A stretch of DNA of 64,000 bases, taken from assembly GCF_000219125.1 (NCBI RefSeq), contig NZ_AFGF01000017.1, forward strand, positions 124,001 to 188,000, given 5' to 3'. Position 1 is the first letter of the stretch. Each line of letters opens with the position of its first letter. Origin of the DNA: Acetonema longum DSM 6540 (GTDB lineage Bacteria > Bacillota > Negativicutes > Sporomusales > Acetonemataceae). This document shows positions 1 to 64,000 of the stretch, piece by piece. The position numbers were made by a program, and so were the translations under genes. The notes under the pieces were generated by a model. That model saw only the letters and a program-made list of their open reading frames with translations, made no database searches and had not been told where the DNA came from.

Positions 1-2
1 TC

Positions 3-1046
3 AGTCCCAGCACCTGGGAGATCATTTTTGCCTTATATTTTGTCATGTGTCTGGAGTATCAGCTCCGGACCAAGGGCATTATCGACGGATTTATGGCTTC
101 CGCTCGCAGTATTTTTAACAGCGATCGCCTGCTGCTGGTGGTGATGCCGTCATTTCTTGGGTTTCTGCCTTCGTTGGGCGGCGCTATTTTTTCCGCCCCC
201 TTGGTGGAAAATGCCGGTAAAGATTATGAATTGACAGCGGAAAAAAAGACAGTGATCAACTATTGGTTCCGCCATGTGTGGGAGTTTACCAACCCTTTAT
301 TCACCGGCATGCTGCTGGCCAGTCAGTTGTCCGGCATTCCCCTGAGCCGGCTGGTGGTCAGCATGTCCTGGGTCACGATTCTGGCCTTCATTATCGGCTG
401 GATTTTTCTCATTTCGCCCCTTAAACTCAAAAGCCGGAACGAAGCAGCTCAGCCAGAGCAGCAGGCAGAAAATGAAAAGTGGCGGTATATCCTGCTGGCT
501 GCCGGTCCGGTTTTAGCCAATCTGGCGCTGGTAGTATTGTTTCAGATCAGCGCTGCGATATCCATGACCATCGTGGTAGTGGCTATGACCATCATCTTGC
601 GGCAGGGAGCCTCTGACATCCGGGCCATGCTGAATCATGCCCTGGATCAGAAGCTGTTGTGGGGAGTATTTAACATTCTCTTTTTCCAGAACATCCTGCG
701 GCTATCCGGCGCAGTGACGGATATCACGGTGTTGCTGAACAGTTTTGCCATACCGGCGGCGCTGGTTGTGGGCATCATTGCTTTCCTGGGCGGACTTCTT
801 ACCGGTACATCCCAGGGATTTGTCGCTATCGCCTTTCCTTTTATCGCTCTGCTGTCACCGGGAGACATTTTCTTAGTCACGGTGTGTTTCATTGCCGGTA
901 CCGCCGGACACATGCTATCGCCGGCGCATCTTTGCCTGGTAGTAACCCTGGATTACTTTAAAGCCAATTTCGCCAAGTCAATTCGACCGGTTTTTATCCT
1001 GGAGATCATGATGTTGGCCGCCTCCTATGGAATCCTTAGTATGTGA
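3..1046 (+). CDS. DUF401 family integral membrane protein (5' end outside window)
   Basis: The reading frame is open from base 3, so the true start lies upstream of the window and the N-terminus is missing. The product is a very hydrophobic, multi-spanning membrane protein. Conserved-looking stretches such as FLPSLGGAIFSAPLVE and GTAGHMLSPAHLCLV match my memory of the DUF401 (COG1906) family, putative anion/carboxylate-type permeases with no firmly known substrate. A polar segment between hydrophobic blocks (KSRNEAAQPEQQAENEK) is probably a cytoplasmic loop. It ends one base before the stop of the convergent DUF454 gene, with no clear terminator between them. Family assignment is fairly sure; transport function is inferred only. 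Confidence 0.75.
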   Translation, partial: SPSTWEIIFALYFVMCLEYQLRTKGIIDGFMASARSIFNSDRLLLVVMPSFLGFLPSLGGAIFSAPLVENAGKDYELTAEKKTVINYWFRHVWEFTNPLFTGMLLASQLSGIPLSRLVVSMSWVTILAFIIGWIFLISPLKLKSRNEAAQPEQQAENEKWRYILLAAGPVLANLALVVLFQISAAISMTIVVVAMTIILRQGASDIRAMLNHALDQKLLWGVFNILFFQNILRLSGAVTDITVLLNSFAIPAALVVGIIAFLGGLLTGTSQGFVAIAFPFIALLSPGDIFLVTVCFIAGTAGHMLSPAHLCLVVTLDYFKANFAKSIRPVFILEIMMLAASYGILSM

Positions 1047-1047
1047 C

Positions 1048-1407
1048 TTAGCGAATTGTTCTTATTTTAACAACGAAAATATAATATTTAATCAGCAGCA
1101 ATAGCAGGATCAATAGATGCATAATTGCATTATCGGTCATAAAAACAGGTAATAGCATCATTGAAGTGGAGAAAGTCAGGATATAAATCTTTGATTTTAA
1201 CGGCAGGGCCCAGTTTCGTTCAAACTCCTGCAAGTGGTTGCGGTATATAGAGGTAGAAAGAAACCAGGCATGGAGCCGGTCGGAGCCTTTGGTGAAAAAA
1301 TAGGATGCCAGCAGTAACAAGGGAACTGTCGGCAGCAGCGGCACTACGACGCCAATCGCTCCCAGTCCTAAAAATAATACTCCTAATCCAACATAAACGG
1401 GTTTCAT
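1048..1407 (-). CDS. DUF454 family (YbaN-like) small membrane protein
   Basis: A protein of about 119 residues starting MKPVYVGLGVLFLGLGAIGVVVP, with an N-terminal hydrophobic hairpin, the PLLPTVPLLLLASYFF stretch typical of DUF454/YbaN, and two more hydrophobic segments at the C-terminus. A longer frame exists to 1428, but CTGGAGGAATTATT directly before the ATG at 1407 fixes this start. The biochemical role of the family is unknown. A perfect Fur box about 60 bases upstream (1468-1482) suggests iron-repressed expression, and members of this family often lie near heme or iron genes (recollection). Convergent with the DUF401 gene. Confidence 0.8.
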   Translation of the reverse strand: MKPVYVGLGVLFLGLGAIGVVVPLLPTVPLLLLASYFFTKGSDRLHAWFLSTSIYRNHLQEFERNWALPLKSKIYILTFSTSMMLLPVFMTDNAIMHLLILLLLLIKYYIFVVKIRTIR

Positions 1408-1467
1408 AATAATTCCTCCAGGCGCCAATCGCTTTAACGTAACAGGTGAGGTACATTAACAGTATAA

Positions 1468-1482
1468 TGATAATGATTATCA
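1468..1482. promoter_or_regulatory. Fur box upstream of the DUF454 gene
   Basis: TGATAATGATTATCA is an exact 7-1-7 inverted repeat identical to the Bacillus-type Fur consensus (TGATAATNATTATCA). It lies in the promoter region of the minus-strand DUF454 gene and predicts repression by Fe-loaded Fur. Being symmetric it could also control a plus-strand transcript. Confidence 0.8.
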
Positions 1483-1551
1483 ATTCTTACATTATCATAA
1501 TATAGTGCGGAAACACTGTCAAATACATAAAAACACCCAGCGATAGAAAAA

Positions 1552-1607
1552 GAGACTTTACGTCTTGTTGTTTTTATTAAACAAAGACAAACGGTCTCCC
1601 TTTTTTT
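1552..1607 (+). terminator. Possible rho-independent terminator, plus direction
   Basis: An imperfect stem (GAGAC with GTCTC, then GTCTT with AAGAC and TGTTT with AAACA) is followed by seven T at 1601-1607. No plus-strand gene is visible just upstream, so it would end either a long DUF401 3' tail or a small untranslated RNA that begins near the Fur box. The stem is interrupted and the call is weak. Confidence 0.35.
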
Positions 1608-1664
1608 ATAGTTAACAAAGTGTTGATTGACCGGATTAACGCTCTCATCAGGCCAAGGAAAAGG

Positions 1665-1696
1665 CCGGGGCTAAAGGCGAAAGCGCTTTAGCCCGG
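1665..1696. other. GC-rich hairpin with GAAA tetraloop, no T-run
   Basis: An 11-12 bp stem (CCGGGGCTAAAG with CTTTAGCCCGG) is capped by GCGAAAGC, itself a short stem with a GAAA tetraloop. There is no T-tract on either side. It may be an mRNA 3' structure or a dispersed palindromic unit. The rest of the 1429-1823 intergenic region holds the Fur box, the possible terminator at 1552-1607 and the MCP terminator; I see no coding signal there. Confidence 0.5.
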
Positions 1697-1750
1697 CTGG
1701 TAATTGACAGGCTCCGGGCTCGGTTGCATGGCAGAAGCAAAAAGGACATG

Positions 1751-1803
1751 AAAAGACCAGGAGAGGGTTCGCAGCAGACAATGAACTCTTTCCTGGCCTT
1801 TTT
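1751..1803 (-). terminator. Terminator of the chemoreceptor-like gene
   Basis: Read on the minus strand, AAGGCCAGGAAAGAG pairs with CTCTCCTGGTCTT across a loop of about 20 bases and is followed by TTTT. It lies about 20 bases past the stop of the minus-strand MCP-like gene. Confidence 0.6.
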
Positions 1804-1823
1804 GAAAATAACAACAGAATGCC

Positions 1824-2675
1824 TTAATTTTCAGTATACTGATACATCGCCTGGGCCGTCTCGGCCAGTTTCGCCGCCATGGCGGCCAGCTCCTGACTGG
1901 ACTTGGCCATTTCCGTAATGGTGGTTTTTTGTCCGGCGGTATGATTGTCAATAGTTTGAATCATTTGCGATAATGCCGCCATAACTTCATAAATGCTGTT
2001 CATGGAAGCGGTAATCCCCTTGACGGAATCGGCGCTGGCCACCGCCAATTTGCGGACTTCTTCCGCCACTACGCCGAATCCCCGGCCGGCATCACCGACC
2101 CGGGCCGCCTCAATGGCGGCATTCAGGCCCAGCAAGTTGGTCTGGGCCGAGACTGATTTGATGAACTCAACGATTTGGTCGGTTTGCTTAATAGTTTCCC
2201 GCAGTTTTTGGCCGATATCATCCAGCTGTTTGCTGGTCCGGGTTACCTCATCGGCCCGGCCGGCCATTTCTTCCATGCTGGCCGTAAACTCTTGGGATGA
2301 GGCAGCCAGGGACTGGGAAACATGGTTTATTTGTTCCGAGGTCGCCATATTTTGTGTGGTGGTAATACAGCCGACCACTCTGCCGTCGTCTTTTACCGGC
2401 AGGGAGCAAACGAGATAAGGCATACCATAGGCAGATTTTTCACGGGGAATGACCTTTACTACCTGTTTACCGGTTTCCAAGGCCTGCTGGGTGCCTCCCG
2501 GCCGTACCGTTTCGCCGGGTTTTGTGCCCAGGTCTAAATCACTGGCGGGAATATACAGGGAATACCGATCGCCCCTGACAATGGTGATTCCTACGTCAGC
2601 CGCAAGAATATCATTCAGGTAAGGGGCTAATTTGGTAAATAGATCAAGCAGTTCCGTTCCGGTAAGCTGGCTCAT
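1824..2675 (-). CDS. Soluble methyl-accepting chemotaxis-like signal protein
   Basis: A 283-residue protein without membrane segments. The N-terminal ~110 residues form a small sensory domain. The C-terminal half is an MCP signalling coiled coil with the hairpin tip [23 protein letters not shown] and the following [10 protein letters not shown]. Such short cytoplasmic receptors are common in Sporomusaceae and would join CheA/CheW arrays. The open frame extends to 2708, but AAGAAAGGTGATAAA before the ATG at 2675 favours [10 protein letters not shown] as the N-terminus. The ligand is unknown. It is divergent from uxuA and shares its upstream region. Confidence 0.85.
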
Positions 2676-2778
2676 TTTATCACCTTTCTTAATAATAGAG
2701 TAGCACATAGTCCGCAGACCCGCGAGCCTGGCTGTGCGGCAAGACTCTGAGGCAACATTGGTGACGATTATCAGTAAA

Positions 2779-2820
2779 AGTATGATACATAAGTTACTCT
2801 ATATCAAATAGTATCATACT
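2779..2820. promoter_or_regulatory. Paired palindromic operator candidate upstream of uxuA
   Basis: Two 9-bp palindromes, GTATGATAC (2780-2788) and GTATCATAC (2811-2819), lie 31 bp apart, three helical turns. With one flanking base on each side they also form a 10-bp inverted pair. Their size and symmetry suit a GntR/FCD regulator, and the next regulator downstream is a GntR gene in the uxuA operon. They sit between the divergent MCP and uxuA genes and could affect both. Confidence 0.55.
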
Positions 2821-2969
2821 ATATTACCTTTGCCAATATTGCCAAATAGAAGAAAATAAAAAAGATTATATCTGTTCCGGGTATAAAAATTTAGGATTGC
2901 GCCAACTGGTATATTAGTTTAATATATTAGATGAAATAATCTGCGACGGCATGAAAGGAGTGATTTTAT

Positions 2970-4040
2970 ATGCAAATGACGATGCGCTGGTTTGGGACCG
3001 GCTATGATTCAGTCACTTTGACCCAGATCCGTCAAGTGGCGGGTGTGGCGGGAGTTATTACCACTCTGTATGGCACGAAGCCGGGAGACCTCTGGCCGGA
3101 CGAAGACATTCGCGCCATGAAGGTCGAAGTGGAGAGCGCCGGACTGACGATAGCCGGCATTGAAAGTGTCAATATCCACGATTCCATTAAGATTGGTTCG
3201 CCTGACCGGGACCGGTATATCGACAATTACATAAAAACTCTGGCGCGTTTGGGGCAGGCGGATATCCATATGATCTGCTACAATTTTATGCCCGTGTTCG
3301 ACTGGACTCGTTCCGACCTGGCTAAGGTGCGCCCGGATGGCAGCACTGTACTGGCTTATGATCAGAAAGTCATCGATCAAATCAATCCCGATGATATGCT
3401 ATCCTCCATGGATGCCAAGTCCAACGGATTTGTGCTGCCGGGCTGGGAGCCGGAACGCATGGCCCGCATCAAAGAGTTGTTTGCCTTGTATAAAGACGTG
3501 GATGATGAGAAGCTCTTTGCCAATCTGAAATATTTTTTGGAATGTATTATGCCTACCTGTGAAAAGTATGGCATCAAAATGGCCATCCATCCGGACGACC
3601 CTGCCTGGCCGGTATTCGGGCTGCCCCGCATCATGACCGGCAAGGACAATCTTCTGCGCCTTCTGCGCATGGTGGATAATCCGTATAACGGCGTAACGCT
3701 TTGCTCCGGCAGTCTCGGCTCCAATCCGGCCAACGATATTCCAGATACGATTCATGCCCTGAAAGGCCGCATCTACTTTGCCCATGTACGCAATCTGCGC
3801 TATAATGGCCCCGGTGACTTTGAAGAGGCGGCACATCTTTCCCGGGACGGCTCCATGGATATGTTTAAAATCATGCAGGCCCTTTACGACATCGGCTTTG
3901 ACGGGCCCATCCGCCCCGATCACGGCCGGGCCATCTGGGGCGAGAAAGCTATGCCGGGATATGGCCTTTACGATCGGGCCCTGGGGGCTAACTATCTTAA
4001 CGGTTTATGGGAGGCCATTGACAAAATGTCCCGGCTGTAG
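2970..4040 (+). CDS. uxuA: Mannonate dehydratase
   Basis: UxuA converts D-mannonate to 2-keto-3-deoxygluconate in hexuronate breakdown. The 356-residue protein starts MQMTMRWFGTGYDSVTLTQIRQ and keeps family hallmarks: the GIESVNIHDSIK strand, the QADIHMICYNFMPVFDW block, MAIHPDDP with its metal-binding His, and DHGRAIWGE near the C-terminus. Full family length. The ATG follows GAAAGGAGTGATTTTAT. It is followed 47 bases later by a GntR regulator on the same strand, so the two are probably co-transcribed. No uxaC, uxaB or kdgK is in the window, so the rest of the pathway must be elsewhere. Confidence 0.95.
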   Translation: MQMTMRWFGTGYDSVTLTQIRQVAGVAGVITTLYGTKPGDLWPDEDIRAMKVEVESAGLTIAGIESVNIHDSIKIGSPDRDRYIDNYIKTLARLGQADIHMICYNFMPVFDWTRSDLAKVRPDGSTVLAYDQKVIDQINPDDMLSSMDAKSNGFVLPGWEPERMARIKELFALYKDVDDEKLFANLKYFLECIMPTCEKYGIKMAIHPDDPAWPVFGLPRIMTGKDNLLRLLRMVDNPYNGVTLCSGSLGSNPANDIPDTIHALKGRIYFAHVRNLRYNGPGDFEEAAHLSRDGSMDMFKIMQALYDIGFDGPIRPDHGRAIWGEKAMPGYGLYDRALGANYLNGLWEAIDKMSRL

Positions 4041-4087
4041 CGGCTGGCCGCTTGCCCCGAGCCGTTTTGACCAAAGGAGAGCTGCCA

Positions 4088-4852
4088 TTGCAGTACGATG
4101 ATCAATTAATGATTTTAAAAGAGCAGGCTTTGGGTGACGGCCAGGTCTACTCTATGCTGCGCCGCGCCATTGTGGAGCTGTATTTACAGCCGGGCGCTAT
4201 TTTGAGCATCAAGGATATTTGCGAGCACTTTGCCATAGGCCGATCGCCGGTGCGCGATGCTCTGGTGAGGCTGGATCAGGAAGGGCTGGTGACCTTGCTG
4301 CCTCAGCGGGGTACCATGATTTCCCGCATCGATTTTTCCCGGGTGAAACAGGAACGGTTTTTGCGCCTGGCGGTAGAGGAAGAAGTCATGAAGCTGTTTA
4401 TGGCCTGTCACACACCCTCGGATATTGCGCTGCTGCAGGAGACGCTGGGTCGGCAGCAGGATTTGTACGACAGCAGGGAGATGGACATCCGCCGCTTCTT
4501 CTGGCTCGACGAGGAATTTCATCAGACTTTTTACGCAGCGACGGATAAACTGTTCTGTCTGCAAGCCGTTCAGGGTCTGGGAGGCCATTACCGCCGCATA
4601 CGACTGTTAACCTGTGGTGACCGGGACATTTTGCAGGAGATTTTGCGTCAGCACAATGGGCTTTTGCATGCCTTACAGACCCGGGACACCGAACTGATGT
4701 GCAACATTTTCCAGCGTCATTTGCACGAGTTAGACCTGGAGGAGGAGTTGATCGTGAAAAAATATCCTCATCTGTTCCATAGCGGCGCCGGTCAGGAACC
4801 CCGCAATCTCCTGTGGCGAGCCGATTACCTGCAAACGTTAAAAAATCAGTGA
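4088..4852 (+). CDS. GntR/FCD family transcriptional regulator, probable uxuA regulator
   Basis: About 254 residues. The N-terminal winged helix reads LYLQPGAILSIKDICEHFAIGRSPVRDALVRLDQEGLVTLLPQRGTMI in overlapping pieces typical of GntR. The C-terminal all-helical FCD effector domain includes FFWLDEEFHQTFY and the HNGLLHALQTRD helix with the usual metal/ligand His. I chose the TTG at 4088 because AAAGGAG ends 8 bases before it; the longer frame to 4052 lacks a site. Placement after uxuA suggests it senses a hexuronate intermediate (UxuR/ExuR-like role). The upstream GTATSATAC pair is its likely operator. Confidence 0.85.
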   Translation: MQYDDQLMILKEQALGDGQVYSMLRRAIVELYLQPGAILSIKDICEHFAIGRSPVRDALVRLDQEGLVTLLPQRGTMISRIDFSRVKQERFLRLAVEEEVMKLFMACHTPSDIALLQETLGRQQDLYDSREMDIRRFFWLDEEFHQTFYAATDKLFCLQAVQGLGGHYRRIRLLTCGDRDILQEILRQHNGLLHALQTRDTELMCNIFQRHLHELDLEEELIVKKYPHLFHSGAGQEPRNLLWRADYLQTLKNQ

Positions 4853-4874
4853 CGAATCTACTGCCTGGGACACA

Positions 4875-4913
4875 AAGACGGCAACCGGTTCAAAAAACCG
4901 GGAGCCGTCTTTT
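4875..4913. terminator. Bidirectional terminator between gntR and tetR
   Basis: AGACGGC and CCGGTT pair with AACCGG and GCCGTCT around an A-rich loop; TTTT follows on the plus strand and a shorter T-rich tract on the minus strand. It separates the convergent gntR and tetR genes. Confidence 0.8.
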
Positions 4914-4922
4914 GATATTCTG

Positions 4923-5582
4923 TCATGGCTCTTGCGCCGACACCTCTTCCAGATAAATACTGCCGGCAGGAGTATCGAACAGACTTTCCAACAGTCTTTC
5001 GGCAATCCTTCGCTTATGTTTCATAACATCAGGATTGGATTCATGGCCAAATTCCAGAGGAGAACTGGCCTCCAGGAGAGAACCGATAATGCCGCTGAAA
5101 AAGCCGAGAGTCTCATCCATGCGGGTCACCTGGGTGGCGCCGGCCTGATTGCAGTGCTCCAGAATTTGTACCAGAAGGGGCTTAGTGCTGATATGGGTTT
5201 GCCGCCAGAGCCGGTTGATCAGGACGCCCTGATTTTCCCGGTACAGCACCTTGCCCAGCAGTCCGATGCTGCCGGTATAATGCAGTTTATAAAAATGGTT
5301 CACAAATAATTGCAGCTGCTCCAGGGGCGCAGTCTGGTCCCATTCGGTTTTTTGAACCGCCGTCATCATATGTTTTATATGATGGGCGATAATGGCTTCC
5401 AGAACAGCCTCTTTTGACGCAAAATAATAATAGAATGTTCCCTGGGCCACGCCGACTTTTTTGACGATATCACTGATTAGAGTTTGCTGATAGCCCTGGG
5501 ACAGGAACAGTTCAAGGGCGGTATCCATCAACTCTGCCTGGCGCTCCTGGGGATCTTTCGTAACTCTGGCGATGGGGAACAC
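4923..5582 (-). CDS. TetR/AcrR family transcriptional regulator of the iron-uptake cluster
   Basis: A 219-residue regulator. The N-terminal helix-turn-helix reads LISDIVKKVGVAQGTFYYYFASKE, the classic TetR signature, and the rest is an all-helical ligand domain. The start is uncertain: the GTG at 5582 overlaps its own AGGTG, and internal Met19 is the next option. It is the last minus-strand gene after the TonB/ABC uptake genes, but has its own upstream palindrome (5594-5609). A near-identical sequence lies in the leader of the TonB receptor gene, suggesting it controls both itself and the uptake genes. The inducer is unknown; a siderophore or other transported compound is possible. Confidence 0.85.
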   Translation of the reverse strand: MFPIARVTKDPQERQAELMDTALELFLSQGYQQTLISDIVKKVGVAQGTFYYYFASKEAVLEAIIAHHIKHMMTAVQKTEWDQTAPLEQLQLFVNHFYKLHYTGSIGLLGKVLYRENQGVLINRLWRQTHISTKPLLVQILEHCNQAGATQVTRMDETLGFFSGIIGSLLEASSPLEFGHESNPDVMKHKRRIAERLLESLFDTPAGSIYLEEVSAQEP

Positions 5583-5593
5583 CTCGCTTTGTG

Positions 5594-5609
5594 ACTGACT
5601 GAAATCAGT
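5594..5609. promoter_or_regulatory. Candidate TetR operator, site 1 (own promoter)
   Basis: ACTGACTGAAATCAGT contains the inverted repeat ACTGA-N2-TCAGT just upstream of the tetR start. It matches 14 of 16 bases of the sequence at 12566-12581 before the TonB receptor gene, in the same orientation relative to transcription. Confidence 0.55.
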
Positions 5610-5676
5610 TTACATTGTAAGATAAACAGGAATATGTTGTCAAGCCAGCCTGAAGCAGTATTTGGCAAAGCCGGAG

Positions 5677-6714
5677 TTAGAAAGAAATGTGGGGATACAA
5701 TGCGCGGGCGATCTTTTCTATAGTGTCGACTGTGCGTACGCCGCCGTTATTGACGGTGAAAAACGGCAGGCTGATGATCCTGCCTTCGCGGATGGCGCGC
5801 ATGTTTTGCAGTTCGTTGATTTCCCCCAGTTCGGCCAGCGCCTCCGCCTCGGTTAGATTAGAGACAAGGCCTTGGCGGCTCAGCGATACATAAATAATAA
5901 CATCCGGATCAAAGGCCAGCACCTGTTCCGCCCCTATCAGGAAGGCCGGGTTTTGGCAAAGATTTATGCCGCCGGCGGTATCGATCATATGACTGATCAG
6001 GTAACTTTTATCATACAGGGAAAAAATGCCGTTTAAATGGTTTTGCACCACCAGGACGGTTTTCCTTTGCGGTATGTTTTGGACCGCCTGCCGGACGCGA
6101 GCCACCCGCTGCCGCAGATTTTTGATATAGAGCTCGGTTTTTTCCTGTATATTAAACATCCTGCCGACAGAGTCGAGACAGGCGTAGACTGTATTCTCCA
6201 GGGTGGGTTGGCGTTTGGTCAGTGTGTTGGGCATAATGTATGTGGCTACACCCCGCCTGTGCCAGGTGGCTGCCTCGCCCAGGATCGTATCGGTAAAGTG
6301 GTGGGGCCAGCCGATAATCAGATCGGGCTGAGCCACCAGCATTTCTTCCCGGGAAGGAACAAATGGGGCCTGCATCACAGTGACTTTGCTGTATTTTTCC
6401 TGCAGTCGGGCCAGAGGAACGCCATAAGGCGCTACCGTGGAATGGATCCGGTCCTCCAGATCCAGTTCCAGCAGCAATTCGGTGGCGCTGGGATGTGTAA
6501 TGATCACTCTCCCGGGTGGTTGCTTCACAGTGACAGCCAGCGGATTTTCAGCGGCGTCAAAATTCATGATGGTCACCGGATAGCCGTCAGCCTGGTTTGA
6601 GGCCGCAGACAGAGGGGGAGAGGAGGGGGCGTCGGGGTGACTGCAGCCGGCCGCAGTAAGAGCCGGCAGGAAGCAAAGGAAGAGATAGAAGGGCAGCAGG
6701 ATCTTTTTTTGCAT
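5677..6714 (-). CDS. Iron/siderophore ABC transporter substrate-binding lipoprotein
   Basis: A 345-residue exported binding protein of the FepB/BtuF (TroA-like) class. It has a signal peptide with a hydrophobic core ending LPALTAAGCS, where Cys would be lipidated. The mature part has the usual VIITHPSATELLLELDLEDRI opening, the PDLIIGWPHH loop and a C-terminal IEKIARALYPHI helix. It captures a ferric-siderophore, heme or corrinoid outside the inner membrane and delivers it to the adjacent FecCD permease and ATPase. It starts about 30 bases after the ATPase stop, so it is probably in the same transcript. The substrate cannot be read from sequence; iron is favoured by the Fur site at the head of the cluster. 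Confidence 0.88.
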   Translation of the reverse strand: MQKKILLPFYLFLCFLPALTAAGCSHPDAPSSPPLSAASNQADGYPVTIMNFDAAENPLAVTVKQPPGRVIITHPSATELLLELDLEDRIHSTVAPYGVPLARLQEKYSKVTVMQAPFVPSREEMLVAQPDLIIGWPHHFTDTILGEAATWHRRGVATYIMPNTLTKRQPTLENTVYACLDSVGRMFNIQEKTELYIKNLRQRVARVRQAVQNIPQRKTVLVVQNHLNGIFSLYDKSYLISHMIDTAGGINLCQNPAFLIGAEQVLAFDPDVIIYVSLSRQGLVSNLTEAEALAELGEINELQNMRAIREGRIISLPFFTVNNGGVRTVDTIEKIARALYPHISF

Positions 6715-6745
6715 AATGAACTCCTCTTCTTTGAAAAAAGGTTTG

Positions 6746-7531
6746 TTATATTGCAGCTCCTACGGGATGCCCCGGACAATAGACAATGGAGAGGTATCCT
6801 GTAGCCGGGTTTTTGTAAATGCTGCAGTCAATCTCATACACATCCCGCACCAGTTCCGGGGTAAGAATTTGATCCGGCGGCCCGGAAGCCGCTAATTTTC
6901 CGCCTTTTAGCACATACACTGTATCGCAGTACATGCAGGCCAGGTTCAGGTCGTGCAGAGCCGCCAGCACGCCAATCCCCAGGGATTTCACAATCGATAG
7001 CAATTGCAGCTGATATTTGATATCCAAATGGTTGGTTGGTTCATCCAGCACCAGAATCTGGGGTTGCTGGGCCAGGGTACGGGCCAGAATAATGCGCTGC
7101 TTTTCACCTCCGGACAGGGAGGTGAAACTGCGGTCAGCGTAGTCTTCCATGCCAACCTGGCGCAGGGCCTCCCAGGCAATGGCATAATCCTCGGGTTGAT
7201 CAGTCGATAAGGCAGTTTTATGAGGGGTTCGGCCCAGCATCACTATTTCAAATACCGTAAGGTCAAAATTGAGATGGTTAAACTGGCTTACTACTCCCAG
7301 GGCTTTGGCTGATTCGCTCAGTTTTAATTCCTGCAGGTTTTCCCCCCCCAGCAGGATCGTGCCGCTGGTGGGTTTGATTACCCGGTAGGCAGTGCGCAGC
7401 AAGGTTGACTTGCCGCTGCCGTTGGGGCCCAGCAGGCCGACAAACTCCCCTTTTTTTACTGACAGGGAAATATCCTTCACGATGTTGTTCCGGCACAGGT
7501 CAACCCTGACCTGATCCAACAGTAAATCCAT
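6746..7531 (-). CDS. FepC-type ABC transporter ATP-binding protein
   Basis: A 261-residue ATPase beginning MDLLLDQVRVDL. It has Walker A GPNGSGKST, the Q-loop region, signature LSGGEKQR, Walker B ILVLDEPT and the switch His in ALHDLNLA, in normal order. The DLNLA and RDVYEIDC stretches are typical of ferric-siderophore/cobalamin importers. The open frame reaches 7603, but ATAGGAGAATCGCC before the ATG at 7531 gives the start, 10 bases after the permease stop. It powers import together with the permease and binding protein beside it. Confidence 0.92.
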   Translation of the reverse strand: MDLLLDQVRVDLCRNNIVKDISLSVKKGEFVGLLGPNGSGKSTLLRTAYRVIKPTSGTILLGGENLQELKLSESAKALGVVSQFNHLNFDLTVFEIVMLGRTPHKTALSTDQPEDYAIAWEALRQVGMEDYADRSFTSLSGGEKQRIILARTLAQQPQILVLDEPTNHLDIKYQLQLLSIVKSLGIGVLAALHDLNLACMYCDTVYVLKGGKLAASGPPDQILTPELVRDVYEIDCSIYKNPATGYLSIVYCPGHPVGAAI

Positions 7532-7541
7532 GGCGATTCTC

Positions 7542-8600
7542 CTATCTGTTGTTAAAGCTATATGATTGTTTCCATAAGATGTACATGAAAAAGGGGCCAC
7601 CAATCAGGGCGGTGATGATGCCGAGGGGCACCTCGCCGCTGGCGAGAGCGGTGCGGGCCAGCACGTCCGCCCAGGTTAAAAACAGCGCCCCCGCTAAAAT
7701 AACGGCCGGAGTCAGTCTTTTGTGATCAGAGCCGGCCAGACCGCGCATAATGTGGGGGACTACAAACGCCACAAAGCCGATGACCCCGCAGGAGGCTACG
7801 ATCAAACCGGTCATCAGGGCCGTAATAGTAAAATAGATTCGCCGGACATGCGCAGCGTCAATCCCCAGAGTGACGGCTGTCTCTTCCCCCAGCAGCAAAG
7901 CATTCAAGGTACGGTGCTGAGACAGGAAAAACAGGCAAGACACAGTGACCGCAAGGGCCGGCAGGAGAAGAGAAGGCCATTTGGCGGCGGCCAATGAGCC
8001 CATGGTCCAGAAGGCTACCGTGCGGATTCCTTCGGCGCTGCCAGCGGCATAGATGATAAAGTTGGCGGCGGCGGTGAATAAAGTGTTGGCAATAGCGCCG
8101 GCCAGGACCATTTTAACCGAGGATAGCGGCCCGCCGCCAGACAGCAGTATGACGAGCAAAGAGGCGACAGCTGCACCGGTAAAGGCCCAAAAGGGAATTC
8201 CGAAAGCCGAGGCGCCGACCAGAATGGCAAACACGGCGCCCAGGGAGGCGCCGGAGGATATGCCCAGAATATAAGGCTCGGCCAGGGGATTTTGCAGAGA
8301 AGCCTGCATCACTGCGCCGCACAGGGCCAATCCTGCCCCGGTTACGGCAGCCATCAGGACCCGGGGAAGGCGAAGCTGCCAAATGATGTCCGCATGGACG
8401 GGGGAGAACTGGTGAACAGTATCTCCGCCAGCCCAGGTCCATATTTTATACAGGATGATATGACAGGCCTCCGCCGGGCTGATTGGCACTATGCCGACGC
8501 AAACAGCCAGTAAAATGGACAAAACCACCGCTGCGCCTAATCCCGCTAATACCATGTTGAAAGAATGCCGTTGCCGCATGAGGGTATCAAACTTTGTCAT
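7542..8600 (-). CDS. FecCD family ABC transporter permease
   Basis: A 352-residue inner-membrane protein starting MTKFDTLMRQRHSF. It shows about ten hydrophobic segments and family signatures: LRLPRVLMAAVTGAGLALCGAVMQ, NPLAEPYILGISSGA, and FVAFVVPHIMRGLAGSDHK before the last helices. The open frame runs on to 8933 but that part lies antisense-free within the neighbouring ABC gene in another frame; AATGGGAGATCTGTT before the ATG at 8600 sets the start. As the only permease it probably acts as a homodimer with two copies of the ATPase. Confidence 0.92.
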   Translation of the reverse strand: MTKFDTLMRQRHSFNMVLAGLGAAVVLSILLAVCVGIVPISPAEACHIILYKIWTWAGGDTVHQFSPVHADIIWQLRLPRVLMAAVTGAGLALCGAVMQASLQNPLAEPYILGISSGASLGAVFAILVGASAFGIPFWAFTGAAVASLLVILLSGGGPLSSVKMVLAGAIANTLFTAAANFIIYAAGSAEGIRTVAFWTMGSLAAAKWPSLLLPALAVTVSCLFFLSQHRTLNALLLGEETAVTLGIDAAHVRRIYFTITALMTGLIVASCGVIGFVAFVVPHIMRGLAGSDHKRLTPAVILAGALFLTWADVLARTALASGEVPLGIITALIGGPFFMYILWKQSYSFNNR

Positions 8601-8700
8601 AACAGATCTCCCATTTCTATTGGATATTGTAACACTTTCCTCTAAAGAGTGTGTTTTAAATTCATCTTGGGCCTCGAATCCGGGCCTTTTCAACGTCCCC

Positions 8701-10428
8701 CTAAATGATTTGGCAAGCGCACAGCCGCGCATACAACCCGCCCTGGCTAAGCAGGTTCTCATGGGTGCCCTGCTCCACAATTTTGGTCTGGTCCAGGACC
8801 AGAATCTTATGAGCCCGGCGCACGGTAGAGAGACGGTGGGCGATGACCAGCAGGGTGCGATTGCCGGCCAGCTGCTGGATCGCTGCCTGAATTTCCGCTT
8901 CAGAGGCCTGGTCCACCGAGGCTGTAGCCTCATCCAGAATCAATACCGGAGTATTGCGCAGCAGAGCCCGGGCGATAGCCAGCCGTTGCTTTTGCCCGCC
9001 GGACAAAAGCACGCCCCGTTCCCCCACGAGGGAATCATAGCCCTGGGGAAGTGTGCTGATGAAATCATGGATACAGGCGCGGCGGGCTGCTTCCATCATT
9101 TCTTCCCGGGTGGCGCCGGCCTTGCCATAGGCGATATTTTCAGCGATGGTGCCATTAAACAGAAAAACGTCCTGGGATACCACACTGATCTGATTGCGCA
9201 GGGAGGCCAGGGAAATATCCCGCAGATCCAGTCCGTCCAATTTTACTTGGCCGGCTTCGGGATCGTAAAGACGGGCTAAAAGGGAAGCGACGGTTGTTTT
9301 GCCTGCACCGGTAGGACCCACCAGCGCCACCATTTGACCGGGTAATATTTCAAAGGAGATATTATCCAAAACCGGCCCCTTTTCGTCATAGCTAAAGCGA
9401 ACATTGGCAAAGGAGAGGCGTCCCTGGGCGGCGGTTAATTCAACGGCATCCGGTTTGTCTTTAATTGTTGCATCAGCGGCCAGCAGGGCATACACCCGCT
9501 CGGCGCTGGCGCCGGCCTGCAGCAGGCTGTCCACGGAAATGACCAGCGTAGTGACCGGAGTATAGAACAGGCTGAGATACAGCAGGAAGCGCACGATATC
9601 GCCGATGCTCAGAGCCCCGTCCAGAGCCATTGCGCCGCCGATTCCGACCACGATGACCGTTCCGGCGGACAGTATGCTTTCCACAATTGGATGGTACATG
9701 CCGCTCAGCCAGGCGACGCTCATGACCGCATCCCGCCATTGACAGGTCTGGGCGCGAAATTTTTCCGAGGCGCTTTCCTGGCGGCCGAACAGGTGGATTT
9801 CTCGCAGTCCGGCCAGGTTATCATGCAAAACCGCACTCATGTCTCCCAGCCGGGCCTGGTGCAGGCTGTAGGCCGGGTAAATTTTTTTGCCGTAACGCAG
9901 GCTGAATAGCAGGATCAGAGGCAGGGGCAGAAAGGTCAGCAGAGTAAGCAAGGGGCTGATCCAGAGAAGTAATACGGCTACCCCCGCCACAATCAGCACG
10001 CTGCTGAGAATATTGGGAATGGCATGGGCAATCAGTATCTCAAACTGGGCCGTGTCGTTGATAACCCGGCTCATGAGCTGGCCGGTCTGCTTGTCATTGT
10101 AGTAGCGCAGCGATAATTTCTGCAAGTGGTCATGGACTCTGGCCCGCATTTCCGCCACGATGTTCCAGGCCGCATAATGCGCCAAGTAATCACCGGTCAG
10201 GCGAAAAATTGCCCGTCCGGCAAAAGTGGCCAGCAGCAAGAGGGCCAGGTCCCGCACCCGGGGAATGTCCCCCTGACTAAAGCTTCCTGTTAGCAGATCG
10301 ATCAACTTGCTGATCAGGTCGGGGCCAATGAGATTCATGGCGGTACAGGCGATAATGCTTGCCACTGCGCCGGCGAGAGGCCGGTAGTATGTTTTGGCTT
10401 CATAGATGAGTTGCCAAATCGGTCGCAT
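8701..10428 (-). CDS. ABC exporter-fold transporter (fused membrane and ATPase domains)
   Basis: About 575 residues: an N-terminal six-helix ABC type-1 membrane domain (residues ~1-310) and a C-terminal nucleotide-binding domain with Walker A GPTGAGKTT, signature LLSGGQKQRLAIARALL, Walker B VLILDEATASVD and the H-loop in VIAHRLST. It is a half-transporter and would dimerise. Such proteins usually export lipids, drugs or peptides, but the YbtP/YbtQ type imports ferric siderophores, and this gene lies between a TonB receptor and a FecCD importer. The ATG at 10428 has GGAGG nine bases upstream; a TTG at 10431 is the alternative. Direction of transport is unresolved. Confidence 0.88.
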   Translation of the reverse strand: MRPIWQLIYEAKTYYRPLAGAVASIIACTAMNLIGPDLISKLIDLLTGSFSQGDIPRVRDLALLLLATFAGRAIFRLTGDYLAHYAAWNIVAEMRARVHDHLQKLSLRYYNDKQTGQLMSRVINDTAQFEILIAHAIPNILSSVLIVAGVAVLLLWISPLLTLLTFLPLPLILLFSLRYGKKIYPAYSLHQARLGDMSAVLHDNLAGLREIHLFGRQESASEKFRAQTCQWRDAVMSVAWLSGMYHPIVESILSAGTVIVVGIGGAMALDGALSIGDIVRFLLYLSLFYTPVTTLVISVDSLLQAGASAERVYALLAADATIKDKPDAVELTAAQGRLSFANVRFSYDEKGPVLDNISFEILPGQMVALVGPTGAGKTTVASLLARLYDPEAGQVKLDGLDLRDISLASLRNQISVVSQDVFLFNGTIAENIAYGKAGATREEMMEAARRACIHDFISTLPQGYDSLVGERGVLLSGGQKQRLAIARALLRNTPVLILDEATASVDQASEAEIQAAIQQLAGNRTLLVIAHRLSTVRRAHKILVLDQTKIVEQGTHENLLSQGGLYARLCACQII

Positions 10429-10490
10429 CAATGGTATCCTCCGGTATTTAGTTTATGTGGGTTTACGGCAGGGCGCAGACCGGTCTGAAG

Positions 10491-10537
10491 AACAGGGGGG
10501 AAGGGAGCTTGTCCGCAGGCAATCCCCCTTCCCTGTT
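10491..10537 (-). terminator. Hairpin after the TonB receptor gene, without T-run
   Basis: AACAGGG pairs with CCCTGTT and AAGGG with CCCTT, with a GGG bulge, just past the TonB receptor stop. No T-tract follows in the direction of transcription, so it may attenuate or stabilise mRNA ends rather than terminate fully. Confidence 0.4.
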
Positions 10538-10546
10538 GCTTATTTG

Positions 10547-12460
10547 TTAGATTTTGTGTTCCAAGCCGGCATAGATGCTCCGGGCCGGCATGGGATAATC
10601 TCCCGGCAGGCCGCTCCAAATGGTGCCCAATAATTCATAGGATCGATTGGTCAGGTTGTATCCTTTAACGTACAGGCGAGTGTCGGGGTCCATTTGGTAA
10701 TTGACCGTCATATCCACTGTCAGGTAGGAACGGCTGGTAAAGGCGCTGAGATCCCGGCCGGTGGCGCTTTTTAAAGTCAGGCCGCCGCTCCATTTATCCT
10801 GGTCGTACCCCAGGTTCAGGCGATAGCCGTTGGGCTGGCTGTTACGGGGGTCCGAGGCATAATCGGCTGCATCTTCCTTGCGCTGGATCTGCACATAGGA
10901 ATAGCCGGCGGAGGCGCTCCATTGGGACGACAGCTGCCGGGATAGATTCAGGTCGAATCCCTGGCGCTTCTCCCGATTCACATTGATATATTTAGTGTAG
11001 GAAGTGCCGGTTCCTTCCCAGTCTTTCCACTCCCAGTCCAGAGCATCCTCAATCCGGCTTTGGTAGGCGGTGGCGCTCAGTTTCAGCCCGGCTAACTCAG
11101 TGTTCATGCCTACGGTTACGGTTTGGCCGGTCTCAGGGCGCAGGTCCGGGTTTCCTTTCCAAAATTCTGTATTGCTGAAGAGCTGGGCCATGGTTGGGTT
11201 TTTGACATATTGGCCCCAGGAGGTGTAGATATTGGTTGTGGCGTTGATTTCCCGGTTGACCGACACCCGGGATGTGGCGCGACCGCCGATAACGTTGTGG
11301 TCATCATAACGTGCGCCCAGGGACAAGGTCCAGTTGGAGGGAAGCTCCCAGCGGTTTTCGGCAAACAGGGCTGTGGTAGTGTGGCTTTTGTCAATAGAGG
11401 CTCCATCGTTCAGCCGGTCTTGACGCCATTCGGTGCCGCCCACCAAAGTGTGGCTGGAATTCAGTTTCCAGCTTTGCTGCCAGTTTGCGCCGGTGGCCTC
11501 CAGGTCATAGAATCCTGCCAGTGAATTATAGTAATTGCCTTCGGATTGGTTGTGATAAACCCGCAGTGAGTTCTCGCTGCCTGTATCCCGGCTCCACTGA
11601 TAGGTCAATGCCAGGTTGTTGTCGGTGGTGACTGCATAACCGCCGGGATATGCTACACTGCCGTCAGTTTTTATGTAGCCGCCGAAGCCAAATTCATCTT
11701 CCATTCTTTCCACCTGCAGGGAAAGGGAGCGGTCGCCTGAGAGCTCCTTGTCCAGGCGCAGAGAGTACAGCTTCCGGTCAAATTGGCTGTCTGGATGGGT
11801 TTTGACAGTGCCGGAAGCAGCGTCCTTATATTCAAAATTGTCCTGCTTGGAGTGTTCGGCGGTCAACAGGTAGCTGATGCTGCCTTCCGCTCCTTCCGTG
11901 CGCAGGTTGTAGCGACGGGACCCCCAGCTGCCGAATTCGGCGTTTACAGCGGTTTGAACCGTGTCGGCTTTGCGGGTGATGATGTTGATAACCCCGCCCA
12001 CTGCATCGCTGCCATAGAGGGAAGAGGCTGCCCCCCGGACAATCTCAATACGCTCGATGTTGGACACCGGCAGCAGATTCAGATTCATGCCGGCATAGTC
12101 GTTGCCGCTGATCACCAAGTGCTGCCAGTTCATGCGGCGGCCATCTACCAGGATTAGCACCCGGTCATCCCCGTTGAGCTGCAGCACGCTGCTGAAGTTG
12201 TTTTGCTGCAGGTTTACATCCGAGTGCTTTAAAATATCCGGGACACTGGTGTAGCCGCCTTTTTCGATCTCCTCCCGGGTGATGACGGTAACCTTGGCGG
12301 CAGTTTCCGTGGGTTTAAGGGGGATGCGATTGGCGGTCACAACGAATTCATTCACGGTATCGTTTTGCTCCGTGTTCGCGTCAGCTGAAACTGCCTGAGT
12401 CATACTTAGCAACAGCACGGTGCTGACGAGGGAGCATAATAATTTGGACTGTTTGTTCAT
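10547..12460 (-). CDS. TonB-dependent outer-membrane receptor (BtuB/CirA-like)
   Basis: A 637-residue receptor that takes up ferric-siderophores, heme or corrinoids across the outer membrane, driven by TonB. The signal peptide covers about residues 1-26 (ending AVSADA), followed by a TonB-box-like NEFVVTANR, the plug domain (VTVITREEIEKGGYTSVPDIL, ILVDGRRM, IERIEIVRGAASSLYGSDAVGGVINIIT) and a 22-strand-type barrel. It ends YAGLEHKI rather than in the usual aromatic residue. A strong promoter overlapping a 37-bp Fur-type palindrome lies upstream. It heads the uptake cluster. Its presence in a genome with Firmicute features is the best sign of a diderm Negativicute. Confidence 0.93.
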   Translation of the reverse strand: MNKQSKLLCSLVSTVLLLSMTQAVSADANTEQNDTVNEFVVTANRIPLKPTETAAKVTVITREEIEKGGYTSVPDILKHSDVNLQQNNFSSVLQLNGDDRVLILVDGRRMNWQHLVISGNDYAGMNLNLLPVSNIERIEIVRGAASSLYGSDAVGGVINIITRKADTVQTAVNAEFGSWGSRRYNLRTEGAEGSISYLLTAEHSKQDNFEYKDAASGTVKTHPDSQFDRKLYSLRLDKELSGDRSLSLQVERMEDEFGFGGYIKTDGSVAYPGGYAVTTDNNLALTYQWSRDTGSENSLRVYHNQSEGNYYNSLAGFYDLEATGANWQQSWKLNSSHTLVGGTEWRQDRLNDGASIDKSHTTTALFAENRWELPSNWTLSLGARYDDHNVIGGRATSRVSVNREINATTNIYTSWGQYVKNPTMAQLFSNTEFWKGNPDLRPETGQTVTVGMNTELAGLKLSATAYQSRIEDALDWEWKDWEGTGTSYTKYINVNREKRQGFDLNLSRQLSSQWSASAGYSYVQIQRKEDAADYASDPRNSQPNGYRLNLGYDQDKWSGGLTLKSATGRDLSAFTSRSYLTVDMTVNYQMDPDTRLYVKGYNLTNRSYELLGTIWSGLPGDYPMPARSIYAGLEHKI

Positions 12461-12565
12461 GCGTCAGAAAACTCCTTTCAGTATATTGCTGAATGATTAG
12501 ATTTGATGACTAAACTCAGCCACTAAACAAAACACCTCCTTACAAGGATTTTTATTTAGACCATT

Positions 12566-12584
12566 ACTGACTGACATCGGTCAG
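12566..12584. promoter_or_regulatory. Candidate TetR operator, site 2 (TonB receptor leader)
   Basis: ACTGACTGACATCGGTCAG includes the inverted repeat CTGAC-N4-GTCAG and matches 14 of 16 bases of the site in front of tetR (5594-5609). It lies about 30-50 bases downstream of the predicted transcription start, a roadblock position. Confidence 0.55.
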
Positions 12585-12588
12585 CGAT

Positions 12589-12625
12589 AATCTAAATGAT
12601 GTTGATAATCAAAATCATTTAGATT
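12589..12625. promoter_or_regulatory. Extended Fur-type palindrome at the TonB receptor promoter
   Basis: A 37-bp palindrome centred on 12607 with only one mismatched pair (12601/12613). It is built of repeated GATAAT/ATTATC-like hexamers: TTGATAATCAA at the core and AATCTAAATGAT / ATCATTTAGATT as arms. Length and composition fit two or more overlapping Fur dimers. It covers the -10 region and start site of the minus-strand promoter. Confidence 0.75.
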
Positions 12626-12651
12626 ATATCTTGCTGAAGAATTCTAGTCAA
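12623..12651 (-). promoter_or_regulatory. Sigma-A type promoter of the TonB receptor gene
   Basis: On the minus strand TTGACT (12651-12646) and TATAAT (12628-12623) are separated by exactly 17 bases, close to consensus. The -10 element touches the Fur-type palindrome, so Fur binding would block initiation. Confidence 0.75.
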
Positions 12652-12719
12652 TATGATTTTGGCTGGCTTTACAGCCTGGAGTTTTTTTCTGTAGTTTTTC
12701 AAAAGAAAGGGGGGAGATA

Positions 12720-12748
12720 TTGACAAAGTAACAAATCGTCATTATTAT
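12720..12748 (+). promoter_or_regulatory. Sigma-A type promoter of the feo operon
   Basis: TTGACA (12720-12725) and TATTAT (12743-12748) are 17 bases apart. It faces away from the TonB receptor promoter; the two promoters share about 100 bases of AT-rich DNA. Confidence 0.65.
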
Positions 12749-12754
12749 TATAGT

Positions 12755-12773
12755 GATGATGAAAATGAAAATC
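12755..12773. promoter_or_regulatory. Fur box at the feo transcription start
   Basis: GATGATGAAAATGAAAATC matches 14 of 19 bases of the classical Fur box and sits immediately after the predicted -10 element, over the expected start site. Confidence 0.55.
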
Positions 12774-12892
12774 AGTATCACAGACTATCAGAAATAACCA
12801 TATTTCAAAGTGATATAAATTTTAGTAGTCCGTCGGTCAGCGCAGCCATGAAGATCGTCGGCCAAGAAGGGTTTGTGCAAAAGGAGATGCTC

Positions 12893-13108
12893 ATGATGTC
12901 ATTGGCAAAAGGAAAACTGAATACACCTTATACAGTCCATAGCATTAATACGACCCAGGACGATCTTAGACAATTCTTATTTACCCTAGGCTGTTATCCC
13001 GGCGAAAGAGTGACCATTATTTCCAAGTTGCCGGCAAACTACATCATTAATATCAAAGATGCCAGGTACAGTATCGACGAGGATTTGGCCAACGCCATCA
13101 TGATATAG
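12893..13108 (+). CDS. feoA: Ferrous iron transport protein A
   Basis: A small SH3-like cytoplasmic protein of about 71 residues that assists FeoB. Hallmarks are LRQFLFTLGCYPGERVTIISKLPANYIINIKDARYSIDEDLANAI, read here in pieces: the glycine-rich turn GCYPGE, the INIKDARYSID strand pair and the closing LANAI helix. The frame is open from 12848, but GGAG at 12883-12886 points to the ATG at 12893 (or the adjacent 12896). A Fur box and promoter lie 120-170 bases upstream. feoB follows after 71 bases. Confidence 0.88.
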   Translation: MMSLAKGKLNTPYTVHSINTTQDDLRQFLFTLGCYPGERVTIISKLPANYIINIKDARYSIDEDLANAIMI

Positions 13109-13179
13109 GCAGTTTTACTTAGAAAAAAGAGTAATTGGCTGAATGCTGATTATACCTAAGGATAAAGAGGAGGAAGACC

Positions 13180-15192
13180 ATGAAAATTGCTTTAGCGGGA
13201 AATCCTAATAGCGGCAAAACAACATTGTTTAACGCGATTACGGGTAGAGTGGAGCATGTGGGAAATTGGCCCGGGGTGACTGTGGAGAAAAAAGAAGGCG
13301 ATGTTAAACAGAACCTGAACCCGAAAAAAGAAAATCTGACTGTGGTAGACTTGCCCGGCGCTTACTCCATGTCGCCGTATACCAGTGAAGAATCGATCAC
13401 GCGAGAGTTTGTCCTCACTGAAAAACCTGACGTTATCATCAATATTGTGGATACCGCCAATTTAAACCGGAGTTTGTTCTTTACCACGCAATTATTGGAA
13501 TTGGGAATACCTGTTGTTATTGCACTTAATAAGAGTGATCTGACTGAAACCAAAGGAATTACCATTGATATTCAAGGCTTGAGCGACGCGCTGAAATGCC
13601 CCGTCATAAAGACTGTGGCGACAGCATCAGTTAACAATGGTTTGCCGGAATTGATCGATGCGGCTATAACCGTCGGCAAGTCGGGCCGGAAGCAAGTTTC
13701 CCCGAAAATTAGCGGTGCGCAAAACGCTGCCGATGAGCAACAGGCTGCCAAGGCGGATGAAAAACGGTATGCGTTTGTCAATGAAATTGCGGCGGAAGTA
13801 GAAAGAAGAAAGCTCAGTTCGGAACAACAAACCGTTCAGGATTCGGTCGACCGGATCATTGCTCACAAGTGGCTGGGAATTCCAATTTTTGCCGCAGTCA
13901 TTTGGTTTGTATTTTCCGTTTCCCAGACCTGGGTCGGGCCATGGTTTGCCGACACCTTTGTGGGCTGGATCGATTTGCTGTATGAAAGCGTAGCCGAGTT
14001 GCTGGGCGAAGATGTAAATCCGGTGATAAGCGCGTTGCTGCTTGACGGTATCATTGGCGGCGTAGGTGCAGTTATTGGATTTTTGCCGCTGATCATGGTT
14101 CTGTTCTTTTGTCTGGCACTGTTGGAAGATTGTGGCTATATGGCCCGTGTCGCCGTTATTATGGACAGATTCCTGAAAAAGGTAGGTTTGTCCGGTCGCT
14201 CGATCATTCCGATGGTCGTCGGCACCGGTTGCGGTATCCCCGGCGTTATGGCTACCAGGACTATAAAAAATGAAAGACAAAGACGCACCACGGCAATGTT
14301 AGCCACATTTATGCCTTGCGGAGCCAAACTTCCTATCATCGCTCTTTTCGCCGGCGTATTTTTTGGCGACAACAGCTGGGTAGGGACCTCAATGTATTTT
14401 CTGGGCATTATCGTCATTATTTTTGGCGCCTTGATTGTCAGAAAAATCACTGGTGACTATTCCCAGTCCTATTTTATCATGGAGCTTCCCGAATACCGCT
14501 TTCCCAGCATCAAGCGAGCCGTCATCTCCATGCTGATGCGGGCAAAGGCTTTCATTGTCAAAGCAGGTACGATCATTTTGGTTTGCAATGCTGCGGTGCA
14601 AATATTACAGACCTTTGACTGGGAACTTCAGGTCGTAGCGGAAAGCGCGCCGGAGACGAGCATTCTGGCCGGCATTGCCACACCCCTGGCAATTCTGTTT
14701 ATCCCACTGGGTTTTGGCCTGTGGCAGTTTGCAGCAGCGGCTGTAACCGGATTTATCGCCAAGGAAAATGTGGTGGGGACCTTAGCCGTTTGCTTCGGCA
14801 TCACGAACTTTATTGATACGGAGGAATTGGCCCTCGTAGGTAGCGGCGCGGAAGTCAGTTCGGTCTTTGGCATCACTGCGGTAGCCGGTCTCTCTTATCT
14901 GGTGTTTAATCTCTTTACGCCGCCTTGCTTTGCGGCTATCGGCGCCATGAATTCCGAACTGGAATCCCGCAAGTGGCTGGCAGGTGCTATTGCCTTCCAA
15001 CTGGGCACCGGTTATGTGTTGGCTTTCCTGGTTTACCAGATTGGTACTTTCATGACGACCGGGTCGGTAGGAGAAGGCTTTGCCGGAGGGTTTATCGCGG
15101 TGGCGGCTATCGTAGCGGCAGTTGTCTACCTTATGAATAAAGGCGGTAAACAGACGGAAACCGTAGCGGAAATGGGATCGGCCAAAATATGA
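13180..15192 (+). CDS. feoB: Ferrous iron transport GTPase/permease
   Basis: A 670-residue Fe(II) transporter. The N-terminal G domain has G1 GNPNSGKT (7-14), G3 DLPG (57-60) and G4 NKSD (117-120), then a helical GDI-like region. The membrane part includes the two Gate-type blocks: MVVGTGCGIPGVMATRTIKNERQRR and FTPPCFAAIGAMNSEL, each with a conserved Cys, quoted here as landmarks. The ATG follows GAGGAGGAAGACC. The stop overlaps the next start by ATGA, so translation is coupled. Fur control is expected through the upstream site. It serves anaerobic iron uptake and complements the ferric system on the other strand. Confidence 0.97.
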   Translation: MKIALAGNPNSGKTTLFNAITGRVEHVGNWPGVTVEKKEGDVKQNLNPKKENLTVVDLPGAYSMSPYTSEESITREFVLTEKPDVIINIVDTANLNRSLFFTTQLLELGIPVVIALNKSDLTETKGITIDIQGLSDALKCPVIKTVATASVNNGLPELIDAAITVGKSGRKQVSPKISGAQNAADEQQAAKADEKRYAFVNEIAAEVERRKLSSEQQTVQDSVDRIIAHKWLGIPIFAAVIWFVFSVSQTWVGPWFADTFVGWIDLLYESVAELLGEDVNPVISALLLDGIIGGVGAVIGFLPLIMVLFFCLALLEDCGYMARVAVIMDRFLKKVGLSGRSIIPMVVGTGCGIPGVMATRTIKNERQRRTTAMLATFMPCGAKLPIIALFAGVFFGDNSWVGTSMYFLGIIVIIFGALIVRKITGDYSQSYFIMELPEYRFPSIKRAVISMLMRAKAFIVKAGTIILVCNAAVQILQTFDWELQVVAESAPETSILAGIATPLAILFIPLGFGLWQFAAAAVTGFIAKENVVGTLAVCFGITNFIDTEELALVGSGAEVSSVFGITAVAGLSYLVFNLFTPPCFAAIGAMNSELESRKWLAGAIAFQLGTGYVLAFLVYQIGTFMTTGSVGEGFAGGFIAVAAIVAAVVYLMNKGGKQTETVAEMGSAKI

Positions 15193-15341
15193 GCACGGCA
15201 GATGTTATTGTAATTGGCATAATCGCTGGAATCCTCTCTCTTGCCATCTACAAAATTGTCAAGGACAAAAAAAGGGGAGTAAAGTGTCCGGGTTGCGGTG
15301 AATGCGGTGCCAGCTCCCATAAAAACTCATGTAAACAATAA
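15189..15341 (+). CDS. FeoB-associated Cys-rich membrane protein
   Basis: A 50-residue protein: one N-terminal membrane helix (VIVIGIIAGILSLAIYKIV), a basic KDKKRG stretch, then a Cys-rich tail CPGCGECGAS...C. This is the small protein commonly found after feoB in Firmicutes, occupying the place of FeoC. Its start overlaps the feoB stop (ATGA). Four Cys could bind iron or an Fe-S cluster; the function is not established. Confidence 0.9.
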   Translation: MSTADVIVIGIIAGILSLAIYKIVKDKKRGVKCPGCGECGASSHKNSCKQ

Positions 15342-15343
15342 CA

Positions 15344-15380
15344 AAAAACCTTCTCCACGACATTGCTGGAGAAGGTTTTT
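15344..15380. terminator. Terminator of the feo operon, bidirectional
   Basis: AAAACCTTCTCCA pairs with TGGAGAAGGTTTT around a 9-base loop, with T-rich ends on both strands. It separates feo from the convergent metal-domain gene. Confidence 0.95.
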
Positions 15381-15393
15381 GTTATTTTCTTGC

Positions 15394-16764
15394 CTAGCCG
15401 CGAACGCAGCATGAGCCGCTGCATCCGCCGGAAGACGGCAAAGGTTTTTCCTCGGACACATCTATGGCGGCTAAATCGTCTACTACTTTAAATACACCCC
15501 GGATCATGCCCATCCAGCAACTGAAATTGATTTCTTTTTCGTTGAGGGGCATGAATTCTACGGTGTTTTCACCGGGTTCCAAGGGCTTTTCAATATGCAG
15601 CGCCGGTATGATGATGGCGTTGTTGCAGGCATTGAGCTGTTCCCCGTCAATGATCCATTGTACCGGCAATCCTTTTTGCAGATAGAGGATACCGGGGACA
15701 TAGCCCTGGCGGTTGGCCGCCATATGGATTATCTGGACGCCGTCTTTGATTTCGGCTTTGATGGCCGCTGTTTGCCGGGTGGTATTGGCGCGGAAGAAGC
15801 TCAGGCCGGGTAGCTCCATTCCGGACAGGGCCAGACCCCGGTCGGCCATAATGAGGCCCAGAGCAAGAACCAGTACGCCGCTGAATTTTACGATTTTCTG
15901 GCTGTGGCCTTTGCTCAGGAATCCGCTTAGAGAACCAATAGTCAGCATGAAAGGCACTGTGCCCAAAGCGAAGAAAAACATGGCGGTTGCTCCGTTGACC
16001 GCGCTGCCAGTGCCCAAAGCGTAAAGCTGCATCGTCTGCAAAGGACCGCAGGGCATGAGTCCATTTAAACATCCGACGACAAAGGGGCTCCGCCGGGTAG
16101 TTTGGACGGCATACCCGGACCAGGGCCAGCGGATGCTGAACCTTTTAAATGGGGACAACCCGGCCATATTGAGGCCCATCAGGATCATAAATAATCCGGC
16201 GAAAAGGGTAATACCCGCTTTCATCGCCAAAGTGAGAGAAAATACCGAGCCTAGGGCGCCTGCGGCTCCCCCCAGCAAGGTATAAGAGAGAATGCGGCCG
16301 ATATTATAGGCTAAAGCCGGCAGCGTCCCCGGTTGCCCGCCGGCTTCTTGGCGGATACTTTGCGAAAGCATCAAACCGCCGCACATTCCTATACAGTGCA
16401 GGGAAGTTAGAGCGCCGATACTGAATAACACAAAATAGGAAACATTATTCTGGAGCTGGGAGTCAATATCATAGGCGTCAGTGAGGTTACCCAGAAGGAA
16501 GATGGCGGTGAAGATCAGCAAAAGGCCGAGGAGTTTCCCATACCTCGGTGCTTTGCCAATGCTGTAACCGGACTTCTCAATAGCTGCGGCAAACATGGCG
16601 TTGTCCGCCAGCGCCGGGTCATAGGTCACGGTTACCTCAGCCGCGGCAAAACTGGCCCTTGCCATCAACACACCGTTCAAATTTTTCAAGGCGTTTTCTA
16701 TCCGGCCTTCACAAGCTGTGCAATGCATGTCTTTGACAGGGATTGTTATGCTGCGTAAACTCAT
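15394..16764 (-). CDS. Heavy-metal-domain / SafE permease / cupredoxin-like fusion protein
   Basis: About 456 residues in three parts. Residues 1-70 are an HMA metal-binding domain with MHCTACEGR (Cys15, Cys18). Residues ~75-310 are a six-helix SafE/DsbD-type membrane domain with LHCIGMCGGLMLS and GLMPCGPLQTMQLYALG. Residues ~330-430 form a beta-rich cupredoxin-like domain with LNACNNAIIIPAL and INFSCWMGMIRGVF. A Cys-rich tail GGCSGSCCVRG follows. This layout suggests Cu handling, or passing of metal or reducing power across the membrane. The ATG at 16764 has GGGGAGG about 13 bases upstream, a long gap; the frame is open to 16824. Related proteins are annotated TauE/SafE family. Confidence 0.85.
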   Translation of the reverse strand: MSLRSITIPVKDMHCTACEGRIENALKNLNGVLMARASFAAAEVTVTYDPALADNAMFAAAIEKSGYSIGKAPRYGKLLGLLLIFTAIFLLGNLTDAYDIDSQLQNNVSYFVLFSIGALTSLHCIGMCGGLMLSQSIRQEAGGQPGTLPALAYNIGRILSYTLLGGAAGALGSVFSLTLAMKAGITLFAGLFMILMGLNMAGLSPFKRFSIRWPWSGYAVQTTRRSPFVVGCLNGLMPCGPLQTMQLYALGTGSAVNGATAMFFFALGTVPFMLTIGSLSGFLSKGHSQKIVKFSGVLVLALGLIMADRGLALSGMELPGLSFFRANTTRQTAAIKAEIKDGVQIIHMAANRQGYVPGILYLQKGLPVQWIIDGEQLNACNNAIIIPALHIEKPLEPGENTVEFMPLNEKEINFSCWMGMIRGVFKVVDDLAAIDVSEEKPLPSSGGCSGSCCVRG

Positions 16765-17031
16765 AAATATCTCAATACCTCCCCTTATCTTTTGTGGGGT
16801 TCTCCCCGGCCATTTCATTTGCAAGCGTTTTATTCCTATTTTGCCTTATCCCACCGTGAAAAGCAACGGTTACTTGCAACGAATTATATTCTGGGAAGCA
16901 AAGAAAATTCTTTTTTGCTTCTTTTTGTTTCCAGGCCGCCATTTTGTAAACCTTCGCTATAAATTACCGGGATTGGGCTGATGAAAGTTTTGAAACACTA
17001 AGATAGAAGAATAGAAGAAAGGAGAATCTGT

Positions 17032-17649
17032 ATGGAAAAAAAATCATCCAGGCATAAATTTCTCCGACGCAAAATGAAACGCTATGCCGCGACAGTTGCC
17101 GGGGCGGCGGCAGGCGCGGCTATTCTTACCGGTGCTGCATTGCCCGGTATTCCGGCTGCGACAGCTCTGGCCGCTGAACGGCCTTCTTTCGATCAGTCCC
17201 ACGCAAAGACCGCCCAGGTGGTTAAACTGGATAAGAATAGCTATAAGGATCATTACAAAGATCATTATAAGGACCGTTACAAGGACCATCACAAGGAACG
17301 TCCATCGAAGGAAAAACGGCGTAACTATGGCTGGCATGAACACCGGCACAGCTGGCCCAGCTCCGATGAAAATCATGTGTTATATAAGGACGGGCGCCTT
17401 TATTACCGCAGCGATTCCAGTCGTTACTCCGACTATGCGTATTCTGTCAGCAGTCCGGTGGATTTTGTGAAAGATTATGCCTCCCGCTATGGTTTCGATC
17501 GTTACCGTGACTCCTTTACCCTTGTGTCTCAGTCAGCCAGGTCGGCCTCGGTTCAGGTCAGGCAAGACCGCACCGGACGGTTTTTCCGGGTAGATTTAGT
17601 CAGGACCTCCGGGCATGACTGGACGATAGCCAAGGTTCAGTCCCTATAA
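17032..17649 (+). CDS. Secreted basic repeat protein of unknown function
   Basis: 205 residues. A basic N-terminus and a hydrophobic AATVAGAAAGAAILTGAALPGIP segment end at TALAAE, a likely signal-peptidase site. Then comes a Lys/Asp/His/Tyr-rich stretch with four imperfect copies of YKDHYKDH/YKDRYKDHH (about residues 71-90), and a C-terminal domain (VDFVKDYASRYGFDRYRDSFTLVSQSARSASVQV) that looks folded. His-rich repeats could bind metal, but nothing proves it. The ATG follows GAAAGGAGAATCTGT. A hairpin with T-run follows the stop. I do not recognise the family. Confidence 0.7.
   Translation: MEKKSSRHKFLRRKMKRYAATVAGAAAGAAILTGAALPGIPAATALAAERPSFDQSHAKTAQVVKLDKNSYKDHYKDHYKDRYKDHHKERPSKEKRRNYGWHEHRHSWPSSDENHVLYKDGRLYYRSDSSRYSDYAYSVSSPVDFVKDYASRYGFDRYRDSFTLVSQSARSASVQVRQDRTGRFFRVDLVRTSGHDWTIAKVQSL
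17242..17300 (+). repeat. Short coding tandem repeat (YKDH units)
   Basis: About four 12-base units of the form TATAAGGATCAT/TACAAAGATCAT in tandem, encoding YKDH-type tetrapeptides within the secreted protein gene. The units differ at third positions, so the repeat is kept at protein level rather than freshly amplified. Confidence 0.75.
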
Positions 17650-17660
17650 ATAGTTTAGTT

Positions 17661-17686
17661 AAAAGCCGTTTTTACGGCTTTTTTTC
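17661..17686 (+). terminator. Terminator of the secreted protein gene
   Basis: AAAAGCCGT pairs with ACGGCTTTT around TTTT and runs into a T-tract about 12 bases after the stop codon. Confidence 0.9.
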
Positions 17687-17755
17687 TTACTTTTGCCGGT
17701 TTTGACCGGAAATTTTTCATTAGCGGGCAAAACAGGAGGACTTGCAGATTCTAAT

Positions 17756-17782
17756 AGCGAAATATGGGTGATATATTTCGCT
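17756..17782. promoter_or_regulatory. 10-bp inverted repeat upstream of dapL
   Basis: AGCGAAATAT and ATATTTCGCT form a perfect 10-bp inverted repeat with a 7-base centre, 95-120 bases before the dapL start. It could be a repressor operator or a leader hairpin. I found no lysine riboswitch consensus around it. Confidence 0.5.
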
Positions 17783-17876
17783 TCGGGAATAATATACATT
17801 ATACAAATGAGCACGCCAAACGTCGCTGCATGAATTGTAGTTTCCCGATAGAGAGAAGGCTGAAAGGGGTATCGTA

Positions 17877-19112
17877 ATGATTAGAATCAATGAAAATTAT
17901 TTAAAATTGCCCGGCAGCTACTTATTTGCCGAGATTGCCCGACGGGTTACCGCGTTTAAAGAACAGAATCCGGCTGCCGATGTGATTCGTCTGGGGATCG
18001 GCGATGTGACGCTGCCCTTGCCGCCGGTGGTCATTGATGCGATGCACAAAGCGGTGGATGAGATGGCCAAGGCCGAAACCTTCCACGGATATGGCCCGGA
18101 ACAAGGATATAATTTCTTGATTCAAAAGATTGCTCAGCATGATTACGCGCCTCTGGGCATTCAACTCGGCGAAGACGAAATTTTCGTCAGTGACGGGTCA
18201 AAAAGCGATACCGGCAATTTCCAGGAAATTTTCGGCACAGATATCAGGGTGGCTATGACCGATCCGGTATACCCGGTATATATCGATACCAATGTGATGG
18301 CCGGCCGTACCGGTGCATTGGGCCAGGACGGCCGTTATGCCAATATCACCTATATTCCCTGTCATGCCGGCAATCATTTTATTCCGGAGCTGCCGAAAGA
18401 AAAGGTGGATCTGATCTATCTGTGCTTCCCTAATAATCCTACCGGCACGACTCTGACTAAAGGGGAACTGAAAAAATGGGTGGATTACGCCCGGGCCAAC
18501 AAGACAGTCATCCTGTTTGACGCGGCTTATGAGGCTTATATTCAGGAAAAAGATATTCCCCACAGCATCTATGAAATCGAAGGCGCCAAAGAGGTAGCCG
18601 TCGAATTCCGCACCTTCTCCAAAAACGCCGGCTTTACCGGCAACCGCTGCGCGTTTACGGTAGTGCCGAAAACCGTAATGGGCTATACGGCCGGCGGCGA
18701 GGCCTATTCGCTGAATAAATTATGGAACAGGCGCCATACAACCAAATTCAACGGTGTGCCCTACATAGTTCAAAAAGGCGCCGAAGCGGTTTATACGGAT
18801 GAAGGAAGAAAACAGACCCGGGCTATGATCGATTACTACATGGCCAATGCCAAAACCATCCGTGAAGGCTTACAGAACGTCGGTCTTCAGGTCTATGGCG
18901 GGGTCAACGCCCCTTATATCTGGCTCAAAACCCCCAATAATATGGATTCATGGGCCTTTTTCGACAAGCTCCTGCACGAAGCTCATATTGTCGGTACGCC
19001 GGGAGTTGGTTTCGGCCCCAGCGGCCAGGGCTATTTCCGCTTGACCGCCTTTGGCAAGGCCGAAAACACGGCGGAAGCCATTCAAAGGATTCAAACCAGG
19101 CTGAAAGTATAA
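17877..19112 (+). CDS. dapL: LL-diaminopimelate aminotransferase
   Basis: DapL converts tetrahydrodipicolinate directly to LL-diaminopimelate, a one-step route to lysine and peptidoglycan precursors. 411 residues, full length. Landmarks: [17 protein letters not shown] start, [12 protein letters not shown], the substrate loop [26 protein letters not shown], and the PLP-lysine motif [16 protein letters not shown]. The ATG has GAAAGGGGTATCGTA upstream. It stands alone; a GC-rich imperfect hairpin follows at about 19131-19165. Confidence 0.97.
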
Positions 19113-19358
19113 AACAGACGGTTGACAGCGGCGCGCCTTGCGGGACACAAGCAATGCGCGCCGTATTATTGCTATTGCAGGATTGTTATAGAGAAAATTA
19201 GGATGTTAGTGCTATCCTCAAGCAGTGTAAAAGTAGTATAATAATATCCGGAACCTACGGATTATGAATAAAACGGTGAATTAAGTTACCGGAATAATTT
19301 GAGGATAGACGAATCTCAATTCTATGTATGCGGCAAATGCAGGAGGTAGGTAACACAC

Positions 19359-20033
19359 ATGTTTACGATCTCGGAAGCCTGGGGCAAGACATACCCCAAA
19401 GCAAAAGTGGCGGTTATGGTCATGTCTAATATCATCAATCCCGCCCATCGGCCGGAAAATGACAAAACTCGCGAGGACATGCAAAATTTACTGCGCGCCC
19501 GTTTTTCCCGTCTGTTCCGGTCCGATTTGGTCAAACTGGGACCTGTAAAGGCCTATGATGCTTACTATAAACGATTTAACCGGATTTACGACCTTCATTA
19601 TCAATTGGAGACAGTAGTGTATCAGGAACGGGGTAAGGCTAAGATCAGTCCCTTTACCGAAGTGGTTTTTACCAATGATGTCCAGAATATGCTGATTACT
19701 TACTGTCATGACGCCGATGAAATTACCGACCCGCTGGTTTTGGATGTAGCCGGTGAAGGAGTCCGTTATACCATGGATAACGGCAAAGAGTTTGAAATCC
19801 CCAAAGGGGATATGATCATCCGGGATGTACAGGGCACGATATCAAGCCTGTTTGGCGGCGCTGCTTTTCATACCCGGGTCACATCGGATACCCGGCGGGT
19901 GATGCTGGTTCTTTACGGACCTCCCGGTCTCTCTGAGCCCACTATGTATCATCACCTGTTCGATATTCATGCCGGTTTGCGCCGGTATTCGCCGGCGGCT
20001 GAGATTAATTATTTCAGGATATTAAAACGATAG
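19359..20033 (+). CDS. B3/B4 tRNA-binding-domain protein
   Basis: 224 residues starting MFTISEAWGKTYPKAKVAVMVM. The central part resembles the B3/B4 editing-domain fold of phenylalanyl-tRNA synthetase beta: YKRFNRIYDLHYQLETVV, SPFTEVVFTNDVQNMLITYCHD, and FGGAAFHTRVTSDTRRVMLVLYGPPG. Stand-alone B3/B4 proteins are thought to edit mischarged tRNA or to bind amino-acid-like ligands; neither is shown here. A 10-bp inverted repeat (CTATCCTCAA at 19212-19221 with TTGAGGATAG at 19299-19308) lies in its leader. The Fe-S protein gene follows after 52 bases. Confidence 0.75.
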   Translation: MFTISEAWGKTYPKAKVAVMVMSNIINPAHRPENDKTREDMQNLLRARFSRLFRSDLVKLGPVKAYDAYYKRFNRIYDLHYQLETVVYQERGKAKISPFTEVVFTNDVQNMLITYCHDADEITDPLVLDVAGEGVRYTMDNGKEFEIPKGDMIIRDVQGTISSLFGGAAFHTRVTSDTRRVMLVLYGPPGLSEPTMYHHLFDIHAGLRRYSPAAEINYFRILKR

Positions 20034-20085
20034 AAAACGATCGCTGCGGCTTCGTACATAACATACCTGTCCGGAGGAATAAATA

Positions 20086-21393
20086 TTGGGCCACAGATAC
20101 AACCAAGACAAATATCAGTTGCTGCAGCAGCGTCTGGACCGGACGCTGACCGGAGCGCCGGCTTCGCCGGTGTTGATGCGGATTTTGCAGATGCTGTTCT
20201 CGCCGGCGGAGGCTGAGTTGGCCGCTAAGCTGCCGGGGCAGCTGACGCCGCTGGCAGTGCTGGCGCGGCGCACCGGCCTGCCGGAGCCGCAACTGGATGA
20301 GAAACTTACGGATCTGGCCGAACGAGGCCTGATCATCGACCTGGAGTATAACGGCAAGCGTTATTTTTCGCTGGCGCCGGTGGTCATCGGTTTTTTTGAA
20401 TTCACCTTCATGCGCACACGGGACGAATTGCCGATGGCGGAACTGGCGGCTTTATTTGAAGAATATATGATGTCCGATGCCTCTGATTCTGCTTTTCCCC
20501 ATGCGGTATTCCAAGGTGAAACTCAGATCGGACGGTCTCTGGTGCGGGAAGAGGCTCTGCCGGCTGACAGCACCGAAATTTTGGATTGGGAAAGAGCCAG
20601 CAAGGTTATTGAACAGGCCAAATCCATCGGAGTATCCTTGTGTGCCTGCCGCCATAAACAAAGCCATCTGGGACAAGCCTGCCAAGCGCCGCAGGAAGTG
20701 TGCCTGTCCATGAATTATGCCGCCGATATTCTGGTGAGACGGGGAATGGCCCGGACCGTTGGGGCAAGCGAAGCCTTGAGGATTCTGCAAAAATGTAAAG
20801 AGGCCGGACTGGCTCAGACCGGCGATAATGTGCAAAGAAATCTGTCCTATATCTGCAATTGCTGCGGCTGCTGCTGCAGTATGTTCCAGTCCGTCCGCCG
20901 CCTCCATATGCGCGGCGCCATTGTGACTTCCAACTGGCTGGCCGGCCTTGATGCCTCAAAGTGCCGCCGCTGCGGCAAATGTGTGGCCGCCTGCCCGGCA
21001 GGAGCCATTTCTTTTGTCAACCAGCCGGAAAACGGTCTCAAACCGTCAGTCATTTGCGACGAAAGCCTCTGCCTTGGCTGCGGCGTATGCCATACTGCCT
21101 GTCCGCTCGGAGCTATTAGTCTGCGGTCGCGGCCTCAGAAGGTCTATGTGCCGGAAACTGCTTTTGATAAGAATGTGGCTATGGCCATCGAACGGGGCAA
21201 AGTAGCCGAGTTATTGTTTGATCAGCCGGAGAGTCTCAGTGCCCGGGCATTGGCAAGGACGGCGACACTTTTGGAGAAATCCGGTCCGGTTCGGGCGCTG
21301 CTGGCGCTTAAACCGGTGAAATCCATATTTTTAAAAGGCTTGGTCACAGGCGCTAAAGCCCGGATGAAAGAAATCAGGCCATATATTGAGTGA
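20086..21393 (+). CDS. Winged-helix / polyferredoxin protein with two 4Fe-4S motifs
   Basis: 435 residues starting at a TTG with GGAGGAATAAATA before it. An N-terminal helical region (PLAVLARRTGLPEPQLDEKLTDLAERGLI) looks like a winged-helix. It is followed by a Cys-rich block SLCACRHK...C, then CNCCGCCCSMF, and two classical ferredoxin motifs, CRRCGKCVAACPAGAI and CLGCGVCHTACPLGAI, near residues 300-350. It is probably a cytoplasmic electron carrier or redox-responsive regulator. The Cys cluster CNCCGCCC may hold an extra cluster. It precedes tag by 9 bases. Confidence 0.8.
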   Translation: MGHRYNQDKYQLLQQRLDRTLTGAPASPVLMRILQMLFSPAEAELAAKLPGQLTPLAVLARRTGLPEPQLDEKLTDLAERGLIIDLEYNGKRYFSLAPVVIGFFEFTFMRTRDELPMAELAALFEEYMMSDASDSAFPHAVFQGETQIGRSLVREEALPADSTEILDWERASKVIEQAKSIGVSLCACRHKQSHLGQACQAPQEVCLSMNYAADILVRRGMARTVGASEALRILQKCKEAGLAQTGDNVQRNLSYICNCCGCCCSMFQSVRRLHMRGAIVTSNWLAGLDASKCRRCGKCVAACPAGAISFVNQPENGLKPSVICDESLCLGCGVCHTACPLGAISLRSRPQKVYVPETAFDKNVAMAIERGKVAELLFDQPESLSARALARTATLLEKSGPVRALLALKPVKSIFLKGLVTGAKARMKEIRPYIE

Positions 21394-21402
21394 GGTGATC
21401 CC

Positions 21403-21999
21403 ATGAACCACCGATGTCAATGGGCCGGAGAAGACCCGTTGTATGTAAGGTATCATGATCAGGAATGGGGTGTTCCGGTTTATGATGACCGGAAGTTGTT
21501 TGAATTTCTGATCTTAGAGGGGGCTCAGGCCGGACTCAGCTGGATTACAGTGCTCAGAAAGCGGGAGAATTACCGTCAGGCTTTTGATGGATTTGATGCA
21601 GGCAAAATAGCTGCCTACTCTGAAACGGATCTGACCCGGCTGCTTGCGAATCCGGGGATCATCCGCAACAGGCTGAAACTGGCGGCAGCGGTGGCCAATG
21701 CCCGCGCTTATCTGGCAGTACAGGACAAGCAGGGCAATTTCAACTCTTTCATATGGAAATTTGTCGATGGAAAACCTGTGCAGAATGCCTGGGCCACCAT
21801 TCAGAATGTCCCGGCAGAAACCAAACAATCCCAGGCCATGAGCAAAGAATTGTCCCGTCTGGGATTTAAATTTGTCGGTCCGACGATTTGTTACGCCTTT
21901 ATGCAGGCAGTAGGCATGGTTAACGATCATGTGACCCAGTGCTTCCGCTATGAAGAAATCAGGAAAGCAGTTGAAAAAGGATCATGCTCTAAAGAATAG
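21403..21999 (+). CDS. tag: DNA-3-methyladenine glycosylase I
   Basis: Tag removes 3-methyladenine from alkylated DNA. 198 residues, normal length: CQWAGEDPLYVRYHDQEWGVP, then FEFLILEGAQAGLSWITVLRKRENYRQAF and the C-terminal GFKFVGPTICYAFMQAVGMVNDH (landmarks quoted in part). The conserved zinc-binding Cys and His residues near both ends are present. The GTGAGGTGATCCC site precedes the ATG, nine bases after the Fe-S protein stop, so the two are probably co-transcribed. Confidence 0.95.
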   Translation: MNHRCQWAGEDPLYVRYHDQEWGVPVYDDRKLFEFLILEGAQAGLSWITVLRKRENYRQAFDGFDAGKIAAYSETDLTRLLANPGIIRNRLKLAAAVANARAYLAVQDKQGNFNSFIWKFVDGKPVQNAWATIQNVPAETKQSQAMSKELSRLGFKFVGPTICYAFMQAVGMVNDHVTQCFRYEEIRKAVEKGSCSKE

Positions 22000-22013
22000 G
22001 AGGAGAATTGGTA

Positions 22014-22715
22014 ATGCAGCGCAACTGGAGTATGGCAGGTAAGTTTGCCATAGGATTTGTTTTAATTATTGTTTTATTTTCAACGGCGGGATATTTTGCG
22101 GATCAGCATCTGAACGCTTCCCTGACGGCGCTTCAGGACGCCGCGAACGAGCGAGGGCAAAAGCTTCAGGCTCTCCGGGCAATGAAGCAGGCTCATCTGA
22201 CAATGGAGAAGTATTCCTTTGCCATATTAAATGGGTTTGCGGACAGTAAACAGGTTGATGCTTACCGGCAGAAATACCAGGCAGAGGCGCAGGCCGTCAA
22301 CCAAGCCTGGAATACCTATGAGGCCGTGGCCAAAGACGCCGGGGAAAGCCAGATCTGGGTAGACTATGCCGCGGCCCGGCAGGTTTGGCAAAAAGAACAG
22401 GATGATTTGCTGAAACTGCAGACACAGCCGCTTTCGGGTAAAGTGCTGCAGGAAATAGCTGTCCGCACGGCCCGTCATGAAGCCAGCGCCGGCCGGGATA
22501 TTGAGAAATATCTCAGCGGGCTGATCAGGCACAATGAACAGACGCTGGCGGAAGAACAGGGCAAGCTCGCCGGGGACATGGACGAACTGAGATTGATCCT
22601 GGCCGGAATGACCGCCCTGATCACCCTCGTGGCAGCAGTACTGGCCGTACTGTTGGCCGGATCGGATGCTGGCGGGACAAGACGCGGCTTCAGACGTATA
22701 AACGGGATAGAATGA
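22014..22715 (+). CDS. Truncated chemoreceptor: sensor part only
   Basis: 233 residues. It looks like the front half of an MCP: TM1 (FAIGFVLIIVLFSTAGYFA), a periplasmic four-helix-bundle sensor with YSFAILNGFAD and TARHEASAGRD-like helices, and TM2 (LILAGMTALITLVAAVLAVLLAG). It then stops after about 17 polar residues, with no HAMP or signalling domain, and no such domain is found downstream in any frame. It may be a decayed receptor or a free-standing sensor. AGGAGGAG before the ATG at 22014 is a strong site, so it is probably still translated. Confidence 0.65.
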   Translation: MQRNWSMAGKFAIGFVLIIVLFSTAGYFADQHLNASLTALQDAANERGQKLQALRAMKQAHLTMEKYSFAILNGFADSKQVDAYRQKYQAEAQAVNQAWNTYEAVAKDAGESQIWVDYAAARQVWQKEQDDLLKLQTQPLSGKVLQEIAVRTARHEASAGRDIEKYLSGLIRHNEQTLAEEQGKLAGDMDELRLILAGMTALITLVAAVLAVLLAGSDAGGTRRGFRRINGIE

Positions 22716-22719
22716 GACC

Positions 22720-22968
22720 ATGAAGGTATTTGTCTGGCGGCATAACCGCAAATATCACAGTTATAGCATGATCAACGAGCCCAATGTGCACCAGGCCATG
22801 TATAATGATGCGGTGCTGGCGGTGGCAGCGGATTCGCTGGATGAAGCATATGAGATGATTGAGAGACGTAGCGAGGGCTGGGTTGTGGAAGAACTGAAGC
22901 GCCTGGAACCGAAAATTTTTGATCTGACCTGTCCTGCCGTCGTTTTTCAGGATGTAAGGGGAAGCTAG
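22720..22968 (+). CDS. Small hypothetical protein
   Basis: 82 residues: MKVFVWRHNRKYHSYSMINEPNVHQAMYNDAVLAVAADSLDEAYEMI and on, soluble and acidic, with an alternating strand-helix pattern (the VLAVAADSLDEAYEMIE segment resembles a regular beta-alpha unit). It begins 4 bases after the truncated receptor and ends just before a terminator. I do not recognise a family. The frame has normal codon use and no competing gene, so it is probably real. Confidence 0.6.
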   Translation: MKVFVWRHNRKYHSYSMINEPNVHQAMYNDAVLAVAADSLDEAYEMIERRSEGWVVEELKRLEPKIFDLTCPAVVFQDVRGS

Positions 22969-22978
22969 AGGAGCCCGG

Positions 22979-22999
22979 GGGCCGTTTCAACGGCCCTTT
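22979..22999. terminator. Terminator shared by convergent genes
   Basis: GGGCCGTT pairs with AACGGCCC around a 2-base loop and is followed by TTT on the plus strand. It overlaps the last codons of the minus-strand aminotransferase gene, so that gene ends inside the hairpin. Confidence 0.75.
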
Positions 23000-24150
23000 A
23001 AAAATTTCTCGATGCGGGTTAACGCTTCTGACAAATTGGCGACAGAAGAAGCGTAGGAGCAGCGGACAAAACCTTCGCCGCTTGCGCCGAAGGCATCGCC
23101 GGGCACCAGCGCGACCTTCTGCTTTTTGAGCAATTCTTCCGCGAACTCTAGAGAGGTCATCCCGGTTTCCCGGATGGACGGGAAGATATAAAAAGCGCCT
23201 TTCGGTTCAAAACAGGGGAGTCCTATGCGCTGGAATCCTTCCACCATCAGACGGCGCCGGCGGTTATATTCGGCCACCATGCTGTTCATGTGGCATTCCC
23301 CGTGGCGCAGCGCTTCAATGGCCGCCACCTGGGCGGTAACCGGGGCACACAGCATGGTGAACTGATGGATTTTGGTCATGGCGGCGATAAAGTCGGGATT
23401 CGCCAGAGCGTATCCGATGCGCCAGCCGGTCATAGCATAAGCCTTGGAAAAGCCGTTTAATAAAATGGTCCGGTCCCGCATACCGGGCAGGGAAGAAAAA
23501 CAGGTGTGTTCTCCTTCGTATGTCAGGTCGGCATAAATCTCATCAGAAATGACAATGAGGTCATGGTCCTCGGCGAAAGCGGCGATTTTCAGCAACTCGT
23601 CCCGGGGCATGATCGCCCCGGTAGGATTATTGGGGTATCCCAGCAAGATAGCCTTGGTCCTGGGAGTAATAGCCTGTTCCAATTGCTCCACAGTCAGCCG
23701 GAATTCCGTCTCCACGGTGGTGGCCACCGGGATGGGATGACCGCCGGCCAGAGTGACGCAGGCGGGATATGAAACATAACAGGGCTGAGGCACCAGCACT
23801 TCGTCGCCAGGCGCCAGAATGGCGCGCATCGCCAGATCCAGAGCTTCGCTGACTCCTACCGTTACCAAAGCCTCATGTTTCGGATCATAGGTTACGCCGT
23901 ACTTGCGGCAGATTGTTTTGGCGATTTCCTGCCGCAGCTCCAGCAACCCGTAGTTGGAGGTATAAGCCGTATAACCCCGCTGCAGTCCTTCCACGCAGCT
24001 TTCCCGGATGTGCCAGGGAGTCACAAAATCCGGCTCGCCCACTCCTAATGAGACCACATCTTTCATTTCGGCGACAATATCGAAGAATCGCCGGATGCCG
24101 GAAGGCGGAATGGACCGTACGGCAGGAGAAATCCGTTCCGACCAGTTCAT
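22987..24150 (-). CDS. Class I/II PLP-dependent aminotransferase
   Basis: 387 residues, cytoplasmic. Landmarks: SLGVGEPDFVTPWHI, YTAYTSNYGLLELRQ, GYPNNPTGAIM, ISDEIYADLTY, and the PLP-lysine motif GFSKAYAMTGWRIGYA. This subgroup includes aromatic, alanine and broad-range aminotransferases (PatA/AraT-like). The start overlaps the stop of the upstream Lrp gene by four bases, so the pair is translationally coupled. Control by a T-box upstream of the pair means an uncharged tRNA turns it on; the specifier looks like UGC (Cys), which argues for a role near cysteine metabolism. The substrate is not certain. Confidence 0.9.
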   Translation of the reverse strand: MNWSERISPAVRSIPPSGIRRFFDIVAEMKDVVSLGVGEPDFVTPWHIRESCVEGLQRGYTAYTSNYGLLELRQEIAKTICRKYGVTYDPKHEALVTVGVSEALDLAMRAILAPGDEVLVPQPCYVSYPACVTLAGGHPIPVATTVETEFRLTVEQLEQAITPRTKAILLGYPNNPTGAIMPRDELLKIAAFAEDHDLIVISDEIYADLTYEGEHTCFSSLPGMRDRTILLNGFSKAYAMTGWRIGYALANPDFIAAMTKIHQFTMLCAPVTAQVAAIEALRHGECHMNSMVAEYNRRRRLMVEGFQRIGLPCFEPKGAFYIFPSIRETGMTSLEFAEELLKKQKVALVPGDAFGASGEGFVRCSYASSVANLSEALTRIEKFLKGR

Positions 24151-24629
24151 GGCGTCACCGCCAGTCTGCGATCTTCTTCCTTATCATCAATGATAACCCC
24201 TTCTTCTTTGTAGCACTTTAACATGAAGTGGGTGGTGGTGCTGATAACCCCCTCAATGGTGGCCAGCTTAGTAGCGACAAACCGGGCTACTTCTTTTAGG
24301 GATTTCCCCTGGACCATGACCGACAGGTCATAGGCGCCGGACATCAGATAGAGATTGCGGACCTCCGGAAAGCGGTAAATGCGTTCAGCCAGGGCATCAA
24401 AGCCTACTTCCCGCTGCGGGGTGATCTTAACGTCAATAATGGCGGTGACCATATCCGCATCAGCTTTTTCCCAGTTGATAATCGTCTGGTATTTGACAAT
24501 GATTTTTTCCTGTTCAAGGCGGGTAATTTCCCGCTCAATTTCTTCTTTGGGCCGGCCTAACATCCGGCTTAGGTGTTCAGCAGTCAGAGTATGATCTTTT
24601 TCCAGTAACTCCAATAATTCACGCATCAT
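24147..24629 (-). CDS. Lrp/AsnC family transcriptional regulator
   Basis: About 160 residues: an N-terminal helix-turn-helix (LTAEHLSRMLGRPKEEIEREITRLEQEKII) and a C-terminal RAM ligand domain (VNITP-like DVKITPQREVGFDALAERIYRFPEVRNLYLMSGAYDLSVMVQG, in pieces). The ATG at 24629 has GGAGC ten bases before it; longer frames run into the T-box terminator and are not credible. It is coupled to the aminotransferase and probably senses an amino acid made or used by it. Confidence 0.9.
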   Translation of the reverse strand: MMRELLELLEKDHTLTAEHLSRMLGRPKEEIEREITRLEQEKIIVKYQTIINWEKADADMVTAIIDVKITPQREVGFDALAERIYRFPEVRNLYLMSGAYDLSVMVQGKSLKEVARFVATKLATIEGVISTTTHFMLKCYKEEGVIIDDKEEDRRLAVTP

Positions 24630-24674
24630 TGTTCTTTCGCTCCATTTCTGCATTTTTAGTCTTTGGGGGGGCAA

Positions 24675-24925
24675 CAAAAAAATCCCGTCCCGGCAAGAAA
24701 ATTCTTGCGCCAGGACGGGATTATCTTCCCGCGGTACCACCTAGTTTAGCCAGTTCGCGACCGGACTCACTCAATCCCGTTAACGCCGGGCAGCGGAATG
24801 GCCTACTTTGTTCGGCCTTACAACTCCAGGGAGGCATTCGGCGGACGTTCTCAGACCGGTTTACACCAGACCCGGCTCTCTGTGCTATGGACATACCGCG
24901 TACTATTCCTGTCATCGTCTTTAAA
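24675..24925 (-). promoter_or_regulatory. T-box riboswitch upstream of lrp-aminotransferase
   Basis: On the minus strand the T-box sequence AGGTGGTACCGCGG (24742-24729) is followed by a terminator hairpin (AATCCCGTCC...GGACGGGATT, then a T-run, 24722-24675). Upstream, Stem I shows AAAGACGATGAC, the AGTA of the loop E motif, AGAGAG and the GGTGTAAACCGG apical part. In the specifier loop GAA is followed by TGC (24836-24834), which read as codon is UGC, cysteine; GCC one base on (Ala) is a less likely register. Binding of uncharged tRNA would form the antiterminator and allow transcription. Confidence 0.93.
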
Positions 24926-25156
24926 AATATAGACTAATTTGTAAATTATCCTATCATAATCCGGTTGAATATGCAAGAGCCAATATTTAATCATCATGAG
25001 GCTTGCCGCATTGAGCAATGATTAATGGGTCGCCATCTACCTTGTAAACGATACGGTTTGCTCTACTTCAATACTTTCCTTTTAAATGATAAATGGAAAA
25101 GCCATACACAAAGTAGTATAATAATCCTATATTTTATGCATACGAGGCGATTTTTG

Positions 25157-28100
25157 ATGAAAGAAGAGATTATTTGGCAGATATTAGGCATTAATAAAAC
25201 AAAAGATCCTGGATTGATCCGGGGGGCATATCGTACCCAACTGCTTCATACTAATCCTGAAGATGATGCCCAGGGATTTATCAACTTAAGAAAGGCTTAT
25301 GAAGAAGCCATCCGGTTAAGCTCTGAGCCTGCAGTGGATGAAGCGCCGGCAAAAGCGAAAAGCGATATGGATCTATGGTTAGAACAGGCAGACGACATCT
25401 ATCAGGATATCCGTAAACGGAGAGAACCAGGCCTCTGGGAAAAATTATTATCCAATGATGTCTGCCAGGGTCTGGATACCTGGCTGGAAGCCAGAGAAAA
25501 GCTGTTGGCCTACATAATGGACCACTATTATTTGCCCCATGAGGTCTGGCTTATGCTGGACCGTGCCTTTGATCTGATCAAGAATAAAGAAACTCTGCTG
25601 CAATCCTTCTCCGAGAATTTTATTGAATATGTCATCAATCAGATTCAAGATTATTCGCAGATTGATTTGAACTTGCTTACTGTCAGCGGCGATGCTTCGG
25701 TGGATGACTATATGCGTTCCTGCTACAACATAAACCGTCTGCTGAATGAGAATCAGACAGAAGCGGTGCAAGATGAATTTAATACAATAGATACGCTGCC
25801 GATTTATCATCCCTATGCGGATGCACAAAGGCTGAGGTATTTTATCTCCCTTGATCATAAACCGGAAATTGAACAACTGATTCCTAAGCTGGCCCCATAT
25901 TTGGCGGACGATTATATCGCTTACATCGTGGCAAAAGCTCATGCCGCCGTCAATCACCACGATGAAGCGGCGTCTATTTGGGAAAAGCTGCGTCAAAAAT
26001 GGCCTGCTCACTATAGCGCCCAGATTGGTCTGATCTCATATGACATTTACAAGGGGCGTTATAAAGAGGCCAATGAACGGGCAGTAGAATTATTAAGGGC
26101 CTACCCCAGGGATGAAGATATCCATCGGCTGCTGGTTGAGGCCAATGAGCATTTGATCAAGGAGTATGAGGCAATCTGCCAAGCGGAATCTGCTAATCTA
26201 AAGGTCAAGGAAGATCTGGCCTGGTGTTATTATCAAAACAATTCTTTGGATCAGTGTATCCAATTGTTAGCTGAGTTTCCCGCAGAGACAAGCAGAGAGC
26301 CCTGGTTTTTGAAAATACACAGCTATGTATATCTTAGAAAAGAGGAATTTAAAAAAGCCTTAGATTACTCCTCTCAATGGCTGGAACTGCTAAAAAATCC
26401 TCCCGAGGACGGGGAGGGGAGGCGGGACTTAGCGATCTGCTATCGGCTGATGGGCGCATGCTGTTTTAATGAAAAGGACTACGAACAGGCCATCCCCTAC
26501 TTGCAGCAGGCTGCTTCCCTTGAGGAAAATTCGGGTGAAAAGCTGGACACGATGCAGCACCTGTCTTCGGCTTTATTGCGATCGGGCAAACCGGAGGCCT
26601 GTATCGATGTCTGCGATGAGATTCTCAAGCAAAGTAAAGGTTACTATCCCGCCTATATCAATCGCCAGGAAGCCCATTACAATATGCGCAACGGCCAGGA
26701 AGTGATTGATGATTACTATAAGGCCATTGAAATTTATCCTTCTAACGTAAAGCCCTATCTCTTAGCTGCCAAGGTTTTTTACTTTAATGATCAATACGAG
26801 GATGCTTTTGGGGTCATTAACCGGGCCAGGGAAGCAAAGCTGGAAAGCAATGAGCTGGAATTGCTTTACGGTAAGTGCCTGCGTTTTATGTCAAAAAGCA
26901 AGGAAGAGGAAGAAGCGGCCTTACAGGTTATTCTGGCCTTGTCGGAAAAGATAAAAGATCCCCGGGATCAGCGTGAAGACGAATTTCATGATTTGGGAGA
27001 GGTCTTGCACGAACTGGCCAAGGCCTATGCCAATGTTGGTGATTTTCCCAAAGGGCTGGAGACCATGGAAGCGGCTATCCAACAAAATCCTCAGAAGGAT
27101 GATTACCACTTCACCAAAGCCTATCTGTACGTGGATTTGGCAAGGTATGAGGAGGCGATTATCATCCTGGAGAGACTCATAAAAACCTATCCCAAGGCGG
27201 AATATGCCCACACCCGCCTGGGTAGATGCTATGAGGAAACTGATAACGAATATGATGCTATACGGATCTACCGGAAAACGTTGGAAATCAATCCGGACAA
27301 TCTGGACGCCCTGGAGAAACTCGGAGACCTATATATACGCGTGTACGAGCGGGAGGAAGATGTAAAACATTACGAAACGGCAAGGCGTTACGGCGAGCAT
27401 TTGCTTGAGCTGAGACAGGATAGCAGCTATTATTATGTCCATGTAGGCATCATTTACGATAAGGGTTATCAATTTGCTAAAGCCCTGGAGTGTTACCAAA
27501 AGGCAGTGAAATGCAATCCCAAAAATCTATGGCCTCATAATAATGCCGGGTATGTATTAAAGAATATGAAAAAATATGACGAGGCGATCGGCGAGTACCA
27601 AAAAGCCCTGGAATTAATGGAGCCAGGCGACTCTTTGCTGCCTCACAGCAATTTGGCAACCTGTTTTGAGATTCTTGGCAGATATGAAGAAGCTCTGGAT
27701 TGTTACCGGGAAATACTTAAGCACTGGCCTGACCGTCAAGATATACATGAATACATCGCCGCTGTTTTAGCAAAAATGGGCAAACCCAAGGAAGCGGTCA
27801 AGGTCTATCAAGATCTGATTAAAAAATATGATTTTCCCAAGGAAGAGGCATGTTATCACATCATGCAAATTTACGAGGGCGCGGGACAATTCTGGATGGC
27901 GTTTATTTATGCCTGTAATGCCGTACTACATAACGGAAAATCAGTGGAGGTCCTGAAAAGGACTGGTATGTTTTATTTTTCCATAGGTAAGTACTTCAGG
28001 GCCAAAAGCTCTTTGAAAAAAGCCATCGCAAATGCCGGCTCCCCAAAAACGGAATCCTATTACCTATGTTGTTTGTATCTGGCTCAAGTCTATTTTGATG

Positions 28101-28516
28101 AAGGAAAGACACGGGAAGCAAGACAATGGGCCACTCAGGCACTGTCTGCCATAGAGGATATGTATGGCGACAGAAAAAGATTTATCGCGTATAAGCCTTA
28201 TGGCGGAATGTATCATTGGCGCTTGGGCATGATTTATCTGATTCTGGGAGAGCACCGCCGGGCAGAGTACTATTTTACGCAGGCTGTTGATAACTTGCCC
28301 TGTAAAAGCTGTCATGCGAAAGAGTGCTTTGACGGCTATTACGGACTGGGCAGATTATACGAGGAAATGAAGCAGTTTGACCGGGCGGAGGAGTATTACA
28401 AAAAGGCGATGGCCTTAGATAACAGCGCCCTCTATAAAAGACATCTCAGCGAACTAACAAATAAGAAAAACAATAGGAAAGACAACATTTTCAAAACCAT
28501 TTGGAGGTATCTATGA
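25157..28516 (+). CDS. J-domain-like TPR protein, partner of the adjacent Hsp70
   Basis: About 1119 residues. The N-terminal ~60 residues resemble a J domain (IIWQILGINKTKDPGLIRGAYRTQLLHTNPEDD then FINLRKAYEEAI), with HTNPED where classical J proteins have HPD. The rest is a long array of tetratricopeptide repeats, e.g. ALECYQKAVKCNPKNLWPHNNAGY. This layout recalls the DjlB/DjlC proteins paired with HscC in Escherichia coli. Its stop overlaps the start of the hscC-like gene by ATGA. The frame is open from 25025, but GAGGCGATTTTTG before 25157 sets the start. It probably recruits clients to the Hsp70. Confidence 0.88.
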   Translation: MKEEIIWQILGINKTKDPGLIRGAYRTQLLHTNPEDDAQGFINLRKAYEEAIRLSSEPAVDEAPAKAKSDMDLWLEQADDIYQDIRKRREPGLWEKLLSNDVCQGLDTWLEAREKLLAYIMDHYYLPHEVWLMLDRAFDLIKNKETLLQSFSENFIEYVINQIQDYSQIDLNLLTVSGDASVDDYMRSCYNINRLLNENQTEAVQDEFNTIDTLPIYHPYADAQRLRYFISLDHKPEIEQLIPKLAPYLADDYIAYIVAKAHAAVNHHDEAASIWEKLRQKWPAHYSAQIGLISYDIYKGRYKEANERAVELLRAYPRDEDIHRLLVEANEHLIKEYEAICQAESANLKVKEDLAWCYYQNNSLDQCIQLLAEFPAETSREPWFLKIHSYVYLRKEEFKKALDYSSQWLELLKNPPEDGEGRRDLAICYRLMGACCFNEKDYEQAIPYLQQAASLEENSGEKLDTMQHLSSALLRSGKPEACIDVCDEILKQSKGYYPAYINRQEAHYNMRNGQEVIDDYYKAIEIYPSNVKPYLLAAKVFYFNDQYEDAFGVINRAREAKLESNELELLYGKCLRFMSKSKEEEEAALQVILALSEKIKDPRDQREDEFHDLGEVLHELAKAYANVGDFPKGLETMEAAIQQNPQKDDYHFTKAYLYVDLARYEEAIIILERLIKTYPKAEYAHTRLGRCYEETDNEYDAIRIYRKTLEINPDNLDALEKLGDLYIRVYEREEDVKHYETARRYGEHLLELRQDSSYYYVHVGIIYDKGYQFAKALECYQKAVKCNPKNLWPHNNAGYVLKNMKKYDEAIGEYQKALELMEPGDSLLPHSNLATCFEILGRYEEALDCYREILKHWPDRQDIHEYIAAVLAKMGKPKEAVKVYQDLIKKYDFPKEEACYHIMQIYEGAGQFWMAFIYACNAVLHNGKSVEVLKRTGMFYFSIGKYFRAKSSLKKAIANAGSPKTESYYLCCLYLAQVYFDEGKTREARQWATQALSAIEDMYGDRKRFIAYKPYGGMYHWRLGMIYLILGEHRRAEYYFTQAVDNLPCKSCHAKECFDGYYGLGRLYEEMKQFDRAEEYYKKAMALDNSALYKRHLSELTNKKNNRKDNIFKTIWRYL

Positions 28517-30210
28517 TTATCGGCATTGACCTGGGGACGTCTAACAGTCTGGCGGCGTATTTCACCGAAGAAGGACCAAGGATCATTCCCAATCGATTAG
28601 GCAAGCCATTAACCCCTTCGGTGGTCAGCATGGATGAACAAGGCCAGATTTATGTGGGTGAAACAGCACAAGAGCGTCTTTGGCTCAATCAAACGAGCGC
28701 GGCGGCCGTATTTAAGCGGGACATGGGAAGCAAGCGAGAGTATACGCTCTTAGATAAAAAATTCACGGCAGAGGAATTGTCCTCGTTTGTCCTTCGCGCC
28801 ATGAAAGAGGATGCTGAAAGCTATCTGGGGAAGCCGGTCACTGAGGCGGTGATCAGTGTGCCGGCTTACTTCAACGAACAGCGGCGGCGCGCTACCAAAA
28901 GGGCCGGCGAGCTGGCGGGGCTTAAGGTGGAACGAATTATCAGCGAGCCTACCGCTGCTGCCATAGCCTATGGTTTATATCAAAACCAGAATCAAAACGC
29001 AAAATTCCTGGTCTTCGACCTGGGGGGAGGGACCTTTGACGTTTCCATACTGGAGTTATACGGCAGTATTATTGAGGTACGAGCCGTGGCAGGCGATAAT
29101 TTTCTCGGCGGCGAGGATTTCACCCGGGTCCTGGAAGAAATCTTCCTGGCAAAGACGCCGGCGCTGAATCCTGCTCAGCTTACCGGCAAGCAGCTGGCGC
29201 ATATCTATAAGCAGGCGGAGCTTTGCAAGCATGGGTTTTCAGAGGACCGTAAGGTTAAATTCCGCTGTGTTATCAACGAAGCGGTTTATGAAGCAGTAAT
29301 TACCATAGAGGAATATGAAACCGCCTGCGAGAATTTGCTGGAAAAAATCAAAGAGCCGATCAAACGGAGTCTGGCTGATGCCAACATACGAATTCCAGAC
29401 ATCCATAAGGTGATTATGGTGGGCGGTGCTACCAGGCTTCCCGTCATCCGCAGCTTTGTCAGCAAATTGTTTAAGACCCTTCCTTACTTCAACATCAATC
29501 CTGATGAAGCCGTTGCCTTGGGAGCTGCTGTCCAGGGCGCCATGAAAGAAAGAAATGCGTTAGTCCGCGAAGTGATCTTGACCGATGTATGCCCCTTTAC
29601 CCTGGGGACAGAGGTGGTGCGGGACAATGGGGATAATCAGTTCATCGACGGCTTGTTTTGTCCGATTATCGAACGGAACACCATCATTCCAGCTAGCCGG
29701 ACAGAACGTCTGTACACAGTCAGGGATAATCAAACCAAAGTGCGGGTCAATATTTTGCAGGGCGAGAGCCGGTTTGCCAAGAACAACCTGTCCCTTGGCG
29801 AGCTGAGTATTGAAGTCCCCAAGGCCAAAGCTGGTGAAGAGGCTATAGATGTCACTTATACGTATGATGTAAATTCGCTTTTAGAGGTGGAGGTCAAATC
29901 AGTTTCTACCGGAGAAACCATCCGGCAGATCATCATCAACAACGAGACAGACATGACCGAGGCAGAGATCAATGTGCGGCTGCAGGAACTTTCGTATATG
30001 AAAATCCATCCCCGCGAAAGGGAAGAAAACAAGCTGCTGCTGCTGCAGGGAGAGAGGTATTACGAAGAAAGCATTGGAAACAACCGTATTTTTATCGAAC
30101 GGGCCCTAAGAAAGTTTGAAGCCGCACTGGACAAGCAGGACCCGGAGTTCATTAAGGCGGCGAGAAAAGAGTTTCAGGAATTTTTATCGGAAATGAAACT
30201 TGAGCTTTAG
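28513..30210 (+). CDS. hscC: HscC-type Hsp70 chaperone
   Basis: A 565-residue Hsp70, shorter than DnaK and close to HscC. ATPase motifs: [50 protein letters not shown] and VGGATRLP. A substrate-binding beta domain follows ([16 protein letters not shown]) and a shortened helical lid without the DnaK tail. The ATG at 28513 follows GGAGGTATCT and overlaps the stop of the J/TPR gene, so the two are made together. No grpE or dnaJ lies nearby, which fits a specialised chaperone rather than the general one. The symbol is by similarity. Confidence 0.88.
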
Positions 30211-30221
30211 AAGTGGCGTGA

Positions 30222-30323
30222 ATGGATGGAGAAAACCTGCGGAACGCCTTATGCGTCGGTTTTGTCCGGGATACGGGCGAAATCCTGGAAGAAATGCTGC
30301 AGGATAAACTGGGGTTAAAATAG
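30222..30323 (+). CDS. Possible 33-residue ORF after hscC
   Basis: An ATG 11 bases after the hscC stop opens MDGENLRNALCVGFVRD and ends in MLQDKLGLK. Base use is like the neighbouring genes, but there is no clear ribosome-binding site and no family is recognised. It may be a decayed gene end. The region 30211-30366 otherwise holds nothing I can name. Confidence 0.25.
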   Translation: MDGENLRNALCVGFVRDTGEILEEMLQDKLGLK

Positions 30324-30366
30324 AAGGTAGATAAAAAAGTATGCTGCAATATTTAGCTATGGTCTC

Positions 30367-30555
30367 GGACCGTTCAAAAACGTCCCGATGCTAGGTAAAA
30401 GAGACACCCTGCGTCTCCGTAATGAAGAATTCAGGTGACTTTTCACTCATGAGAGATCATCCAATTGTTACCGCTTTCTGGAGAAAGCCATGGATTCTGA
30501 TACAGCGCGCCCGCAGTAGGCTGACGTGACGCAGATGGGCCTTTTTCAACGGTCC
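30367..30555. repeat. Palindromic dispersed repeat, copy 1 (189 bp)
   Basis: It begins GGACCGTTCAAAAACGTCC and ends GGCCTTTTTCAACGGTCC, near-perfect inverted ends. Shared with copy 2 (31600-31723): the GATGCTAGG after the left end, GCGCGCCCGCAG in the middle and ACGCAGATGGGCC before the right end. It has an extra 65 bp of interior relative to copy 2. It carries no ORF and resembles non-autonomous palindromic elements found in intergenic DNA. Confidence 0.75.
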
Positions 30556-30578
30556 CTTTGAGAAAGGAGAAGAACTCT

Positions 30579-31562
30579 ATGATTATATCCTGGAACACGA
30601 CACAGGCTTGCAACATCCAGTGTCTGCACTGCTATCGGGACGCCGGCGCCAAACAGGATGATGAGCTGTCTACCGAGCAGGGCAAGAAGCTGCTGAGTGA
30701 AATCGCCCAAGCCGGCTTTAAAATCATGATTTTAAGCGGCGGCGAGCCGCTGATGCGCAGTGATATTTATGACCTCATCCGCCATGCCCGGTCAGTGGGT
30801 CTGCGCCCGGTGCTGGGGACCAACGGCCTGCTGATTACCCCGGAGGTAGCCGTGAAGCTCAAGGAAGCCGGCCTGGCAGTGGCCGGCATCAGCTTGGACA
30901 GCAAGGATAAGTCCAAGCATGACTGGTTTCGGCAAAGCGATGGATCCTGGGAGAAAACCCTGGCCGGCATGAAAGCCTGTCAGGAGGCTGGACTGCCTTT
31001 TCAGATCCACACTACGGTTTCCAGCTTAAACGAAGACGAGATCACCGATATTACCGATTTGGCGGTCAAAGTAGGAGCTATTGCCCACCACATCTTTTTT
31101 CTCGTTCCCGCCGGACGGGGTAAGAATATCGAGGAGACCACATTAAAGACCCAAGCTTACGAAGCCTTGCTGACCCGGATTTTGGAGAAAAAACAGCAAG
31201 TGCCCATTGAGATCAAGCCTACCTGCGCCCCGCAATTCATGCGCATCGCCAAGCAAAAAAACATCCCCATGCGCTACAGCAGGGGATGTTTAGCAGGGAC
31301 TTCCTACTGCGTGATTATCCCCAACGGAGACGTACAGCCTTGTCCTTACCTGCCCATGAAGGCAGGCAATGTGAAGCAAACTGACTTCACGGAAATATGG
31401 CGGGACAGCCCCTTGTTCAACTCCTTGCGCCATGACGTCCTGAAAGGCGGCTGCAGCGCCTGCGGCTTCTCGGATGTTTGCGGCGGTTGCCGGGCCCGGG
31501 CTTACTACTATTCTGACGGGGACTACCTGGCCGAGGAACCCTGGTGTGAATACGGCCGATAA
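30579..31562 (+). CDS. NirJ2/AhbC-like radical SAM protein (heme-related)
   Basis: 327 residues, cytoplasmic. The radical SAM motif is C11-x3-C15-x2-C18 (TTQACNIQCLHCYRDAG), followed by GGEP (FKIMILSGGEPLM). A C-terminal SPASM-like region has RGCLAGTSYCVIIP, GDVQPCPYLP and GGCSACGFSDVCGGCRARAYYY for auxiliary clusters. The whole protein matches my memory of the NirJ2 group and its relative AhbC, which act on siroheme-derived intermediates in alternative heme or heme d1 routes. No other ahb/nir gene is adjacent. The ATG at 30579 has GGAG nine bases upstream. The gene sits between two copies of a palindromic repeat. Confidence 0.8.
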   Translation: MIISWNTTQACNIQCLHCYRDAGAKQDDELSTEQGKKLLSEIAQAGFKIMILSGGEPLMRSDIYDLIRHARSVGLRPVLGTNGLLITPEVAVKLKEAGLAVAGISLDSKDKSKHDWFRQSDGSWEKTLAGMKACQEAGLPFQIHTTVSSLNEDEITDITDLAVKVGAIAHHIFFLVPAGRGKNIEETTLKTQAYEALLTRILEKKQQVPIEIKPTCAPQFMRIAKQKNIPMRYSRGCLAGTSYCVIIPNGDVQPCPYLPMKAGNVKQTDFTEIWRDSPLFNSLRHDVLKGGCSACGFSDVCGGCRARAYYYSDGDYLAEEPWCEYGR

Positions 31563-31599
31563 CTCGTCAGTATTTATAAAAAAAACAAGCTGCTGATTG

Positions 31600-31723
31600 G
31601 GACCGTTCAAAAAGGTCCAGATGCTAGGAAGGACAAGGACGCGCGTGAGACTGTACGTTTGGAGGGTACGTCGAACGCGCGCCCGCAGGACCGACAACGC
31701 AGATGGGCCTTTTTCAGCGGTCC
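31600..31723. repeat. Palindromic dispersed repeat, copy 2 (124 bp)
   Basis: It begins GGACCGTTCAAAAAGGTCC (itself a 5-bp stem with A-rich loop) and ends GGCCTTTTTCAGCGGTCC. Core blocks GATGCTAGG, GCGCGCCCGCAG and ACGCAGATGGGCC are shared with copy 1 in the same orientation. It lies 37 bases after the radical SAM stop and just before the convergent NlpC/P60 gene end, so it may also serve as a terminator. Confidence 0.75.
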
Positions 31724-31727
31724 TTCC

Positions 31728-33026
31728 TTATACAATTTGGTTAATAGCTTCTAAAGAATTTAATAAACTGCAGCCCGTGGTCCGGGGCAGAGCAAGATCG
31801 GTCACAACTATCCCGTATAATGGCACGCTGGCCAAAGAGCCGTCCGCTTGCGGGCGGCTTTGGTCACCATAGCCGCCAAAGGCATGAATCGCATAGTAGC
31901 GGGAATCATGTTTCCCCAGATACAGCATCACATGACCCGGCAGATGCAGTGTGGCGCCAGGCTGGACCCGGTCCAGGGTTTCCCGGCGTTCATTTTCATT
32001 CTGCCCGGCTGAAAGGGAAATAACCGAGCCTGCGCCCAAGGCCTGTTCCCCGGCATTGCGCGCCAGGATAATGCCAAAAGAACGGTACACATCCAAAATC
32101 AGAGCAGAGCAGTCATGGCTTTCAAACAGCCCGCCCCAGCCATAGCGATTGCCCAGCAGTTTAAATGCCTGCCGGATGACTGTTTCCCGGGTGACCGGGA
32201 GATAACCGGCTGATACATCGGCGGACAAAGGGACAAGAGCCAGGCGAAAGGCTAACTGTCCGTCAGCCTGCCGCCAGGGGAGATTGACCACATAATTGCC
32301 GGCAGGGGTCTGCAGGTCGATGGCGCCCCAATCATCTTCCACCGCCAGGGGAATCTTTGCCCCCATGGAAAATACCAATTGCGAGAAATCAGGAGAAACC
32401 GGATTTATTCCTAAGGCCACCTTGTAGCCGGTGACTACGAGAAATCGGTTTGTTTCCTGATAGTTCCGCCATAGCTTGCGGTCATCGGTCAGGGCGATAT
32501 CGCGGCTGTTGACCCAGCCGCGATAATTATAGGCCTGGACAAAATACCACTGCTGCCCACTGCCGGCATGGAGGACGACCAGCGGTTCGGCCGGATCAAG
32601 GGCTGTTTCCTGGCATCTGTCCAGCAGCCGGTCATCAGGACGGTTGGTGACGAAATCTTCCGTCGGCACGGTCCTTACATTGGTCCGCCGGACGGTATAG
32701 GCATAGCGCATCTGCGCCATGGCCGGTATGGTCTCAAGCCCCATGCGGAGCTCCAGAGACCGGCAATAGGAATCCGGCAGCAGGACACCGTCTAAATAGC
32801 GGGGTTCCCGGCCCCACTCATATTCGCCAATCTGTTTCAGCAAGGTTTGGCGGGGCAGCGTTTCCGGATAGGCTGTCAGGTCCGTCACAAACTCCGGCAG
32901 CTTTTCACGGGTAATCTGGTTGAGGCCGGATACCGTACCTGGGTCGAGCAAGACGGCCGAGGGGCGTTCCAGTTTGTTTGTCCAGAAATCCGGCTGCAGC
33001 ATGGCCGGCGAGACATGTGGTATCAT
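31728..33026 (-). CDS. SH3-domain NlpC/P60 (C40) peptidase
   Basis: 432 residues. An N-terminal helical stabilising region, two SH3b-like domains (YTVRRTNVRTVP and GYKVALGINPV areas) and a C-terminal NlpC/P60 domain with Cys306 in SHDCSALILDVYRSFG, His365 in LPGHVMLYLGK and a His near IHAFGG. These enzymes cleave gamma-D-Glu to diamino-acid bonds in peptidoglycan stems. No signal peptide is visible with the chosen start (AAGGAAGGGATCGC before the ATG at 33026), nor with the longer frame, so it may act on imported muropeptides in the cytoplasm, like YkfC. Confidence 0.85.
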   Translation of the reverse strand: MIPHVSPAMLQPDFWTNKLERPSAVLLDPGTVSGLNQITREKLPEFVTDLTAYPETLPRQTLLKQIGEYEWGREPRYLDGVLLPDSYCRSLELRMGLETIPAMAQMRYAYTVRRTNVRTVPTEDFVTNRPDDRLLDRCQETALDPAEPLVVLHAGSGQQWYFVQAYNYRGWVNSRDIALTDDRKLWRNYQETNRFLVVTGYKVALGINPVSPDFSQLVFSMGAKIPLAVEDDWGAIDLQTPAGNYVVNLPWRQADGQLAFRLALVPLSADVSAGYLPVTRETVIRQAFKLLGNRYGWGGLFESHDCSALILDVYRSFGIILARNAGEQALGAGSVISLSAGQNENERRETLDRVQPGATLHLPGHVMLYLGKHDSRYYAIHAFGGYGDQSRPQADGSLASVPLYGIVVTDLALPRTTGCSLLNSLEAINQIV

Positions 33027-33298
33027 GCGATCCCTTCCTTTGGCGGCCATTGAAACAGGCTCATCAGGGCCAGTCTCAATGGTACCGGATTTAGGTCTTT
33101 TTAATCATTATATGCAATGAACAGCGAAAGCAAAAGAGGGATTTGGTATGTTTTTGTCGAAAACATGCTCCAGTTCAGGTGCAGGCCCTTCTCATAGAGT
33201 CAAGTTCTGTTGTTGTCAGGAAAAAGAAAAATGATAAAATAGAGAACCCTGATATACCAAAAATGAGCAGTACATGTAATTTGCAAAGGAGCAATAAT

Positions 33299-34993
33299 AT
33301 GTTCGGTATGTCTTTACATAGTGCAGCGGGAAGAATTATTACCATTAGTTTGCTTTTGACGGCAACGCTGTTTGCTGGCACCTATTTCGTGCAGCAGGCC
33401 AACAACGGGGTAGAGATAGTGAATACCAACGCTTATCCCGCTCTGACGCAGGTCGATGCCATGACCAAATCCGTGATGCAGGTGCATCAGTATCTCAACG
33501 ATGTGAGCGCGATACAGTCAGAGCAGGAACTGGCTGAGGGTCTGAGAAAGGCGGCCGGTGAGGCGGAACGGTTTAAACAGTCCAGGGATGCGCTTCTAAA
33601 ACTCACGCCGGAGAAAACCAATGAGATCCAGCAGATTGATCAGGCCTTTGCCGCTTGTTATGAATTTGGCCGCAGGATGGCGGATGCCTATGTAGTAGGG
33701 GGGCCGGTGGCCGGCAATAAAATGATCGCTGAATTCACCCGGCAGAACGACCGGTTGATCGATATGCTGGAAAGCCTGCAGGAACAATATCGGCAGGCGG
33801 CTACCGGCGGCATGAACTCAGTGACACAACTGAACCGCCAGGCAATATACAGCATTATGGGCGGCGGGCTGGTGGTCCTGATCGTTCTGATCCTCTTGCT
33901 GCGCCGGACCGGCGGGCAGGGCAGCCAGCATTTGACCCGGCTGCTGGACGACGCTGAAGAACTCGCCAAAGGCAACCTGACCTCCGAAGTGACTTTTACC
34001 GGACAAAAAGGTGAAGCCAAAGAGCTGGCCCAAGCCCTGAATCATACTGTTACTACCCTTCGCACAGTTATTGTGGATATGGGCCAGGCCGCAGGCCAGG
34101 TGCAAGGTTTTTCGCAGCAAATGCTGACTGCCGCTGCCGAAACGAATACGGCGGCGGACGAAATAACGAAAAATATTCGGAATATTGCCGGCGGATCAGA
34201 AAAACAAGCCAATGAAGCCGGTATTGCGGTTGATTTGGCCAGGCGTCTGGCTGAGGACAGCAAGGTGCTGAACAGTCACTGCCAGAAGATGATGCAGGCT
34301 GCCAAGGAGTCTCACGCCGGCAGTACCGATGGCGCCAAAGCTGTCTTCGATGCCATCCAGCGCATGAAGCAGATTGCCAGCGGCAGCAGCAGTAATGTGA
34401 CGGAAGCTCACTCCCTTCAGGATAAATCCCGGGAAATCGGCCAAATCGTCGAATTCATTACGAATATTGCCGGACAGACCAATCTGTTAGCCTTAAATGC
34501 CGCTATTGAAGCGGCCAGGGCCGGTGAACAGGGCCGAGGATTTGCCGTGGTAGCCGACGAGGTGCGCAAACTGGCTGAACAGTCGGAAAGCGCGGCCAAA
34601 CAAATTATCGCGATCATTGGCGGCATCCAGAATCAAATTACCGATATATCCCAGAACATGGAACAGGGCTCTCAGGAAGTAAATAAAGGGGTTGAGACCG
34701 TTTACCAAGTCGGCCAAAGTCTGGCCGCGTTCGGTCAGTCTCTCGGCAAGATACTGGATTCGGCGGAACAGGCTGCTGATTCGGCCCAAGGCATGGTGAA
34801 ATCCATTGATCAAGTGATGGCAGTGATGGAAAAAGTGGCGGCGGTTGCCGCCGAAAGCTGCGCTGCTATTCAGCAGATTTCCGCTTCTTCTCAGGAGCAG
34901 ACCGCTCAAATGACTGAATTGACCCATACTGCCGAGCGTCTGGCGGACCTGTCCGAGCATTTGGGGCGGACAGTGAATAAATTCACGGTTTAG
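33299..34993 (+). CDS. Methyl-accepting chemotaxis protein
   Basis: About 564 residues with full receptor layout: TM1 near residues 9-30, a four-helix-bundle periplasmic sensor, TM2 near 180-205 ([20 protein letters not shown]), HAMP, and a long signalling coiled coil with the tip [23 protein letters not shown] and [14 protein letters not shown] (given as landmarks). It would sit at the cell pole and signal to CheA. The frame is open from 33143, but AAAGGAGCAATAAT before the ATG at 33299 fixes the start. A terminator follows the stop. The ligand is unknown. Confidence 0.93.
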
Positions 34994-35014
34994 ATTTTGT
35001 CGTGGTCGTGAATG

Positions 35015-35055
35015 AAAAAGGATAGACTAAGCTTACACGCTTTTTCTGTCCTTTT
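35015..35055 (+). terminator. Terminator after the MCP gene
   Basis: AAAAGGATAGA pairs with TCTGTCCTTTT and AAGC with GCTT; a T-rich stretch follows. It lies about 20 bases past the MCP stop. Confidence 0.75.
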
Positions 35056-35102
35056 GTTTGCTTTAATGATTTATTTTATATTTATTTTACTAGGAGGCCT
35101 TT

Positions 35103-36731
35103 ATGTCTAAACCAACTTATGTGATCGGGCACCGCAATCCGGATACCGACTCGATTTGTTCCGCTATCGGCTATGCCCATCTGAAAGATGCCCTGGGGTA
35201 CGAAGTTATGGCCGTCAGGGCCGGCAAAATCAACCCGGAAACCAAGTTCGTCCTGGAATACTTCGGATGGGACGCGCCGCCCCTCATTCATGATCTTCAC
35301 CCCAGAGTCCGGGATGTCATGGTCGAAGTTACAACAACGGTGCGCCCTACGGATACTTTGCGGGAATTAGGACAGGTCATGAAAACAGCCAATGCGAAGT
35401 CCGTTCCAGTTGCCGGAGAGGACGGCACCTTATACGGCATTGTTAGTGTGGGCGACCTGGCAAAACGATATTTTGACGAATTGGAGATTCAGGATCTATC
35501 CCAGGCCGGCGTGACCTATGGCGCCATTTTGCGGGCTCTAAACGGCACATTTGTTACCGGTGACCTGCAGCGCAGGGTGAACGGTAAGATTCGCATTGCT
35601 GCCGCCCGCTCTCATACCATGCTGCAGATGATCCGGTCCGGGGATATTGTACTGGTGGGCGACAGGGATGAGGCACAGATGGCCTGTATGGATAAAGGGG
35701 TCGACTGCCTGATCATTACGGGCAATGCCCAGATTTCCATACCGGTGCTGGAAACAGCCGAGGCGAAAGGGGTCGTCATGATCCGTGCTCCTCATGATAC
35801 CTATACCTGCGCCCGGCTGATCAATCAAAGCATTCCGGTTCAGCTGGTGATGCAGACTAACGTAATTACCTTTAACCCCAGCGAGCTGATGGCGGATATC
35901 AAAGAGACCATTATTCAGACCAAGTTTCGCAGCTATCCGGTCGTGGCCAACGGCAAACTGGTGGGAATGATCAGCCGGGACCGCTTGATTGTGCAGCAAA
36001 AGGAAAAAGTGATTCTGGTGGACCACAATGAAAAGACGCAGGCAGTGGAGGGAATCGAGGAGGTACAAATTGTGGAAATCGTTGATCATCACCGCTTAGG
36101 CGGACTGGAGACCAGCGAACCAATCTTTATCCGGCATGAACCGGTGGGATCTACTGCCACCATTGTGGCCAACATGCATTGGCACCGGGGAGTCGTTCTG
36201 CCCAGGGATATCGCCGGCTTGCTGCTGGCGGCTATTATCTCCGATACCTTCCTGTTTAAGTCTCCCACATCAACTCCCCAGGATCGGGAGACAGCCTCCA
36301 AGCTGGCGGCCATTGCCGAACTGGATATCGAGACCTTTGGCATGGAGATTTTAAAAGCAGGCTCCGATCTGTCCCAATCCACGCCGTCGGACTATATTCA
36401 CCGCGATTTGAAAGAATTTCAGATCGGCGAATATCGGGTATCCATCAGTCAGATATCGGTTTTGGATCCGGAGAAAGTGCTGGAGGGAAAAAATGAGATT
36501 CACACCTATCTGGAAGAAATGCGGCAGAAAGAAGGGTATGATATCGCGGCGCTGATGATTACCGATATCATTAAAGAAGCCACTCACTTCGTGTTTGCGG
36601 GCCAGCCGGCGGGACTGGTCACACGGGCCTTTGGGCAGCCTGACGGCAACGGGGTTATATATCTGCCGTCGGTTATGTCCCGGAAGAAGCAGATCGTTCC
36701 GCCTCTGGTGAACACTGAAAGGGAGATGTAA
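35103..36731 (+). CDS. ppaC: Manganese-dependent inorganic pyrophosphatase with CBS/DRTGG insert
   Basis: 542 residues, a family II pyrophosphatase. N-terminal DHH domain: VIGHRNPDTDSICSAIGYA. An inserted regulatory region follows, with one CBS (RDVMVEVTTTVRPTDTL), a DRTGG domain, and a second CBS (SYPVVANGKLVGMISRDRLI). Then come VDHHRLGG and the DHHA2 domain (PVGSTATIVANM, SDTFLFKSPTSTPQD). CBS domains bind AMP/ADP and, with DRTGG, diadenosine polyphosphates, tuning activity. The enzyme clears pyrophosphate in the cytoplasm. The 3' end overlaps the convergent LysR gene by 59 bases. The ATG follows ACTAGGAGGCCTTT. Confidence 0.95.
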   Translation: MSKPTYVIGHRNPDTDSICSAIGYAHLKDALGYEVMAVRAGKINPETKFVLEYFGWDAPPLIHDLHPRVRDVMVEVTTTVRPTDTLRELGQVMKTANAKSVPVAGEDGTLYGIVSVGDLAKRYFDELEIQDLSQAGVTYGAILRALNGTFVTGDLQRRVNGKIRIAAARSHTMLQMIRSGDIVLVGDRDEAQMACMDKGVDCLIITGNAQISIPVLETAEAKGVVMIRAPHDTYTCARLINQSIPVQLVMQTNVITFNPSELMADIKETIIQTKFRSYPVVANGKLVGMISRDRLIVQQKEKVILVDHNEKTQAVEGIEEVQIVEIVDHHRLGGLETSEPIFIRHEPVGSTATIVANMHWHRGVVLPRDIAGLLLAAIISDTFLFKSPTSTPQDRETASKLAAIAELDIETFGMEILKAGSDLSQSTPSDYIHRDLKEFQIGEYRVSISQISVLDPEKVLEGKNEIHTYLEEMRQKEGYDIAALMITDIIKEATHFVFAGQPAGLVTRAFGQPDGNGVIYLPSVMSRKKQIVPPLVNTEREM

Positions 36732-37608
36732 GGCAAAGAGCCTGCCAGAGATTTTCCAGGCAGGTCGGCCAAAGGGGCGGATTCCATAGGGCGTAAAATG
36801 TACGGTCAATCTTGATATTCCGGACCGGAATGTTCCGCAGACTGCCTTCAGCCAGTTCCCTGACCACCGCCCAGCGGGATATAAAGCTGATGCCGGCCTG
36901 CCCCATGACAGCACGTTTTACCGATTCATTGCCGCTGGTTTCCATGATAATCTTTAAATTTTCCCATGATACTCCGCCGCGGGATAGGACTGACAGCAAG
37001 GTCTGGCGAGTGCCGGATGCAGCTTCCCGCAGGATGAGCGGATAATGGACGATGTCGGTTACAGTTAACTGCCCGTCGATCAGGTGAGGCAGGGGGAAAT
37101 CCGGATGGGCCACGAGGACCAGGTCATCCCGCCATAAGGGATAGTGATGGACCTCCGGCTGAAAGCCGATGATGGCCAGCGGTAAACTGCCTGCCTGGAA
37201 TTTGCGTAAGATGACGCTGCTATCGCCGGTCTGCAGCGATATTCTGACATCGGGATATTGGGCGAGAAATCCTGCCAGAATCTCCGGCAGAATGTATTCA
37301 GCCGGTATTGTGCTGGCGCCGATGGTGATATGGCCGGCATCACCGGCCACTAACTGGCGGATATGGCTATAAGTCTCATCCAGGATGGTTTGAAGAGAGT
37401 GGGTTTTTTCCAATAAAGCCTTGCCGTATACGGTAAGGGTCACGCCTTTGGCTGTTCTCACAAAAAGAGGGCAGCCAAATTCTTTTTCCAGATGATCGAT
37501 ATGGAAGGAAACAGTGGGTTGCGTGAGATCCAGCTTTTTAGCCGCAGCCGAAAAACTTCCTTCTTCCGCCACCAGCCAGAATATAGGAAGCGATGGTAAA
37601 AAATGCAC
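36673..37608 (-). CDS. LysR family regulator opposite the Se/S and Fe-S operon
   Basis: About 311 residues. N-terminal HTH: IFWLVAEEGSFSAAAKKLDLTQPTVSFHIDHLEKEFGCPLFVR (landmarks), then a periplasmic-binding-fold effector domain (GHITIGASTIPAEYILPEILAGF). The closest type I recall is CysL/CysB-like, linked to sulfur use. The frame reaches 37617, where a GTG overlaps GAGGTG; the GTG at 37608 has GAGG eight bases before it and is preferred. It diverges from the 11-gene cluster starting with yedE and is its likely activator. Its tail overlaps ppaC. Confidence 0.88.
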   Translation of the reverse strand: MHFLPSLPIFWLVAEEGSFSAAAKKLDLTQPTVSFHIDHLEKEFGCPLFVRTAKGVTLTVYGKALLEKTHSLQTILDETYSHIRQLVAGDAGHITIGASTIPAEYILPEILAGFLAQYPDVRISLQTGDSSVILRKFQAGSLPLAIIGFQPEVHHYPLWRDDLVLVAHPDFPLPHLIDGQLTVTDIVHYPLILREAASGTRQTLLSVLSRGGVSWENLKIIMETSGNESVKRAVMGQAGISFISRWAVVRELAEGSLRNIPVRNIKIDRTFYALWNPPLWPTCLENLWQALCLTSPFQCSPEAERSASSGT

Positions 37609-37708
37609 ACAGATCACCTCATATTTCAGTGATTTTTTCGGTGCAAGAGGGATGAATTCCTTTATTCGGCAGGAATGAAATAATAGCTATAGAATAATTA
37701 GGCATTAG

Positions 37709-37727
37709 ATATAGACTGCATCTATAT
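37709..37727. promoter_or_regulatory. LysR-type operator between lysR and yedE
   Basis: ATATAGA-CTGCA-TCTATAT is a perfect 7-bp inverted repeat with 5-base centre, containing the T-N11-A pattern of LysR sites. It lies 55-75 bases before yedE and about 100 before lysR. Confidence 0.6.
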
Positions 37728-37781
37728 ATTGGCTTCGAATGGGTTTGATGCAGCAACTGAGAAGAACAGGAGTGATAAAGT

Positions 37782-38858
37782 ATGTCAGGAATTGGATTTA
37801 TTCTTTTAACAGGAATTATTTTCGGCTTGGGCGGGGTTCTGCTGGTCAAGGCCGGTAATCCAGGAAATTATGGCTACTGTGCGGCCTGTCATCTGCGGGA
37901 TATTGCCGGCGCCCTTGGCCTTCACAAAGCCGCTGCACTACAGTATGCCCGCCCGGAAGTACTGGGATGGGTGTTGGGCGCTTTTGCTCTGGCCGGTACA
38001 ACCGGAGAATTTCGTCCCCGGGGCGGTTCTAATCCTTTGGTTCGGTTTATATTGGGTGTGGTTATGATGCTGGGGGCTTTAGTATTCCTCGGCTGCCCGC
38101 TGCGGGCTATCCTGCGTTTAGCCGGCGGCGACTTAAACGGGCTTACCGGGTTGGCCGGCTTTGTTACCGGCATTGGTTTCGGGATTTACTTTTTACGCCG
38201 GGGCTTTAACCTGGGCCGCTCACAGATTCATAGCGGCGGCGTCAGGTTTGCCGGGTACATTCCGGCGATATTGGCGTTTGTCTTAGCGATTGCTGTCGCC
38301 GTCCAGGCGCCTTTCTTAAACTTCAGCGCCCAGGGTGTAGGTGCGCAGCATGCACCCTTTTTCATCAGCCTGGCAGCCGGATTGGCAGCCGGATTAGTGG
38401 CAGCCAAGTCCAGAATGTGCTTAAGCGGCGGATTCCGTGACTTCTTTCTGGTTCGGGATACCTATCTTCTGAAAATCTATGGCGCGATGTTTATTGCGGC
38501 CATGCTGGCCAATATGTACTTTGGATTTTTCAAGCTCGGTTTTACCGGCCAGCCTCTGTCTCATACCATGCATCTGTGGAATTTCTTCGGACTGTTTTTA
38601 GTCGGCCTGTCAGCTACCCTGGCCGGCGGCTGCCCGCTGCGCCAGCTTATTATGGCCGGTGAAGGCAATACCGATGCCATGTTCTGCGTGCTGGGCCTAT
38701 TAGTCGGCGCCGGTATCGCTCACAGCTTTAACACTGCCGGCAGCGTTGCCGGTGTTGGCTTGAACGGCCAGTGGGCTGTTGCTCTGGGTATCGCCCTGAC
38801 TTGCGGTATCGGGTTTGTCTGCCGGGAAAAACTGGCGACAGTGCAGAAGGGGGCATAA
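37782..38858 (+). CDS. yedE: YedE family putative selenium transporter
   Basis: 358 residues with about ten membrane helices. Paired family motifs are seen: YCAACHLRDIAGALGLH, LGCPLRAILRLAGGDLNGL, SRMCLSGGFRDFFLVRD and GGCPLRQLIMAGEGN, where conserved Cys residues line the path. YedE/YeeE proteins carry thiosulfate or, in selenium-trait genomes, probably a selenium compound. It heads the 11-gene cluster and lies four bases before a TusA-like gene. ACAGGAGTGATAAAGT precedes the ATG. Whether S or Se is carried cannot be read from the sequence. Confidence 0.9.
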   Translation: MSGIGFILLTGIIFGLGGVLLVKAGNPGNYGYCAACHLRDIAGALGLHKAAALQYARPEVLGWVLGAFALAGTTGEFRPRGGSNPLVRFILGVVMMLGALVFLGCPLRAILRLAGGDLNGLTGLAGFVTGIGFGIYFLRRGFNLGRSQIHSGGVRFAGYIPAILAFVLAIAVAVQAPFLNFSAQGVGAQHAPFFISLAAGLAAGLVAAKSRMCLSGGFRDFFLVRDTYLLKIYGAMFIAAMLANMYFGFFKLGFTGQPLSHTMHLWNFFGLFLVGLSATLAGGCPLRQLIMAGEGNTDAMFCVLGLLVGAGIAHSFNTAGSVAGVGLNGQWAVALGIALTCGIGFVCREKLATVQKGA

Positions 38859-38861
38859 GCC

Positions 38862-39077
38862 ATGGCGACAGAAAAAATATTGGATTTACGCGGGCTGAGC
38901 TGCCCCATCCCCCTTTTAGAGACGAAAAAGGCTCTGGAAAAGATCCAATCTGTCAAGGTCATTGTGGATGAGACGGTGCCCAAAGAAAACATCCTGAAAT
39001 TTGTCCGTTCCCAAAACTATCATGCGGACTGCAGCGAAAACGGCGGAGAGTATACCATTCTGATTCATAAGCCATAA
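38862..39077 (+). CDS. TusA-like sulfur carrier protein
   Basis: 71 residues, SirA/TusA/YedF fold. The motif LDLRGLSCPIPLLETKKAL holds the persulfide-carrying Cys of the CPxP signature near residue 14. It begins four bases after yedE. It probably accepts sulfur or selenium from the transporter side or from the desulfurase-like enzyme and passes it on. Confidence 0.9.
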   Translation: MATEKILDLRGLSCPIPLLETKKALEKIQSVKVIVDETVPKENILKFVRSQNYHADCSENGGEYTILIHKP

Positions 39078-39139
39078 GCGCCTTATGTGAGTGAGATACA
39101 TCGGGATTGCAGCCGGCAGTCAAACGAGGGAGACGCTTT

Positions 39140-39373
39140 ATGCCTAAAACCTGTGTAATTACTTTTGTCTCGGTCAGTCACGCCTTTCGGGCGGAAACGA
39201 TCCTGCAACAACAGGGAATCGCCGCCCGCCTGATTCCTGTCCCCCGGTCCCTGAGCGGCTGTTGCGAGGGGTTGGCCGCGGCAATCCCTCCGAATGAGGC
39301 GGGAGCAGCGGTGAAACTGCTGCAAGAGCATGGTGTGGGCATGCTGATCCAGGGAGAATCGGTTGAATTATAA
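39140..39373 (+). CDS. DUF3343 family protein 1
   Basis: 77 residues: MPKTCVITFVSVSHAFRAETILQQQGIAARLIPVPRSLSGCCEGLAAAI. DUF3343 proteins are small, with a PVPR...CG/CC motif, and often lie beside yedF and selenium genes (recollection). The Cys pair here (SGCCEG) could carry S or Se. GAGGGAGACGCTTT precedes the ATG. Function unknown. A second, different copy lies at 41168. Confidence 0.8.
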   Translation: MPKTCVITFVSVSHAFRAETILQQQGIAARLIPVPRSLSGCCEGLAAAIPPNEAGAAVKLLQEHGVGMLIQGESVEL

Positions 39374-39429
39374 GAATGCCGGCAAACGATAAAAGCAGAA
39401 GAATACTACGAAGCAAAAGGAGAGAAACA

Positions 39430-40020
39430 ATGCGCCAGATTAATGCCATCGGGGACGCCTGTCCCCTGCCGGTCATTAAAACCAAAAAGGGTCTCGCCGA
39501 AATAGAACAGGGCCAGCTGGAAGTTTTAGTAGACAATGAGACGGCTGTCCAAAATATCCGCCGTTTTGCCGCGTCGCAGGGATGCCAATTTGACGTATCA
39601 CAACAGGACGGTATTTTTCATATCTTGCTGCTCAAAGAAACACCCCAGCCAGGTGATTCTTCCGTCAACAGCGAGACGGGCGCCGTTCAGACGGTTGTCG
39701 TTCTGTCTTCCGACACCATGGGAACCGGCGATGATGAACTGGGGCGTATCTTAATGAAGGGGTTTCTGTTTACCCTCACCCAGTTAGATGTCTTGCCTGA
39801 TGTTATCCTGCTCTATAACACCGGCGCAAAGCTGGCGGCAAAAGGCTCAGCCTCCCTGACAGACCTGATTTCTCTGGAAAAATCGGGGGTTGCCGTCATG
39901 ACCTGCGGCACCTGTTTGAATCATTTTGGGATCACGGAGCAGCTCGGGGTAGGGGAAGTCACCAATATGTACCGCATAGTGGAAGAGATGCGCGACGCCG
40001 GCCGCATCATCCGCCCCTGA
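39430..40020 (+). CDS. yedF: Sulfurtransferase-like selenium metabolism protein YedF
   Basis: 196 residues in two domains: an N-terminal TusA-like unit with DACPLPVIKTKKGLAEI (CPxP), and a C-terminal DsrE-like domain with VVVLSSDTMGTGDDELGRIL, a PDVILLYNTGAKLA strand and the second Cys motif CGTCLNHFGI. This two-domain form is the YedF type associated with selenium use. AAAAGGAGAGAAACA before the ATG at 39430 fixes the start (the frame is open from 39376). The next gene starts 5 bases after it. Confidence 0.9.
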   Translation: MRQINAIGDACPLPVIKTKKGLAEIEQGQLEVLVDNETAVQNIRRFAASQGCQFDVSQQDGIFHILLLKETPQPGDSSVNSETGAVQTVVVLSSDTMGTGDDELGRILMKGFLFTLTQLDVLPDVILLYNTGAKLAAKGSASLTDLISLEKSGVAVMTCGTCLNHFGITEQLGVGEVTNMYRIVEEMRDAGRIIRP

Positions 40021-40024
40021 TCCC

Positions 40025-41167
40025 ATGATTTACTTTGATAACGCCGCCACCAGCCTGCCCAAGCCGCCGACCGTAGGAAGCGCAGTGCTGGCGGCCATCA
40101 ATACCTTCGGCGGCGCCGGAAGGGGCGGTCATTCCGCTTCTCTGGCGGCGACCCGCTGTATCTTTCAGGCCCGAAAGGCAGTAGCCGGACTGCTGGGATC
40201 GGAGGCCGGCCGGACGGCTTTTGCCGCCAACGCGACAGAAAGCTTAAATATCGCCATCTCCGGTCTTTTAACCCGGGCAGATCATGCCATTACCACCGTC
40301 CTGGAGCACAATTCGGTTTTGCGTCCCCTTTACAAACTTCGTTCCCAGGGGATGGGACTATCGATCATTGGCATTGACCCAAAGGGAAATTTGAATTATG
40401 ACGAGTTTCACCGCGCGCTTCGTCCCAACAGCAAAGCGGTAATCTGCACCCATGCCTCCAACCTGACCGGCGCCCTCACCAATTTGCCTTTCATCGCCGA
40501 CTTCTGCCAAGCAAACGGCCTGCTGCTGATTGTAGATGCCTCGCAAACCGCCGGTGTGTTTCCCATTGAGGCGGACAAGCTGGGTATTGATGTTGTCTGC
40601 TTTACCGGCCACAAAGGACTGCTGGGGCCGCAGGGGACCGGCGGGCTCTGCATCCGGAAAGGGCTCGCCGTGATGCCGCTCAAGGTAGGAGGCAGCGGAA
40701 TCCACAGCTATTCCGAAACCCATCCCGAGGGCATGCCCGAGGCTCTGGAAGCAGGCACAGCCAACGCCCATGGCATCGCCGGCTTACTGGCCGGGGTTGA
40801 ATACATTCTTGCATCGGATATAGATACTCTGCGCAACAGAGAACTGGCATTGGCCAAACTCTTTCGCCAGGGAATTTCAACCATTTCCGGAGTTCGTATC
40901 TATGGAAATCCGGATATGCCTCACGCTCCCATTGTAACCTTGAATATCGGTTCCCTGGATTCAGGCGCAGCAGGAGACCGCCTGGCAACCCGCTACGATA
41001 TTTGTGTGCGGACCGGCGCCCATTGCGCGCCGCTGGCTCATTTGGCCTTGGGAACCCAGGAGCAGGGGGCGGTGCGCTTTAGTTTCTCCTCTTTCAATAC
41101 GGAAGAAGAAATCCAAACGGGCATCCGGGCGGTTGCCGAAATTGCCGCGGAATGGGGGCAGAGATAG
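40025..41167 (+). CDS. Class V aminotransferase, cysteine desulfurase / selenocysteine lyase-like
   Basis: 380 residues. MIYFDNAATSLPKPP start, PLP-binding His/Asp in VDASQTAG, PLP-lysine Lys197 in CFTGHKGLLGPQGTGG, and a candidate active Cys334 in RTGAHCAPLAH. It matches the SufS/CsdB group, especially the subgroup often seen next to yedF. It would release sulfur or selenium from (seleno)cysteine as persulfide/selenide for TusA-like or YedF carriers. A DUF3343 gene starts at the very next base after its stop. Confidence 0.9.
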   Translation: MIYFDNAATSLPKPPTVGSAVLAAINTFGGAGRGGHSASLAATRCIFQARKAVAGLLGSEAGRTAFAANATESLNIAISGLLTRADHAITTVLEHNSVLRPLYKLRSQGMGLSIIGIDPKGNLNYDEFHRALRPNSKAVICTHASNLTGALTNLPFIADFCQANGLLLIVDASQTAGVFPIEADKLGIDVVCFTGHKGLLGPQGTGGLCIRKGLAVMPLKVGGSGIHSYSETHPEGMPEALEAGTANAHGIAGLLAGVEYILASDIDTLRNRELALAKLFRQGISTISGVRIYGNPDMPHAPIVTLNIGSLDSGAAGDRLATRYDICVRTGAHCAPLAHLALGTQEQGAVRFSFSSFNTEEEIQTGIRAVAEIAAEWGQR

Positions 41168-41416
41168 ATGACTAAAAGGATGGACCGAACAAAACAGCCC
41201 CAATTGATTATTACTTTTCCCACCACCACCGCCGCGATGGCCATGGAAGCCGCCTGTGGGGCTGAATGGGGGCGATTAATACCCATTCCCCGGGAGATCA
41301 GCGGCAGCTGCGGCCTTGCCTGGTGCGCCGAGCCCCAATGGGAGGACGCGCTGCTCCGGGTGATGGAAAAGAACAACATTCAATATCAGGAAAAGCGAAT
41401 TCTTTTACTCTATTAG
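41168..41416 (+). CDS. DUF3343 family protein 2
   Basis: 82 residues, with the more typical DUF3343 motif LIPIPREISGSCGLAWCAEP and a C-terminal KNNIQYQEKRILLLY. The ATG directly abuts the desulfurase-like stop, so translation is coupled. The two Cys of SCGLAWC are conserved-looking. It differs strongly from the copy at 39140, so the pair is not a recent duplication. Function unknown. Confidence 0.8.
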   Translation: MTKRMDRTKQPQLIITFPTTTAAMAMEAACGAEWGRLIPIPREISGSCGLAWCAEPQWEDALLRVMEKNNIQYQEKRILLLY

Positions 41417-41435
41417 CGAAAGGCGTGATAAGCGG

Positions 41436-42593
41436 ATGATTCAGAAGAAAACCGAATTGCCGCAAATTTTCGAAAGCTTTGGCGAAGCGAGGAAAAATGG
41501 ATTTCTCGCCATGAAGAAAATGAAAGACAACGGCAAAGGCGTGGTGGGCCAGTTCTGTTCCTATACCCCGCTGGAAATTTTTATGGCGGCAGGCCTGGTC
41601 AGCGTAGGCTTGTGCTCTACCAGCGACGAAACCATCCCCGAAGCGGAAAAAGTACTGCCGGCCAATCTATGCCCTCTCATTAAGTCCAGCTATGGCTTTG
41701 CCATTACCGACAAATGCCCCTATATGTATTTTTCCGATCTGGTGGTGGGAGAAACTACCTGCGACGGTAAAGTGAAAATGTACGAACTGTTGGCTAAAAA
41801 GAAAAATGTCCACATCCTGGAACTCCCGCGGCGGCAGGATACACCGGAAGCCAAGGCCCTTTGGCGGGCAGAACTGGTGCGCCTGAAGGAGCGGGTGGAA
41901 AAGGACTTCGGCGCTGCCATTAGCGATGAGCATCTGCGTGACGCGATTCACCGGCGGAATATCGAGCGCAGGCTGCTGAAAGAACTGTATGAACTGAGTA
42001 CTATGGCGCCGCCTCCTATTACCGGGCTGCGGCAGCTGCAAATCCTGTTTGGCTCTCAGTTTAAATTTAACTGGGATGAAAAGGTTGCGGAAATCCAAAA
42101 CGCCATTGACAGCATCCGGGCAGCTTATGAAGCTGGCGAGCGACCGGTCCCGGCAGATGTTCCCCGGATTCTGATTACCGGCTGTCCCATGGGCGGCGTG
42201 ACAGAAAAGGTTGTTAAAGTCATTGAGGAAGCAGGCGCGGTCGTCGTTGCCTTTGAAAATTGCACCGGCGCCAAGCCCATGGACCGGCAATGCCGCGAAG
42301 AAGGCGACCCGCTTACCAACATCGCCGACCACTACCTGCAGATTGGCTGCGCTGTCATGACGCCCGACAACAACCGCTTTGAGCTTTTGGGGCGTCTCTG
42401 CGAACAGTTTCAGGTTAACGGTGTAGTAGAAATGACGCTGCAAGCCTGTCATGCCTACGCAGTGGAAGCGCATTCCGTTAAAGCCTTTCTGCAGGAAAAA
42501 GGCATTCCCTATCTGCAGTTGGAAACCGACTATGGCAGTGCCGACATCGGCCAGCTGTCCACCCGGGCCGGCGCCTTTGTCGAGATGTTATAG
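41436..42593 (+). CDS. Double-cubane-cluster anaerobic reductase (DCCP type)
   Basis: 385 residues, related to the D/B subunits of 2-hydroxyacyl-CoA dehydratase and to BcrC. Candidate cluster ligands include Cys41 (GQFCSYTPLEIFMAAG), Cys79, Cys94 and Cys109 in the first half, and ITGCPMGG, FENCTGAKP and LQACHAYAVEAHSVK in the second. Family members characterised in other anaerobes hold an [8Fe-9S] double-cubane cluster and reduce small molecules such as acetylene; the natural substrate is unknown. Its activase follows after 3 bases. The position after S/Se genes is notable. Confidence 0.88.
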   Translation: MIQKKTELPQIFESFGEARKNGFLAMKKMKDNGKGVVGQFCSYTPLEIFMAAGLVSVGLCSTSDETIPEAEKVLPANLCPLIKSSYGFAITDKCPYMYFSDLVVGETTCDGKVKMYELLAKKKNVHILELPRRQDTPEAKALWRAELVRLKERVEKDFGAAISDEHLRDAIHRRNIERRLLKELYELSTMAPPPITGLRQLQILFGSQFKFNWDEKVAEIQNAIDSIRAAYEAGERPVPADVPRILITGCPMGGVTEKVVKVIEEAGAVVVAFENCTGAKPMDRQCREEGDPLTNIADHYLQIGCAVMTPDNNRFELLGRLCEQFQVNGVVEMTLQACHAYAVEAHSVKAFLQEKGIPYLQLETDYGSADIGQLSTRAGAFVEML

Positions 42594-42596
42594 GCA

Positions 42597-43373
42597 ATGA
42601 TAAAAGCATCCGTCGGCATTGATTGTGGTTCGGCTTCATGTAAAGGCGTCCTCCTTCAAGAGGACGCTGTCCTTGCCTCCTGTGTGCAATCCACCGGCTG
42701 GAGTCCGCGGGAAACTTCCCGGGCGGTTTTGGAGCAGCTTCTGGCGAAGACAGGACTGGCAAGAGAAAACGTACATATTGTCGCTACCGGATATGGCCGG
42801 GTAAGCATCGATTTTGCCCAGCGGGCCGTGACGGAAATCACCTGCCACGGGTTAGGCGCAGATTATTTGCTGCCGGGGGTGCGCACGGTTATTGATATCG
42901 GCGGTCAGGATTCAAAGGTGATTGCCGTGGAAGCCGGACAGGTCCGGTCCTTCCAGATGAACAATAAGTGCGCCGCCGGTACCGGCCGTTTCCTGGAAAT
43001 GTCGGCTAACCGTATGGGCATTGATTTGGCGGAATTTGCAAGCCTTCTGCCCGAAGGGAAAAGCTGTTCGTTAAGCAGTATGTGCGCTGTGTTTGCCGAT
43101 TCGGAAATCATATCGCTGCTGGCAGCGGGAAAGAGCCGTGAGGAAGTGGCCGGCGGTATTATTCAGTTAGTGGTAGACCGGGCAGTCGCCTTGGCAGCCC
43201 GGGTGGAGTCTTCCCCGCCGATACTGCTGACAGGCGGTTTGGCGGGCATGGAGGGGCTTCGAATCGCCCTGGAGAGACAGCTTGGCCAGCCGGTAGCAGC
43301 TTCGGATTTATCCCGTTTTGCCGGCGCTATTGGCGCCGCAAGGACTTACTGGATGAGAAAAGCGAGGAAATGA
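42597..43373 (+). CDS. ATP-driven activase of the double-cubane reductase (BcrAD/HgdC type)
   Basis: 258 residues, ASKHA fold: phosphate-1 loop VGIDCGSASCKGVLL, the IDIGGQDSKVI loop, and the two cluster-ligand Cys of the family, Cys125 (NNKCAAGTGRFLE) and Cys163 (SSMCAVFADSEIISLL). A homodimer holds one [4Fe-4S] between subunits and uses ATP to push low-potential electrons into the partner reductase, which is encoded just upstream. Confidence 0.93.
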   Translation: MIKASVGIDCGSASCKGVLLQEDAVLASCVQSTGWSPRETSRAVLEQLLAKTGLARENVHIVATGYGRVSIDFAQRAVTEITCHGLGADYLLPGVRTVIDIGGQDSKVIAVEAGQVRSFQMNNKCAAGTGRFLEMSANRMGIDLAEFASLLPEGKSCSLSSMCAVFADSEIISLLAAGKSREEVAGGIIQLVVDRAVALAARVESSPPILLTGGLAGMEGLRIALERQLGQPVAASDLSRFAGAIGAARTYWMRKARK

Positions 43374-43406
43374 GTTTTCGGACGAAGTCATCAATAAAAG
43401 GAGTCA

Positions 43407-44252
43407 ATGATGGAGGATAAAAAAGAAGGACTCAGCAGAAGGTCATTTCTTAAGGCCGGAATCGGCGCTGCTGCTGCGGCTTCGGTATCCGGCCTGATGT
43501 TGGCGGGACGGTTTCAGGAAAATTCGCTGCAGGTATGGTCCTGCGGCGGACTGGCTGAAGCCTTTACGGAAGCAAATGGCCTGTATGAGCAGAAAAACGG
43601 CATCCGGATCAATTATACGGGAGCCTTCGCTGCGGCGTTGGGTAAATCCCTTCTGGGGGGAGCGGTCACAGAGGTATTTGCCGGACGGGTGCTGCAACTG
43701 GCCCAAACTCTGAGGAACGACAATAAAATGCTTTACTTCAAACCCCTGTGTTTTACCGAATATGTTCTGATCACCCCTCTGGGGAACCCGGCGGGAATCC
43801 AATCAGTTCAGGACCTTGTCCGGCCGGGAGTCAGGGTTATTCTGCCGCTTGGCGCCTCGCCTCCGGGCGGAGACGCCGTCATGGGCATACTAAAGAAAGC
43901 AAATGTTGGCCAGGCAGTCCTCAAGAATATGATCGAAAAAGAAAGCTGTGTCATCAAAATGATGCCGGCTATCATAAACGGCAAAGGCGAGGCCTCTATC
44001 GTGGAAAGACGCCTTACCCGCCAGGCCGCATTTGCCGGAAAAGTGGAAGTGTTACCCATTCCGGAGGCCCTTTTCCCGCCCGGTCCGCTGACTTTTACCA
44101 TCGGGGTCATGAAGTACGCCAAGGACCGTGTTTTGGCGGATGATTACGTGAACTTCATCTGCTCCGGCGAGGCCCAGGCAATTTTTGAGCGTCATGGCTT
44201 CATTCCGGCCATTTCGGCAAAAGGCAGGATTCTTGTTGAGACACTGGGGTAA
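43407..44252 (+). CDS. Tat-exported ModA-like substrate-binding protein
   Basis: 281 residues. Twin-arginine signal LSRRSFLKAGIGAAAAASVSGLMLAG at residues ~9-34, followed by a periplasmic-binding fold (LQVWSCGGLAEAFTEANGLYEQKNGIRINYTG, PLCFTEYVLITPLGNPAGIQSV, GGDAVMGILKKANVG) of the ModA/WtpA type that binds oxyanions such as molybdate or tungstate. Tat export of a binding protein is unusual and may mean it folds with a cofactor inside. No ABC permease or ATPase is nearby, so it probably works with the membrane ferredoxin encoded next rather than with a transporter. AAAAGGAG precedes the ATG. Confidence 0.78.
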   Translation: MMEDKKEGLSRRSFLKAGIGAAAAASVSGLMLAGRFQENSLQVWSCGGLAEAFTEANGLYEQKNGIRINYTGAFAAALGKSLLGGAVTEVFAGRVLQLAQTLRNDNKMLYFKPLCFTEYVLITPLGNPAGIQSVQDLVRPGVRVILPLGASPPGGDAVMGILKKANVGQAVLKNMIEKESCVIKMMPAIINGKGEASIVERRLTRQAAFAGKVEVLPIPEALFPPGPLTFTIGVMKYAKDRVLADDYVNFICSGEAQAIFERHGFIPAISAKGRILVETLG

Positions 44253-44255
44253 AAG

Positions 44256-45029
44256 ATGCCTAATCAAATAGAATTTACAAAACCAGCGAGGGTTTCATTG
44301 ACGAAGATCCGCCGCGGAGTTCAGTTGGCCATGCTGACTGTTTTGGGGCCATGGGCCTATTATGGAATTTTTCGCTGCCCGTTTCTTGTCCCGTTTGTGA
44401 ACTGCCAGGTCTGCCCGGTTCTTACCTGCTGGGGCAGGATCACAAGTTACTTCTGGGGCTTTTGGCTGTTTTTGCCGGTGACGGTTTTGCTGGTCGGACG
44501 GGCTTTTTGCGGCTGGCTCTGTCCCGGCGGGTACGTCAATCAGATCGTCGGTAAGTTCTCATTTCTAAAGATACGTAAGCGCAACCGGTTTGTGCGATTT
44601 GCCCCGGCGGGAATGGTTATGGCGCTGGCTGCGGTAGCGGTTATCTGGTTTGGCTGGCACAACCCCAGGATGATGGTGCCGATCAGGGTTGGTGAATTTT
44701 GGAGTTCAACCCGGCTTTCCTTCGAGCACGCCTCCCTGGCTTGGCTAATCCGCACGTTTGTTGTTTTGGGGCTGACAGCATCGGGCTTGCTTGTGGCTAA
44801 TCTGTGGTGCCGCTTTGTCTGTCCTACCGGCGGTTTACTGGAATTGCTCAAGGGTATGGCTGCCTTTCGCGTTTTCAAAACCAGTGACTGCAATGGTTGC
44901 AATATCTGCATGCAAGTATGCGAGATGGGGACCCGGCCGGATGAAATGAATTGCACGAATTGCGGTGACTGCCTCGAAATCTGTCCTGTCGGGGCTATAA
45001 AATTCGGGAAAAAGAAAGAATGGCAATGA
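44256..45029 (+). CDS. NapH-like membrane-bound ferredoxin
   Basis: 257 residues with four or so membrane helices, paired cytoplasmic-side motifs RAFCGWLCPGGY and NLWCRFVCPTGG, and a C-terminal pair of 4Fe-4S motifs, CNGCNICMQVCEMG and CTNCGDCLEICPVGAI. NapH/CcoG-type proteins take electrons from quinols and pass them outward or inward. Here it may supply electrons to the reductase or to the radical SAM enzyme. It starts 4 bases after the binding-protein stop and overlaps the next gene. Confidence 0.88.
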   Translation: MPNQIEFTKPARVSLTKIRRGVQLAMLTVLGPWAYYGIFRCPFLVPFVNCQVCPVLTCWGRITSYFWGFWLFLPVTVLLVGRAFCGWLCPGGYVNQIVGKFSFLKIRKRNRFVRFAPAGMVMALAAVAVIWFGWHNPRMMVPIRVGEFWSSTRLSFEHASLAWLIRTFVVLGLTASGLLVANLWCRFVCPTGGLLELLKGMAAFRVFKTSDCNGCNICMQVCEMGTRPDEMNCTNCGDCLEICPVGAIKFGKKKEWQ

Positions 45030-45901
45030 GTGAGCGCTGCGAACAAAGGTCTCGTGATCAGCACCCCTGTTTTCACGGAAAAGCCAGTGCCCGCTGGGGC
45101 CGGATTCATTTGCCGGTAGCGCCGGCCTGCAATATTCAGTGCAATTTCTGCAACCGGCTCTACGATTGCGTCAATGAAAGTCGCCCGGGAGTGACCGGAC
45201 GTATTCTCACGCCGTCGGAAGCGCTGACGACTTTGAGCCGGCTTTTGCAACAAAGAAATGATATTGCCGTGGTCGGAATTGCCGGACCGGGAGACCCGCT
45301 TTGCGATCCGAACCGGACCTTGGAAACTCTGCGCGCCGTTCACGCCGCCTATCCCGGGATTTTGCTTTGTGTATCCACCAACGGACTGAATCTGTCCGGC
45401 TATATTGATCAACTGGCCGACACCGGAGTGACTCACGTCACCGTAACGGTCAATGCGGTTGATCCCTATGTCGGTCAACAGATTTACGCTTCGGTTACAG
45501 TAAAGCAACAGACCTATCGGGGACTTGAAGCCGCCAGGATTCTTCTCGGCCGGCAGGAAGAGGCCGTCGTCGGCTTGAAACAAAGAGGGATGACGGTCAA
45601 GATCAATACGGTCGTTCTTCCCGGTATTAATACCGGCCATATTTCTGCTATTGCCGCCAAGGTAGCCGCCTGGGAAGCCGACGCTATGAACTGTATACCC
45701 CTGATCCCCGTCCATGGCACTCCTTTTGCGGAGCTTACGGCTCCCGGCGATGTGGAAATGGCCTACATACGAAAATCAGTAGCCGTCTATTTGCCGCAGA
45801 TTTATCATTGCCGCCGCTGCCGGGCGGATGCTGCAGGACTGCTTGGCGGCTGTGCTGCAAACGCACAGGGTGGGAGTGCTGAATCAGGGAGAACTGAATG
45901 A
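45026..45901 (+). CDS. NifB-signature radical SAM protein
   Basis: 291 residues from the ATG overlapping the upstream stop (ATGA); an ATG at 45020 is also possible. It carries CNIQCNFCNRLYDCVNESRPGV (given as landmark), with Cys35, Cys39 and Cys42 for the radical SAM cluster and the NESRPG stretch characteristic of NifB. GPGDPL and KINTVVLPGIN follow, and CRRCRADAAG near the C-terminus may hold a further cluster. NifB fuses Fe-S units into an 8Fe carbide precursor of nitrogenase cofactors. There is no NifX-like tail and no nif gene in the window, so the product here may be another cofactor. Confidence 0.85.
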   Translation: MSERCEQRSRDQHPCFHGKASARWGRIHLPVAPACNIQCNFCNRLYDCVNESRPGVTGRILTPSEALTTLSRLLQQRNDIAVVGIAGPGDPLCDPNRTLETLRAVHAAYPGILLCVSTNGLNLSGYIDQLADTGVTHVTVTVNAVDPYVGQQIYASVTVKQQTYRGLEAARILLGRQEEAVVGLKQRGMTVKINTVVLPGINTGHISAIAAKVAAWEADAMNCIPLIPVHGTPFAELTAPGDVEMAYIRKSVAVYLPQIYHCRRCRADAAGLLGGCAANAQGGSAESGRTE

Positions 45902-45948
45902 AAAAATCTCGTTAATAATGATAATGCTTAGACAAATTAGCCTCGTAT

Positions 45949-45985
45949 AAAAAACACGGCTTACCTAAAAAGCGCCGTGTTTTTT
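45949..45985. terminator. Terminator of the Se/S Fe-S cluster
   Basis: AAAAAACACGGC pairs perfectly with GCCGTGTTTTTT around a 13-base loop about 50 bases after the last gene. It would work in both directions. Confidence 0.93.
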
Positions 45986-46141
45986 ATTATCATGCTGACA
46001 GCGACTTAAGCAGGATTAAAGGATAGGAATGAATTTAGGACGAATACTTAACTGGAATTTTTCAATGGGTTAAGCTCTTCAATAAGACGGATCGCTAGTG
46101 GGGTCCTGTTGAGAAAAAAACGGTAAAGCCGTATTAAATAA

Positions 46142-46705
46142 CGTGCCTTTTTCCATTACAACAGACGGTATGCCGAACGACCTGACCCTGCAACTGACTT
46201 TCGTGTTGCTGGACGAAATAAAGATGAATACACAGAAGCGCTGTTTATGCTGGCCAAGCTGTACCGGTCGCGGCGCGAAGAGCGAAAAGCTATCGAATAC
46301 ATGCTGCTGGCGGCGATATCGCCGATCGCATTCGGCCATATCGGCCGCAGACAACAATGCCTGACCTGGCTGAAAGCCGTAAACCCGGACCGGGTCGGAC
46401 CCGTGACCGATCCGTTATGGGCGGTGCGGCAAGAACTCTCTTTTTCGTACCATGAAAAAGTAAACGCCGATTTTGCCATATACGAGACGCTGATCCGGGA
46501 ATACGGCGCGCAGGGGAAGTTTCGTGAAGCCGTCAGCCTGCGAATATTGACCGGGGAACTGATGGCTGTGGAAACATCGGCATTCCGGCAGCGTTATGGC
46601 TGGAGCCCGGAAACGTTTTTTCAGGCACTGCAGGCTGAGCTCGAGGCAGCCGGTTATTGGGGGCGAAGCGAACTGATCAAGCATTTATACAAAACTTTTA
46701 TATAG
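46142..46705 (+). pseudogene. Probable 5'-truncated gene, unknown family
   Basis: The frame is open from 46142, right after a stop, and runs 188 codons to 46705. The first ATG is only at 46247, yet the protein-like part starts before it (RRYAERPDPATDFRVAGRNKDEYTEALFMLAKLYRSRREERKA, in pieces) with no start or ribosome site. The remainder (GRRQQCLTWLKAVNPDRVG, GELMAVETSAFRQRYGW) looks helical and TPR-like. I read it as the 3' part of a gene that lost its beginning. The flanks 45986-46141 and 46706-46839 hold no other gene and look like decayed sequence. Confidence 0.5.
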
Positions 46706-46839
46706 ATTTCCCGCAAAAGATACCGGTCGTTGTCCCGGTAGCGCTTCAAAGACAATAGGTACGATACCGCAGCGTCATCACGAAACCTCTCTCGAACATC
46801 TATGCGGAGGGGAATTTCAATAGCATGCGCTCAATACGG

Positions 46840-46869
46840 AAATAGCCGGACATTTTTGCCGGCTATTTT
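46840..46869. terminator. Hairpin at the 3' end of splB
   Basis: AAATAGCCGG pairs with CCGGCTATTT around a 9-base loop directly beyond the splB stop. T-runs are short on both sides, so termination strength is uncertain. Confidence 0.65.
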
Positions 46870-46871
46870 CC

Positions 46872-47900
46872 TTATACAAGATATTCCACATGCGCCTGCG
46901 GAAAGTATTGCTGCGTCAGTCTGTTCATAAACTCTTTTACAGAATCCATGGCTTCCTTCTGATAAACGTACTTGCCGTAACCAAACTGGCCAAATTTATA
47001 CGCTCTTTCCTCCTCTTGCAGCGGCAAGCTGGTTTGAGGAAACAAGTCCAGAATTTGGTTTTTGGCTCGTTTGGTAAACCGGTGGGTGATAAATTCAAAG
47101 GTAATATCCCTTGCCGCATCAGCAGGTAATGCATCTGCCAGCAGCTGCATCAGGGCAGTATACTCTTCCTGCCAATGATCCATCATCATGATTGGCGCGA
47201 TGATAAAACCAATAGGATAACCTGCCGCCGCCACCTTAGCCGCCGCTTTAATTCTCTCTGTAACCGGTGGCGTAGCATGTTCGTAACGATTTGCTGCTGC
47301 TTCGGCGTTCAGGCTAAACCGGAAACGGGTGTGGCCCTGATGCGATAAGCTCAAAAGCGAGTCTACGTCGCAAAACTTTGTTACGAACCGGAACCTGCCG
47401 TATTTTTGTTTTCCGAAAAATTCGATCGTACTGCCCAATAAGCCAGTAAGATATTCGGTAGGAATCGGGTCGGACGTTGCCGCCCCTTCGAACAGAGTGA
47501 TCTCAGGCGCGCGCTGGGCAATATAGTCCCCAGCCTTCCTGAGGATCTCCTCAATATTGACATACACCCGCACATACGGTTTTTTGCCTAATGTGGTTGC
47601 CAGGTAGCAGTATTCACACATGCCGGGACAACTGGTATTAAGCGGCAGCTGGTAATGCGCCGAAGGTTTGCACGCGGCAAAGTCCAACCCTTTTCGTACG
47701 CCGACCACTAAAGTTCGCTTCGCTTCACGGTAACCCTCTTGCGCCGTGTTTCCCGGAATTCCGGTTACCCGGTTATGTGAGCCGGTTACGCGTATGTCAA
47801 CCTGCATGGATTCCAGGTGATCGCGTATTTGGCGGCCCAGCGGAAACTCAAGCGCCGCGGGTTCAAAAAAAGCGCGTCTGGGAATAAATCGCTGTTGCAT
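46872..47900 (-). CDS. splB: Spore photoproduct lyase
   Basis: 342 residues. SplB repairs the thymine dimer 5-thyminyl-5,6-dihydrothymine during spore germination, by radical SAM chemistry. The SPL-type motif C91-x3-C95-x2-C98 (TSCPGMCEYCYLATTLG) is intact, and RFVTKFCDVDSLL carries the conserved extra Cys near residue 180 that quenches the product radical. RFRFSLNAE and FITHRFTKRAK are further family marks. This is good evidence for endospore formation. The ATG at 47900 follows GAAAGGAAGGCCCAT. It stands alone here. Confidence 0.96.
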   Translation of the reverse strand: MQQRFIPRRAFFEPAALEFPLGRQIRDHLESMQVDIRVTGSHNRVTGIPGNTAQEGYREAKRTLVVGVRKGLDFAACKPSAHYQLPLNTSCPGMCEYCYLATTLGKKPYVRVYVNIEEILRKAGDYIAQRAPEITLFEGAATSDPIPTEYLTGLLGSTIEFFGKQKYGRFRFVTKFCDVDSLLSLSHQGHTRFRFSLNAEAAANRYEHATPPVTERIKAAAKVAAAGYPIGFIIAPIMMMDHWQEEYTALMQLLADALPADAARDITFEFITHRFTKRAKNQILDLFPQTSLPLQEEERAYKFGQFGYGKYVYQKEAMDSVKEFMNRLTQQYFPQAHVEYLV

Positions 47901-47986
47901 ATGGGCCTTCCTTTCACAACACTACCAAAAAAATAAAACGATCTGAAAAATATACCCAAGAATAGTATCTGCAGGCAGCCATTTGC

Positions 47987-48442
47987 TTAATGAGGTTCCC
48001 CGTCTTTATAAAACCATTTATGGAGAGAGTACCAGATATACCAGGTGATTAACCATAAAATGAATGAGTGATACCAGTCATAGCCGTTGTGGTAGGCAAT
48101 CAACCCAGTATATCTTTCGGACCAATATTCAAGTCCGGTTAATATCGTTGTCCATAGCAAAGCCCACTTGATCCTCGTCAAGGGAGAGTATCTTATCCAG
48201 AACATCGCTAGGACAGGCACAATAATGACATTAAAAGTAAAGGAAATATCTTTTACGCCGGGAAAAAGTCTCGCCGGGAACTCCCACCAATTTAAATAGT
48301 TTGCAATATAACAAAAGAGGTTTGCATACAAACTGGCAAACAATCCGATGGGAATAAACCGTTTCAGTTCTTTGCGGGCAATAATCACAGCAGTTATGGC
48401 GATAAAAATAGAAGAGTATTGAATTAAGGACTCAACAGGCAT
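47987..48442 (-). CDS. Small membrane protein, CBO0543-like
   Basis: 151 residues with five or so hydrophobic helices and many aromatic residues (LNWWEFPARLFPGVKDISFTFN, YHNGYDWYHSFILWLITWYIWYSLHKWFY). The pattern resembles the CBO0543 family of clostridial/bacillal membrane proteins, which have no known role. It begins about 170 bases from a strong plus-strand terminator. Identification is tentative. Confidence 0.6.
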   Translation of the reverse strand: MPVESLIQYSSIFIAITAVIIARKELKRFIPIGLFASLYANLFCYIANYLNWWEFPARLFPGVKDISFTFNVIIVPVLAMFWIRYSPLTRIKWALLWTTILTGLEYWSERYTGLIAYHNGYDWYHSFILWLITWYIWYSLHKWFYKDGEPH

Positions 48443-48612
48443 ACCCTTAACATCCTTTAGATAGAGATTGTATTCATGCTTAGATTATGTAGTTTCAGTT
48501 CATTTAAATCGGAAAAATATAGACTTAGTCTAGAGAATCTTATAAAAAGAGAAGCCGCCTTTTCGCCTAACCGGATATTCCGGGCAGTACAAAAGCAGGC
48601 CTTGATGCGAGA
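48443..48612 (+). other. Intergenic stretch before an orphan terminator
   Basis: The space between the membrane-protein gene and deoR (48443-48699) has no convincing gene. A 58-codon frame opens at ATG 48478 and runs through the terminator hairpin to 48654, but it has no ribosome-binding site and no recognisable protein. TAGACTTAGTCTA near 48521 is a short palindrome. A plus-strand untranslated RNA ending at 48646 is possible. Confidence 0.25.
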
Positions 48613-48646
48613 CGAACCTGCTGGGGCCCCAGCAGGTTCGTTTTTT
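48613..48646 (+). terminator. Strong terminator with no visible plus-strand gene
   Basis: CGAACCTGCTGG-GGCC-CCAGCAGGTTCG is a perfect palindrome followed by TTTTTT on the plus strand. Minus-strand readthrough from deoR would meet the same hairpin but without a T-run after it. Confidence 0.85.
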
Positions 48647-48699
48647 GCATAGTGTATTCTATTCCCTTTGTTTTCACAATAAACCGTCTTCTTCCGGCA

Positions 48700-49482
48700 T
48701 TAATAAATAAGTTTGACATTTTGCTTCCTAAGGAAGCTTACCCAAAGTGCATCCGGCTCCTGGTCGGTAACGATATAATCAATTTCGTTAAAATCCATCG
48801 TTTTCGTAAAAGCAATTTTGTCAAATTTTGTATGATCTACCAACAGGAGTTTTGATTTAGCCTGGCGGATCATTTGCTGTTTAATATGGCTTTCTGCTTC
48901 ATTAGACTCCATAATGCCCTTCTCGCGGTCAATTCCCTTGCAGCTGATCACTGTAAAATCAACGTAATAGCGGGTCAACGCCCTGCAGGCTGCGGTACCC
49001 ACCAAGGCACACGAATGCGTCCGTAAGTCGCCCCCGCAGGAAATCATTTTGAAATTCGCATCGGCAAAGTCGTTTAATAGTTTAATCGAGTTAGTAATAA
49101 TGGTGATATTTTTTTTGTTGACCAGTAAATGCATCAGGGTTAATGCGGTTGTGCTGGAGTCAACCATGATCGTGTCGCCGTCATTGATTAAAAACTTTGC
49201 CTTTTCCGCAAGATTTTGTTTAAAGGGGCAATTTACAGCCGCGCGTTTGGCGAAAGAAAAGTCTTCACCGGTAGGCTCCTTAAGAACTGCACCGCCATGG
49301 CTTCTTTGCAATAATCCTTCATTTTCGAGCTTTTCCAGATCTCGCCGAATGGTTTCTTCCGTTACTTTAAAGATTTTGCTTAAAGAACCCACGTACACTT
49401 TATTGTCTTGCAGCAAATGCTCCATAATTTGTTGACGCCGTTCAATTCCTAAAATAAAGATCACCTCTATTGGTTTCTGCAT
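48700..49482 (-). CDS. DeoR family regulator of rhamnose genes
   Basis: Up to 260 residues. HTH: RRQQIMEHLLQDNKVYVGSLSKIFKVTEETIRRDLEKLENEGLLQRSHGGAV (landmarks), and a DeoR sensor domain with VDSSTTALTLMHLL, TNSIKLLND, GGDLR and LLVDHTKFDK, which binds sugar phosphates. The start is unclear: GAGGTGATCTTT lies inside the frame just before ATTTTAGGAATTGAACGG, suggesting a non-ATG start at ILGIERRQQ rather than the ATG at 49482. It diverges from rhaB and probably represses the rha operon, sensing a rhamnose pathway phosphate. Confidence 0.88.
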   Translation of the reverse strand: MQKPIEVIFILGIERRQQIMEHLLQDNKVYVGSLSKIFKVTEETIRRDLEKLENEGLLQRSHGGAVLKEPTGEDFSFAKRAAVNCPFKQNLAEKAKFLINDGDTIMVDSSTTALTLMHLLVNKKNITIITNSIKLLNDFADANFKMISCGGDLRTHSCALVGTAACRALTRYYVDFTVISCKGIDREKGIMESNEAESHIKQQMIRQAKSKLLLVDHTKFDKIAFTKTMDFNEIDYIVTDQEPDALWVSFLRKQNVKLIY

Positions 49483-49611
49483 AATGCATACACAGAAAAT
49501 TAAATCGTATCATTTGTGTTAAGTATACAAGGTTTTCGTTCAAAAGACAATCAAAGCGGGCGGAATTGCTGTTGATTTCTGAGAATGCCGTGTAAGGTTC
49601 ATACAAATGAC

Positions 49612-49671
49612 ACAACAAATCAAAAATAAACAAAGATTTTTCACGAATAAAACAACAAATTCAAAAATAAA
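49612..49671. promoter_or_regulatory. Direct-repeat operator candidate of the rhamnose operon
   Basis: Two copies of ACAACAAAT(T)CAAAAATAAA at 49612-49630 and 49652-49671, start to start 40 bp, about four helical turns. They lie between deoR and rhaB, just upstream of the probable rhaB promoter. DeoR-family repressors often use such spaced direct repeats. Confidence 0.6.
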
Positions 49672-49773
49672 ATATTGTATTTTATTTATTTACGTGATAA
49701 TATACAATTAAACAAAGAGTTTTAAAGATTCTAACAATTATAATTCAATAAGCCGGCGAATGGGGAGGAGAAA

Positions 49774-51180
49774 ATGAAAAATTACTATTTGGCAATTGAT
49801 ATTGGCGCATCGAGCGGACGGCATATTTTAGGATGGATCGAAAATGAAAAGATTTGGATTGAAGAAATCTATCGGTTTGAGAATAGGCTTATTGAGAAAA
49901 ATGGTCATTTATGCTGGGATCTGGAACAGCTTTTCCAGGAGATCCTTCAAGGAATCATGCGGTGTAAGAAATATAACCGGATTCCCAAAAGCATTGGCAT
50001 TGATACATGGGGTGTGGATTTTGTTTTACTGGATGAACGGCAGGAAATCTTAGGTGAAACAGTGGCTTATCGCGACAGCCGGATTCATGGCGTGGATAAA
50101 AAGGTGTATGAAATCATCAGCGAGCCGGAGCTTTATTACCGCAATGGAATTCAAAAGCTGCCGTTTAATACGATCTACCAATTGTACGCCATAAAGCTGC
50201 AAACGCCGGATGTGCTGCGGCGGGCCAAAACATTTCTTATGATACCGGAATATTTGAACTTTTTGCTGACCGGCGTTATGAAAAATGAATATACAAACGC
50301 GACAACAACGCAATTGGTTCATGCAGACAGAAAAGAGTGGGACCTCGAGCTGATAGAAAAGCTAGGGCTGCCTGCGCATATTTTTGGTGAAATTCACCTG
50401 CCTAAAACATCAGTCGGGCATTTTACCAAAGAAATTCAAGAGTTGGCAGGTTTTGATACGGAAGTTGTTTTGCCGGCGACCCACGACACCGGGTCGGCGA
50501 TCCTTTCCGTGCCTACCAATGATGAGGATTATATTTATCTGAGTTCGGGAACCTGGTCATTAATGGGCGTCGAACGAAAAATTCCCGATTGTACCGAAGA
50601 GAGCAGGGTCCGGAATTTTACGAATGAAGGCGGATATCATTACCGCTACCGTTACTTAAAAAATATTATGGGCCTCTGGATGATGCAATCCATTCGCAAG
50701 GAATTCAAACATCCTTATACCTTTCAGGAGCTGTTTACCCTGGCGAAGATCGGCGATTACTTTACGTCTACGGTTGATGTCAATGACAGTTCTTTTTTGG
50801 CGCCGAAAAGCATGATTCAGGCATTGCAGGAATACTGCGAGCGGACGAATCAGGAAAAGCCGGAAACGGAAAGTGAGATTTTAGCCTGTGTATATAAGAG
50901 CCTGGCGCAAAGTTACGCCGATACGGTCCGGGAAATAGAAGCAATCACAGGCAAACAATATGAAAAAATTCATATTATTGGCGGAGGAAGTCAGGATATC
51001 TATTTGAACAGGCTTACCGCCAAGTATACCGGAAAACAAGTGTATACAGGGCCGGTTGAGGCCACTGCTCTTGGGAATATTCTTGTACAGATGTTGAAGA
51101 CAAAGGATCTAAATGATCTTATGGAGGCAAGAGATACCATTCAAAGATCATTTGATATAAAACAAGCGGCAGGAGAGTGA
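49774..51180 (+). CDS. rhaB: Rhamnulokinase
   Basis: RhaB phosphorylates L-rhamnulose to L-rhamnulose-1-phosphate. 468 residues of the FGGY kinase fold: [16 protein letters not shown] phosphate loop, [15 protein letters not shown], catalytic-type Asp in [22 protein letters not shown], and the C-terminal [17 protein letters not shown] adenosine site. GGGGAGGAGAAA precedes the ATG. First gene of the rha operon; rhaA follows 5 bases after its stop. Confidence 0.95.
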
Positions 51181-51185
51181 AGGCA

Positions 51186-52427
51186 ATGTCAAGATTTGAA
51201 TCTGCAAAAGAGCTGTACAAGGCAATCGGTGTCGATGTGGATACCGCACTGAAGAAATTAGCCGGTATCAGAATATCGCTGCATTGCTGGCAGGGTGACG
51301 ATGTTTCCGGGTTTGAAAATCGTTCAGCGTTAAGCGGCGGTATTGCAGCTACGGGAAATTATCCCGGCAAAGCCAGAAATCCGGACGAGTTGATGGCCGA
51401 TATTGATCAGGCGCTGCAATTGATTCCCGGTAAGCATAAGCTGAACTTGCACGCTTCCTATGCGATAACAGACGAAAAAGTGGACAGGGATCAATTAAAA
51501 CCCAGGCATTTTGATCAATGGCTGCAATTTGCCAGGGAGAGGGGACTGGGTCTGGATTTTAATCCTACGCTGTTTTCTCATCCCAAAGCGGCTGACGGTT
51601 TGACTTTGTCACATCCGGACAGGGAAATCCGACGATTCTGGATTGAACATTGCAAAGCGTCAAGGAAAATCGCGGCATATTTCGGCAAAGAGTTGGGGTC
51701 GGTTGCCTTAAATAATATCTGGATACCGGACGGCTATAAAGATGTTCCGGCAGACCGTTTCACGCCAAGACAACGCCTGCAGGAATCGCTGGATGAAATT
51801 TTTTCCGAGAAGTTGGACGAAAAGTACATCGCGGACAGTGTGGAGTCGAAGGTATTTGGCATTGGCGTGGAATCGTACACGGTCGGCTCCCATGAGTTTT
51901 ATCTGAATTACGCCGCCAGGAACCATGTTCTGTGCCTGCTGGACAACGGGCATTATCATCCGACGGAAACGGTTTCGGACAAAATACCTTCCATGCTGCT
52001 GTTCTACGAACGCCTGGCGCTTCATGTTACCCGGCCGGTGCGCTGGGACAGTGATCATGTGGTATTGTTTGATGATGAAACAAGGGAGATTGCGAAAGAA
52101 ATCGTTCGATGCGACGCCCTGGATCGCGTATTTATCGGCCTGGATTTCTTTGACGCCAGCATCAACCGCATATCCGCCTGGGTGGTAGGGATGAGAAACA
52201 TGCAAAAAGCATTACTATTTGCTTTGCTGCTGCCGCATGAAAAACTGAAGGCCTTACAAAACGAAGGAAATTTCACGGAATTGATGGCTCTGCAGGAAGA
52301 GTTAAAGCTGTATCCGGCCGGTGACGTTTGGAATCATTTTTGTGAGACGCATAATGTCCCTCCAATGCAGGATTGGATTAAAGTCGTTCAAGGATATGAA
52401 AAAAATGTCTTAGCCAAAAGGGGATAA
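51186..52427 (+). CDS. rhaA: L-rhamnose isomerase
   Basis: RhaA turns L-rhamnose into L-rhamnulose. About 413 residues from [25 protein letters not shown], with family marks [37 protein letters not shown], the metal ligand region [14 protein letters not shown] and [15 protein letters not shown] (Mn/Co site). The open frame begins at GTG 51177, but AGGAGAG about eight bases before the ATG at 51186 decides the start. The family uses divalent metal and is cytoplasmic. Confidence 0.96.
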
Positions 52428-52431
52428 AAAA

Positions 52432-53250
52432 TTGAATGTTGCAGAAGCGAAATTTGTAAAAGATTTTATCAGGGTTACAGACGATGGGTTTAAAAAAGGC
52501 TGGCATGAGCGCAATGGCGGAAACTTCAGCTATCGTATCAAAACGGAAGAGGTTGCTTCTATTCGGTCTGTGCTGCGGCCGCCGGAAAAATTCGCGCCGA
52601 TTGGCGTGAGCGTGCCCAATCTTGCCGGAGAATACTTTCTGGTTACCGGCAGCGGCAAGCATATGCGCAATGTGATCCTGTGCCCTGAAGACAATCTTGC
52701 AATCGCGGTAATTGACGCAAAAGGGGAAAACTACAGCGTTGTCTGGGGGCTGGCTAATGGCGGAAGACCGACAAGCGAATTCCCGACGCACTTGTTGAAC
52801 CATAGTATCAAGAAGGAATTAACCCATGACAGGTACCGGGTGATTTATCACTCGCACCCGGCGAACGTTATTGCTCTCACCTTCGTGCTTCCCTTAACCG
52901 ATAAAGCGTTTACACGCGCCATGTGGGAAATGATGACGGAATGTCCGGTCATTTTTCCGCAGGGAATCGGCGTAGTACCCTGGATGGTTCCCGGAGGCAG
53001 GGATATTGCCATAGCTACAGGGGAATTGATGAAGAAATATGATGTGGCCATCTGGGCGCATCATGGCATTTTTTGCGCCGGCGAAGACTTTGACAGCACT
53101 TTTGGCCTGATGGATACAGTGGAGAAGTCTGCCGAGATTTGTGTAAAAGTCATCGCAATGGGAGGGAAAAAACAGACGATCACCAGCCGGAATTTTGAAG
53201 ACCTGGCTTGTGAGTTTCAGATTGATCTGCGCAAAGAATTTTTAGACTGA
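52432..53250 (+). CDS. rhaD: Rhamnulose-1-phosphate aldolase
   Basis: RhaD splits rhamnulose-1-phosphate into dihydroxyacetone phosphate and L-lactaldehyde. 272 residues, class II aldolase: GWHERNGGNFSYRI, LVTGSGKHMRN, the Zn ligands in YHSHPANVIAL and a third His in IWAHHGIFCAG, and SEFPTHL with a substrate-site Glu/Pro region. It starts with TTG at 52432, about 10 bases after AAAAGGGGAT; the start lies 4 bases after the rhaA stop. Confidence 0.95.
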   Translation: MNVAEAKFVKDFIRVTDDGFKKGWHERNGGNFSYRIKTEEVASIRSVLRPPEKFAPIGVSVPNLAGEYFLVTGSGKHMRNVILCPEDNLAIAVIDAKGENYSVVWGLANGGRPTSEFPTHLLNHSIKKELTHDRYRVIYHSHPANVIALTFVLPLTDKAFTRAMWEMMTECPVIFPQGIGVVPWMVPGGRDIAIATGELMKKYDVAIWAHHGIFCAGEDFDSTFGLMDTVEKSAEICVKVIAMGGKKQTITSRNFEDLACEFQIDLRKEFLD

Positions 53251-53358
53251 GAGAACCGGGCGGGAGATGAGGGGGAATCCTCTCTTCTCCGAGTTTTCTT
53301 GAAATTATTGGAATATACCGAATTTATCGGTAAAAATATGTGAAAAGAGGTAGAGACA

Positions 53359-54666
53359 ATGGACAAACAAGAGCCTTCGGCATGGAAAAAAACGATCATT
53401 GCCGCTATGACAAGTTATGTTGATGCCGGCTCCATCGTAGCGGGAGCTGCGGGTTTGAGCCTGTGGCAATCCTATCTGGGGATGAATGGAATGCAGCTGG
53501 GGCTTTTAGGAGCGCTGAGCTCCAATGCAGGCTCCGCTGCGGTGGGAGCATTAATCGGCGGCCGCCTTTGTGATAAATATGGCCGTAAGTTTGTTTATAC
53601 CTATGATTTACTTGTGTATATCCTCGGGATGCTGCTTATTGTCTTTGGTGTGAATTATGCGATGCTGTTAATCGGTTATATTATTGTGGGCCTGGGCGTA
53701 GGTGCTGATGTCGTGGCGTCGTGGACGATGATTGCAGAGGAGGCTCCGGCGGAAAACAGGGCCCGGCATTGCGGCTCGGCGCAGTTTGCCTGGGCGCTTG
53801 GGCCGGCGGTGGTGCTGCTCCTGTCCGTTTTCCTAAACCATTTGGGACTCCTGGGAAACAGGCTGGTATTCGGGCACTTGATCCTTGTAGCGGCATGGGT
53901 GTGGTATCAGCGGCTGCAAATGCCGGAATCCAAGGACTGGCAGGAGACCAAGAAGAAAGAAACTGAATTGCTTGCCGCAGGCCGCATGCAGAAAGTTTCT
54001 TACAGCGTGCTGTTTAGTGGAATTAACCTTAAGACAGTGCTGTTTCTTGTCGGAATGTACTCAATCTGGAATTTATGCGCAAGCACCTGGGGCTTCTTTA
54101 TGCCGTATATCTTTGAACATGTCGGCAATCTTTCCCATGCGATGAGCAATGCGCTGCAAGTCGGCTCTTTTGTAATATCTATTTTAGCAACATTTTTTAT
54201 CTTCATGGGCTTGGGCGACCGCGTCAACCGCAGACTTCTCTATTTTATCGTCGGATCTATTTACGTTGCGGGTTGGTCGATGTGGCTCCTGCCGCCGGAA
54301 TCGATGACAATGGCAATGGTTTTTGCTTTTACCGCTTTTGCCGGGATTAATAACGGAGCGGGTCAGCAAGCTTTTTACCAGCTTTGGTGCAGTGAGCTTT
54401 TTCCTTCCCGTTACCGGGCAACCGCGCAGGGGTTCACTTTCTTTGTCACGCGATTTGCCGCTGCGGCCTGGGCTTTTGCTTTCCCGATTATCATGGAGAG
54501 TCTGGGTTTCCGGTATGCCGTCGTGCTGATGGTTGCTTTTGCCGCCGTCAGTCTGATCATTGGCACAATCGGAGCGCCGGATACAAGCGGCAAAACACTG
54601 GAACAGATTGAAGAAGAGCGTTATGGAACGAAATACTCGCAAGGAATATCAGCGAATATGAGATAA
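53359..54666 (+). CDS. MFS transporter, probable L-rhamnose permease
   Basis: 435 residues, about 12 membrane helices. Sugar-porter/MHS-like features: GALIGGRLCDKYGRKFVY (the MFS loop 2-3 motif), VGLGVGADVVASWTMIAEEAPAENRARH, and ELFPSRYRATAQGFTF in the second half. Position inside the rha genes argues for rhamnose uptake, in place of a RhaT or ABC system. AAAAGAGGTAGAGACA precedes the ATG. It is 108 bases after rhaD; rhaM follows after 12. Confidence 0.88.
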   Translation: MDKQEPSAWKKTIIAAMTSYVDAGSIVAGAAGLSLWQSYLGMNGMQLGLLGALSSNAGSAAVGALIGGRLCDKYGRKFVYTYDLLVYILGMLLIVFGVNYAMLLIGYIIVGLGVGADVVASWTMIAEEAPAENRARHCGSAQFAWALGPAVVLLLSVFLNHLGLLGNRLVFGHLILVAAWVWYQRLQMPESKDWQETKKKETELLAAGRMQKVSYSVLFSGINLKTVLFLVGMYSIWNLCASTWGFFMPYIFEHVGNLSHAMSNALQVGSFVISILATFFIFMGLGDRVNRRLLYFIVGSIYVAGWSMWLLPPESMTMAMVFAFTAFAGINNGAGQQAFYQLWCSELFPSRYRATAQGFTFFVTRFAAAAWAFAFPIIMESLGFRYAVVLMVAFAAVSLIIGTIGAPDTSGKTLEQIEEERYGTKYSQGISANMR

Positions 54667-54678
54667 GAGGGAGAAGTG

Positions 54679-55005
54679 ATGTTCAGTATGGAACGATATG
54701 CCTGGAAAGCCATTGTTCATGAAGGAAAGCTGCTGGAGTACAAGAAGCGGCATGACGAAATTTGGGAGGATATGAAAAGCGTTCTTAAAGAAGCGGGGAT
54801 TTGCAATTATACAATTTGGAGCGTTGGAAACGAGTTGTTTGGTTATTACGAATGCGAAAAAGGAGCGGAGTATGCTGCCAAAGTACAGGGAAAAAGCCCG
54901 GTTGTTGCTAAATGGAATGAGTATATGAAAGACGTTATGACCATGGCCATGGATTCTCAAACCGGGGCGCAGGCGAAATTGGAACAAGTTTTTTACCTGC
55001 CTTGA
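54679..55005 (+). CDS. rhaM: L-rhamnose mutarotase
   Basis: RhaM interconverts alpha and beta L-rhamnose so that the isomerase gets its substrate. 108 residues: MERYAWKAIVHEGKLLEYKKRHDEIWEDM with the conserved His/Tyr/Trp positions, NYTIWSVGNELFGYYEC, and MTMAMD in the tail. The ATG at 54679 is preceded by GAGGGAGAAGTG; a GTG immediately before is in frame. Part of the rha operon. Confidence 0.93.
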   Translation: MFSMERYAWKAIVHEGKLLEYKKRHDEIWEDMKSVLKEAGICNYTIWSVGNELFGYYECEKGAEYAAKVQGKSPVVAKWNEYMKDVMTMAMDSQTGAQAKLEQVFYLP

Positions 55006-55039
55006 CATAGATTTTCTTGCATTAAAGAATAAAGAATTT

Positions 55040-55054
55040 TGATAATGATTAGGC
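55040..55054. promoter_or_regulatory. Partial Fur-box-like site before fucO
   Basis: TGATAATGATTAGGC matches 12 of 15 positions of the Fur consensus; the left half is perfect and the right half broken. It is 58-72 bases before the start of an iron-dependent dehydrogenase gene. Weak on its own. Confidence 0.3.
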
Positions 55055-55111
55055 TGATTGGGTCAATGGCGGCAAGACAGGACAAAAGTAAAAATGCATG
55101 AGGTGGTTAAC

Positions 55112-56269
55112 ATGGCAAACCGTATTGTTTTGAATGAAACTTCCTATTTCGGCATAGGAGCTATCGCTATGATTCCGCAAGAAGCTGCGTCCCGAAATTT
55201 CACCAAGGCTTTTGTGGTTACCGATAAAGACTTGCTCAAATTTAACGTGACCCAGAAGGTTACGACCATACTGAAGCAGGCAAACATTCCTTTTGAAATC
55301 TATGATAATGTAAAACCTAACCCTACGATTGAAAATGTGCTTACGGGAGTGAAAGCCTTTGCCGTTTCCCAAGCGGATTTTATTTTAGCGGTTGGCGGCG
55401 GATCTTCGATCGATACTTCGAAAGCGATTGGCATTGTTACGAATAACCCGGAATTTGCCGATGTAAAATCCTTGGAGGGAGTGGCCGCCACAAAAAACAA
55501 ATCGGTACCGATCGTTGCCGTGCCTACAACTGCCGGAACCGCTGCGGAAGTTACCATTAACTATGTCATTACGGATGAAGTGTCGGTGAAAAAGATGGTA
55601 TGCGTGGATCCGAAAGACATACCTGTACTGTCGATTATCGATCCGGAAATGATGGCCTCTATGCCCAGGGGACTCACGGCCGCAACCGGTATGGATGCCT
55701 TGACTCATGCCATTGAAGGCTATATTACCAAGGGCGCCTGGGTTATGACGGATATGTTCGAGTTAAAGGGAATTGAATTAATTGCGAAATATCTGCCGGC
55801 AGCAGTTTTTGAACCTGATAACTTACAGGCCAGGGAAGGCATGGGTATTGCACAGTATATCGCCGGCATGGGCTTTTCCAATGTTGGATTGGGGATTGTT
55901 CACTCTATGGCTCACAGTCTGGGTGCCGTTTATGATACCCCGCATGGTGTGGCCAATGCTTTGCTGCTGCCTTATGTAATGGAGTACAATGCGCCGGCTA
56001 CCGGTGAAAAATACCGGGAAATCGCCCGCAATATGGGCGTAGCCAATGTTGACAGCATGAATGAAGCCGAATACCGCAGAGCGGCGGTAGATGCTGTGAT
56101 TTCATTGTCCAAAACGATAGGGATACCGCAAAAACTACGAGAATTTGGCGCTAAGGAAGAAGATTTGCCTAAATTGGCTCAAATGGCTTATAACGATGTA
56201 TGCACTCCGGGAAATCCGCGCGATACCAATATAGAAGATATACTGGGGATTTATCGGCAAGCCTTTTAA
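55112..56269 (+). CDS. fucO: Lactaldehyde reductase (iron-dependent alcohol dehydrogenase)
   Basis: 385 residues from MANRIVLNETSYFGIGAI. Family III alcohol dehydrogenase: NAD site VGGGSSIDTSKAIGI, PTTAGTAAEVT, and iron ligands in GMDALTHAIEGY (Asp, His), GIVHSMAHSLGA and YDTPHGVANA. In the rhamnose pathway it reduces L-lactaldehyde to 1,2-propanediol under anaerobic conditions, regenerating NAD. The frame is open from 55058, but GAGGTGGTTAAC before the ATG at 55112 sets the start. No B12-dependent diol dehydratase genes are present, so propanediol is probably excreted. Confidence 0.93.
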   Translation: MANRIVLNETSYFGIGAIAMIPQEAASRNFTKAFVVTDKDLLKFNVTQKVTTILKQANIPFEIYDNVKPNPTIENVLTGVKAFAVSQADFILAVGGGSSIDTSKAIGIVTNNPEFADVKSLEGVAATKNKSVPIVAVPTTAGTAAEVTINYVITDEVSVKKMVCVDPKDIPVLSIIDPEMMASMPRGLTAATGMDALTHAIEGYITKGAWVMTDMFELKGIELIAKYLPAAVFEPDNLQAREGMGIAQYIAGMGFSNVGLGIVHSMAHSLGAVYDTPHGVANALLLPYVMEYNAPATGEKYREIARNMGVANVDSMNEAEYRRAAVDAVISLSKTIGIPQKLREFGAKEEDLPKLAQMAYNDVCTPGNPRDTNIEDILGIYRQAF

Positions 56270-56469
56270 AGAGCGTTAGTCCGATTTTCTTCTTAGCTAT
56301 AAGTTCAAGGTTTGAGCGGGTTGCCGGCGGAGGTAGTTTATTCTGTGGTTTTATGCGTTTAAGGCTTACTGGCTGTACGCGGTTGCTTGGGATTTCCTGA
56401 TATTACCTGAATAGCAAAGAATAATTCAATCAATAATAATTGTGTAATGTATGGAAGGGAGTGTTAAAT

Positions 56470-56655
56470 TTGGCGCAATTAAATCAAATGGAGCTTCAAC
56501 ACTTGCGGCACATGATAGGCGGCCATGAAACGGTGGCCAATAAACTGGAAGCATACGCGCAGCAATGTAATGATGCACAGCTCAAACAAATGTTTCAGGA
56601 CGATGCAGCGGCAGCCCGAAGCTCAAAGCAGAAACTTATGTCATTTTTACAATAA
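56470..56655 (+). CDS. Small CotF-like spore coat protein
   Basis: 61 residues from a TTG start (GGAAGGGAG eight bases upstream): MAQLNQMELQHLRHMIGGHETVANKLEAYAQQCNDAQLKQMFQDDAAAARSSKQKL, quoted as landmarks. Helical, with the ELQHLRHMI and HETVANKLEAYA pattern seen in short coat-type proteins of spore formers. It ends 16 bases before the next coat-like gene, forming a pair. Confidence 0.75.
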   Translation: MAQLNQMELQHLRHMIGGHETVANKLEAYAQQCNDAQLKQMFQDDAAAARSSKQKLMSFLQ

Positions 56656-56671
56656 GGAAGGAAGCTGTATT

Positions 56672-56926
56672 ATGAATGAAAAAGATATGCTCAATGATTA
56701 TTTGGCAATGATAAAAGGCAGTTTAGCGACCTATGCTAATGTAATTGCCGAAACGGGTAACCCTCAGTTGCGTTCGACTTTTCAGCAAATGAGAAACCAG
56801 GATGAACAGCGGCAGTATCAGATTGCTCAAACGGCACAGCAAAAAGGGTACTACAAGCCGGCCGCTCCTGCTACACCAACCGATATGCAGCAAGTAAAAA
56901 CTGAGTTAATGAGTCCATCCATGTAA
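56672..56926 (+). CDS. CotF family spore coat protein
   Basis: 84 residues: MNEKDMLNDYLAMIKGSLATYANVIAETGNPQLRSTFQQMRNQDEQRQYQIAQTAQQKGYYKPAAPA, given as landmarks. The DYLAMIKGSLATYANVIAET and QMRNQDEQRQYQI stretches match the CotF (PF07875) pattern. AGGAAGGAAGCTGTATT precedes the ATG at 56672. A strong terminator follows. Probably expressed in the mother cell during sporulation. Confidence 0.85.
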   Translation: MNEKDMLNDYLAMIKGSLATYANVIAETGNPQLRSTFQQMRNQDEQRQYQIAQTAQQKGYYKPAAPATPTDMQQVKTELMSPSM

Positions 56927-56944
56927 GAATAATGAACGGTAATT

Positions 56945-56978
56945 AACCCGCATCATGAAGATGCGGGTTAATTTTTTT
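56945..56978. terminator. Terminator after the cotF-like gene, bidirectional
   Basis: AACCCGCATC pairs perfectly with GATGCGGGTT around a 5-base loop and is followed by AATTTTTTT; the opposite strand also has a T-run. It serves the convergent livK-type gene too. Confidence 0.93.
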
Positions 56979-57040
56979 ATAGCTCCGTTTGTCGCTGAAA
57001 GGATCGAAAAGCAATGAGGGGTCTTGAAAGGAACTGCCGG

Positions 57041-58228
57041 TTAAGGATTCACTTTTTCTCTAAATGTCTGCTTGCCGTCCTTAAATTCGACGATAACGGC
57101 GCTTTTCACAGCGTCATGGGTTTGGTTGAGGCTAATCAGGCCGGAAACGGCGGCGTAGTCCTTGGTTTTGGCCAATTCGTCTTTGATTTTGACAGAGTCG
57201 GCGCTGCCGGCCCGTTCTATGGCTTTGATCACCATCATCGTGGCATCATAAGAGAGAGCGGCAAAAGCATCCGGTGTCTGATTGTATTCTTTTTTATAGT
57301 TTTCTACAAAGTTTTTTACTGCCGGGCTGTTATCGTCGGGGGAATAGTGGTTGCTGAAGAATGTGTTGTTTAGAGCTTGAGCGCCGGCAATTTCCGGCAG
57401 TTTGGCCGAATCCCAGCCGTCGCCGCCCATGAAAGGAACGGTGAGACCGAGTTCGCGGGCCTGTTTGATCAACATGCCGACTTCTTGGTAATAGCCGGGT
57501 GCGAACACCACATCAGGATTTTGGGCTTTGATTTTGGTCAGAGTGGATTTGAAGTCAGTGTCTTTTTGCAGGTAGGCTTCTTCGGCTACGATGGTTCCGC
57601 CATTTTTTACGAAAGTTTCTTTAAAGAACTGACCCAGTCCCATGGCGTAATCGCTGGACTTGTCAATATATAAAGCGGCGGTTTTGGCCTTCAGGGATTT
57701 TTGCGCAAAATTGGCCATAACCGAACCCTGGAACGGATCGATAAATGCGGCGCGGAAGATATACTCCCTCACTTTTCCGGTGTTAGGGTCTACGGTTACT
57801 TTCGGATTGGAGGCGGTAGGGCTGATGGCCAAGACTTTGCTGCCCTGATTCACTTGGGCGGCGGCGATTACGCTGGAGGAAGCGATCGGAGCGATAACGG
57901 CCACCACTTTGTCCTGACTGACCAGCTTCTGCATAGCATTGGCTGACTCAGCGGCCTCACTCTTATTGTCGGCGACGATGAGAGTAAGCTGTTTGCCGAC
58001 TACGCCGCCTTTGGCGTTTACTTCTTTAATCGCCAGTCTGGCGCCGTTAGTGGCGGATTGTCCAAACGTGGCGCTGCCGCCGGTCATTTCCAAGTTGGCG
58101 CCTAGTTTGATCACATCAGATTGGCTCGCTTGTTTGGCTCCGCCGCAGCCGGCCGTAACCAATGCCGCTGCTGCAAAAACTGCAATCAATGCGGTTGACA
58201 GGCTTTTTTTCCGTGAGCTATGTAACAT
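57041..58228 (-). CDS. Branched-chain amino-acid-type ABC substrate-binding lipoprotein
   Basis: 395 residues. Signal peptide with lipobox region ALVTAGCGG, then a type I periplasmic-binding fold (LivK/LivJ): IKLGANLEMTGGSATFGQSATNGARLAIKEVNAKGG, IVADNKSEAAESANA, IAPIASSSVIAAA, AALYIDKSSDYAMGLGQFF, and PFMGGDGWDSAKL. It would bind leucine/isoleucine/valine or related amides. No livHMGF genes are adjacent, so it is an orphan that must share a transporter encoded elsewhere or act as a sensor. Confidence 0.92.
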   Translation of the reverse strand: MLHSSRKKSLSTALIAVFAAAALVTAGCGGAKQASQSDVIKLGANLEMTGGSATFGQSATNGARLAIKEVNAKGGVVGKQLTLIVADNKSEAAESANAMQKLVSQDKVVAVIAPIASSSVIAAAQVNQGSKVLAISPTASNPKVTVDPNTGKVREYIFRAAFIDPFQGSVMANFAQKSLKAKTAALYIDKSSDYAMGLGQFFKETFVKNGGTIVAEEAYLQKDTDFKSTLTKIKAQNPDVVFAPGYYQEVGMLIKQARELGLTVPFMGGDGWDSAKLPEIAGAQALNNTFFSNHYSPDDNSPAVKNFVENYKKEYNQTPDAFAALSYDATMMVIKAIERAGSADSVKIKDELAKTKDYAAVSGLISLNQTHDAVKSAVIVEFKDGKQTFREKVNP

Positions 58229-58532
58229 ATTTGCCCCCTATTATTTTTGCCTGGACCTGTTGGCCTACAGGCAGATTAAAATGCTACAGCAGTCTCAAAT
58301 TGGTCGTGTCCACTCACAAGATATATCTGTAGCCCTGTAAAGAATATTATAAGGGTGCGTTTTTAAGGTGTCAATATTAAAAATAACTGATTATAGCTTG
58401 TTTAAGCGAATATACAGGATTGGTTAACATTTATGCATTAAATCAGACATTTCATAAACTATTAAAAGCAAAATCGCCAACAATACACAGGTGGTCAAAA
58501 ATATGTAGCATTTATGTTCTTTTGCGGAGGAC
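58229..58532. other. AT-rich intergenic region upstream of the LivK-type gene
   Basis: About 300 bases with the promoter of the minus-strand LivK-type gene and, from 58524, the ribosome site of a very short plus-strand ORF. I see no RNA gene, repeat or longer frame here. Confidence 0.4.
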
Positions 58533-58610
58533 ATGATGATTTGCGTTCGTGAGGAATGTGATACTGTCAAGGGAGTGACTATCATAACTTGCGCCGCGCC
58601 CCTAATATAA
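58533..58610 (+). CDS. Possible 25-residue peptide with strong ribosome-binding site
   Basis: GCGGAGGAC directly precedes ATGATG, and the frame MMICVREECDTVKGVTIITC ends in AAPLI with its stop overlapping the first bases of a perfect terminator hairpin (58609-58645). Three Cys in 25 residues are notable. It could be a small protein or a leader peptide. No relatives are recognised. Confidence 0.3.
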   Translation: MMICVREECDTVKGVTIITCAAPLI

Positions 58611-58645
58611 GAGCAACAGCCTGGCCAAGCCAGGCTGTTGCTCTT
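58609..58645. terminator. Perfect 17-bp hairpin terminator
   Basis: AAGAGCAACAGCCTGGC pairs completely with GCCAGGCTGTTGCTCTT around a 3-base loop. It follows the stop of the minus-strand half-size permease gene and the short plus-strand ORF, so it can end both transcripts. Confidence 0.85.
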
Positions 58646-58654
58646 ATCCGCCGG

Positions 58655-59041
58655 TCATTTCTCTGTCTTGTTTTCGCCTTTTGCCGGCTTTGGAATTAAC
58701 ATTCGCACGCCCGAGAAAATGATAAACACGCCAAAAATTCGCTTTAATTCCTCTGCCGGTATATACTGGACGAAATTGGCGCTGACGAGGGCGCCGGCGA
58801 TCGCGCCGCCGGCCAGCCAGCCGGCCAGACGGTAGTCGACCAAATTGGCCTTATGCAATTGATAAATGGCAGCCAGTGATGTGGGAATAATGACCAGCAT
58901 GGAGATGCCCTGGGCGATATGCTGGGTTATACCTAATAGCAGGACCATCACCGGCACCAGGACGACGCCGCCGCCAATGCCCAGGAGGCCGCTTAAAATT
59001 CCGCACAGCAAACCCATCAGGATCGTAGTTAAAACAGCCAT
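58655..59041 (-). CDS. Half-size TauE/SafE family permease B
   Basis: 128 residues, four membrane helices: GLLCGILSGLLGIGGGVVLVPVMVLLLGITQHIAQGISM is one copy of the TauE/SafE repeat. Full members have eight helices and about 250 residues, so this is a half protein. Its start overlaps the stop of the other half gene by one base (TAATG). Together they could form a heterodimer equal to one exporter of sulfite or other sulfur-containing anions. The substrate is not shown. Confidence 0.88.
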   Translation of the reverse strand: MAVLTTILMGLLCGILSGLLGIGGGVVLVPVMVLLLGITQHIAQGISMLVIIPTSLAAIYQLHKANLVDYRLAGWLAGGAIAGALVSANFVQYIPAEELKRIFGVFIIFSGVRMLIPKPAKGENKTEK

Positions 59042-59406
59042 TAACCAATCACCATCCTGACCCCGACCAAAATCAGCATGAACGCAAACAGGCGTTTAAG
59101 CTGAACAGCCGGCAGTTTTTTCATTAGCCGCGCCCCCAGAGATGCTCCCACTATACTGCCCAGAATGAGCTGCAGGGCGACAGAATAGTCGATGCTGCCA
59201 TGCAGGGAATAGACAATACTGCTGACAATAGCGGTGGGTATTACTACAGCCAGTGAAGTAGCCTGGGCAATATGCTGAGTCACGCCGAAATAACTGACCA
59301 TAATCGGGACCATGAAAACCCCGCCGCCAATCCCCAGAAGGCCGCTCAGCACCCCGATCAGCAGTCCGGCCCCCAGCGCTTTCCAATTGTTCTCCAAATT
59401 GATCAT
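59041..59406 (-). CDS. Half-size TauE/SafE family permease A
   Basis: 121 residues, four membrane helices: ALGAGLLIGVLSGLLGIGGGVFMVPIMVSYFGVTQHIAQATSLAVVIP is the family repeat, similar to but distinct from half B. The frame is open to 59604; the ATG at 59406 with CGGAG seven bases upstream is preferred, and MEMINLEN at 59412 is the alternative. Cotranslated with half B. Confidence 0.88.
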   Translation of the reverse strand: MINLENNWKALGAGLLIGVLSGLLGIGGGVFMVPIMVSYFGVTQHIAQATSLAVVIPTAIVSSIVYSLHGSIDYSVALQLILGSIVGASLGARLMKKLPAVQLKRLFAFMLILVGVRMVIG

Positions 59407-59531
59407 CTCCATACTCCGTAGAATAAAATATAGGAGTTCGATAAGCTGGCAATAATTTATTATAACATAAAAGGAGTCCCGGGCGGCAATATGGAATTGA
59501 CATGAAGAGATTAGGAGAGCAGGTGAGAAAT

Positions 59532-60053
59532 ATGTTAGTGGTCCGGGAACTGCAATTTGAGAATGCAGAGGAAATAACCCGCTTATATATAAAAAACCGG
59601 GCATATTTACAGCCCTTTGAGCCGGTCAGAGATGACCTGTACTACACGGTGGGATGCCATGAGGAAATGATCGGCGCCACATTAGATGATCCCCATAATT
59701 ATTTGATGGGGATATTCCTTGCGGGCCGGTTGATCGGGCGAATATCCCTGACAGCAATCGCCCGCGCCTTTTTTCAGAATGGGCGCCTTGGCTACTGGCT
59801 GGATCAGGAGCAGCAAGGCAGGGGGTATATGGGTGAGGCTGTCGGGCAGACGGTGAGATTTGCTTTTGATACCTTAAAGCTGCATCGGCTGGAAGCCAAT
59901 GTTATGCCTCACAATGCCGGGTCATTGCGGGTCCTTGAGAAAAACGGCTTTGAACGGATTGGGCTGGCCAGAAAGTACCTGCAGATCAACGGGGTTTGGC
60001 AAGACCATTATCTCCATCAGCTGTTAAATCCATCCTATGGCAGCCAGAGATAA
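59532..60053 (+). CDS. RimJ/RimL-type GNAT acetyltransferase
   Basis: 173 residues from MLVVRELQFENAEEITRLY. GNAT fold with LGYWLDQEQQGRGYMGEAVGQTVRFAFDTL (acetyl-CoA pyrophosphate loop QQGRGYMGEA) and RLEANVMPHNAGSLRVLEKNGFERIGLARKYLQINGVWQDHYLH, typical of enzymes acetylating the N-terminus of ribosomal protein L12 or S5 and of many related targets. The frame is open from 59502; AGGTGAGAAAT before 59532 fixes the start. The target is unknown. Confidence 0.9.
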   Translation: MLVVRELQFENAEEITRLYIKNRAYLQPFEPVRDDLYYTVGCHEEMIGATLDDPHNYLMGIFLAGRLIGRISLTAIARAFFQNGRLGYWLDQEQQGRGYMGEAVGQTVRFAFDTLKLHRLEANVMPHNAGSLRVLEKNGFERIGLARKYLQINGVWQDHYLHQLLNPSYGSQR

Positions 60054-60072
60054 GACGGGAGGATGAAAAATC

Positions 60073-60849
60073 ATGGACACATTCGTAACTACCATTGATC
60101 CACAGGTGATCTTAATTCTTTTAGCGGCAGGCTTTGTCGCGGCATTTATCGATTCCGTTGTAGGCGGCGGCGGACTGATTTCCCTGCCGACCTTTCTTTT
60201 GGTGGGCTTACCGCCGCATCTGGCCCTGGGAACAAATAAACTGGCCGGGACGGTTTGCAGCCTGACCAGTTTCCTGTCATTTTTGCGTTCAGGGAAAATT
60301 CGTCTGGATATTATAAAATATTTATTTTGGCTGTCTCTGGCCGGCTCGGTAGCAGGAGCCTATATCGTGCAGCAAATTCCGCCGGTTTTTCTGCGGCCCC
60401 TGGTAATTTCGCTTCTGGTTCTGGTCGCTTTCTACACCTTTTTAAGAAAGAATTGGGGAACCAATTCCCGGTATACCGGGCTGAGCGCCGGCATGGCGGT
60501 TTTGGCCGGCTTAATGGCGGTGGCCTTGGGGTTTTACGACGGGTTTTTCGGCCCTGGCGCAGGCTCATTTTTGTTGTTTGGCTTTTTGTTTTTCGGATTT
60601 GACTTTGTGGAAGCATCCGGTAATGCCAAGGCATTGAATTTTGCCAGCAATATCGGATCCCTGGCAACCTTTGTACTGCTGGGCGCCGTTCAGTATGTAT
60701 ACGGACTGACCATGGGAATCGGCATGATGATCGGCGCCTGTATCGGTTCACAGGTCGCCATCCGGAAGGGCAGCACCTATGTCCGCCCGCTGTTTTTAGG
60801 CGTAACTGTGGCTATGATCAGCAAACAAATCTGGGATTTACTGCAATAA
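60073..60849 (+). CDS. TauE/SafE family permease, full length (YfcA-like)
   Basis: 258 residues, about eight helices. Both halves of the repeat are seen: GFVAAFIDSVVGGGGLISLPTFLLVGLPPHLALGTNKL and GFYDGFFGPGAGSFLLFGFLFFGFDFVEASGNAKALNFASN. The GTNKL and NAKALNFASN marks are those of YfcA/COG0730. It starts 19 bases after the GNAT stop, so the two are probably one transcript. It is the third TauE-type gene in 2 kb. Confidence 0.92.
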   Translation: MDTFVTTIDPQVILILLAAGFVAAFIDSVVGGGGLISLPTFLLVGLPPHLALGTNKLAGTVCSLTSFLSFLRSGKIRLDIIKYLFWLSLAGSVAGAYIVQQIPPVFLRPLVISLLVLVAFYTFLRKNWGTNSRYTGLSAGMAVLAGLMAVALGFYDGFFGPGAGSFLLFGFLFFGFDFVEASGNAKALNFASNIGSLATFVLLGAVQYVYGLTMGIGMMIGACIGSQVAIRKGSTYVRPLFLGVTVAMISKQIWDLLQ

Positions 60850-60964
60850 TTGGATCGTATATACACAATCGCTGATTAACAGCAAGGGATCGGTTTTTTT
60901 ATGGCGAATATTGTAATAAAACAGCGAATTATTGATAGAGTTGCTGCGACTGGGAGGGATCCGG

Positions 60965-62071
60965 ATGAAATACGGCGGTCAGATCAATATACACAAAATC
61001 GACCCGGCTGAGTTTACTGTGACTGAATCCAGACAGAACAGAAAGAAGAAAAGACCGGCGAAGAAAAAATGGCTGGCCCTGGCAGTCCTGGCCCTGGCAT
61101 TAATCGTCGGCGGTTCTTGCTGGTACTGGACCCGGACGCCCTATTACGCTTTATATCAGATCAGGCAGTCCATAGAAAAACAGGATGTCCGTTTATTTGT
61201 GAAATATGTGGATATAGAAAGTCTCTTGCCGGGTTTGATCACTCAAACCTTGGACGCCAATAAAAAAACGGTGGGGCGGCAGGATGACGAAACCCTGGTG
61301 AGTCTGGCGTCGGAGTTTATTGATAAACTGAAAGCCGCTCCTAAAGACACTGCGCAGAGCACAGCCCTGTCGAACCGGTTTCTTACGGATGAAAAAAAGC
61401 GGGAACTGGATTCTTCCCCGTTCATGACACTGGTTCATCTTTACCGCCGAGGGGGCCAGGGGGCCCAGTGGCGAAACCTGGAGTCGGTTGCTTGGGACGG
61501 AGATCAGGCATTGGCGGGCATTACTTTCTATCATGCCCGGCTGGAAGCGAATCTGCTGCTGGAAGTGAAAATGAAGGATGCCGGCAGCTATTGGCGAGTG
61601 AGTGAAATCCATGACCTGCCCCGGTTCTTATCTCGTCTGGAAGAACTGGAGCAAAGCAAGCTCACAGCCCTGAATGACGGGATTCGCCAGGAAATGGCCC
61701 AGGCCCTTGCATTTGAGCCTATGCCTGTTAACCGGGGAGATTGGGACAGCCTGGGACTCTTCAAGGAAGTACGGTTCCCTTACCGGTTAAAGAATGTAGG
61801 GCAGCGCGCCATAAAGGAAACAAGCGGTTTCATTATTGTCAGCAACAGGGAAGGAAAAGTTTTGCTGCGCCAGCCGATGCTTCATTCCAGCGTCATTGCG
61901 CCGGGAGAGGCAAAAGAAGAGCTTTGGCGGCGAGATATTGTCCCCTTTCGCCGGCAAGACGAACTTTTGCAGGATACTCCCCTGGAACAGATTGGAATAG
62001 AATGGGAAATGCGCCGGATCGTGTTTCAGGACGGGGGACAGTTGAAACTGTATGACAGCCTGCCTTATTAA
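60965..62071 (+). CDS. DUF2939-like membrane-anchored protein
   Basis: 368 residues. A basic cytoplasmic N-terminus (RQNRKKKRPAKKKW), one membrane helix (LALAVLALALIVGGSCWYW) and an outside part beginning TPYYALYQIRQSIEKQDVRLFVKYVDIESLLPGL, which matches the DUF2939 pattern. The C-terminal half (LKNVGQRAIKETSGFIIVSNREGKVLLRQPM) looks beta-rich and may be a second domain. GGGAGGGATCCGG precedes the ATG at 60965. Function unknown. Confidence 0.7.
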   Translation: MKYGGQINIHKIDPAEFTVTESRQNRKKKRPAKKKWLALAVLALALIVGGSCWYWTRTPYYALYQIRQSIEKQDVRLFVKYVDIESLLPGLITQTLDANKKTVGRQDDETLVSLASEFIDKLKAAPKDTAQSTALSNRFLTDEKKRELDSSPFMTLVHLYRRGGQGAQWRNLESVAWDGDQALAGITFYHARLEANLLLEVKMKDAGSYWRVSEIHDLPRFLSRLEELEQSKLTALNDGIRQEMAQALAFEPMPVNRGDWDSLGLFKEVRFPYRLKNVGQRAIKETSGFIIVSNREGKVLLRQPMLHSSVIAPGEAKEELWRRDIVPFRRQDELLQDTPLEQIGIEWEMRRIVFQDGGQLKLYDSLPY

Positions 62072-62083
62072 AGGGCTGTAAGA

Positions 62084-63847
62084 GTGGCTGGTGAGAGGAT
62101 GACGGGAAAGAGGACCGAACCGGATAACCCGGGCTTGCCGATTACGGGGGAGCAGTACGAGAAGAGCATGGCCAGAGAGGTCCGGAAGGCGTTGGGGCTG
62201 TATTATACCCCCGGGTATATCATCGACTACATATTGCAGCGCACTGTCAGCGAAATTGATGTACGGGACGATCCCTTCGTCAGCATATTGGATCCGGCCT
62301 GCGGCAGCGGCAGTTTTTTGCTGGCGGCATACGATATTTTGCGGGCTAAGTTTGTCGCCGCGTTACCTGAACTTCAGAAAAAATACGGATCCCTTACGTA
62401 TGAGTGGCAGCAGGGCAATTGCCAGATCACGCTTTCCGGCGGTGAATACTGGCAGGAAGAACATATTCACTATCACATTCTGACTCATTGTTTATTTGGC
62501 GCCGACATTGACCGGGCTGCCGTCCGGCTGGCGGCGGAGCATTTATCGCTGCGGGACGCCGCCTGCGAGGTTTGGCCGCGGCATTTGATTGCCTGCGACA
62601 GCCTGATGCACTGGGAAGCCCGCTCACAGCCGGCCGGTGAGACGGAAAGTGCGGCGGCCGGTTTTTGGCAGCGTACGTTTGACTATATTGTCGGCAATCC
62701 GCCGTATATTCCTATCACCCAGATGACACAGGAGCAGAAGCAGTACTACCGGGCCCGTTATCAAACTGCCACCGGCAGGATGAATGCCTTTGCCCTGTTT
62801 CTGGAACGGTGCATTGCCAAGACCGGCAAAAAGGCGGGATTTATTGTGCCCGGCAGGCTGCTGCTGAATACCCAGTATGGCAGTATTCGACGGCTGGTTC
62901 TGGAGAACACCTGGATCGAAGAAATCTTCGAGACAGATGCAGCCGTCTTTCCGGAAGCAGTGGTGGACACGGTTATTCTCATTTTGAACCGGAACAAGCG
63001 GTGGGCTCCCGGAGATAAGACTCTGATCCGGCGCATGACCAGGGCCGGATGCAGCGAACAACCCGTGGAGCAAAACCGGTTCCTGGCAACGGATCATGCT
63101 TATATTCAGACTCACACCTCAACGGCGGAAATGGGTTTGCTGCAAACCATCCGCTCCCGGTCGGCGCTTTTAGGGGATATAGCCCAGGTCCGGGACGGTA
63201 TCATCCAAGGCCGTGTTGGCAATGAACTGTTTCTGGGAGAGAAGCCGACCCACGACGGGTATGCCAAACCGGTCCTGTTCGGGCAGGACATTCACTGTTA
63301 TCAGCTGACCCCCGGCAGGCAGTATATCTGGTATCACTCAGAAAAGCTTACCGCCTTGGAACGGCAGCGTACGGCAGGGAGGGAGATAGGTCTTAGACTG
63401 CGTGAGCCGGGTATCTTTGAACGGCCCAAGATCCTCAGCCGCCAGACAGCTGACCGGATTATCGCCTGTATGGATGAGACCGGGCATTATTACATGAATA
63501 CGCTGCATAGCGCCTATGTGACTGATCCGGAATTTAATCCCTGGTATGTTCTGGCCGTGTTGAATTCGCAGCTAAGCCGCTTTTACTACACTCGGTATAC
63601 CGGCGAAGCGGGTCAGGCTTACGCTCAGGTGAAGATTGCCAATTTAAAGGGACTGCCGATACCCCGGGCGGACAGAGAAAGCCAGGCGGGAATCGCTCAT
63701 CTGGCCCGGCAGCTTCAAAACCCATCGACGCCGCATGACCATGCCGGCCGGCAGGTTTTGTTCACCGAGATCGACGCACGGTTGTTTCAACTGCTGCGCC
63801 TGACGCCGGAAGAAGTTAGCCTGGCAAAGGGGACAGGGGAGAGATGA
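62084..63847 (+). CDS. Orphan N-6 adenine DNA methyltransferase (Eco57I/TaqI-like)
   Basis: 587 residues. Methylase motif I DPACGSGSFLLAAYD (70-76) binds S-adenosylmethionine; motif IV NPPY (205-208) is the catalytic loop of N6-adenine or N4-cytosine methylases; QYYRARYQTATGRMNAFALFLE and GFIVPGRLLLN follow as in Eco57I-like enzymes. The C-terminal third (VRDGIIQGRVGNELFLG to ILSRQTADRIIACMDE) looks like a specificity domain. No nuclease motif or separate restriction gene is seen. The start is unclear (GTG at 62084 or ATG at 62099). It may be a lone methylase, a BREX/type IIG relative, or the tail of a lost system. Confidence 0.88.
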   Translation: MAGERMTGKRTEPDNPGLPITGEQYEKSMAREVRKALGLYYTPGYIIDYILQRTVSEIDVRDDPFVSILDPACGSGSFLLAAYDILRAKFVAALPELQKKYGSLTYEWQQGNCQITLSGGEYWQEEHIHYHILTHCLFGADIDRAAVRLAAEHLSLRDAACEVWPRHLIACDSLMHWEARSQPAGETESAAAGFWQRTFDYIVGNPPYIPITQMTQEQKQYYRARYQTATGRMNAFALFLERCIAKTGKKAGFIVPGRLLLNTQYGSIRRLVLENTWIEEIFETDAAVFPEAVVDTVILILNRNKRWAPGDKTLIRRMTRAGCSEQPVEQNRFLATDHAYIQTHTSTAEMGLLQTIRSRSALLGDIAQVRDGIIQGRVGNELFLGEKPTHDGYAKPVLFGQDIHCYQLTPGRQYIWYHSEKLTALERQRTAGREIGLRLREPGIFERPKILSRQTADRIIACMDETGHYYMNTLHSAYVTDPEFNPWYVLAVLNSQLSRFYYTRYTGEAGQAYAQVKIANLKGLPIPRADRESQAGIAHLARQLQNPSTPHDHAGRQVLFTEIDARLFQLLRLTPEEVSLAKGTGER

Positions 63848-63848
63848 C

Positions 63849-63899
63849 ATGCAACTTGATCAGCATATAGGCGGTGCAATCAAGGAAATACTAGGGTGA
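63849..63899 (+). CDS. 16-residue ORF after the methylase, possible gene remnant
   Basis: MQLDQHIGGAIKEILG starts one base after the methylase stop and resembles the first residues of an Xre-type regulator. It then stops, and no helix-turn-helix is found beyond in any frame. It may be a frameshift remnant. Confidence 0.2.
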   Translation: MQLDQHIGGAIKEILG

Positions 63900-63964
63900 G
63901 ACGAAGTGCAAATTCATAAGGCATTCGCCAAAAACTAACCGCTACTGGTTGCAGGAGAGATCTC

Positions 63965-64000
63965 ATGGATAAAACGAACATTCTTCTTTTTTCAGGATAT
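63965..64000 (+). CDS. Start of an unidentified gene (cut by window end)
   Basis: GGAGAGATCTC precedes an ATG at 63965 that opens MDKTNILLFSGY and runs off the window. Too short to identify. Confidence 0.4.
   Translation, partial: MDKTNILLFSGY

Follow-up and report, generated by a model that had tools for sequence, protein, structure and literature searches.

A widely spread NifB-associated gene trio with a predicted exported redox role, adjoining a known selenium gene neighbourhood in Acetonema longum

An eleven-gene operon of Acetonema longum DSM 6540 forms two separable modules, a selenium neighbourhood of eight genes (genes 1–8) and a trio (genes 9–11) that encodes a predicted Tat-exported protein of ModA fold (SBP), a NapH-like membrane ferredoxin and a radical SAM protein of NifB type (NifB2). 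The trio is widely spread and associated with NifB, it is predicted to be an exported redox system, and no description of it was found in the literature searched. NifB is the enzyme that starts the metal cluster of nitrogenase; it is commonly treated as a nitrogenase gene and often used as a nitrogenase marker. Comparative genomics gives good support to the view that NifB2 would work without nitrogenase in some bacteria. We propose, with slightly less than even confidence, that the trio encodes a redox system which depends on NifB but not on nitrogenase and is distinct from the double-cubane-cluster anaerobic reductase (DCCP) of the same operon.

Operon layout and the selenium module

In the window (the whole 64,000-nucleotide stretch of DNA analysed), the operon occupies positions 37782–45901. 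As the sequence-only reading had described, its eleven genes all lie on the plus strand with small gaps, a LysR gene diverges at the head, and a strong terminator follows the last gene. The intergenic gaps are at most 62 bases (62 between the TusA-like and the first DUF3343 gene, 56 before the YedF gene and 33 before gene 9), and several neighbouring genes abut or overlap. The features are as follows.

36673–37617, minus strand: divergent LysR regulator (NF040786 239 bits, cut-off 250)
37782–38858, plus strand: gene 1, YedE family putative selenium transporter (TIGR04112 443 bits, cut-off 200)
38862–39077, plus strand: gene 2, TusA-like sulfurtransferase (PF01206)
39140–39373, plus strand: gene 3, first Se/S carrier-like protein, DUF3343 (PF11823, Se_S_carrier, 63 bits)
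39430–40020, plus strand: gene 4, YedF selenium metabolism protein (TIGR03527 221 bits, cut-off 110)
40025–41167, plus strand: gene 5, class V cysteine desulfurase / selenocysteine lyase-like protein (TIGR01977 386 bits, cut-off 377)
41168–41416, plus strand: gene 6, second Se/S carrier-like protein, DUF3343 (PF11823 72 bits)
41436–42593, plus strand: gene 7, DCCP (NF040772 511 bits, cut-off 350; PDB 6eno E = 1e-73)
42597–43373, plus strand: gene 8, ATP-dependent activase of DCCP (TIGR00241 245 bits)
43407–44252, plus strand: gene 9, first of the trio, SBP, predicted Tat-exported ModA-fold protein (Pfam TAT_signal, SBP_bac_11)
44256–45029, plus strand: gene 10, second of the trio, NapH-like membrane ferredoxin (TIGR02163, sub-threshold)
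45020–45901, plus strand: gene 11, third of the trio, NifB2, radical SAM NifB (TIGR01290 311 bits; PDB 6y1x E = 4e-78)
45947–45987, plus strand: intrinsic terminator-like hairpin closing the operon (-17.1 kcal/mol, z -4.96, T-run)

The LysR protein is close to the selenium-metabolism LysR subfamily, with a score marginally below the model cut-off. The hairpin after gene 11 was missed by a simple scan because its loop is larger than 8, and an Rfam search gave zero matches within the operon.

Genes 1–8 represent a selenium neighbourhood that is already known. The neighbourhood reported by Lin et al. 2015 comprises YedE, SirA-like, YedF, DUF3343, selenocysteine lyase, activase, HGD-D and LysR (PMC5322559), that is, the gene families of genes 1–8 and the same type of LysR regulator; NifB and NapH, present in the operon studied here, each have 0 occurrences in the text of that paper. 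The YedE and YedF proteins were both identified as equivalogs and SelD is present in the host genome. The earlier interpretation of the operon as one of Se/S trafficking is supported for genes 1–8. Its remark that no description of the combination was known holds for the trio in the literature searched and fails for these eight genes. Gene 7 encodes a DCCP well above the family cut-off (511 vs. 350 bits) with a TIGR00241 activase adjoining, and, compared with the double-cubane cluster protein 6eno, nothing unusual was noticed in the protein itself. In the proposed scheme, YedE would import reduced Se/S, the TusA, YedF and DUF3343 proteins together with the desulfurase would carry it, and DCCP with its activase would perform an ATP-driven low-potential reduction. 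Gene 9, with its Tat signal, had been left unnamed in the earlier reading.

Distribution of the trio and its association with NifB

An SBP profile scan of 84,980 genomes yielded 53 loci, one of them a fragment. The set analysed comprises 53 loci, namely the one in the window and 52 others, the latter belonging to Bacillota, Thermodesulfobacteriota, Campylobacterota, Acidobacteriota and Phycisphaerae. Gene calling placed a NapH-like gene beside SBP in 47 of the 53 loci. NifB homologues were called at 34 loci, two of which are distant ordinary NifBs, leaving NifB2 adjacent in 32/53; some of the loci without a called NapH-like or NifB2 gene are contig ends or were read in a wrong frame. In the seven close relatives examined first, and on one further contig with a truncated NifB2, NifB2 comes after SBP and the NapH-like gene wherever these were callable; ORF selection had hidden one trio gene at two of the loci. 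In this set, YedE-TusA adjoins the trio in five and DCCP lies nearby in three. The three genes move as a unit among relatives, and the first eight genes vary. The grouping of the operon genes goes beyond chance, as parts of it are found again in other phyla. The trio also borders SsuA-type ABC genes in Sporomusa and Anaerospora, and MtaA-like corrinoid methyltransferase genes in Anaerospora, clusters of a kind linked to methyl-sulfur and methyl-selenium metabolism (PMC10418091). Sporomusa ovata DSM 2662 has the trio together with YedE-TusA, and ordinary NifBs besides NifB2.

NifB2 ORFs of ~550 residues at two Desulfovibrio loci were considered as NapH fusions, and this was rejected as they gave no NapH match; the extra N-terminal residues probably come from a different, unrelated reading frame that runs across the NapH gene.

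The association of SBP with NifB was then evaluated at the genome level. A NifB-family gene was present in 50/53 SBP genomes (25/25 plus 25/28), compared with a base rate of 39/148 (26%) in a reference sample of Desulfobacterota requested at a completeness of at least 90%, and two of the three SBP genomes without NifB are contigs ending at SBP. NifB2 is not adjacent at 21 SBP loci, and for 18 of these the genome carries a NifB at another site (binomial 2e-8, which is descriptive, because it ignores relatedness and the reference phylum mismatches some carriers). SBP itself occurs in 3/148 of the sampled Desulfobacterota genomes, so a within-phylum test of NifB dependence is too small, and the NifB–SBP association is confounded by descent; among the Negativicutes relatives, every one whose DCCP scores above the cut-off has some NifB as well.

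When 25 trio genomes were searched with the nitrogenase-family profile PF00148, five gave no match at threshold, namely two C. concisus isolates and three MAGs, and in those five carriers NifB2 is the sole NifB; most SBP carriers are MAGs, which may be incomplete, and a missing PF00148 match counts for less in them than in the two C. concisus isolates. Because the trio is present in bacteria without detectable nitrogenase, NifB probably has another client besides nitrogenase. Alternatively, NifB2 may be an extra NifB for nitrogenase or nitrogenase-like reductases, its adjacency to SBP-NapH being incidental. The three PF00148 pairs of the host genome and the PF00148 proteins above cut-off in 19/25 trio genomes would agree with such a role, but a different NifB stands next to the host's own nitrogenase-like pair, the trio is found again in several phyla, and five trio genomes have no PF00148 match, of which the two C. 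concisus isolates contradict an extra NifB unless the search overlooked a divergent nitrogenase-family protein in them. We thus regard this alternative as very unlikely. If the trio indeed operates where no nitrogenase is detected, NifB would have a client that belongs neither to the nitrogenase family nor to the MCR activation complex of archaea. Caution would then be due in inferring nitrogen fixation from nifB, and tractable hosts, Sporomusa ovata among them, would allow tests of how the 8-iron cluster arose and what it is used for.

Predicted features of the three proteins

NifB2 aligns near full length with PDB 6y1x and 7bi7, and, in common with these archaeal stand-alone NifBs, it has no NifX-like C-terminal domain. 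Its radical SAM motif CxxxCxxC (C37, C41 and C44) is kept in 34/34 sequences. In MaNifB, the K1 ligands are C30, C63 and C129, with H43 as the essential His, and the K2 ligands are C264, C274 and C277 (PMC7145814). The K1 equivalents in NifB2 are C17 (MaNifB C30; 34/34), C50 (C63; 31/34) and C117 (C129; 32/32), and H30, the equivalent of MaNifB H43, is invariant (34/34). For K2, C264 and C267 of the window protein (MaNifB C274 and C277) are kept in 31/31, and MaNifB C264 has no Cys equivalent in NifB2, nor in the aligned stretch of the crystallised 6y1x and 7bi7. The conservation of nearly all known cluster ligands supports the NifB-like enzyme of the earlier reading as a true NifB type, and its product is likely a NifB-co-type 8-iron cluster.

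Unlike ordinary NifBs, NifB2 is found with SBP-NapH and occurs where no nitrogenase was detected. It is only 40–47% identical to the sampled ordinary NifBs, and the window copy falls under the NCBIfam TIGR01290 cut-off (311 vs. 343.65 bits); the Campylobacter concisus copies pass it (351 bits). In the tree, 26 trio NifBs from Bacillota, Thermodesulfobacteriota, Campylobacterota, Acidobacteriota and some Myxococcota-labelled MAGs were placed apart from ordinary Negativicutes NifBs (support 93/81). The trio NifBs of three loci (L091, L096 and L102) formed a separate branch, with long-branch warnings, and stand in a different gene order beside SBP-NapH; this separate gene order suggests that a second NifB lineage was recruited there.

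In SBP, the Tat RR motif and three cysteines, C46, C115 and C181, are invariant in 53/53. An AlphaFold2 model from the 53 sequences (pLDDT 84.8) has the ModA fold, with Z 25.3 to 4kd5 over 225 residues at 2.1 Å, and the matches listed by a structural look-up of the model were all solute-binding-protein folds, with nothing nearer to cluster-carrying proteins. This fold assignment rests on the model and on HMMER, because a comparison of the SBP profile with the single E. coli ModA sequence by hhalign gave an uninformative probability of 4%. In the alignment to E. coli ModA, S12 and S39, the oxyanion ligands of ModA, correspond to Gly48 and Ala75 of SBP, C46 aligns with A10, C181 lies at or beside V152, and the pairing of C115 is weaker, suggesting that the three cysteines may replace the oxyanion site. 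SBP therefore has its fold in common with the ModA/PEB3 periplasmic binding proteins (Z about 25), but differs from them in its Tat motif, in the absence of an ABC partner in the operon and in the gain of three invariant cysteines, and from ModA also in the loss of the serine ligands in the alignment. The Tat system carries folded, often cofactor-loaded proteins, and ordinary binding proteins use Sec. Since Tat export is predicted and the trio holds no ABC permease or ATPase gene, a redox protein fits SBP better than a transport receptor.

The NapH-like protein scores below the NCBIfam cut-off (54.7 vs. 213 bits). It shares with the NapH quinol-dehydrogenase ferredoxins all 12 Cys that align with those of E. 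coli NapH (two CxxxCP and two ferredoxin Cys4 motifs). It differs from NapH in four additional invariant Cys that precede the first CxxxCP motif (C41, C50, C53 and C58; conserved in 47/47, with no Cys opposite them in E. coli NapH), and no Nap genes occur among the eleven operon genes.

These features also allow SBP-NapH to be read as a three-thiol receptor or reductase for an oxyanion or a soft metal(loid), with selenite, arsenite, thiomolybdate and Cu as candidate ligands. The cluster of NifB2 would then serve a different protein that takes part in the same response to stress or nutrients, a candidate recipient being, for example, the extra Cys4 site of the NapH-like protein. The ModA fold, the three invariant Cys, the extra Cys4 and the FdhA and rhodanese neighbours of some loci are in line with a thiol receptor, whereas the missing ABC permease and ATPase, the lost serine ligands and a Tat motif in every SBP, where ordinary binding proteins use Sec, argue against it. 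Overall, we consider this explanation rather unlikely.

In the redox system that we prefer, two [4Fe-4S] clusters would be fused by NifB2 to the NifB-co-type 8-iron cluster, which would be loaded into SBP in the cytoplasm, at the C46/C115/C181 site where ModA would bind molybdate. The folded holoprotein would be exported by Tat, electrons would reach it from the NapH-like membrane protein, and it would reduce Se or S species outside the membrane, thereby feeding YedE and selenoprotein synthesis. The parts of this chain differ in their probability. The SBP-NapH pair may equally well be or not be the client of NifB2; a Se/S species as its substrate is a tentative assignment; and a position of the cluster in the Cys3 site of SBP is doubtful. 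The combined picture, a bacterial NifB-co-type (possibly Se-containing) 8-iron cluster without nitrogenase that sits in the Tat-exported SBP via Cys3, is reduced via the NapH-like protein and reduces Se/S compounds, would make the trio a third kind of NifB client and place a nitrogenase-type cluster enzyme outside the cytoplasm; it is on the unlikely side, and the whole sequence of steps given above has a lower probability than the proposal of a separate NifB-dependent redox system. A precedent for L-clusters beyond the nitrogenase family is the MCR activation complex, in which McrC/Mmp7 use NifB-type clusters as an electron path (PMC12176620). McrC/Mmp7 are archaeal MCR activation proteins, whereas the trio is bacterial and has a predicted Tat-exported ModA fold with a putative cluster. 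If exported, this cluster would be, as far as known, the first extracytoplasmic member of its class.

Relation of the trio to DCCP and to selenium

The sequence-only reading held that NifB2 builds or feeds the Fe-S cluster of DCCP, with S or Se delivered via YedE, YedF and the desulfurase and electrons via the NapH-like protein. The co-occurrence of NifB-like and DCCP genes that it had suggested examining indeed exceeds chance: among 80 relatives, DCCP was present in 9/9 NifB2 genomes vs. 11/71 others (Fisher 7e-7), and within the order in 8/8 vs. 7/20 (0.002). Further in its favour, DCCP lies near the trio in several phyla (Acidobacteriota, Syntrophus, Syntrophobacteraceae and Negativicutes), and an HGD-D protein accompanies NifB2 in C. 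concisus, which gave no nitrogenase match. However, a DCCP-type [8Fe-9S] double cubane formed in BzdN made in E. coli MC4100 (PMC11971306), and in our control searches E. coli had a DCCP-family protein and no NifB match, which speaks against a NifB-like enzyme as the builder of this cluster. The eleven DCCP genomes without NifB2 point in the same direction, and at least one isolate (G097), in which the SBP-NapH pair and a NifB occur without any protein of the HGD-D family, argues against DCCP as the client; a DCCP client would also leave the SBP, with its predicted Tat export, unexplained. We therefore give this explanation little credence. It is SBP and the NapH-like protein, rather than DCCP, that constantly accompany NifB2, and the co-occurrence of DCCP with NifB2 is regarded as a probable consequence of shared selenium use and anaerobic lifestyle, a direct link being less likely.

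A link of the trio to selenium is suggested both by the genomes and by the loci. SelD was present in 49/53 SBP genomes; the literature figure for selenocysteine machinery, which is not from this sample, is 21.5% of bacteria (PMC10418091). YedE was found near SBP at 8/53 loci from at least five lineages, DCCP or its activase likewise at 8/53 loci, and formate dehydrogenase alpha subunits (FdhA) at about seven. In several lineages, YedE, TusA/YedF, DCCP, SelD or FdhA lies near the trio. Because FdhA is near about seven loci, the link between the trio and selenium could be an indirect one, through formate dehydrogenase. Rhodanese genes are also neighbours of SBP-NapH in some loci.

NifB placement at SBP-NapH loci

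At three loci (L091, L096 and L102), the NifB gene precedes the SBP and NapH-like genes instead of following them, and the encoded NifBs form a separate lineage; together, the lineage and the gene order suggest that NifB was recruited independently beside SBP-NapH at these loci. At the Desulfobulbaceae loci L092, L095 and L098, DoxX-like and rhodanese-like genes lie immediately upstream of SBP-NapH; no NifB2 gene was found adjacent to the pair at these three loci, and an ordinary NifB is encoded elsewhere in the respective genomes.

The SBP, NapH-like and NifB2 trio is also present in Campylobacter concisus (L073, L075), and the NifB tree placed the C. concisus NifB2 proteins with Megasphaera NifB2, a grouping that suggests horizontal transfer. 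In Anaerospora (L047, 7921-16587), the genes next to the trio encode two MtaA-like methyltransferases, an ABC system of the SsuA type and a protein resembling corrinoid activases.

The second NifB of A. longum

The second host NifB (299 aa) is encoded on contig G000:C269 (L051, 1-16665) and adjoined by a nitrogenase-like PF00148 pair. Its neighbours also include amino-acid ABC genes, a binding protein similar to SsuA/SaoX, and a pair of PLP enzymes of Cys/Met metabolism. L051 is possibly a sulfur salvage cluster of the methylthio-alkane reductase type. Two more PF00148 protein pairs are encoded on G000:C161 and G000:C204.

RNA element and SelD

The Rfam search of the 64,000-nt window returned a single element and no other match:

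24708-24924, minus strand, T-box leader, scoring above the Rfam gathering score

The host SelD gene has these coordinates:

G000:C15:66038-66964 (L039), SelD, one in-frame TGA

Because of this TGA, the host SelD is probably itself a selenoprotein. Most trio-carrying genomes likewise have an in-frame TGA in SelD.

Follow-up and report, generated by a model that had tools for sequence, protein, structure and literature searches.

What does a NifB-type radical SAM protein do at a locus without nitrogenase genes? The question is posed by the last gene of a same-strand run (37782–45901, +) in a 64-kb stretch of the Acetonema longum genome, hereafter the window. The run holds selenium and sulfur genes and, as the initial annotation had described, the NifB-family gene closes it, ahead of a hairpin with a T tail. 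The features discussed below are the following.

37782–38858 (+): YedE, putative selenium transporter, recurrent neighbour of the conserved unit (TIGR04112, 443 bits)
39107–39373 (+): selenium/sulfur carrier-like protein (DUF3343), neighbour (PF11823)
39376–40020 (+): YedF selenium-metabolism protein, neighbour (TIGR03527, 220 bits)
40025–41167 (+): cysteine desulfurase/selenocysteine-lyase family protein, neighbour (TIGR01977, 386 bits)
41168–41416 (+): second selenium/sulfur carrier-like protein, neighbour (PF11823)
41436–42593 (+): double-cubane-cluster-type reductase of the HgdB family, non-conserved neighbour (NF040772, 511 bits; cut-off 350)
42597–43373 (+): ATPase activase (HgdC type) of the double-cubane reductase, neighbour (TIGR00241, 245 bits)
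43407–44252 (+): SBP, solute-binding-fold protein with a Tat signal, 281 aa, predicted NifB client (Pfam SBP_bac_11, E = 1.2e-43; TAT_signal)
44256–45029 (+): NapH-type membrane ferredoxin, 257 aa, predicted electron carrier for the SBP (TIGR02163, 54.7 bits; Fer4_5 and Fer4)
45026–45901 (+): NifB-family radical SAM protein, stand-alone, without NifX, 291 aa (TIGR01290, 311 bits; ligands kept)
45947–45987 (+): hairpin with an A/T tail 3′ of the NifB gene, which probably ends transcription of the unit (folding energy −17.1 kcal/mol, z = −4.0; not listed by a consensus terminator scan)

A NifB-family gene away from nitrogenase genes

The NifB reading frame (45020/45026–45901, +) is open, and its ATG at 45026 overlaps the stop codon of the NapH-like gene as ATGA. 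The resemblance to NifB first read from the radical SAM motif and the NESRPG stretch holds: nifB (TIGR01290) is the top NCBIfam family, with 311 bits (E = 1.1e-92) compared with 53 bits for MoaA. This score does not reach the TIGR01290 equivalog cut-off of 343.65 bits, which some NifBs of the conserved unit described below exceed, for example that of Campylobacter concisus (G381, 351 bits). A Pfam scan returned a Radical_SAM domain alone, in line with the reported lack of a NifX domain. The nearest solved structures are 6y1x (E = 3.8e-78; labelled ‘Radical SAM domain protein’), which we take to be a Methanothrix NifB, and the NifB-named chains 7bi7, 7jmb and 7jma. Another CxxxCxxC-type motif (CPGMCEYC) occurs in a protein encoded 1 kb downstream on the opposite strand (46872–47900, −); by resemblance, this protein is probably of the spore-photoproduct-lyase kind.

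The initial annotation saw no nif gene in the window, and tblastn searches of the 64 kb with four nitrogenase-like proteins of the same genome and with two NifH-like proteins indeed found no NifD/K-like and no NifH-like gene at E 1e-3. Elsewhere, the assembly (4.3 Mb, 99.93% complete, 1.57% contamination) carries a second NifB-family gene on contig C269, 43% identical to the window NifB with two nitrogenase-like genes next to it. Contigs C161 and C204 each carry a further nitrogenase-like pair, giving six nitrogenase-family open reading frames (ORFs) outside the window’s contig, and NifH-like genes are found on C185 and C54. None of the six ORFs reaches an NCBIfam nif cut-off, so the genome has no recognisable NifDK or NifEN. 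A complete nif regulon with the window gene as its sole nifB, the one finding that was to count against a non-nitrogenase role, is thus not the case.

Two of the nitrogenase-like pairs (L090:7763–10274 and L091:2036–4553) adjoin transporter genes that by eye resemble iron-uptake ABC systems, and no NifB gene is near either pair at these loci. In small genomes of the same class, NifB-family genes 43–46% identical to the window’s (L213, L214 and L215) stand beside weakly nitrogenase-like genes (22–27% identity to the queries).

The conserved partners are an SBP and a NapH-type ferredoxin

To place the gene in context, we compared 80 of 197 loci encoding a NifB relative. SBP, NapH and NifB occur in the same order and on the same strand in the window and in 13 of the 80 loci, an arrangement shared by three phyla. 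A nitrogenase-like gene is near in none of the 13, whereas most of the other 67 loci either have one nearby or are truncated at a contig end. Beyond SBP and NapH, the neighbours vary between unit loci. SelD-type, ABC-transporter, porin-type, two-component, transglutaminase-like and other genes were considered as obligatory partners and rejected, each being near some loci only. As context, the sulfur/selenium cluster that had been pointed to gives way to the two genes just upstream of NifB. The NapH-type protein scores below the TIGR02163 napH cut-off (54.7 against 213 bits), and its CP motifs are conserved.

We propose, with a probability of roughly 0.5, that SBP, NapH and NifB form one functional unit that serves a redox protein of the cell envelope, in which the SBP would hold the NifB cluster and NapH would pass electrons to it.

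NifBs of the unit keep all cluster ligands and lie within the NifB family

The window NifB carries the motifs CNIQCNFC, HPCF and NESRPG. Residues C15, H28, C35, C39, C42, C48, C115, C262 and C265 are conserved in all 28 NifBs of the unit. The K1 and K2 ligands were scored as the HPC cysteine, the histidine of RxHxP, the cysteine after the SAM motif, the cysteine before STNG, and CxxCRxD, with identities taken from PMC7145814. Together with CxxxCxxC, they are complete in 28/28 unit NifBs and in 51/51 nif NifBs used for comparison. The position of a third K2 cysteine, put forward for M. acetivorans, is not conserved (cysteine in 0/28 and 1/51, respectively). The glutamate of ExRPG is present in 27 of the 28 unit NifBs and replaced by alanine in the remaining one (L013). 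The NifB on C269 (L089:1106–2005), which is flanked by transporter as well as nitrogenase-like genes, is gapped at the K1 cysteine after the SAM motif (Cys48 of the window NifB), and its cluster chemistry may differ.

The initial annotation had named placement outside the NifB clade, with all cluster ligands kept, as support for a new function. The ligands are kept, as described; the placement is otherwise. In a tree of 82 rows, hand-picked for spread from 160 full-length NifB matches and built with archaeal NifB and MoaA rows left out, the window NifB belongs to the NifB family and, within it, to a separate clade. The unit NifBs form two strongly supported (starred) clades of 21 rows (100/99) and 7 rows (100/96), apart from the nitrogenase NifBs of the window’s own class. 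Constraining them to a single clade gave a higher likelihood and was not rejected (p-AU = 0.573).

At two loci (L151:5215–7917 and L156:8011–10401), a different NifB lineage sits directly 5′ of SBP–NapH, with a cysteine in an RCPG/HCPG motif replacing the usual K1 cysteine position. These two NifBs group elsewhere in the tree, with the C269 gene (99/97), and their union with the unit clade is not firmly rejected (p-AU = 0.09). Here, the SBP seems to have become associated with a NifB independently. For C. concisus, the NifB branches from within a group of Megasphaera relatives. These relatives also have the closest SBP and NapH sequences once another Campylobacterales locus is set aside, a pattern that suggests joint movement of the three genes.

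The unit NifBs might instead have diverged, so as to build a non-carbide or selenium cluster or to carry out methylation only, while still serving the SBP. Their own clade, the selenium genes nearby and the lost ExRPG glutamate in one member are compatible with such a change. It is countered by the full ligand set in 28/28 proteins and by seven units that have no NifB of their own and coexist with other, mostly nitrogenase-type NifBs, from which they would need the same product. We consider divergence unlikely.

The SBP has a ModA-like fold, a Tat signal and three invariant cysteines

The proposed recipient of the cluster, the SBP, has a type II periplasmic-binding fold, confirmed by an AF2 model (pLDDT 79.8) and structure comparison. 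The best solved match is ModA (4kd5; Z = 26.3, rmsd 1.9 over 224 residues), and PEB3 and AcfC match near Z = 20 (PEB3 3fj7, Z = 19.8). Pfam TAT_signal scores 22.7 bits, at its cut-off of 22.7. The twin arginine, in an RRxFL-type motif, is found in 32 of 33 rows of an alignment made without the damaged copy at L158 (G623); because L010 and L161 are very likely one genome, ~32 rows are independent. Of its cysteines, Cys46, Cys115 and Cys181 alone are invariant (33/33), and the same alignment has no invariant histidine.

In a profile alignment with 4kd5, Cys46 falls two residues before the residue equated with ModA Ser12, and Cys181 one residue before the equivalent of ModA Val152. We take Ser12 and Val152 of E. 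coli ModA to be oxyanion contacts. Cys115 aligns to the stretch taken as the first lobe-connecting one of ModA. Among the PDB matches is a ModA (3axf) into which cysteines were engineered at positions 11 and 153, near two of the natural cysteines of the SBP. In PEB3, the first two of the SBP cysteine positions are occupied by other residues. From these alignments, we infer that the three invariant cysteines lie at loops of the ModA oxyanion pocket. Other invariant stretches (around YTGAF, SxPG and ExRxT) appear to sit in pocket loops as well; of the pocket loops, 71–90 and 151–160 are modelled at pLDDT 69–76.

Pfam and NCBIfam scans found no ABC permease or ATPase in the conserved unit, and the ABC genes that adjoin it at two loci (L009 and L012) come with their own NMT1-type binding protein. 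Taken together, the cysteine-bearing ModA-like pocket, the Tat signal and the lack of a permease suggest a bound metallocofactor that is inserted in the cytoplasm. We put the SBP at about even odds of being the holder of the NifB-made cluster.

A protein of this fold could also be an unusual binder of oxyanions or metals, such as arsenite or selenite, in which case the NifB cluster would go to the NapH-type protein or to an unlinked one. The ModA/PEB3 fold and the selenium and sulfur neighbours agree with this, and three thiolates suit ions such as arsenite or selenite. With no invariant histidine, the three cysteines might bind a metal ion, a [4Fe–4S] cluster or an arsenic or selenium species. 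Ion binding accords less well with a Tat signal in 32 of 33 rows, with a window unit that has no ABC permease and with the presence of NifB in every genome that has an intact SBP, and we regard it as a somewhat poorer prospect than a diverged NifB.

Selenium, sulfur and double-cubane neighbours

YedE lies within 6 kb of the unit in 14 of 37 loci, closer than 1.5 kb in all except the window, and does so in two phyla and in different orientations. YedE, YedF, DUF3343, selenocysteine lyase and 2-hydroxyglutaryl-CoA-dehydratase-type (HgdB/HgdC-type) genes make up a known selenium neighbourhood, as described in PMC5322559. An Alginate_exp-type outer-membrane protein precedes SBP or NifB–SBP at four loci (L148, L151 and L156 by scan, L152 by similarity), consistent with an external substrate.

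Double-cubane-cluster proteins carry an [8Fe–9S] cluster, and the NifB product might feed the adjacent protein of this family and not the SBP. Its gene and that of the activase stand directly upstream of the unit in the window, and relatives occur within 6 kb in 5 of 37 loci, in two phyla. The other 32 loci have no such gene within 6 kb (some hold less than 6 kb of flank), whereas SBP and NapH travel with NifB; moreover, HgdB/HgdC-type genes with YedF and DUF3343 are at home in the selenium neighbourhood described in PMC5322559. Because the gene is near in 5/37 loci only, we dropped the double-cubane protein as the leading idea for the NifB client and now hold it very unlikely; a looser functional tie between the pair (41436–43373) and the unit is possible. 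Double-cubane relatives were seen near the SBP unit at L014, L147, L150 and L156.

The SBP–NapH pair occurs with NifB and independently of nitrogenase

Returning to the SBP as the proposed NifB client, we built a profile from 13 SBPs, free of NifB information, and searched 1,023 genomes of three lineages: the window’s class, the order of C. concisus and the phylum of Syntrophus, the latter two chosen as search centres for carrying the unit. The SBP was found in 41 genomes: 23/380, 3/248 and 15/395, respectively. In the window’s class, NapH comes next in 23/23 and NifB follows in 21/23; one exception has no unit NifB (G302), and the other has a piece with a stop soon after residue 77 (G299). 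Among the 18 SBP-positive genomes of the other two groups, ten have a NifB of the unit type after NapH (L014, L016, L143–L147, L149, L150 and L157), two have a different NifB before the SBP (L151 and L156) and five have no NifB near it (L148 and L152–L155).

Two genomes hold damaged copies. In G623, a member of the Campylobacterales whose relatives hold intact copies, the unit has decayed (L158:8102–8950), with an internal stop in the SBP and with NapH and NifB gone. In G084 (L207:2305–4410), an internal segment of the SBP gene is missing while the adjacent NapH and NifB genes are intact; NifB can thus persist, for a short time at least, after damage to the SBP.

A NifB recognised by TIGR01290 is present in all 23 SBP-positive genomes of the class and in 17 of the 18 others, the exception being G623. 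At E 1e-40, this family occurs in 103/380 genomes of the class and in 109/395 of the Syntrophus phylum overall, and in 80/357 and 94/380, respectively, of those that are SBP-negative. Excluding G623 and G084, 39 genomes have an intact SBP, and every one has a NifB, be it in the unit, of a different lineage beside the SBP (2) or elsewhere with nitrogenase-family genes (7). As a control, we hand-picked ten other sub-cut-off NifB loci of the class from the listed places, outside the unit and with flanks; all ten are beside nitrogenase-family genes and none beside an SBP–NapH pair.

Nitrogenase-family genes (PF00148) are present in 26 of the 41 SBP-positive genomes, and 15 have none over the cut-off (8/23 in the class, 7/18 in the others). 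Six of the eight in the class are 99–100% complete with 1% contamination. All 14 intact-SBP genomes without nitrogenase-family genes keep NifB in the unit. By contrast, 7 of the 25 with such genes have lost or broken the unit NifB and have another elsewhere (7/25 versus 0/14; one-sided Fisher 0.031, for genomes that are not phylogenetically independent). In the Syntrophus phylum, five of five such cases have a NifB elsewhere against a background of 94/380 (0.0009, or ~0.015 if close relatives are pooled into three lineages). This pattern of a need for NifB, to be filled in cis or in trans, argues more strongly than any other result for a dependence of the SBP–NapH pair on the NifB product. Both this dependence on NifB and the independence from nitrogenase are well supported.

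The initial annotation had suggested a precursor for a non-nitrogenase cofactor. Its non-nitrogenase half stands on the 14 genomes that have an intact unit and no PF00148 gene over the cut-off; that a precursor is made is suggested by the ligands kept in 28/28 proteins and by the co-occurrence of NifB with the SBP. Least probable of the alternatives is that the NifB paralogue provides additional maturation capacity for an enzyme encoded elsewhere, either a nitrogenase or one resembling it (such as a methylthio-alkane-reductase-like enzyme), with SBP and NapH incidental: the three nitrogenase-like pairs of A. longum and PF00148 in 26/41 genomes would allow it, but the 14 nitrogenase-free genomes, six of them 99–100% complete, led us to drop it as a general case, the gene order is kept over three phyla, and the nitrogenase-like pair on C269 has its own adjacent NifB-family gene.

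A predicted exported redox protein

On the reading that we favour, of the SBP as a cluster-bearing redox protein, NifB would fuse two [4Fe–4S] clusters and insert a carbon from SAM in the cytoplasm, as its family and kept ligands imply, yielding a NifB-co-type ([8Fe–9S–C]) or closely related cluster. The alignment would place this cluster between the two SBP lobes, held by some of the three invariant cysteines. Loaded and folded, the SBP would be exported by Tat, the signal for which is observed. Electrons would reach the SBP from the NapH-type protein, as its family suggests; this protein has CP motifs in the membrane and [4Fe–4S] motifs on the cytoplasmic side. In the weakest step, the SBP would catalyse the periplasmic reduction of a small molecule, perhaps one containing sulfur or selenium, and YedE would import the product. 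YedE and the other selenium and sulfur neighbours are a hint to the SBP chemistry, and the chemistry itself is a guess.

The conservation of the unit in three phyla, with many members devoid of nitrogenase, may point to an unrecognised use of the cofactor at the cell envelope. If so, [8Fe–9S–C] would be used independently in an unrelated fold, exported, in nitrogenase-free bacteria, and the SBP would be a far simpler client than NifDK or NifEN, offering a test of what the cluster does alone. It also makes nifB unusable as a marker of diazotrophy.

Comparison with known systems

In the full-text literature, with subscription papers and preprints largely outside it, we found no description of an SBP–NapH–NifB unit or of an exported solute-binding-fold client of NifB; a search within PMC5715403 and PMC6321876 likewise gave nothing relevant.

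Its components have known relatives. Like the stand-alone NifB of nitrogenase systems, the unit NifBs have all SAM-, K1- and K2-cluster ligands, and they lie inside the NifB tree, with 311 bits to TIGR01290 for the window protein. Unlike it, the window NifB is below the equivalog cut-off, and the unit NifBs form their own clade, stand beside SBP and NapH and not beside nif genes, and occur without nitrogenase. The SBP shares fold and pocket loop layout with the binding proteins ModA, PEB3 and AcfC (4kd5, Z = 26.3; 3fj7, Z = 19.8), from which it differs by its Tat signal, its three invariant cysteines and its linkage to NifB and NapH instead of a permease. NapH/NosR-type ferredoxins have the domain layout and CP motifs of the unit’s NapH, which scores 54.7 against a cut-off of 213 and has an SBP-fold partner, not a nitrate or nitrous-oxide reductase. 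The double-cubane-cluster protein and its activase are adjacent in the window and represent an 8-iron cluster protein, but have no conserved linkage with the unit NifB clade (5/37 loci).

Two systems provide precedents for NifB outside nitrogen fixation. Methylthio-alkane reductase, with MarB, likewise involves a NifB homologue that does not serve N2 fixation, and sulfur chemistry; its client, according to PMC12552129, is the nitrogenase-family MarDK with MarH, none of which accompanies the SBP–NapH–NifB unit. The 64-kb window has no nitrogenase-family HDK genes and hence no MarBHDK-like arrangement. The MCR activation system of methanogens comes closer in that NifB is linked to a non-nitrogenase client and the clusters reside in other protein folds: PMC12176620 describes [8Fe–9S–C]-type clusters in McrC and Mmp7, and two cysteines bind one of these clusters. 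This system differs in being archaeal, in relaying electrons to F430 and in having no SBP or NapH. In PMC12176620, [8Fe–9S–C] is said to have been described only in the Nif family until this MCR-activation structure of 2025, presented as a case beyond it. Tentatively, and at somewhat less than even odds, we suggest a third natural home for [8Fe–9S–C]: a Tat-exported SBP reduced via NapH, acting as an extracytoplasmic reductase tied to selenium or sulfur uptake, in nitrogenase-free bacteria including C. concisus and Colibacter.
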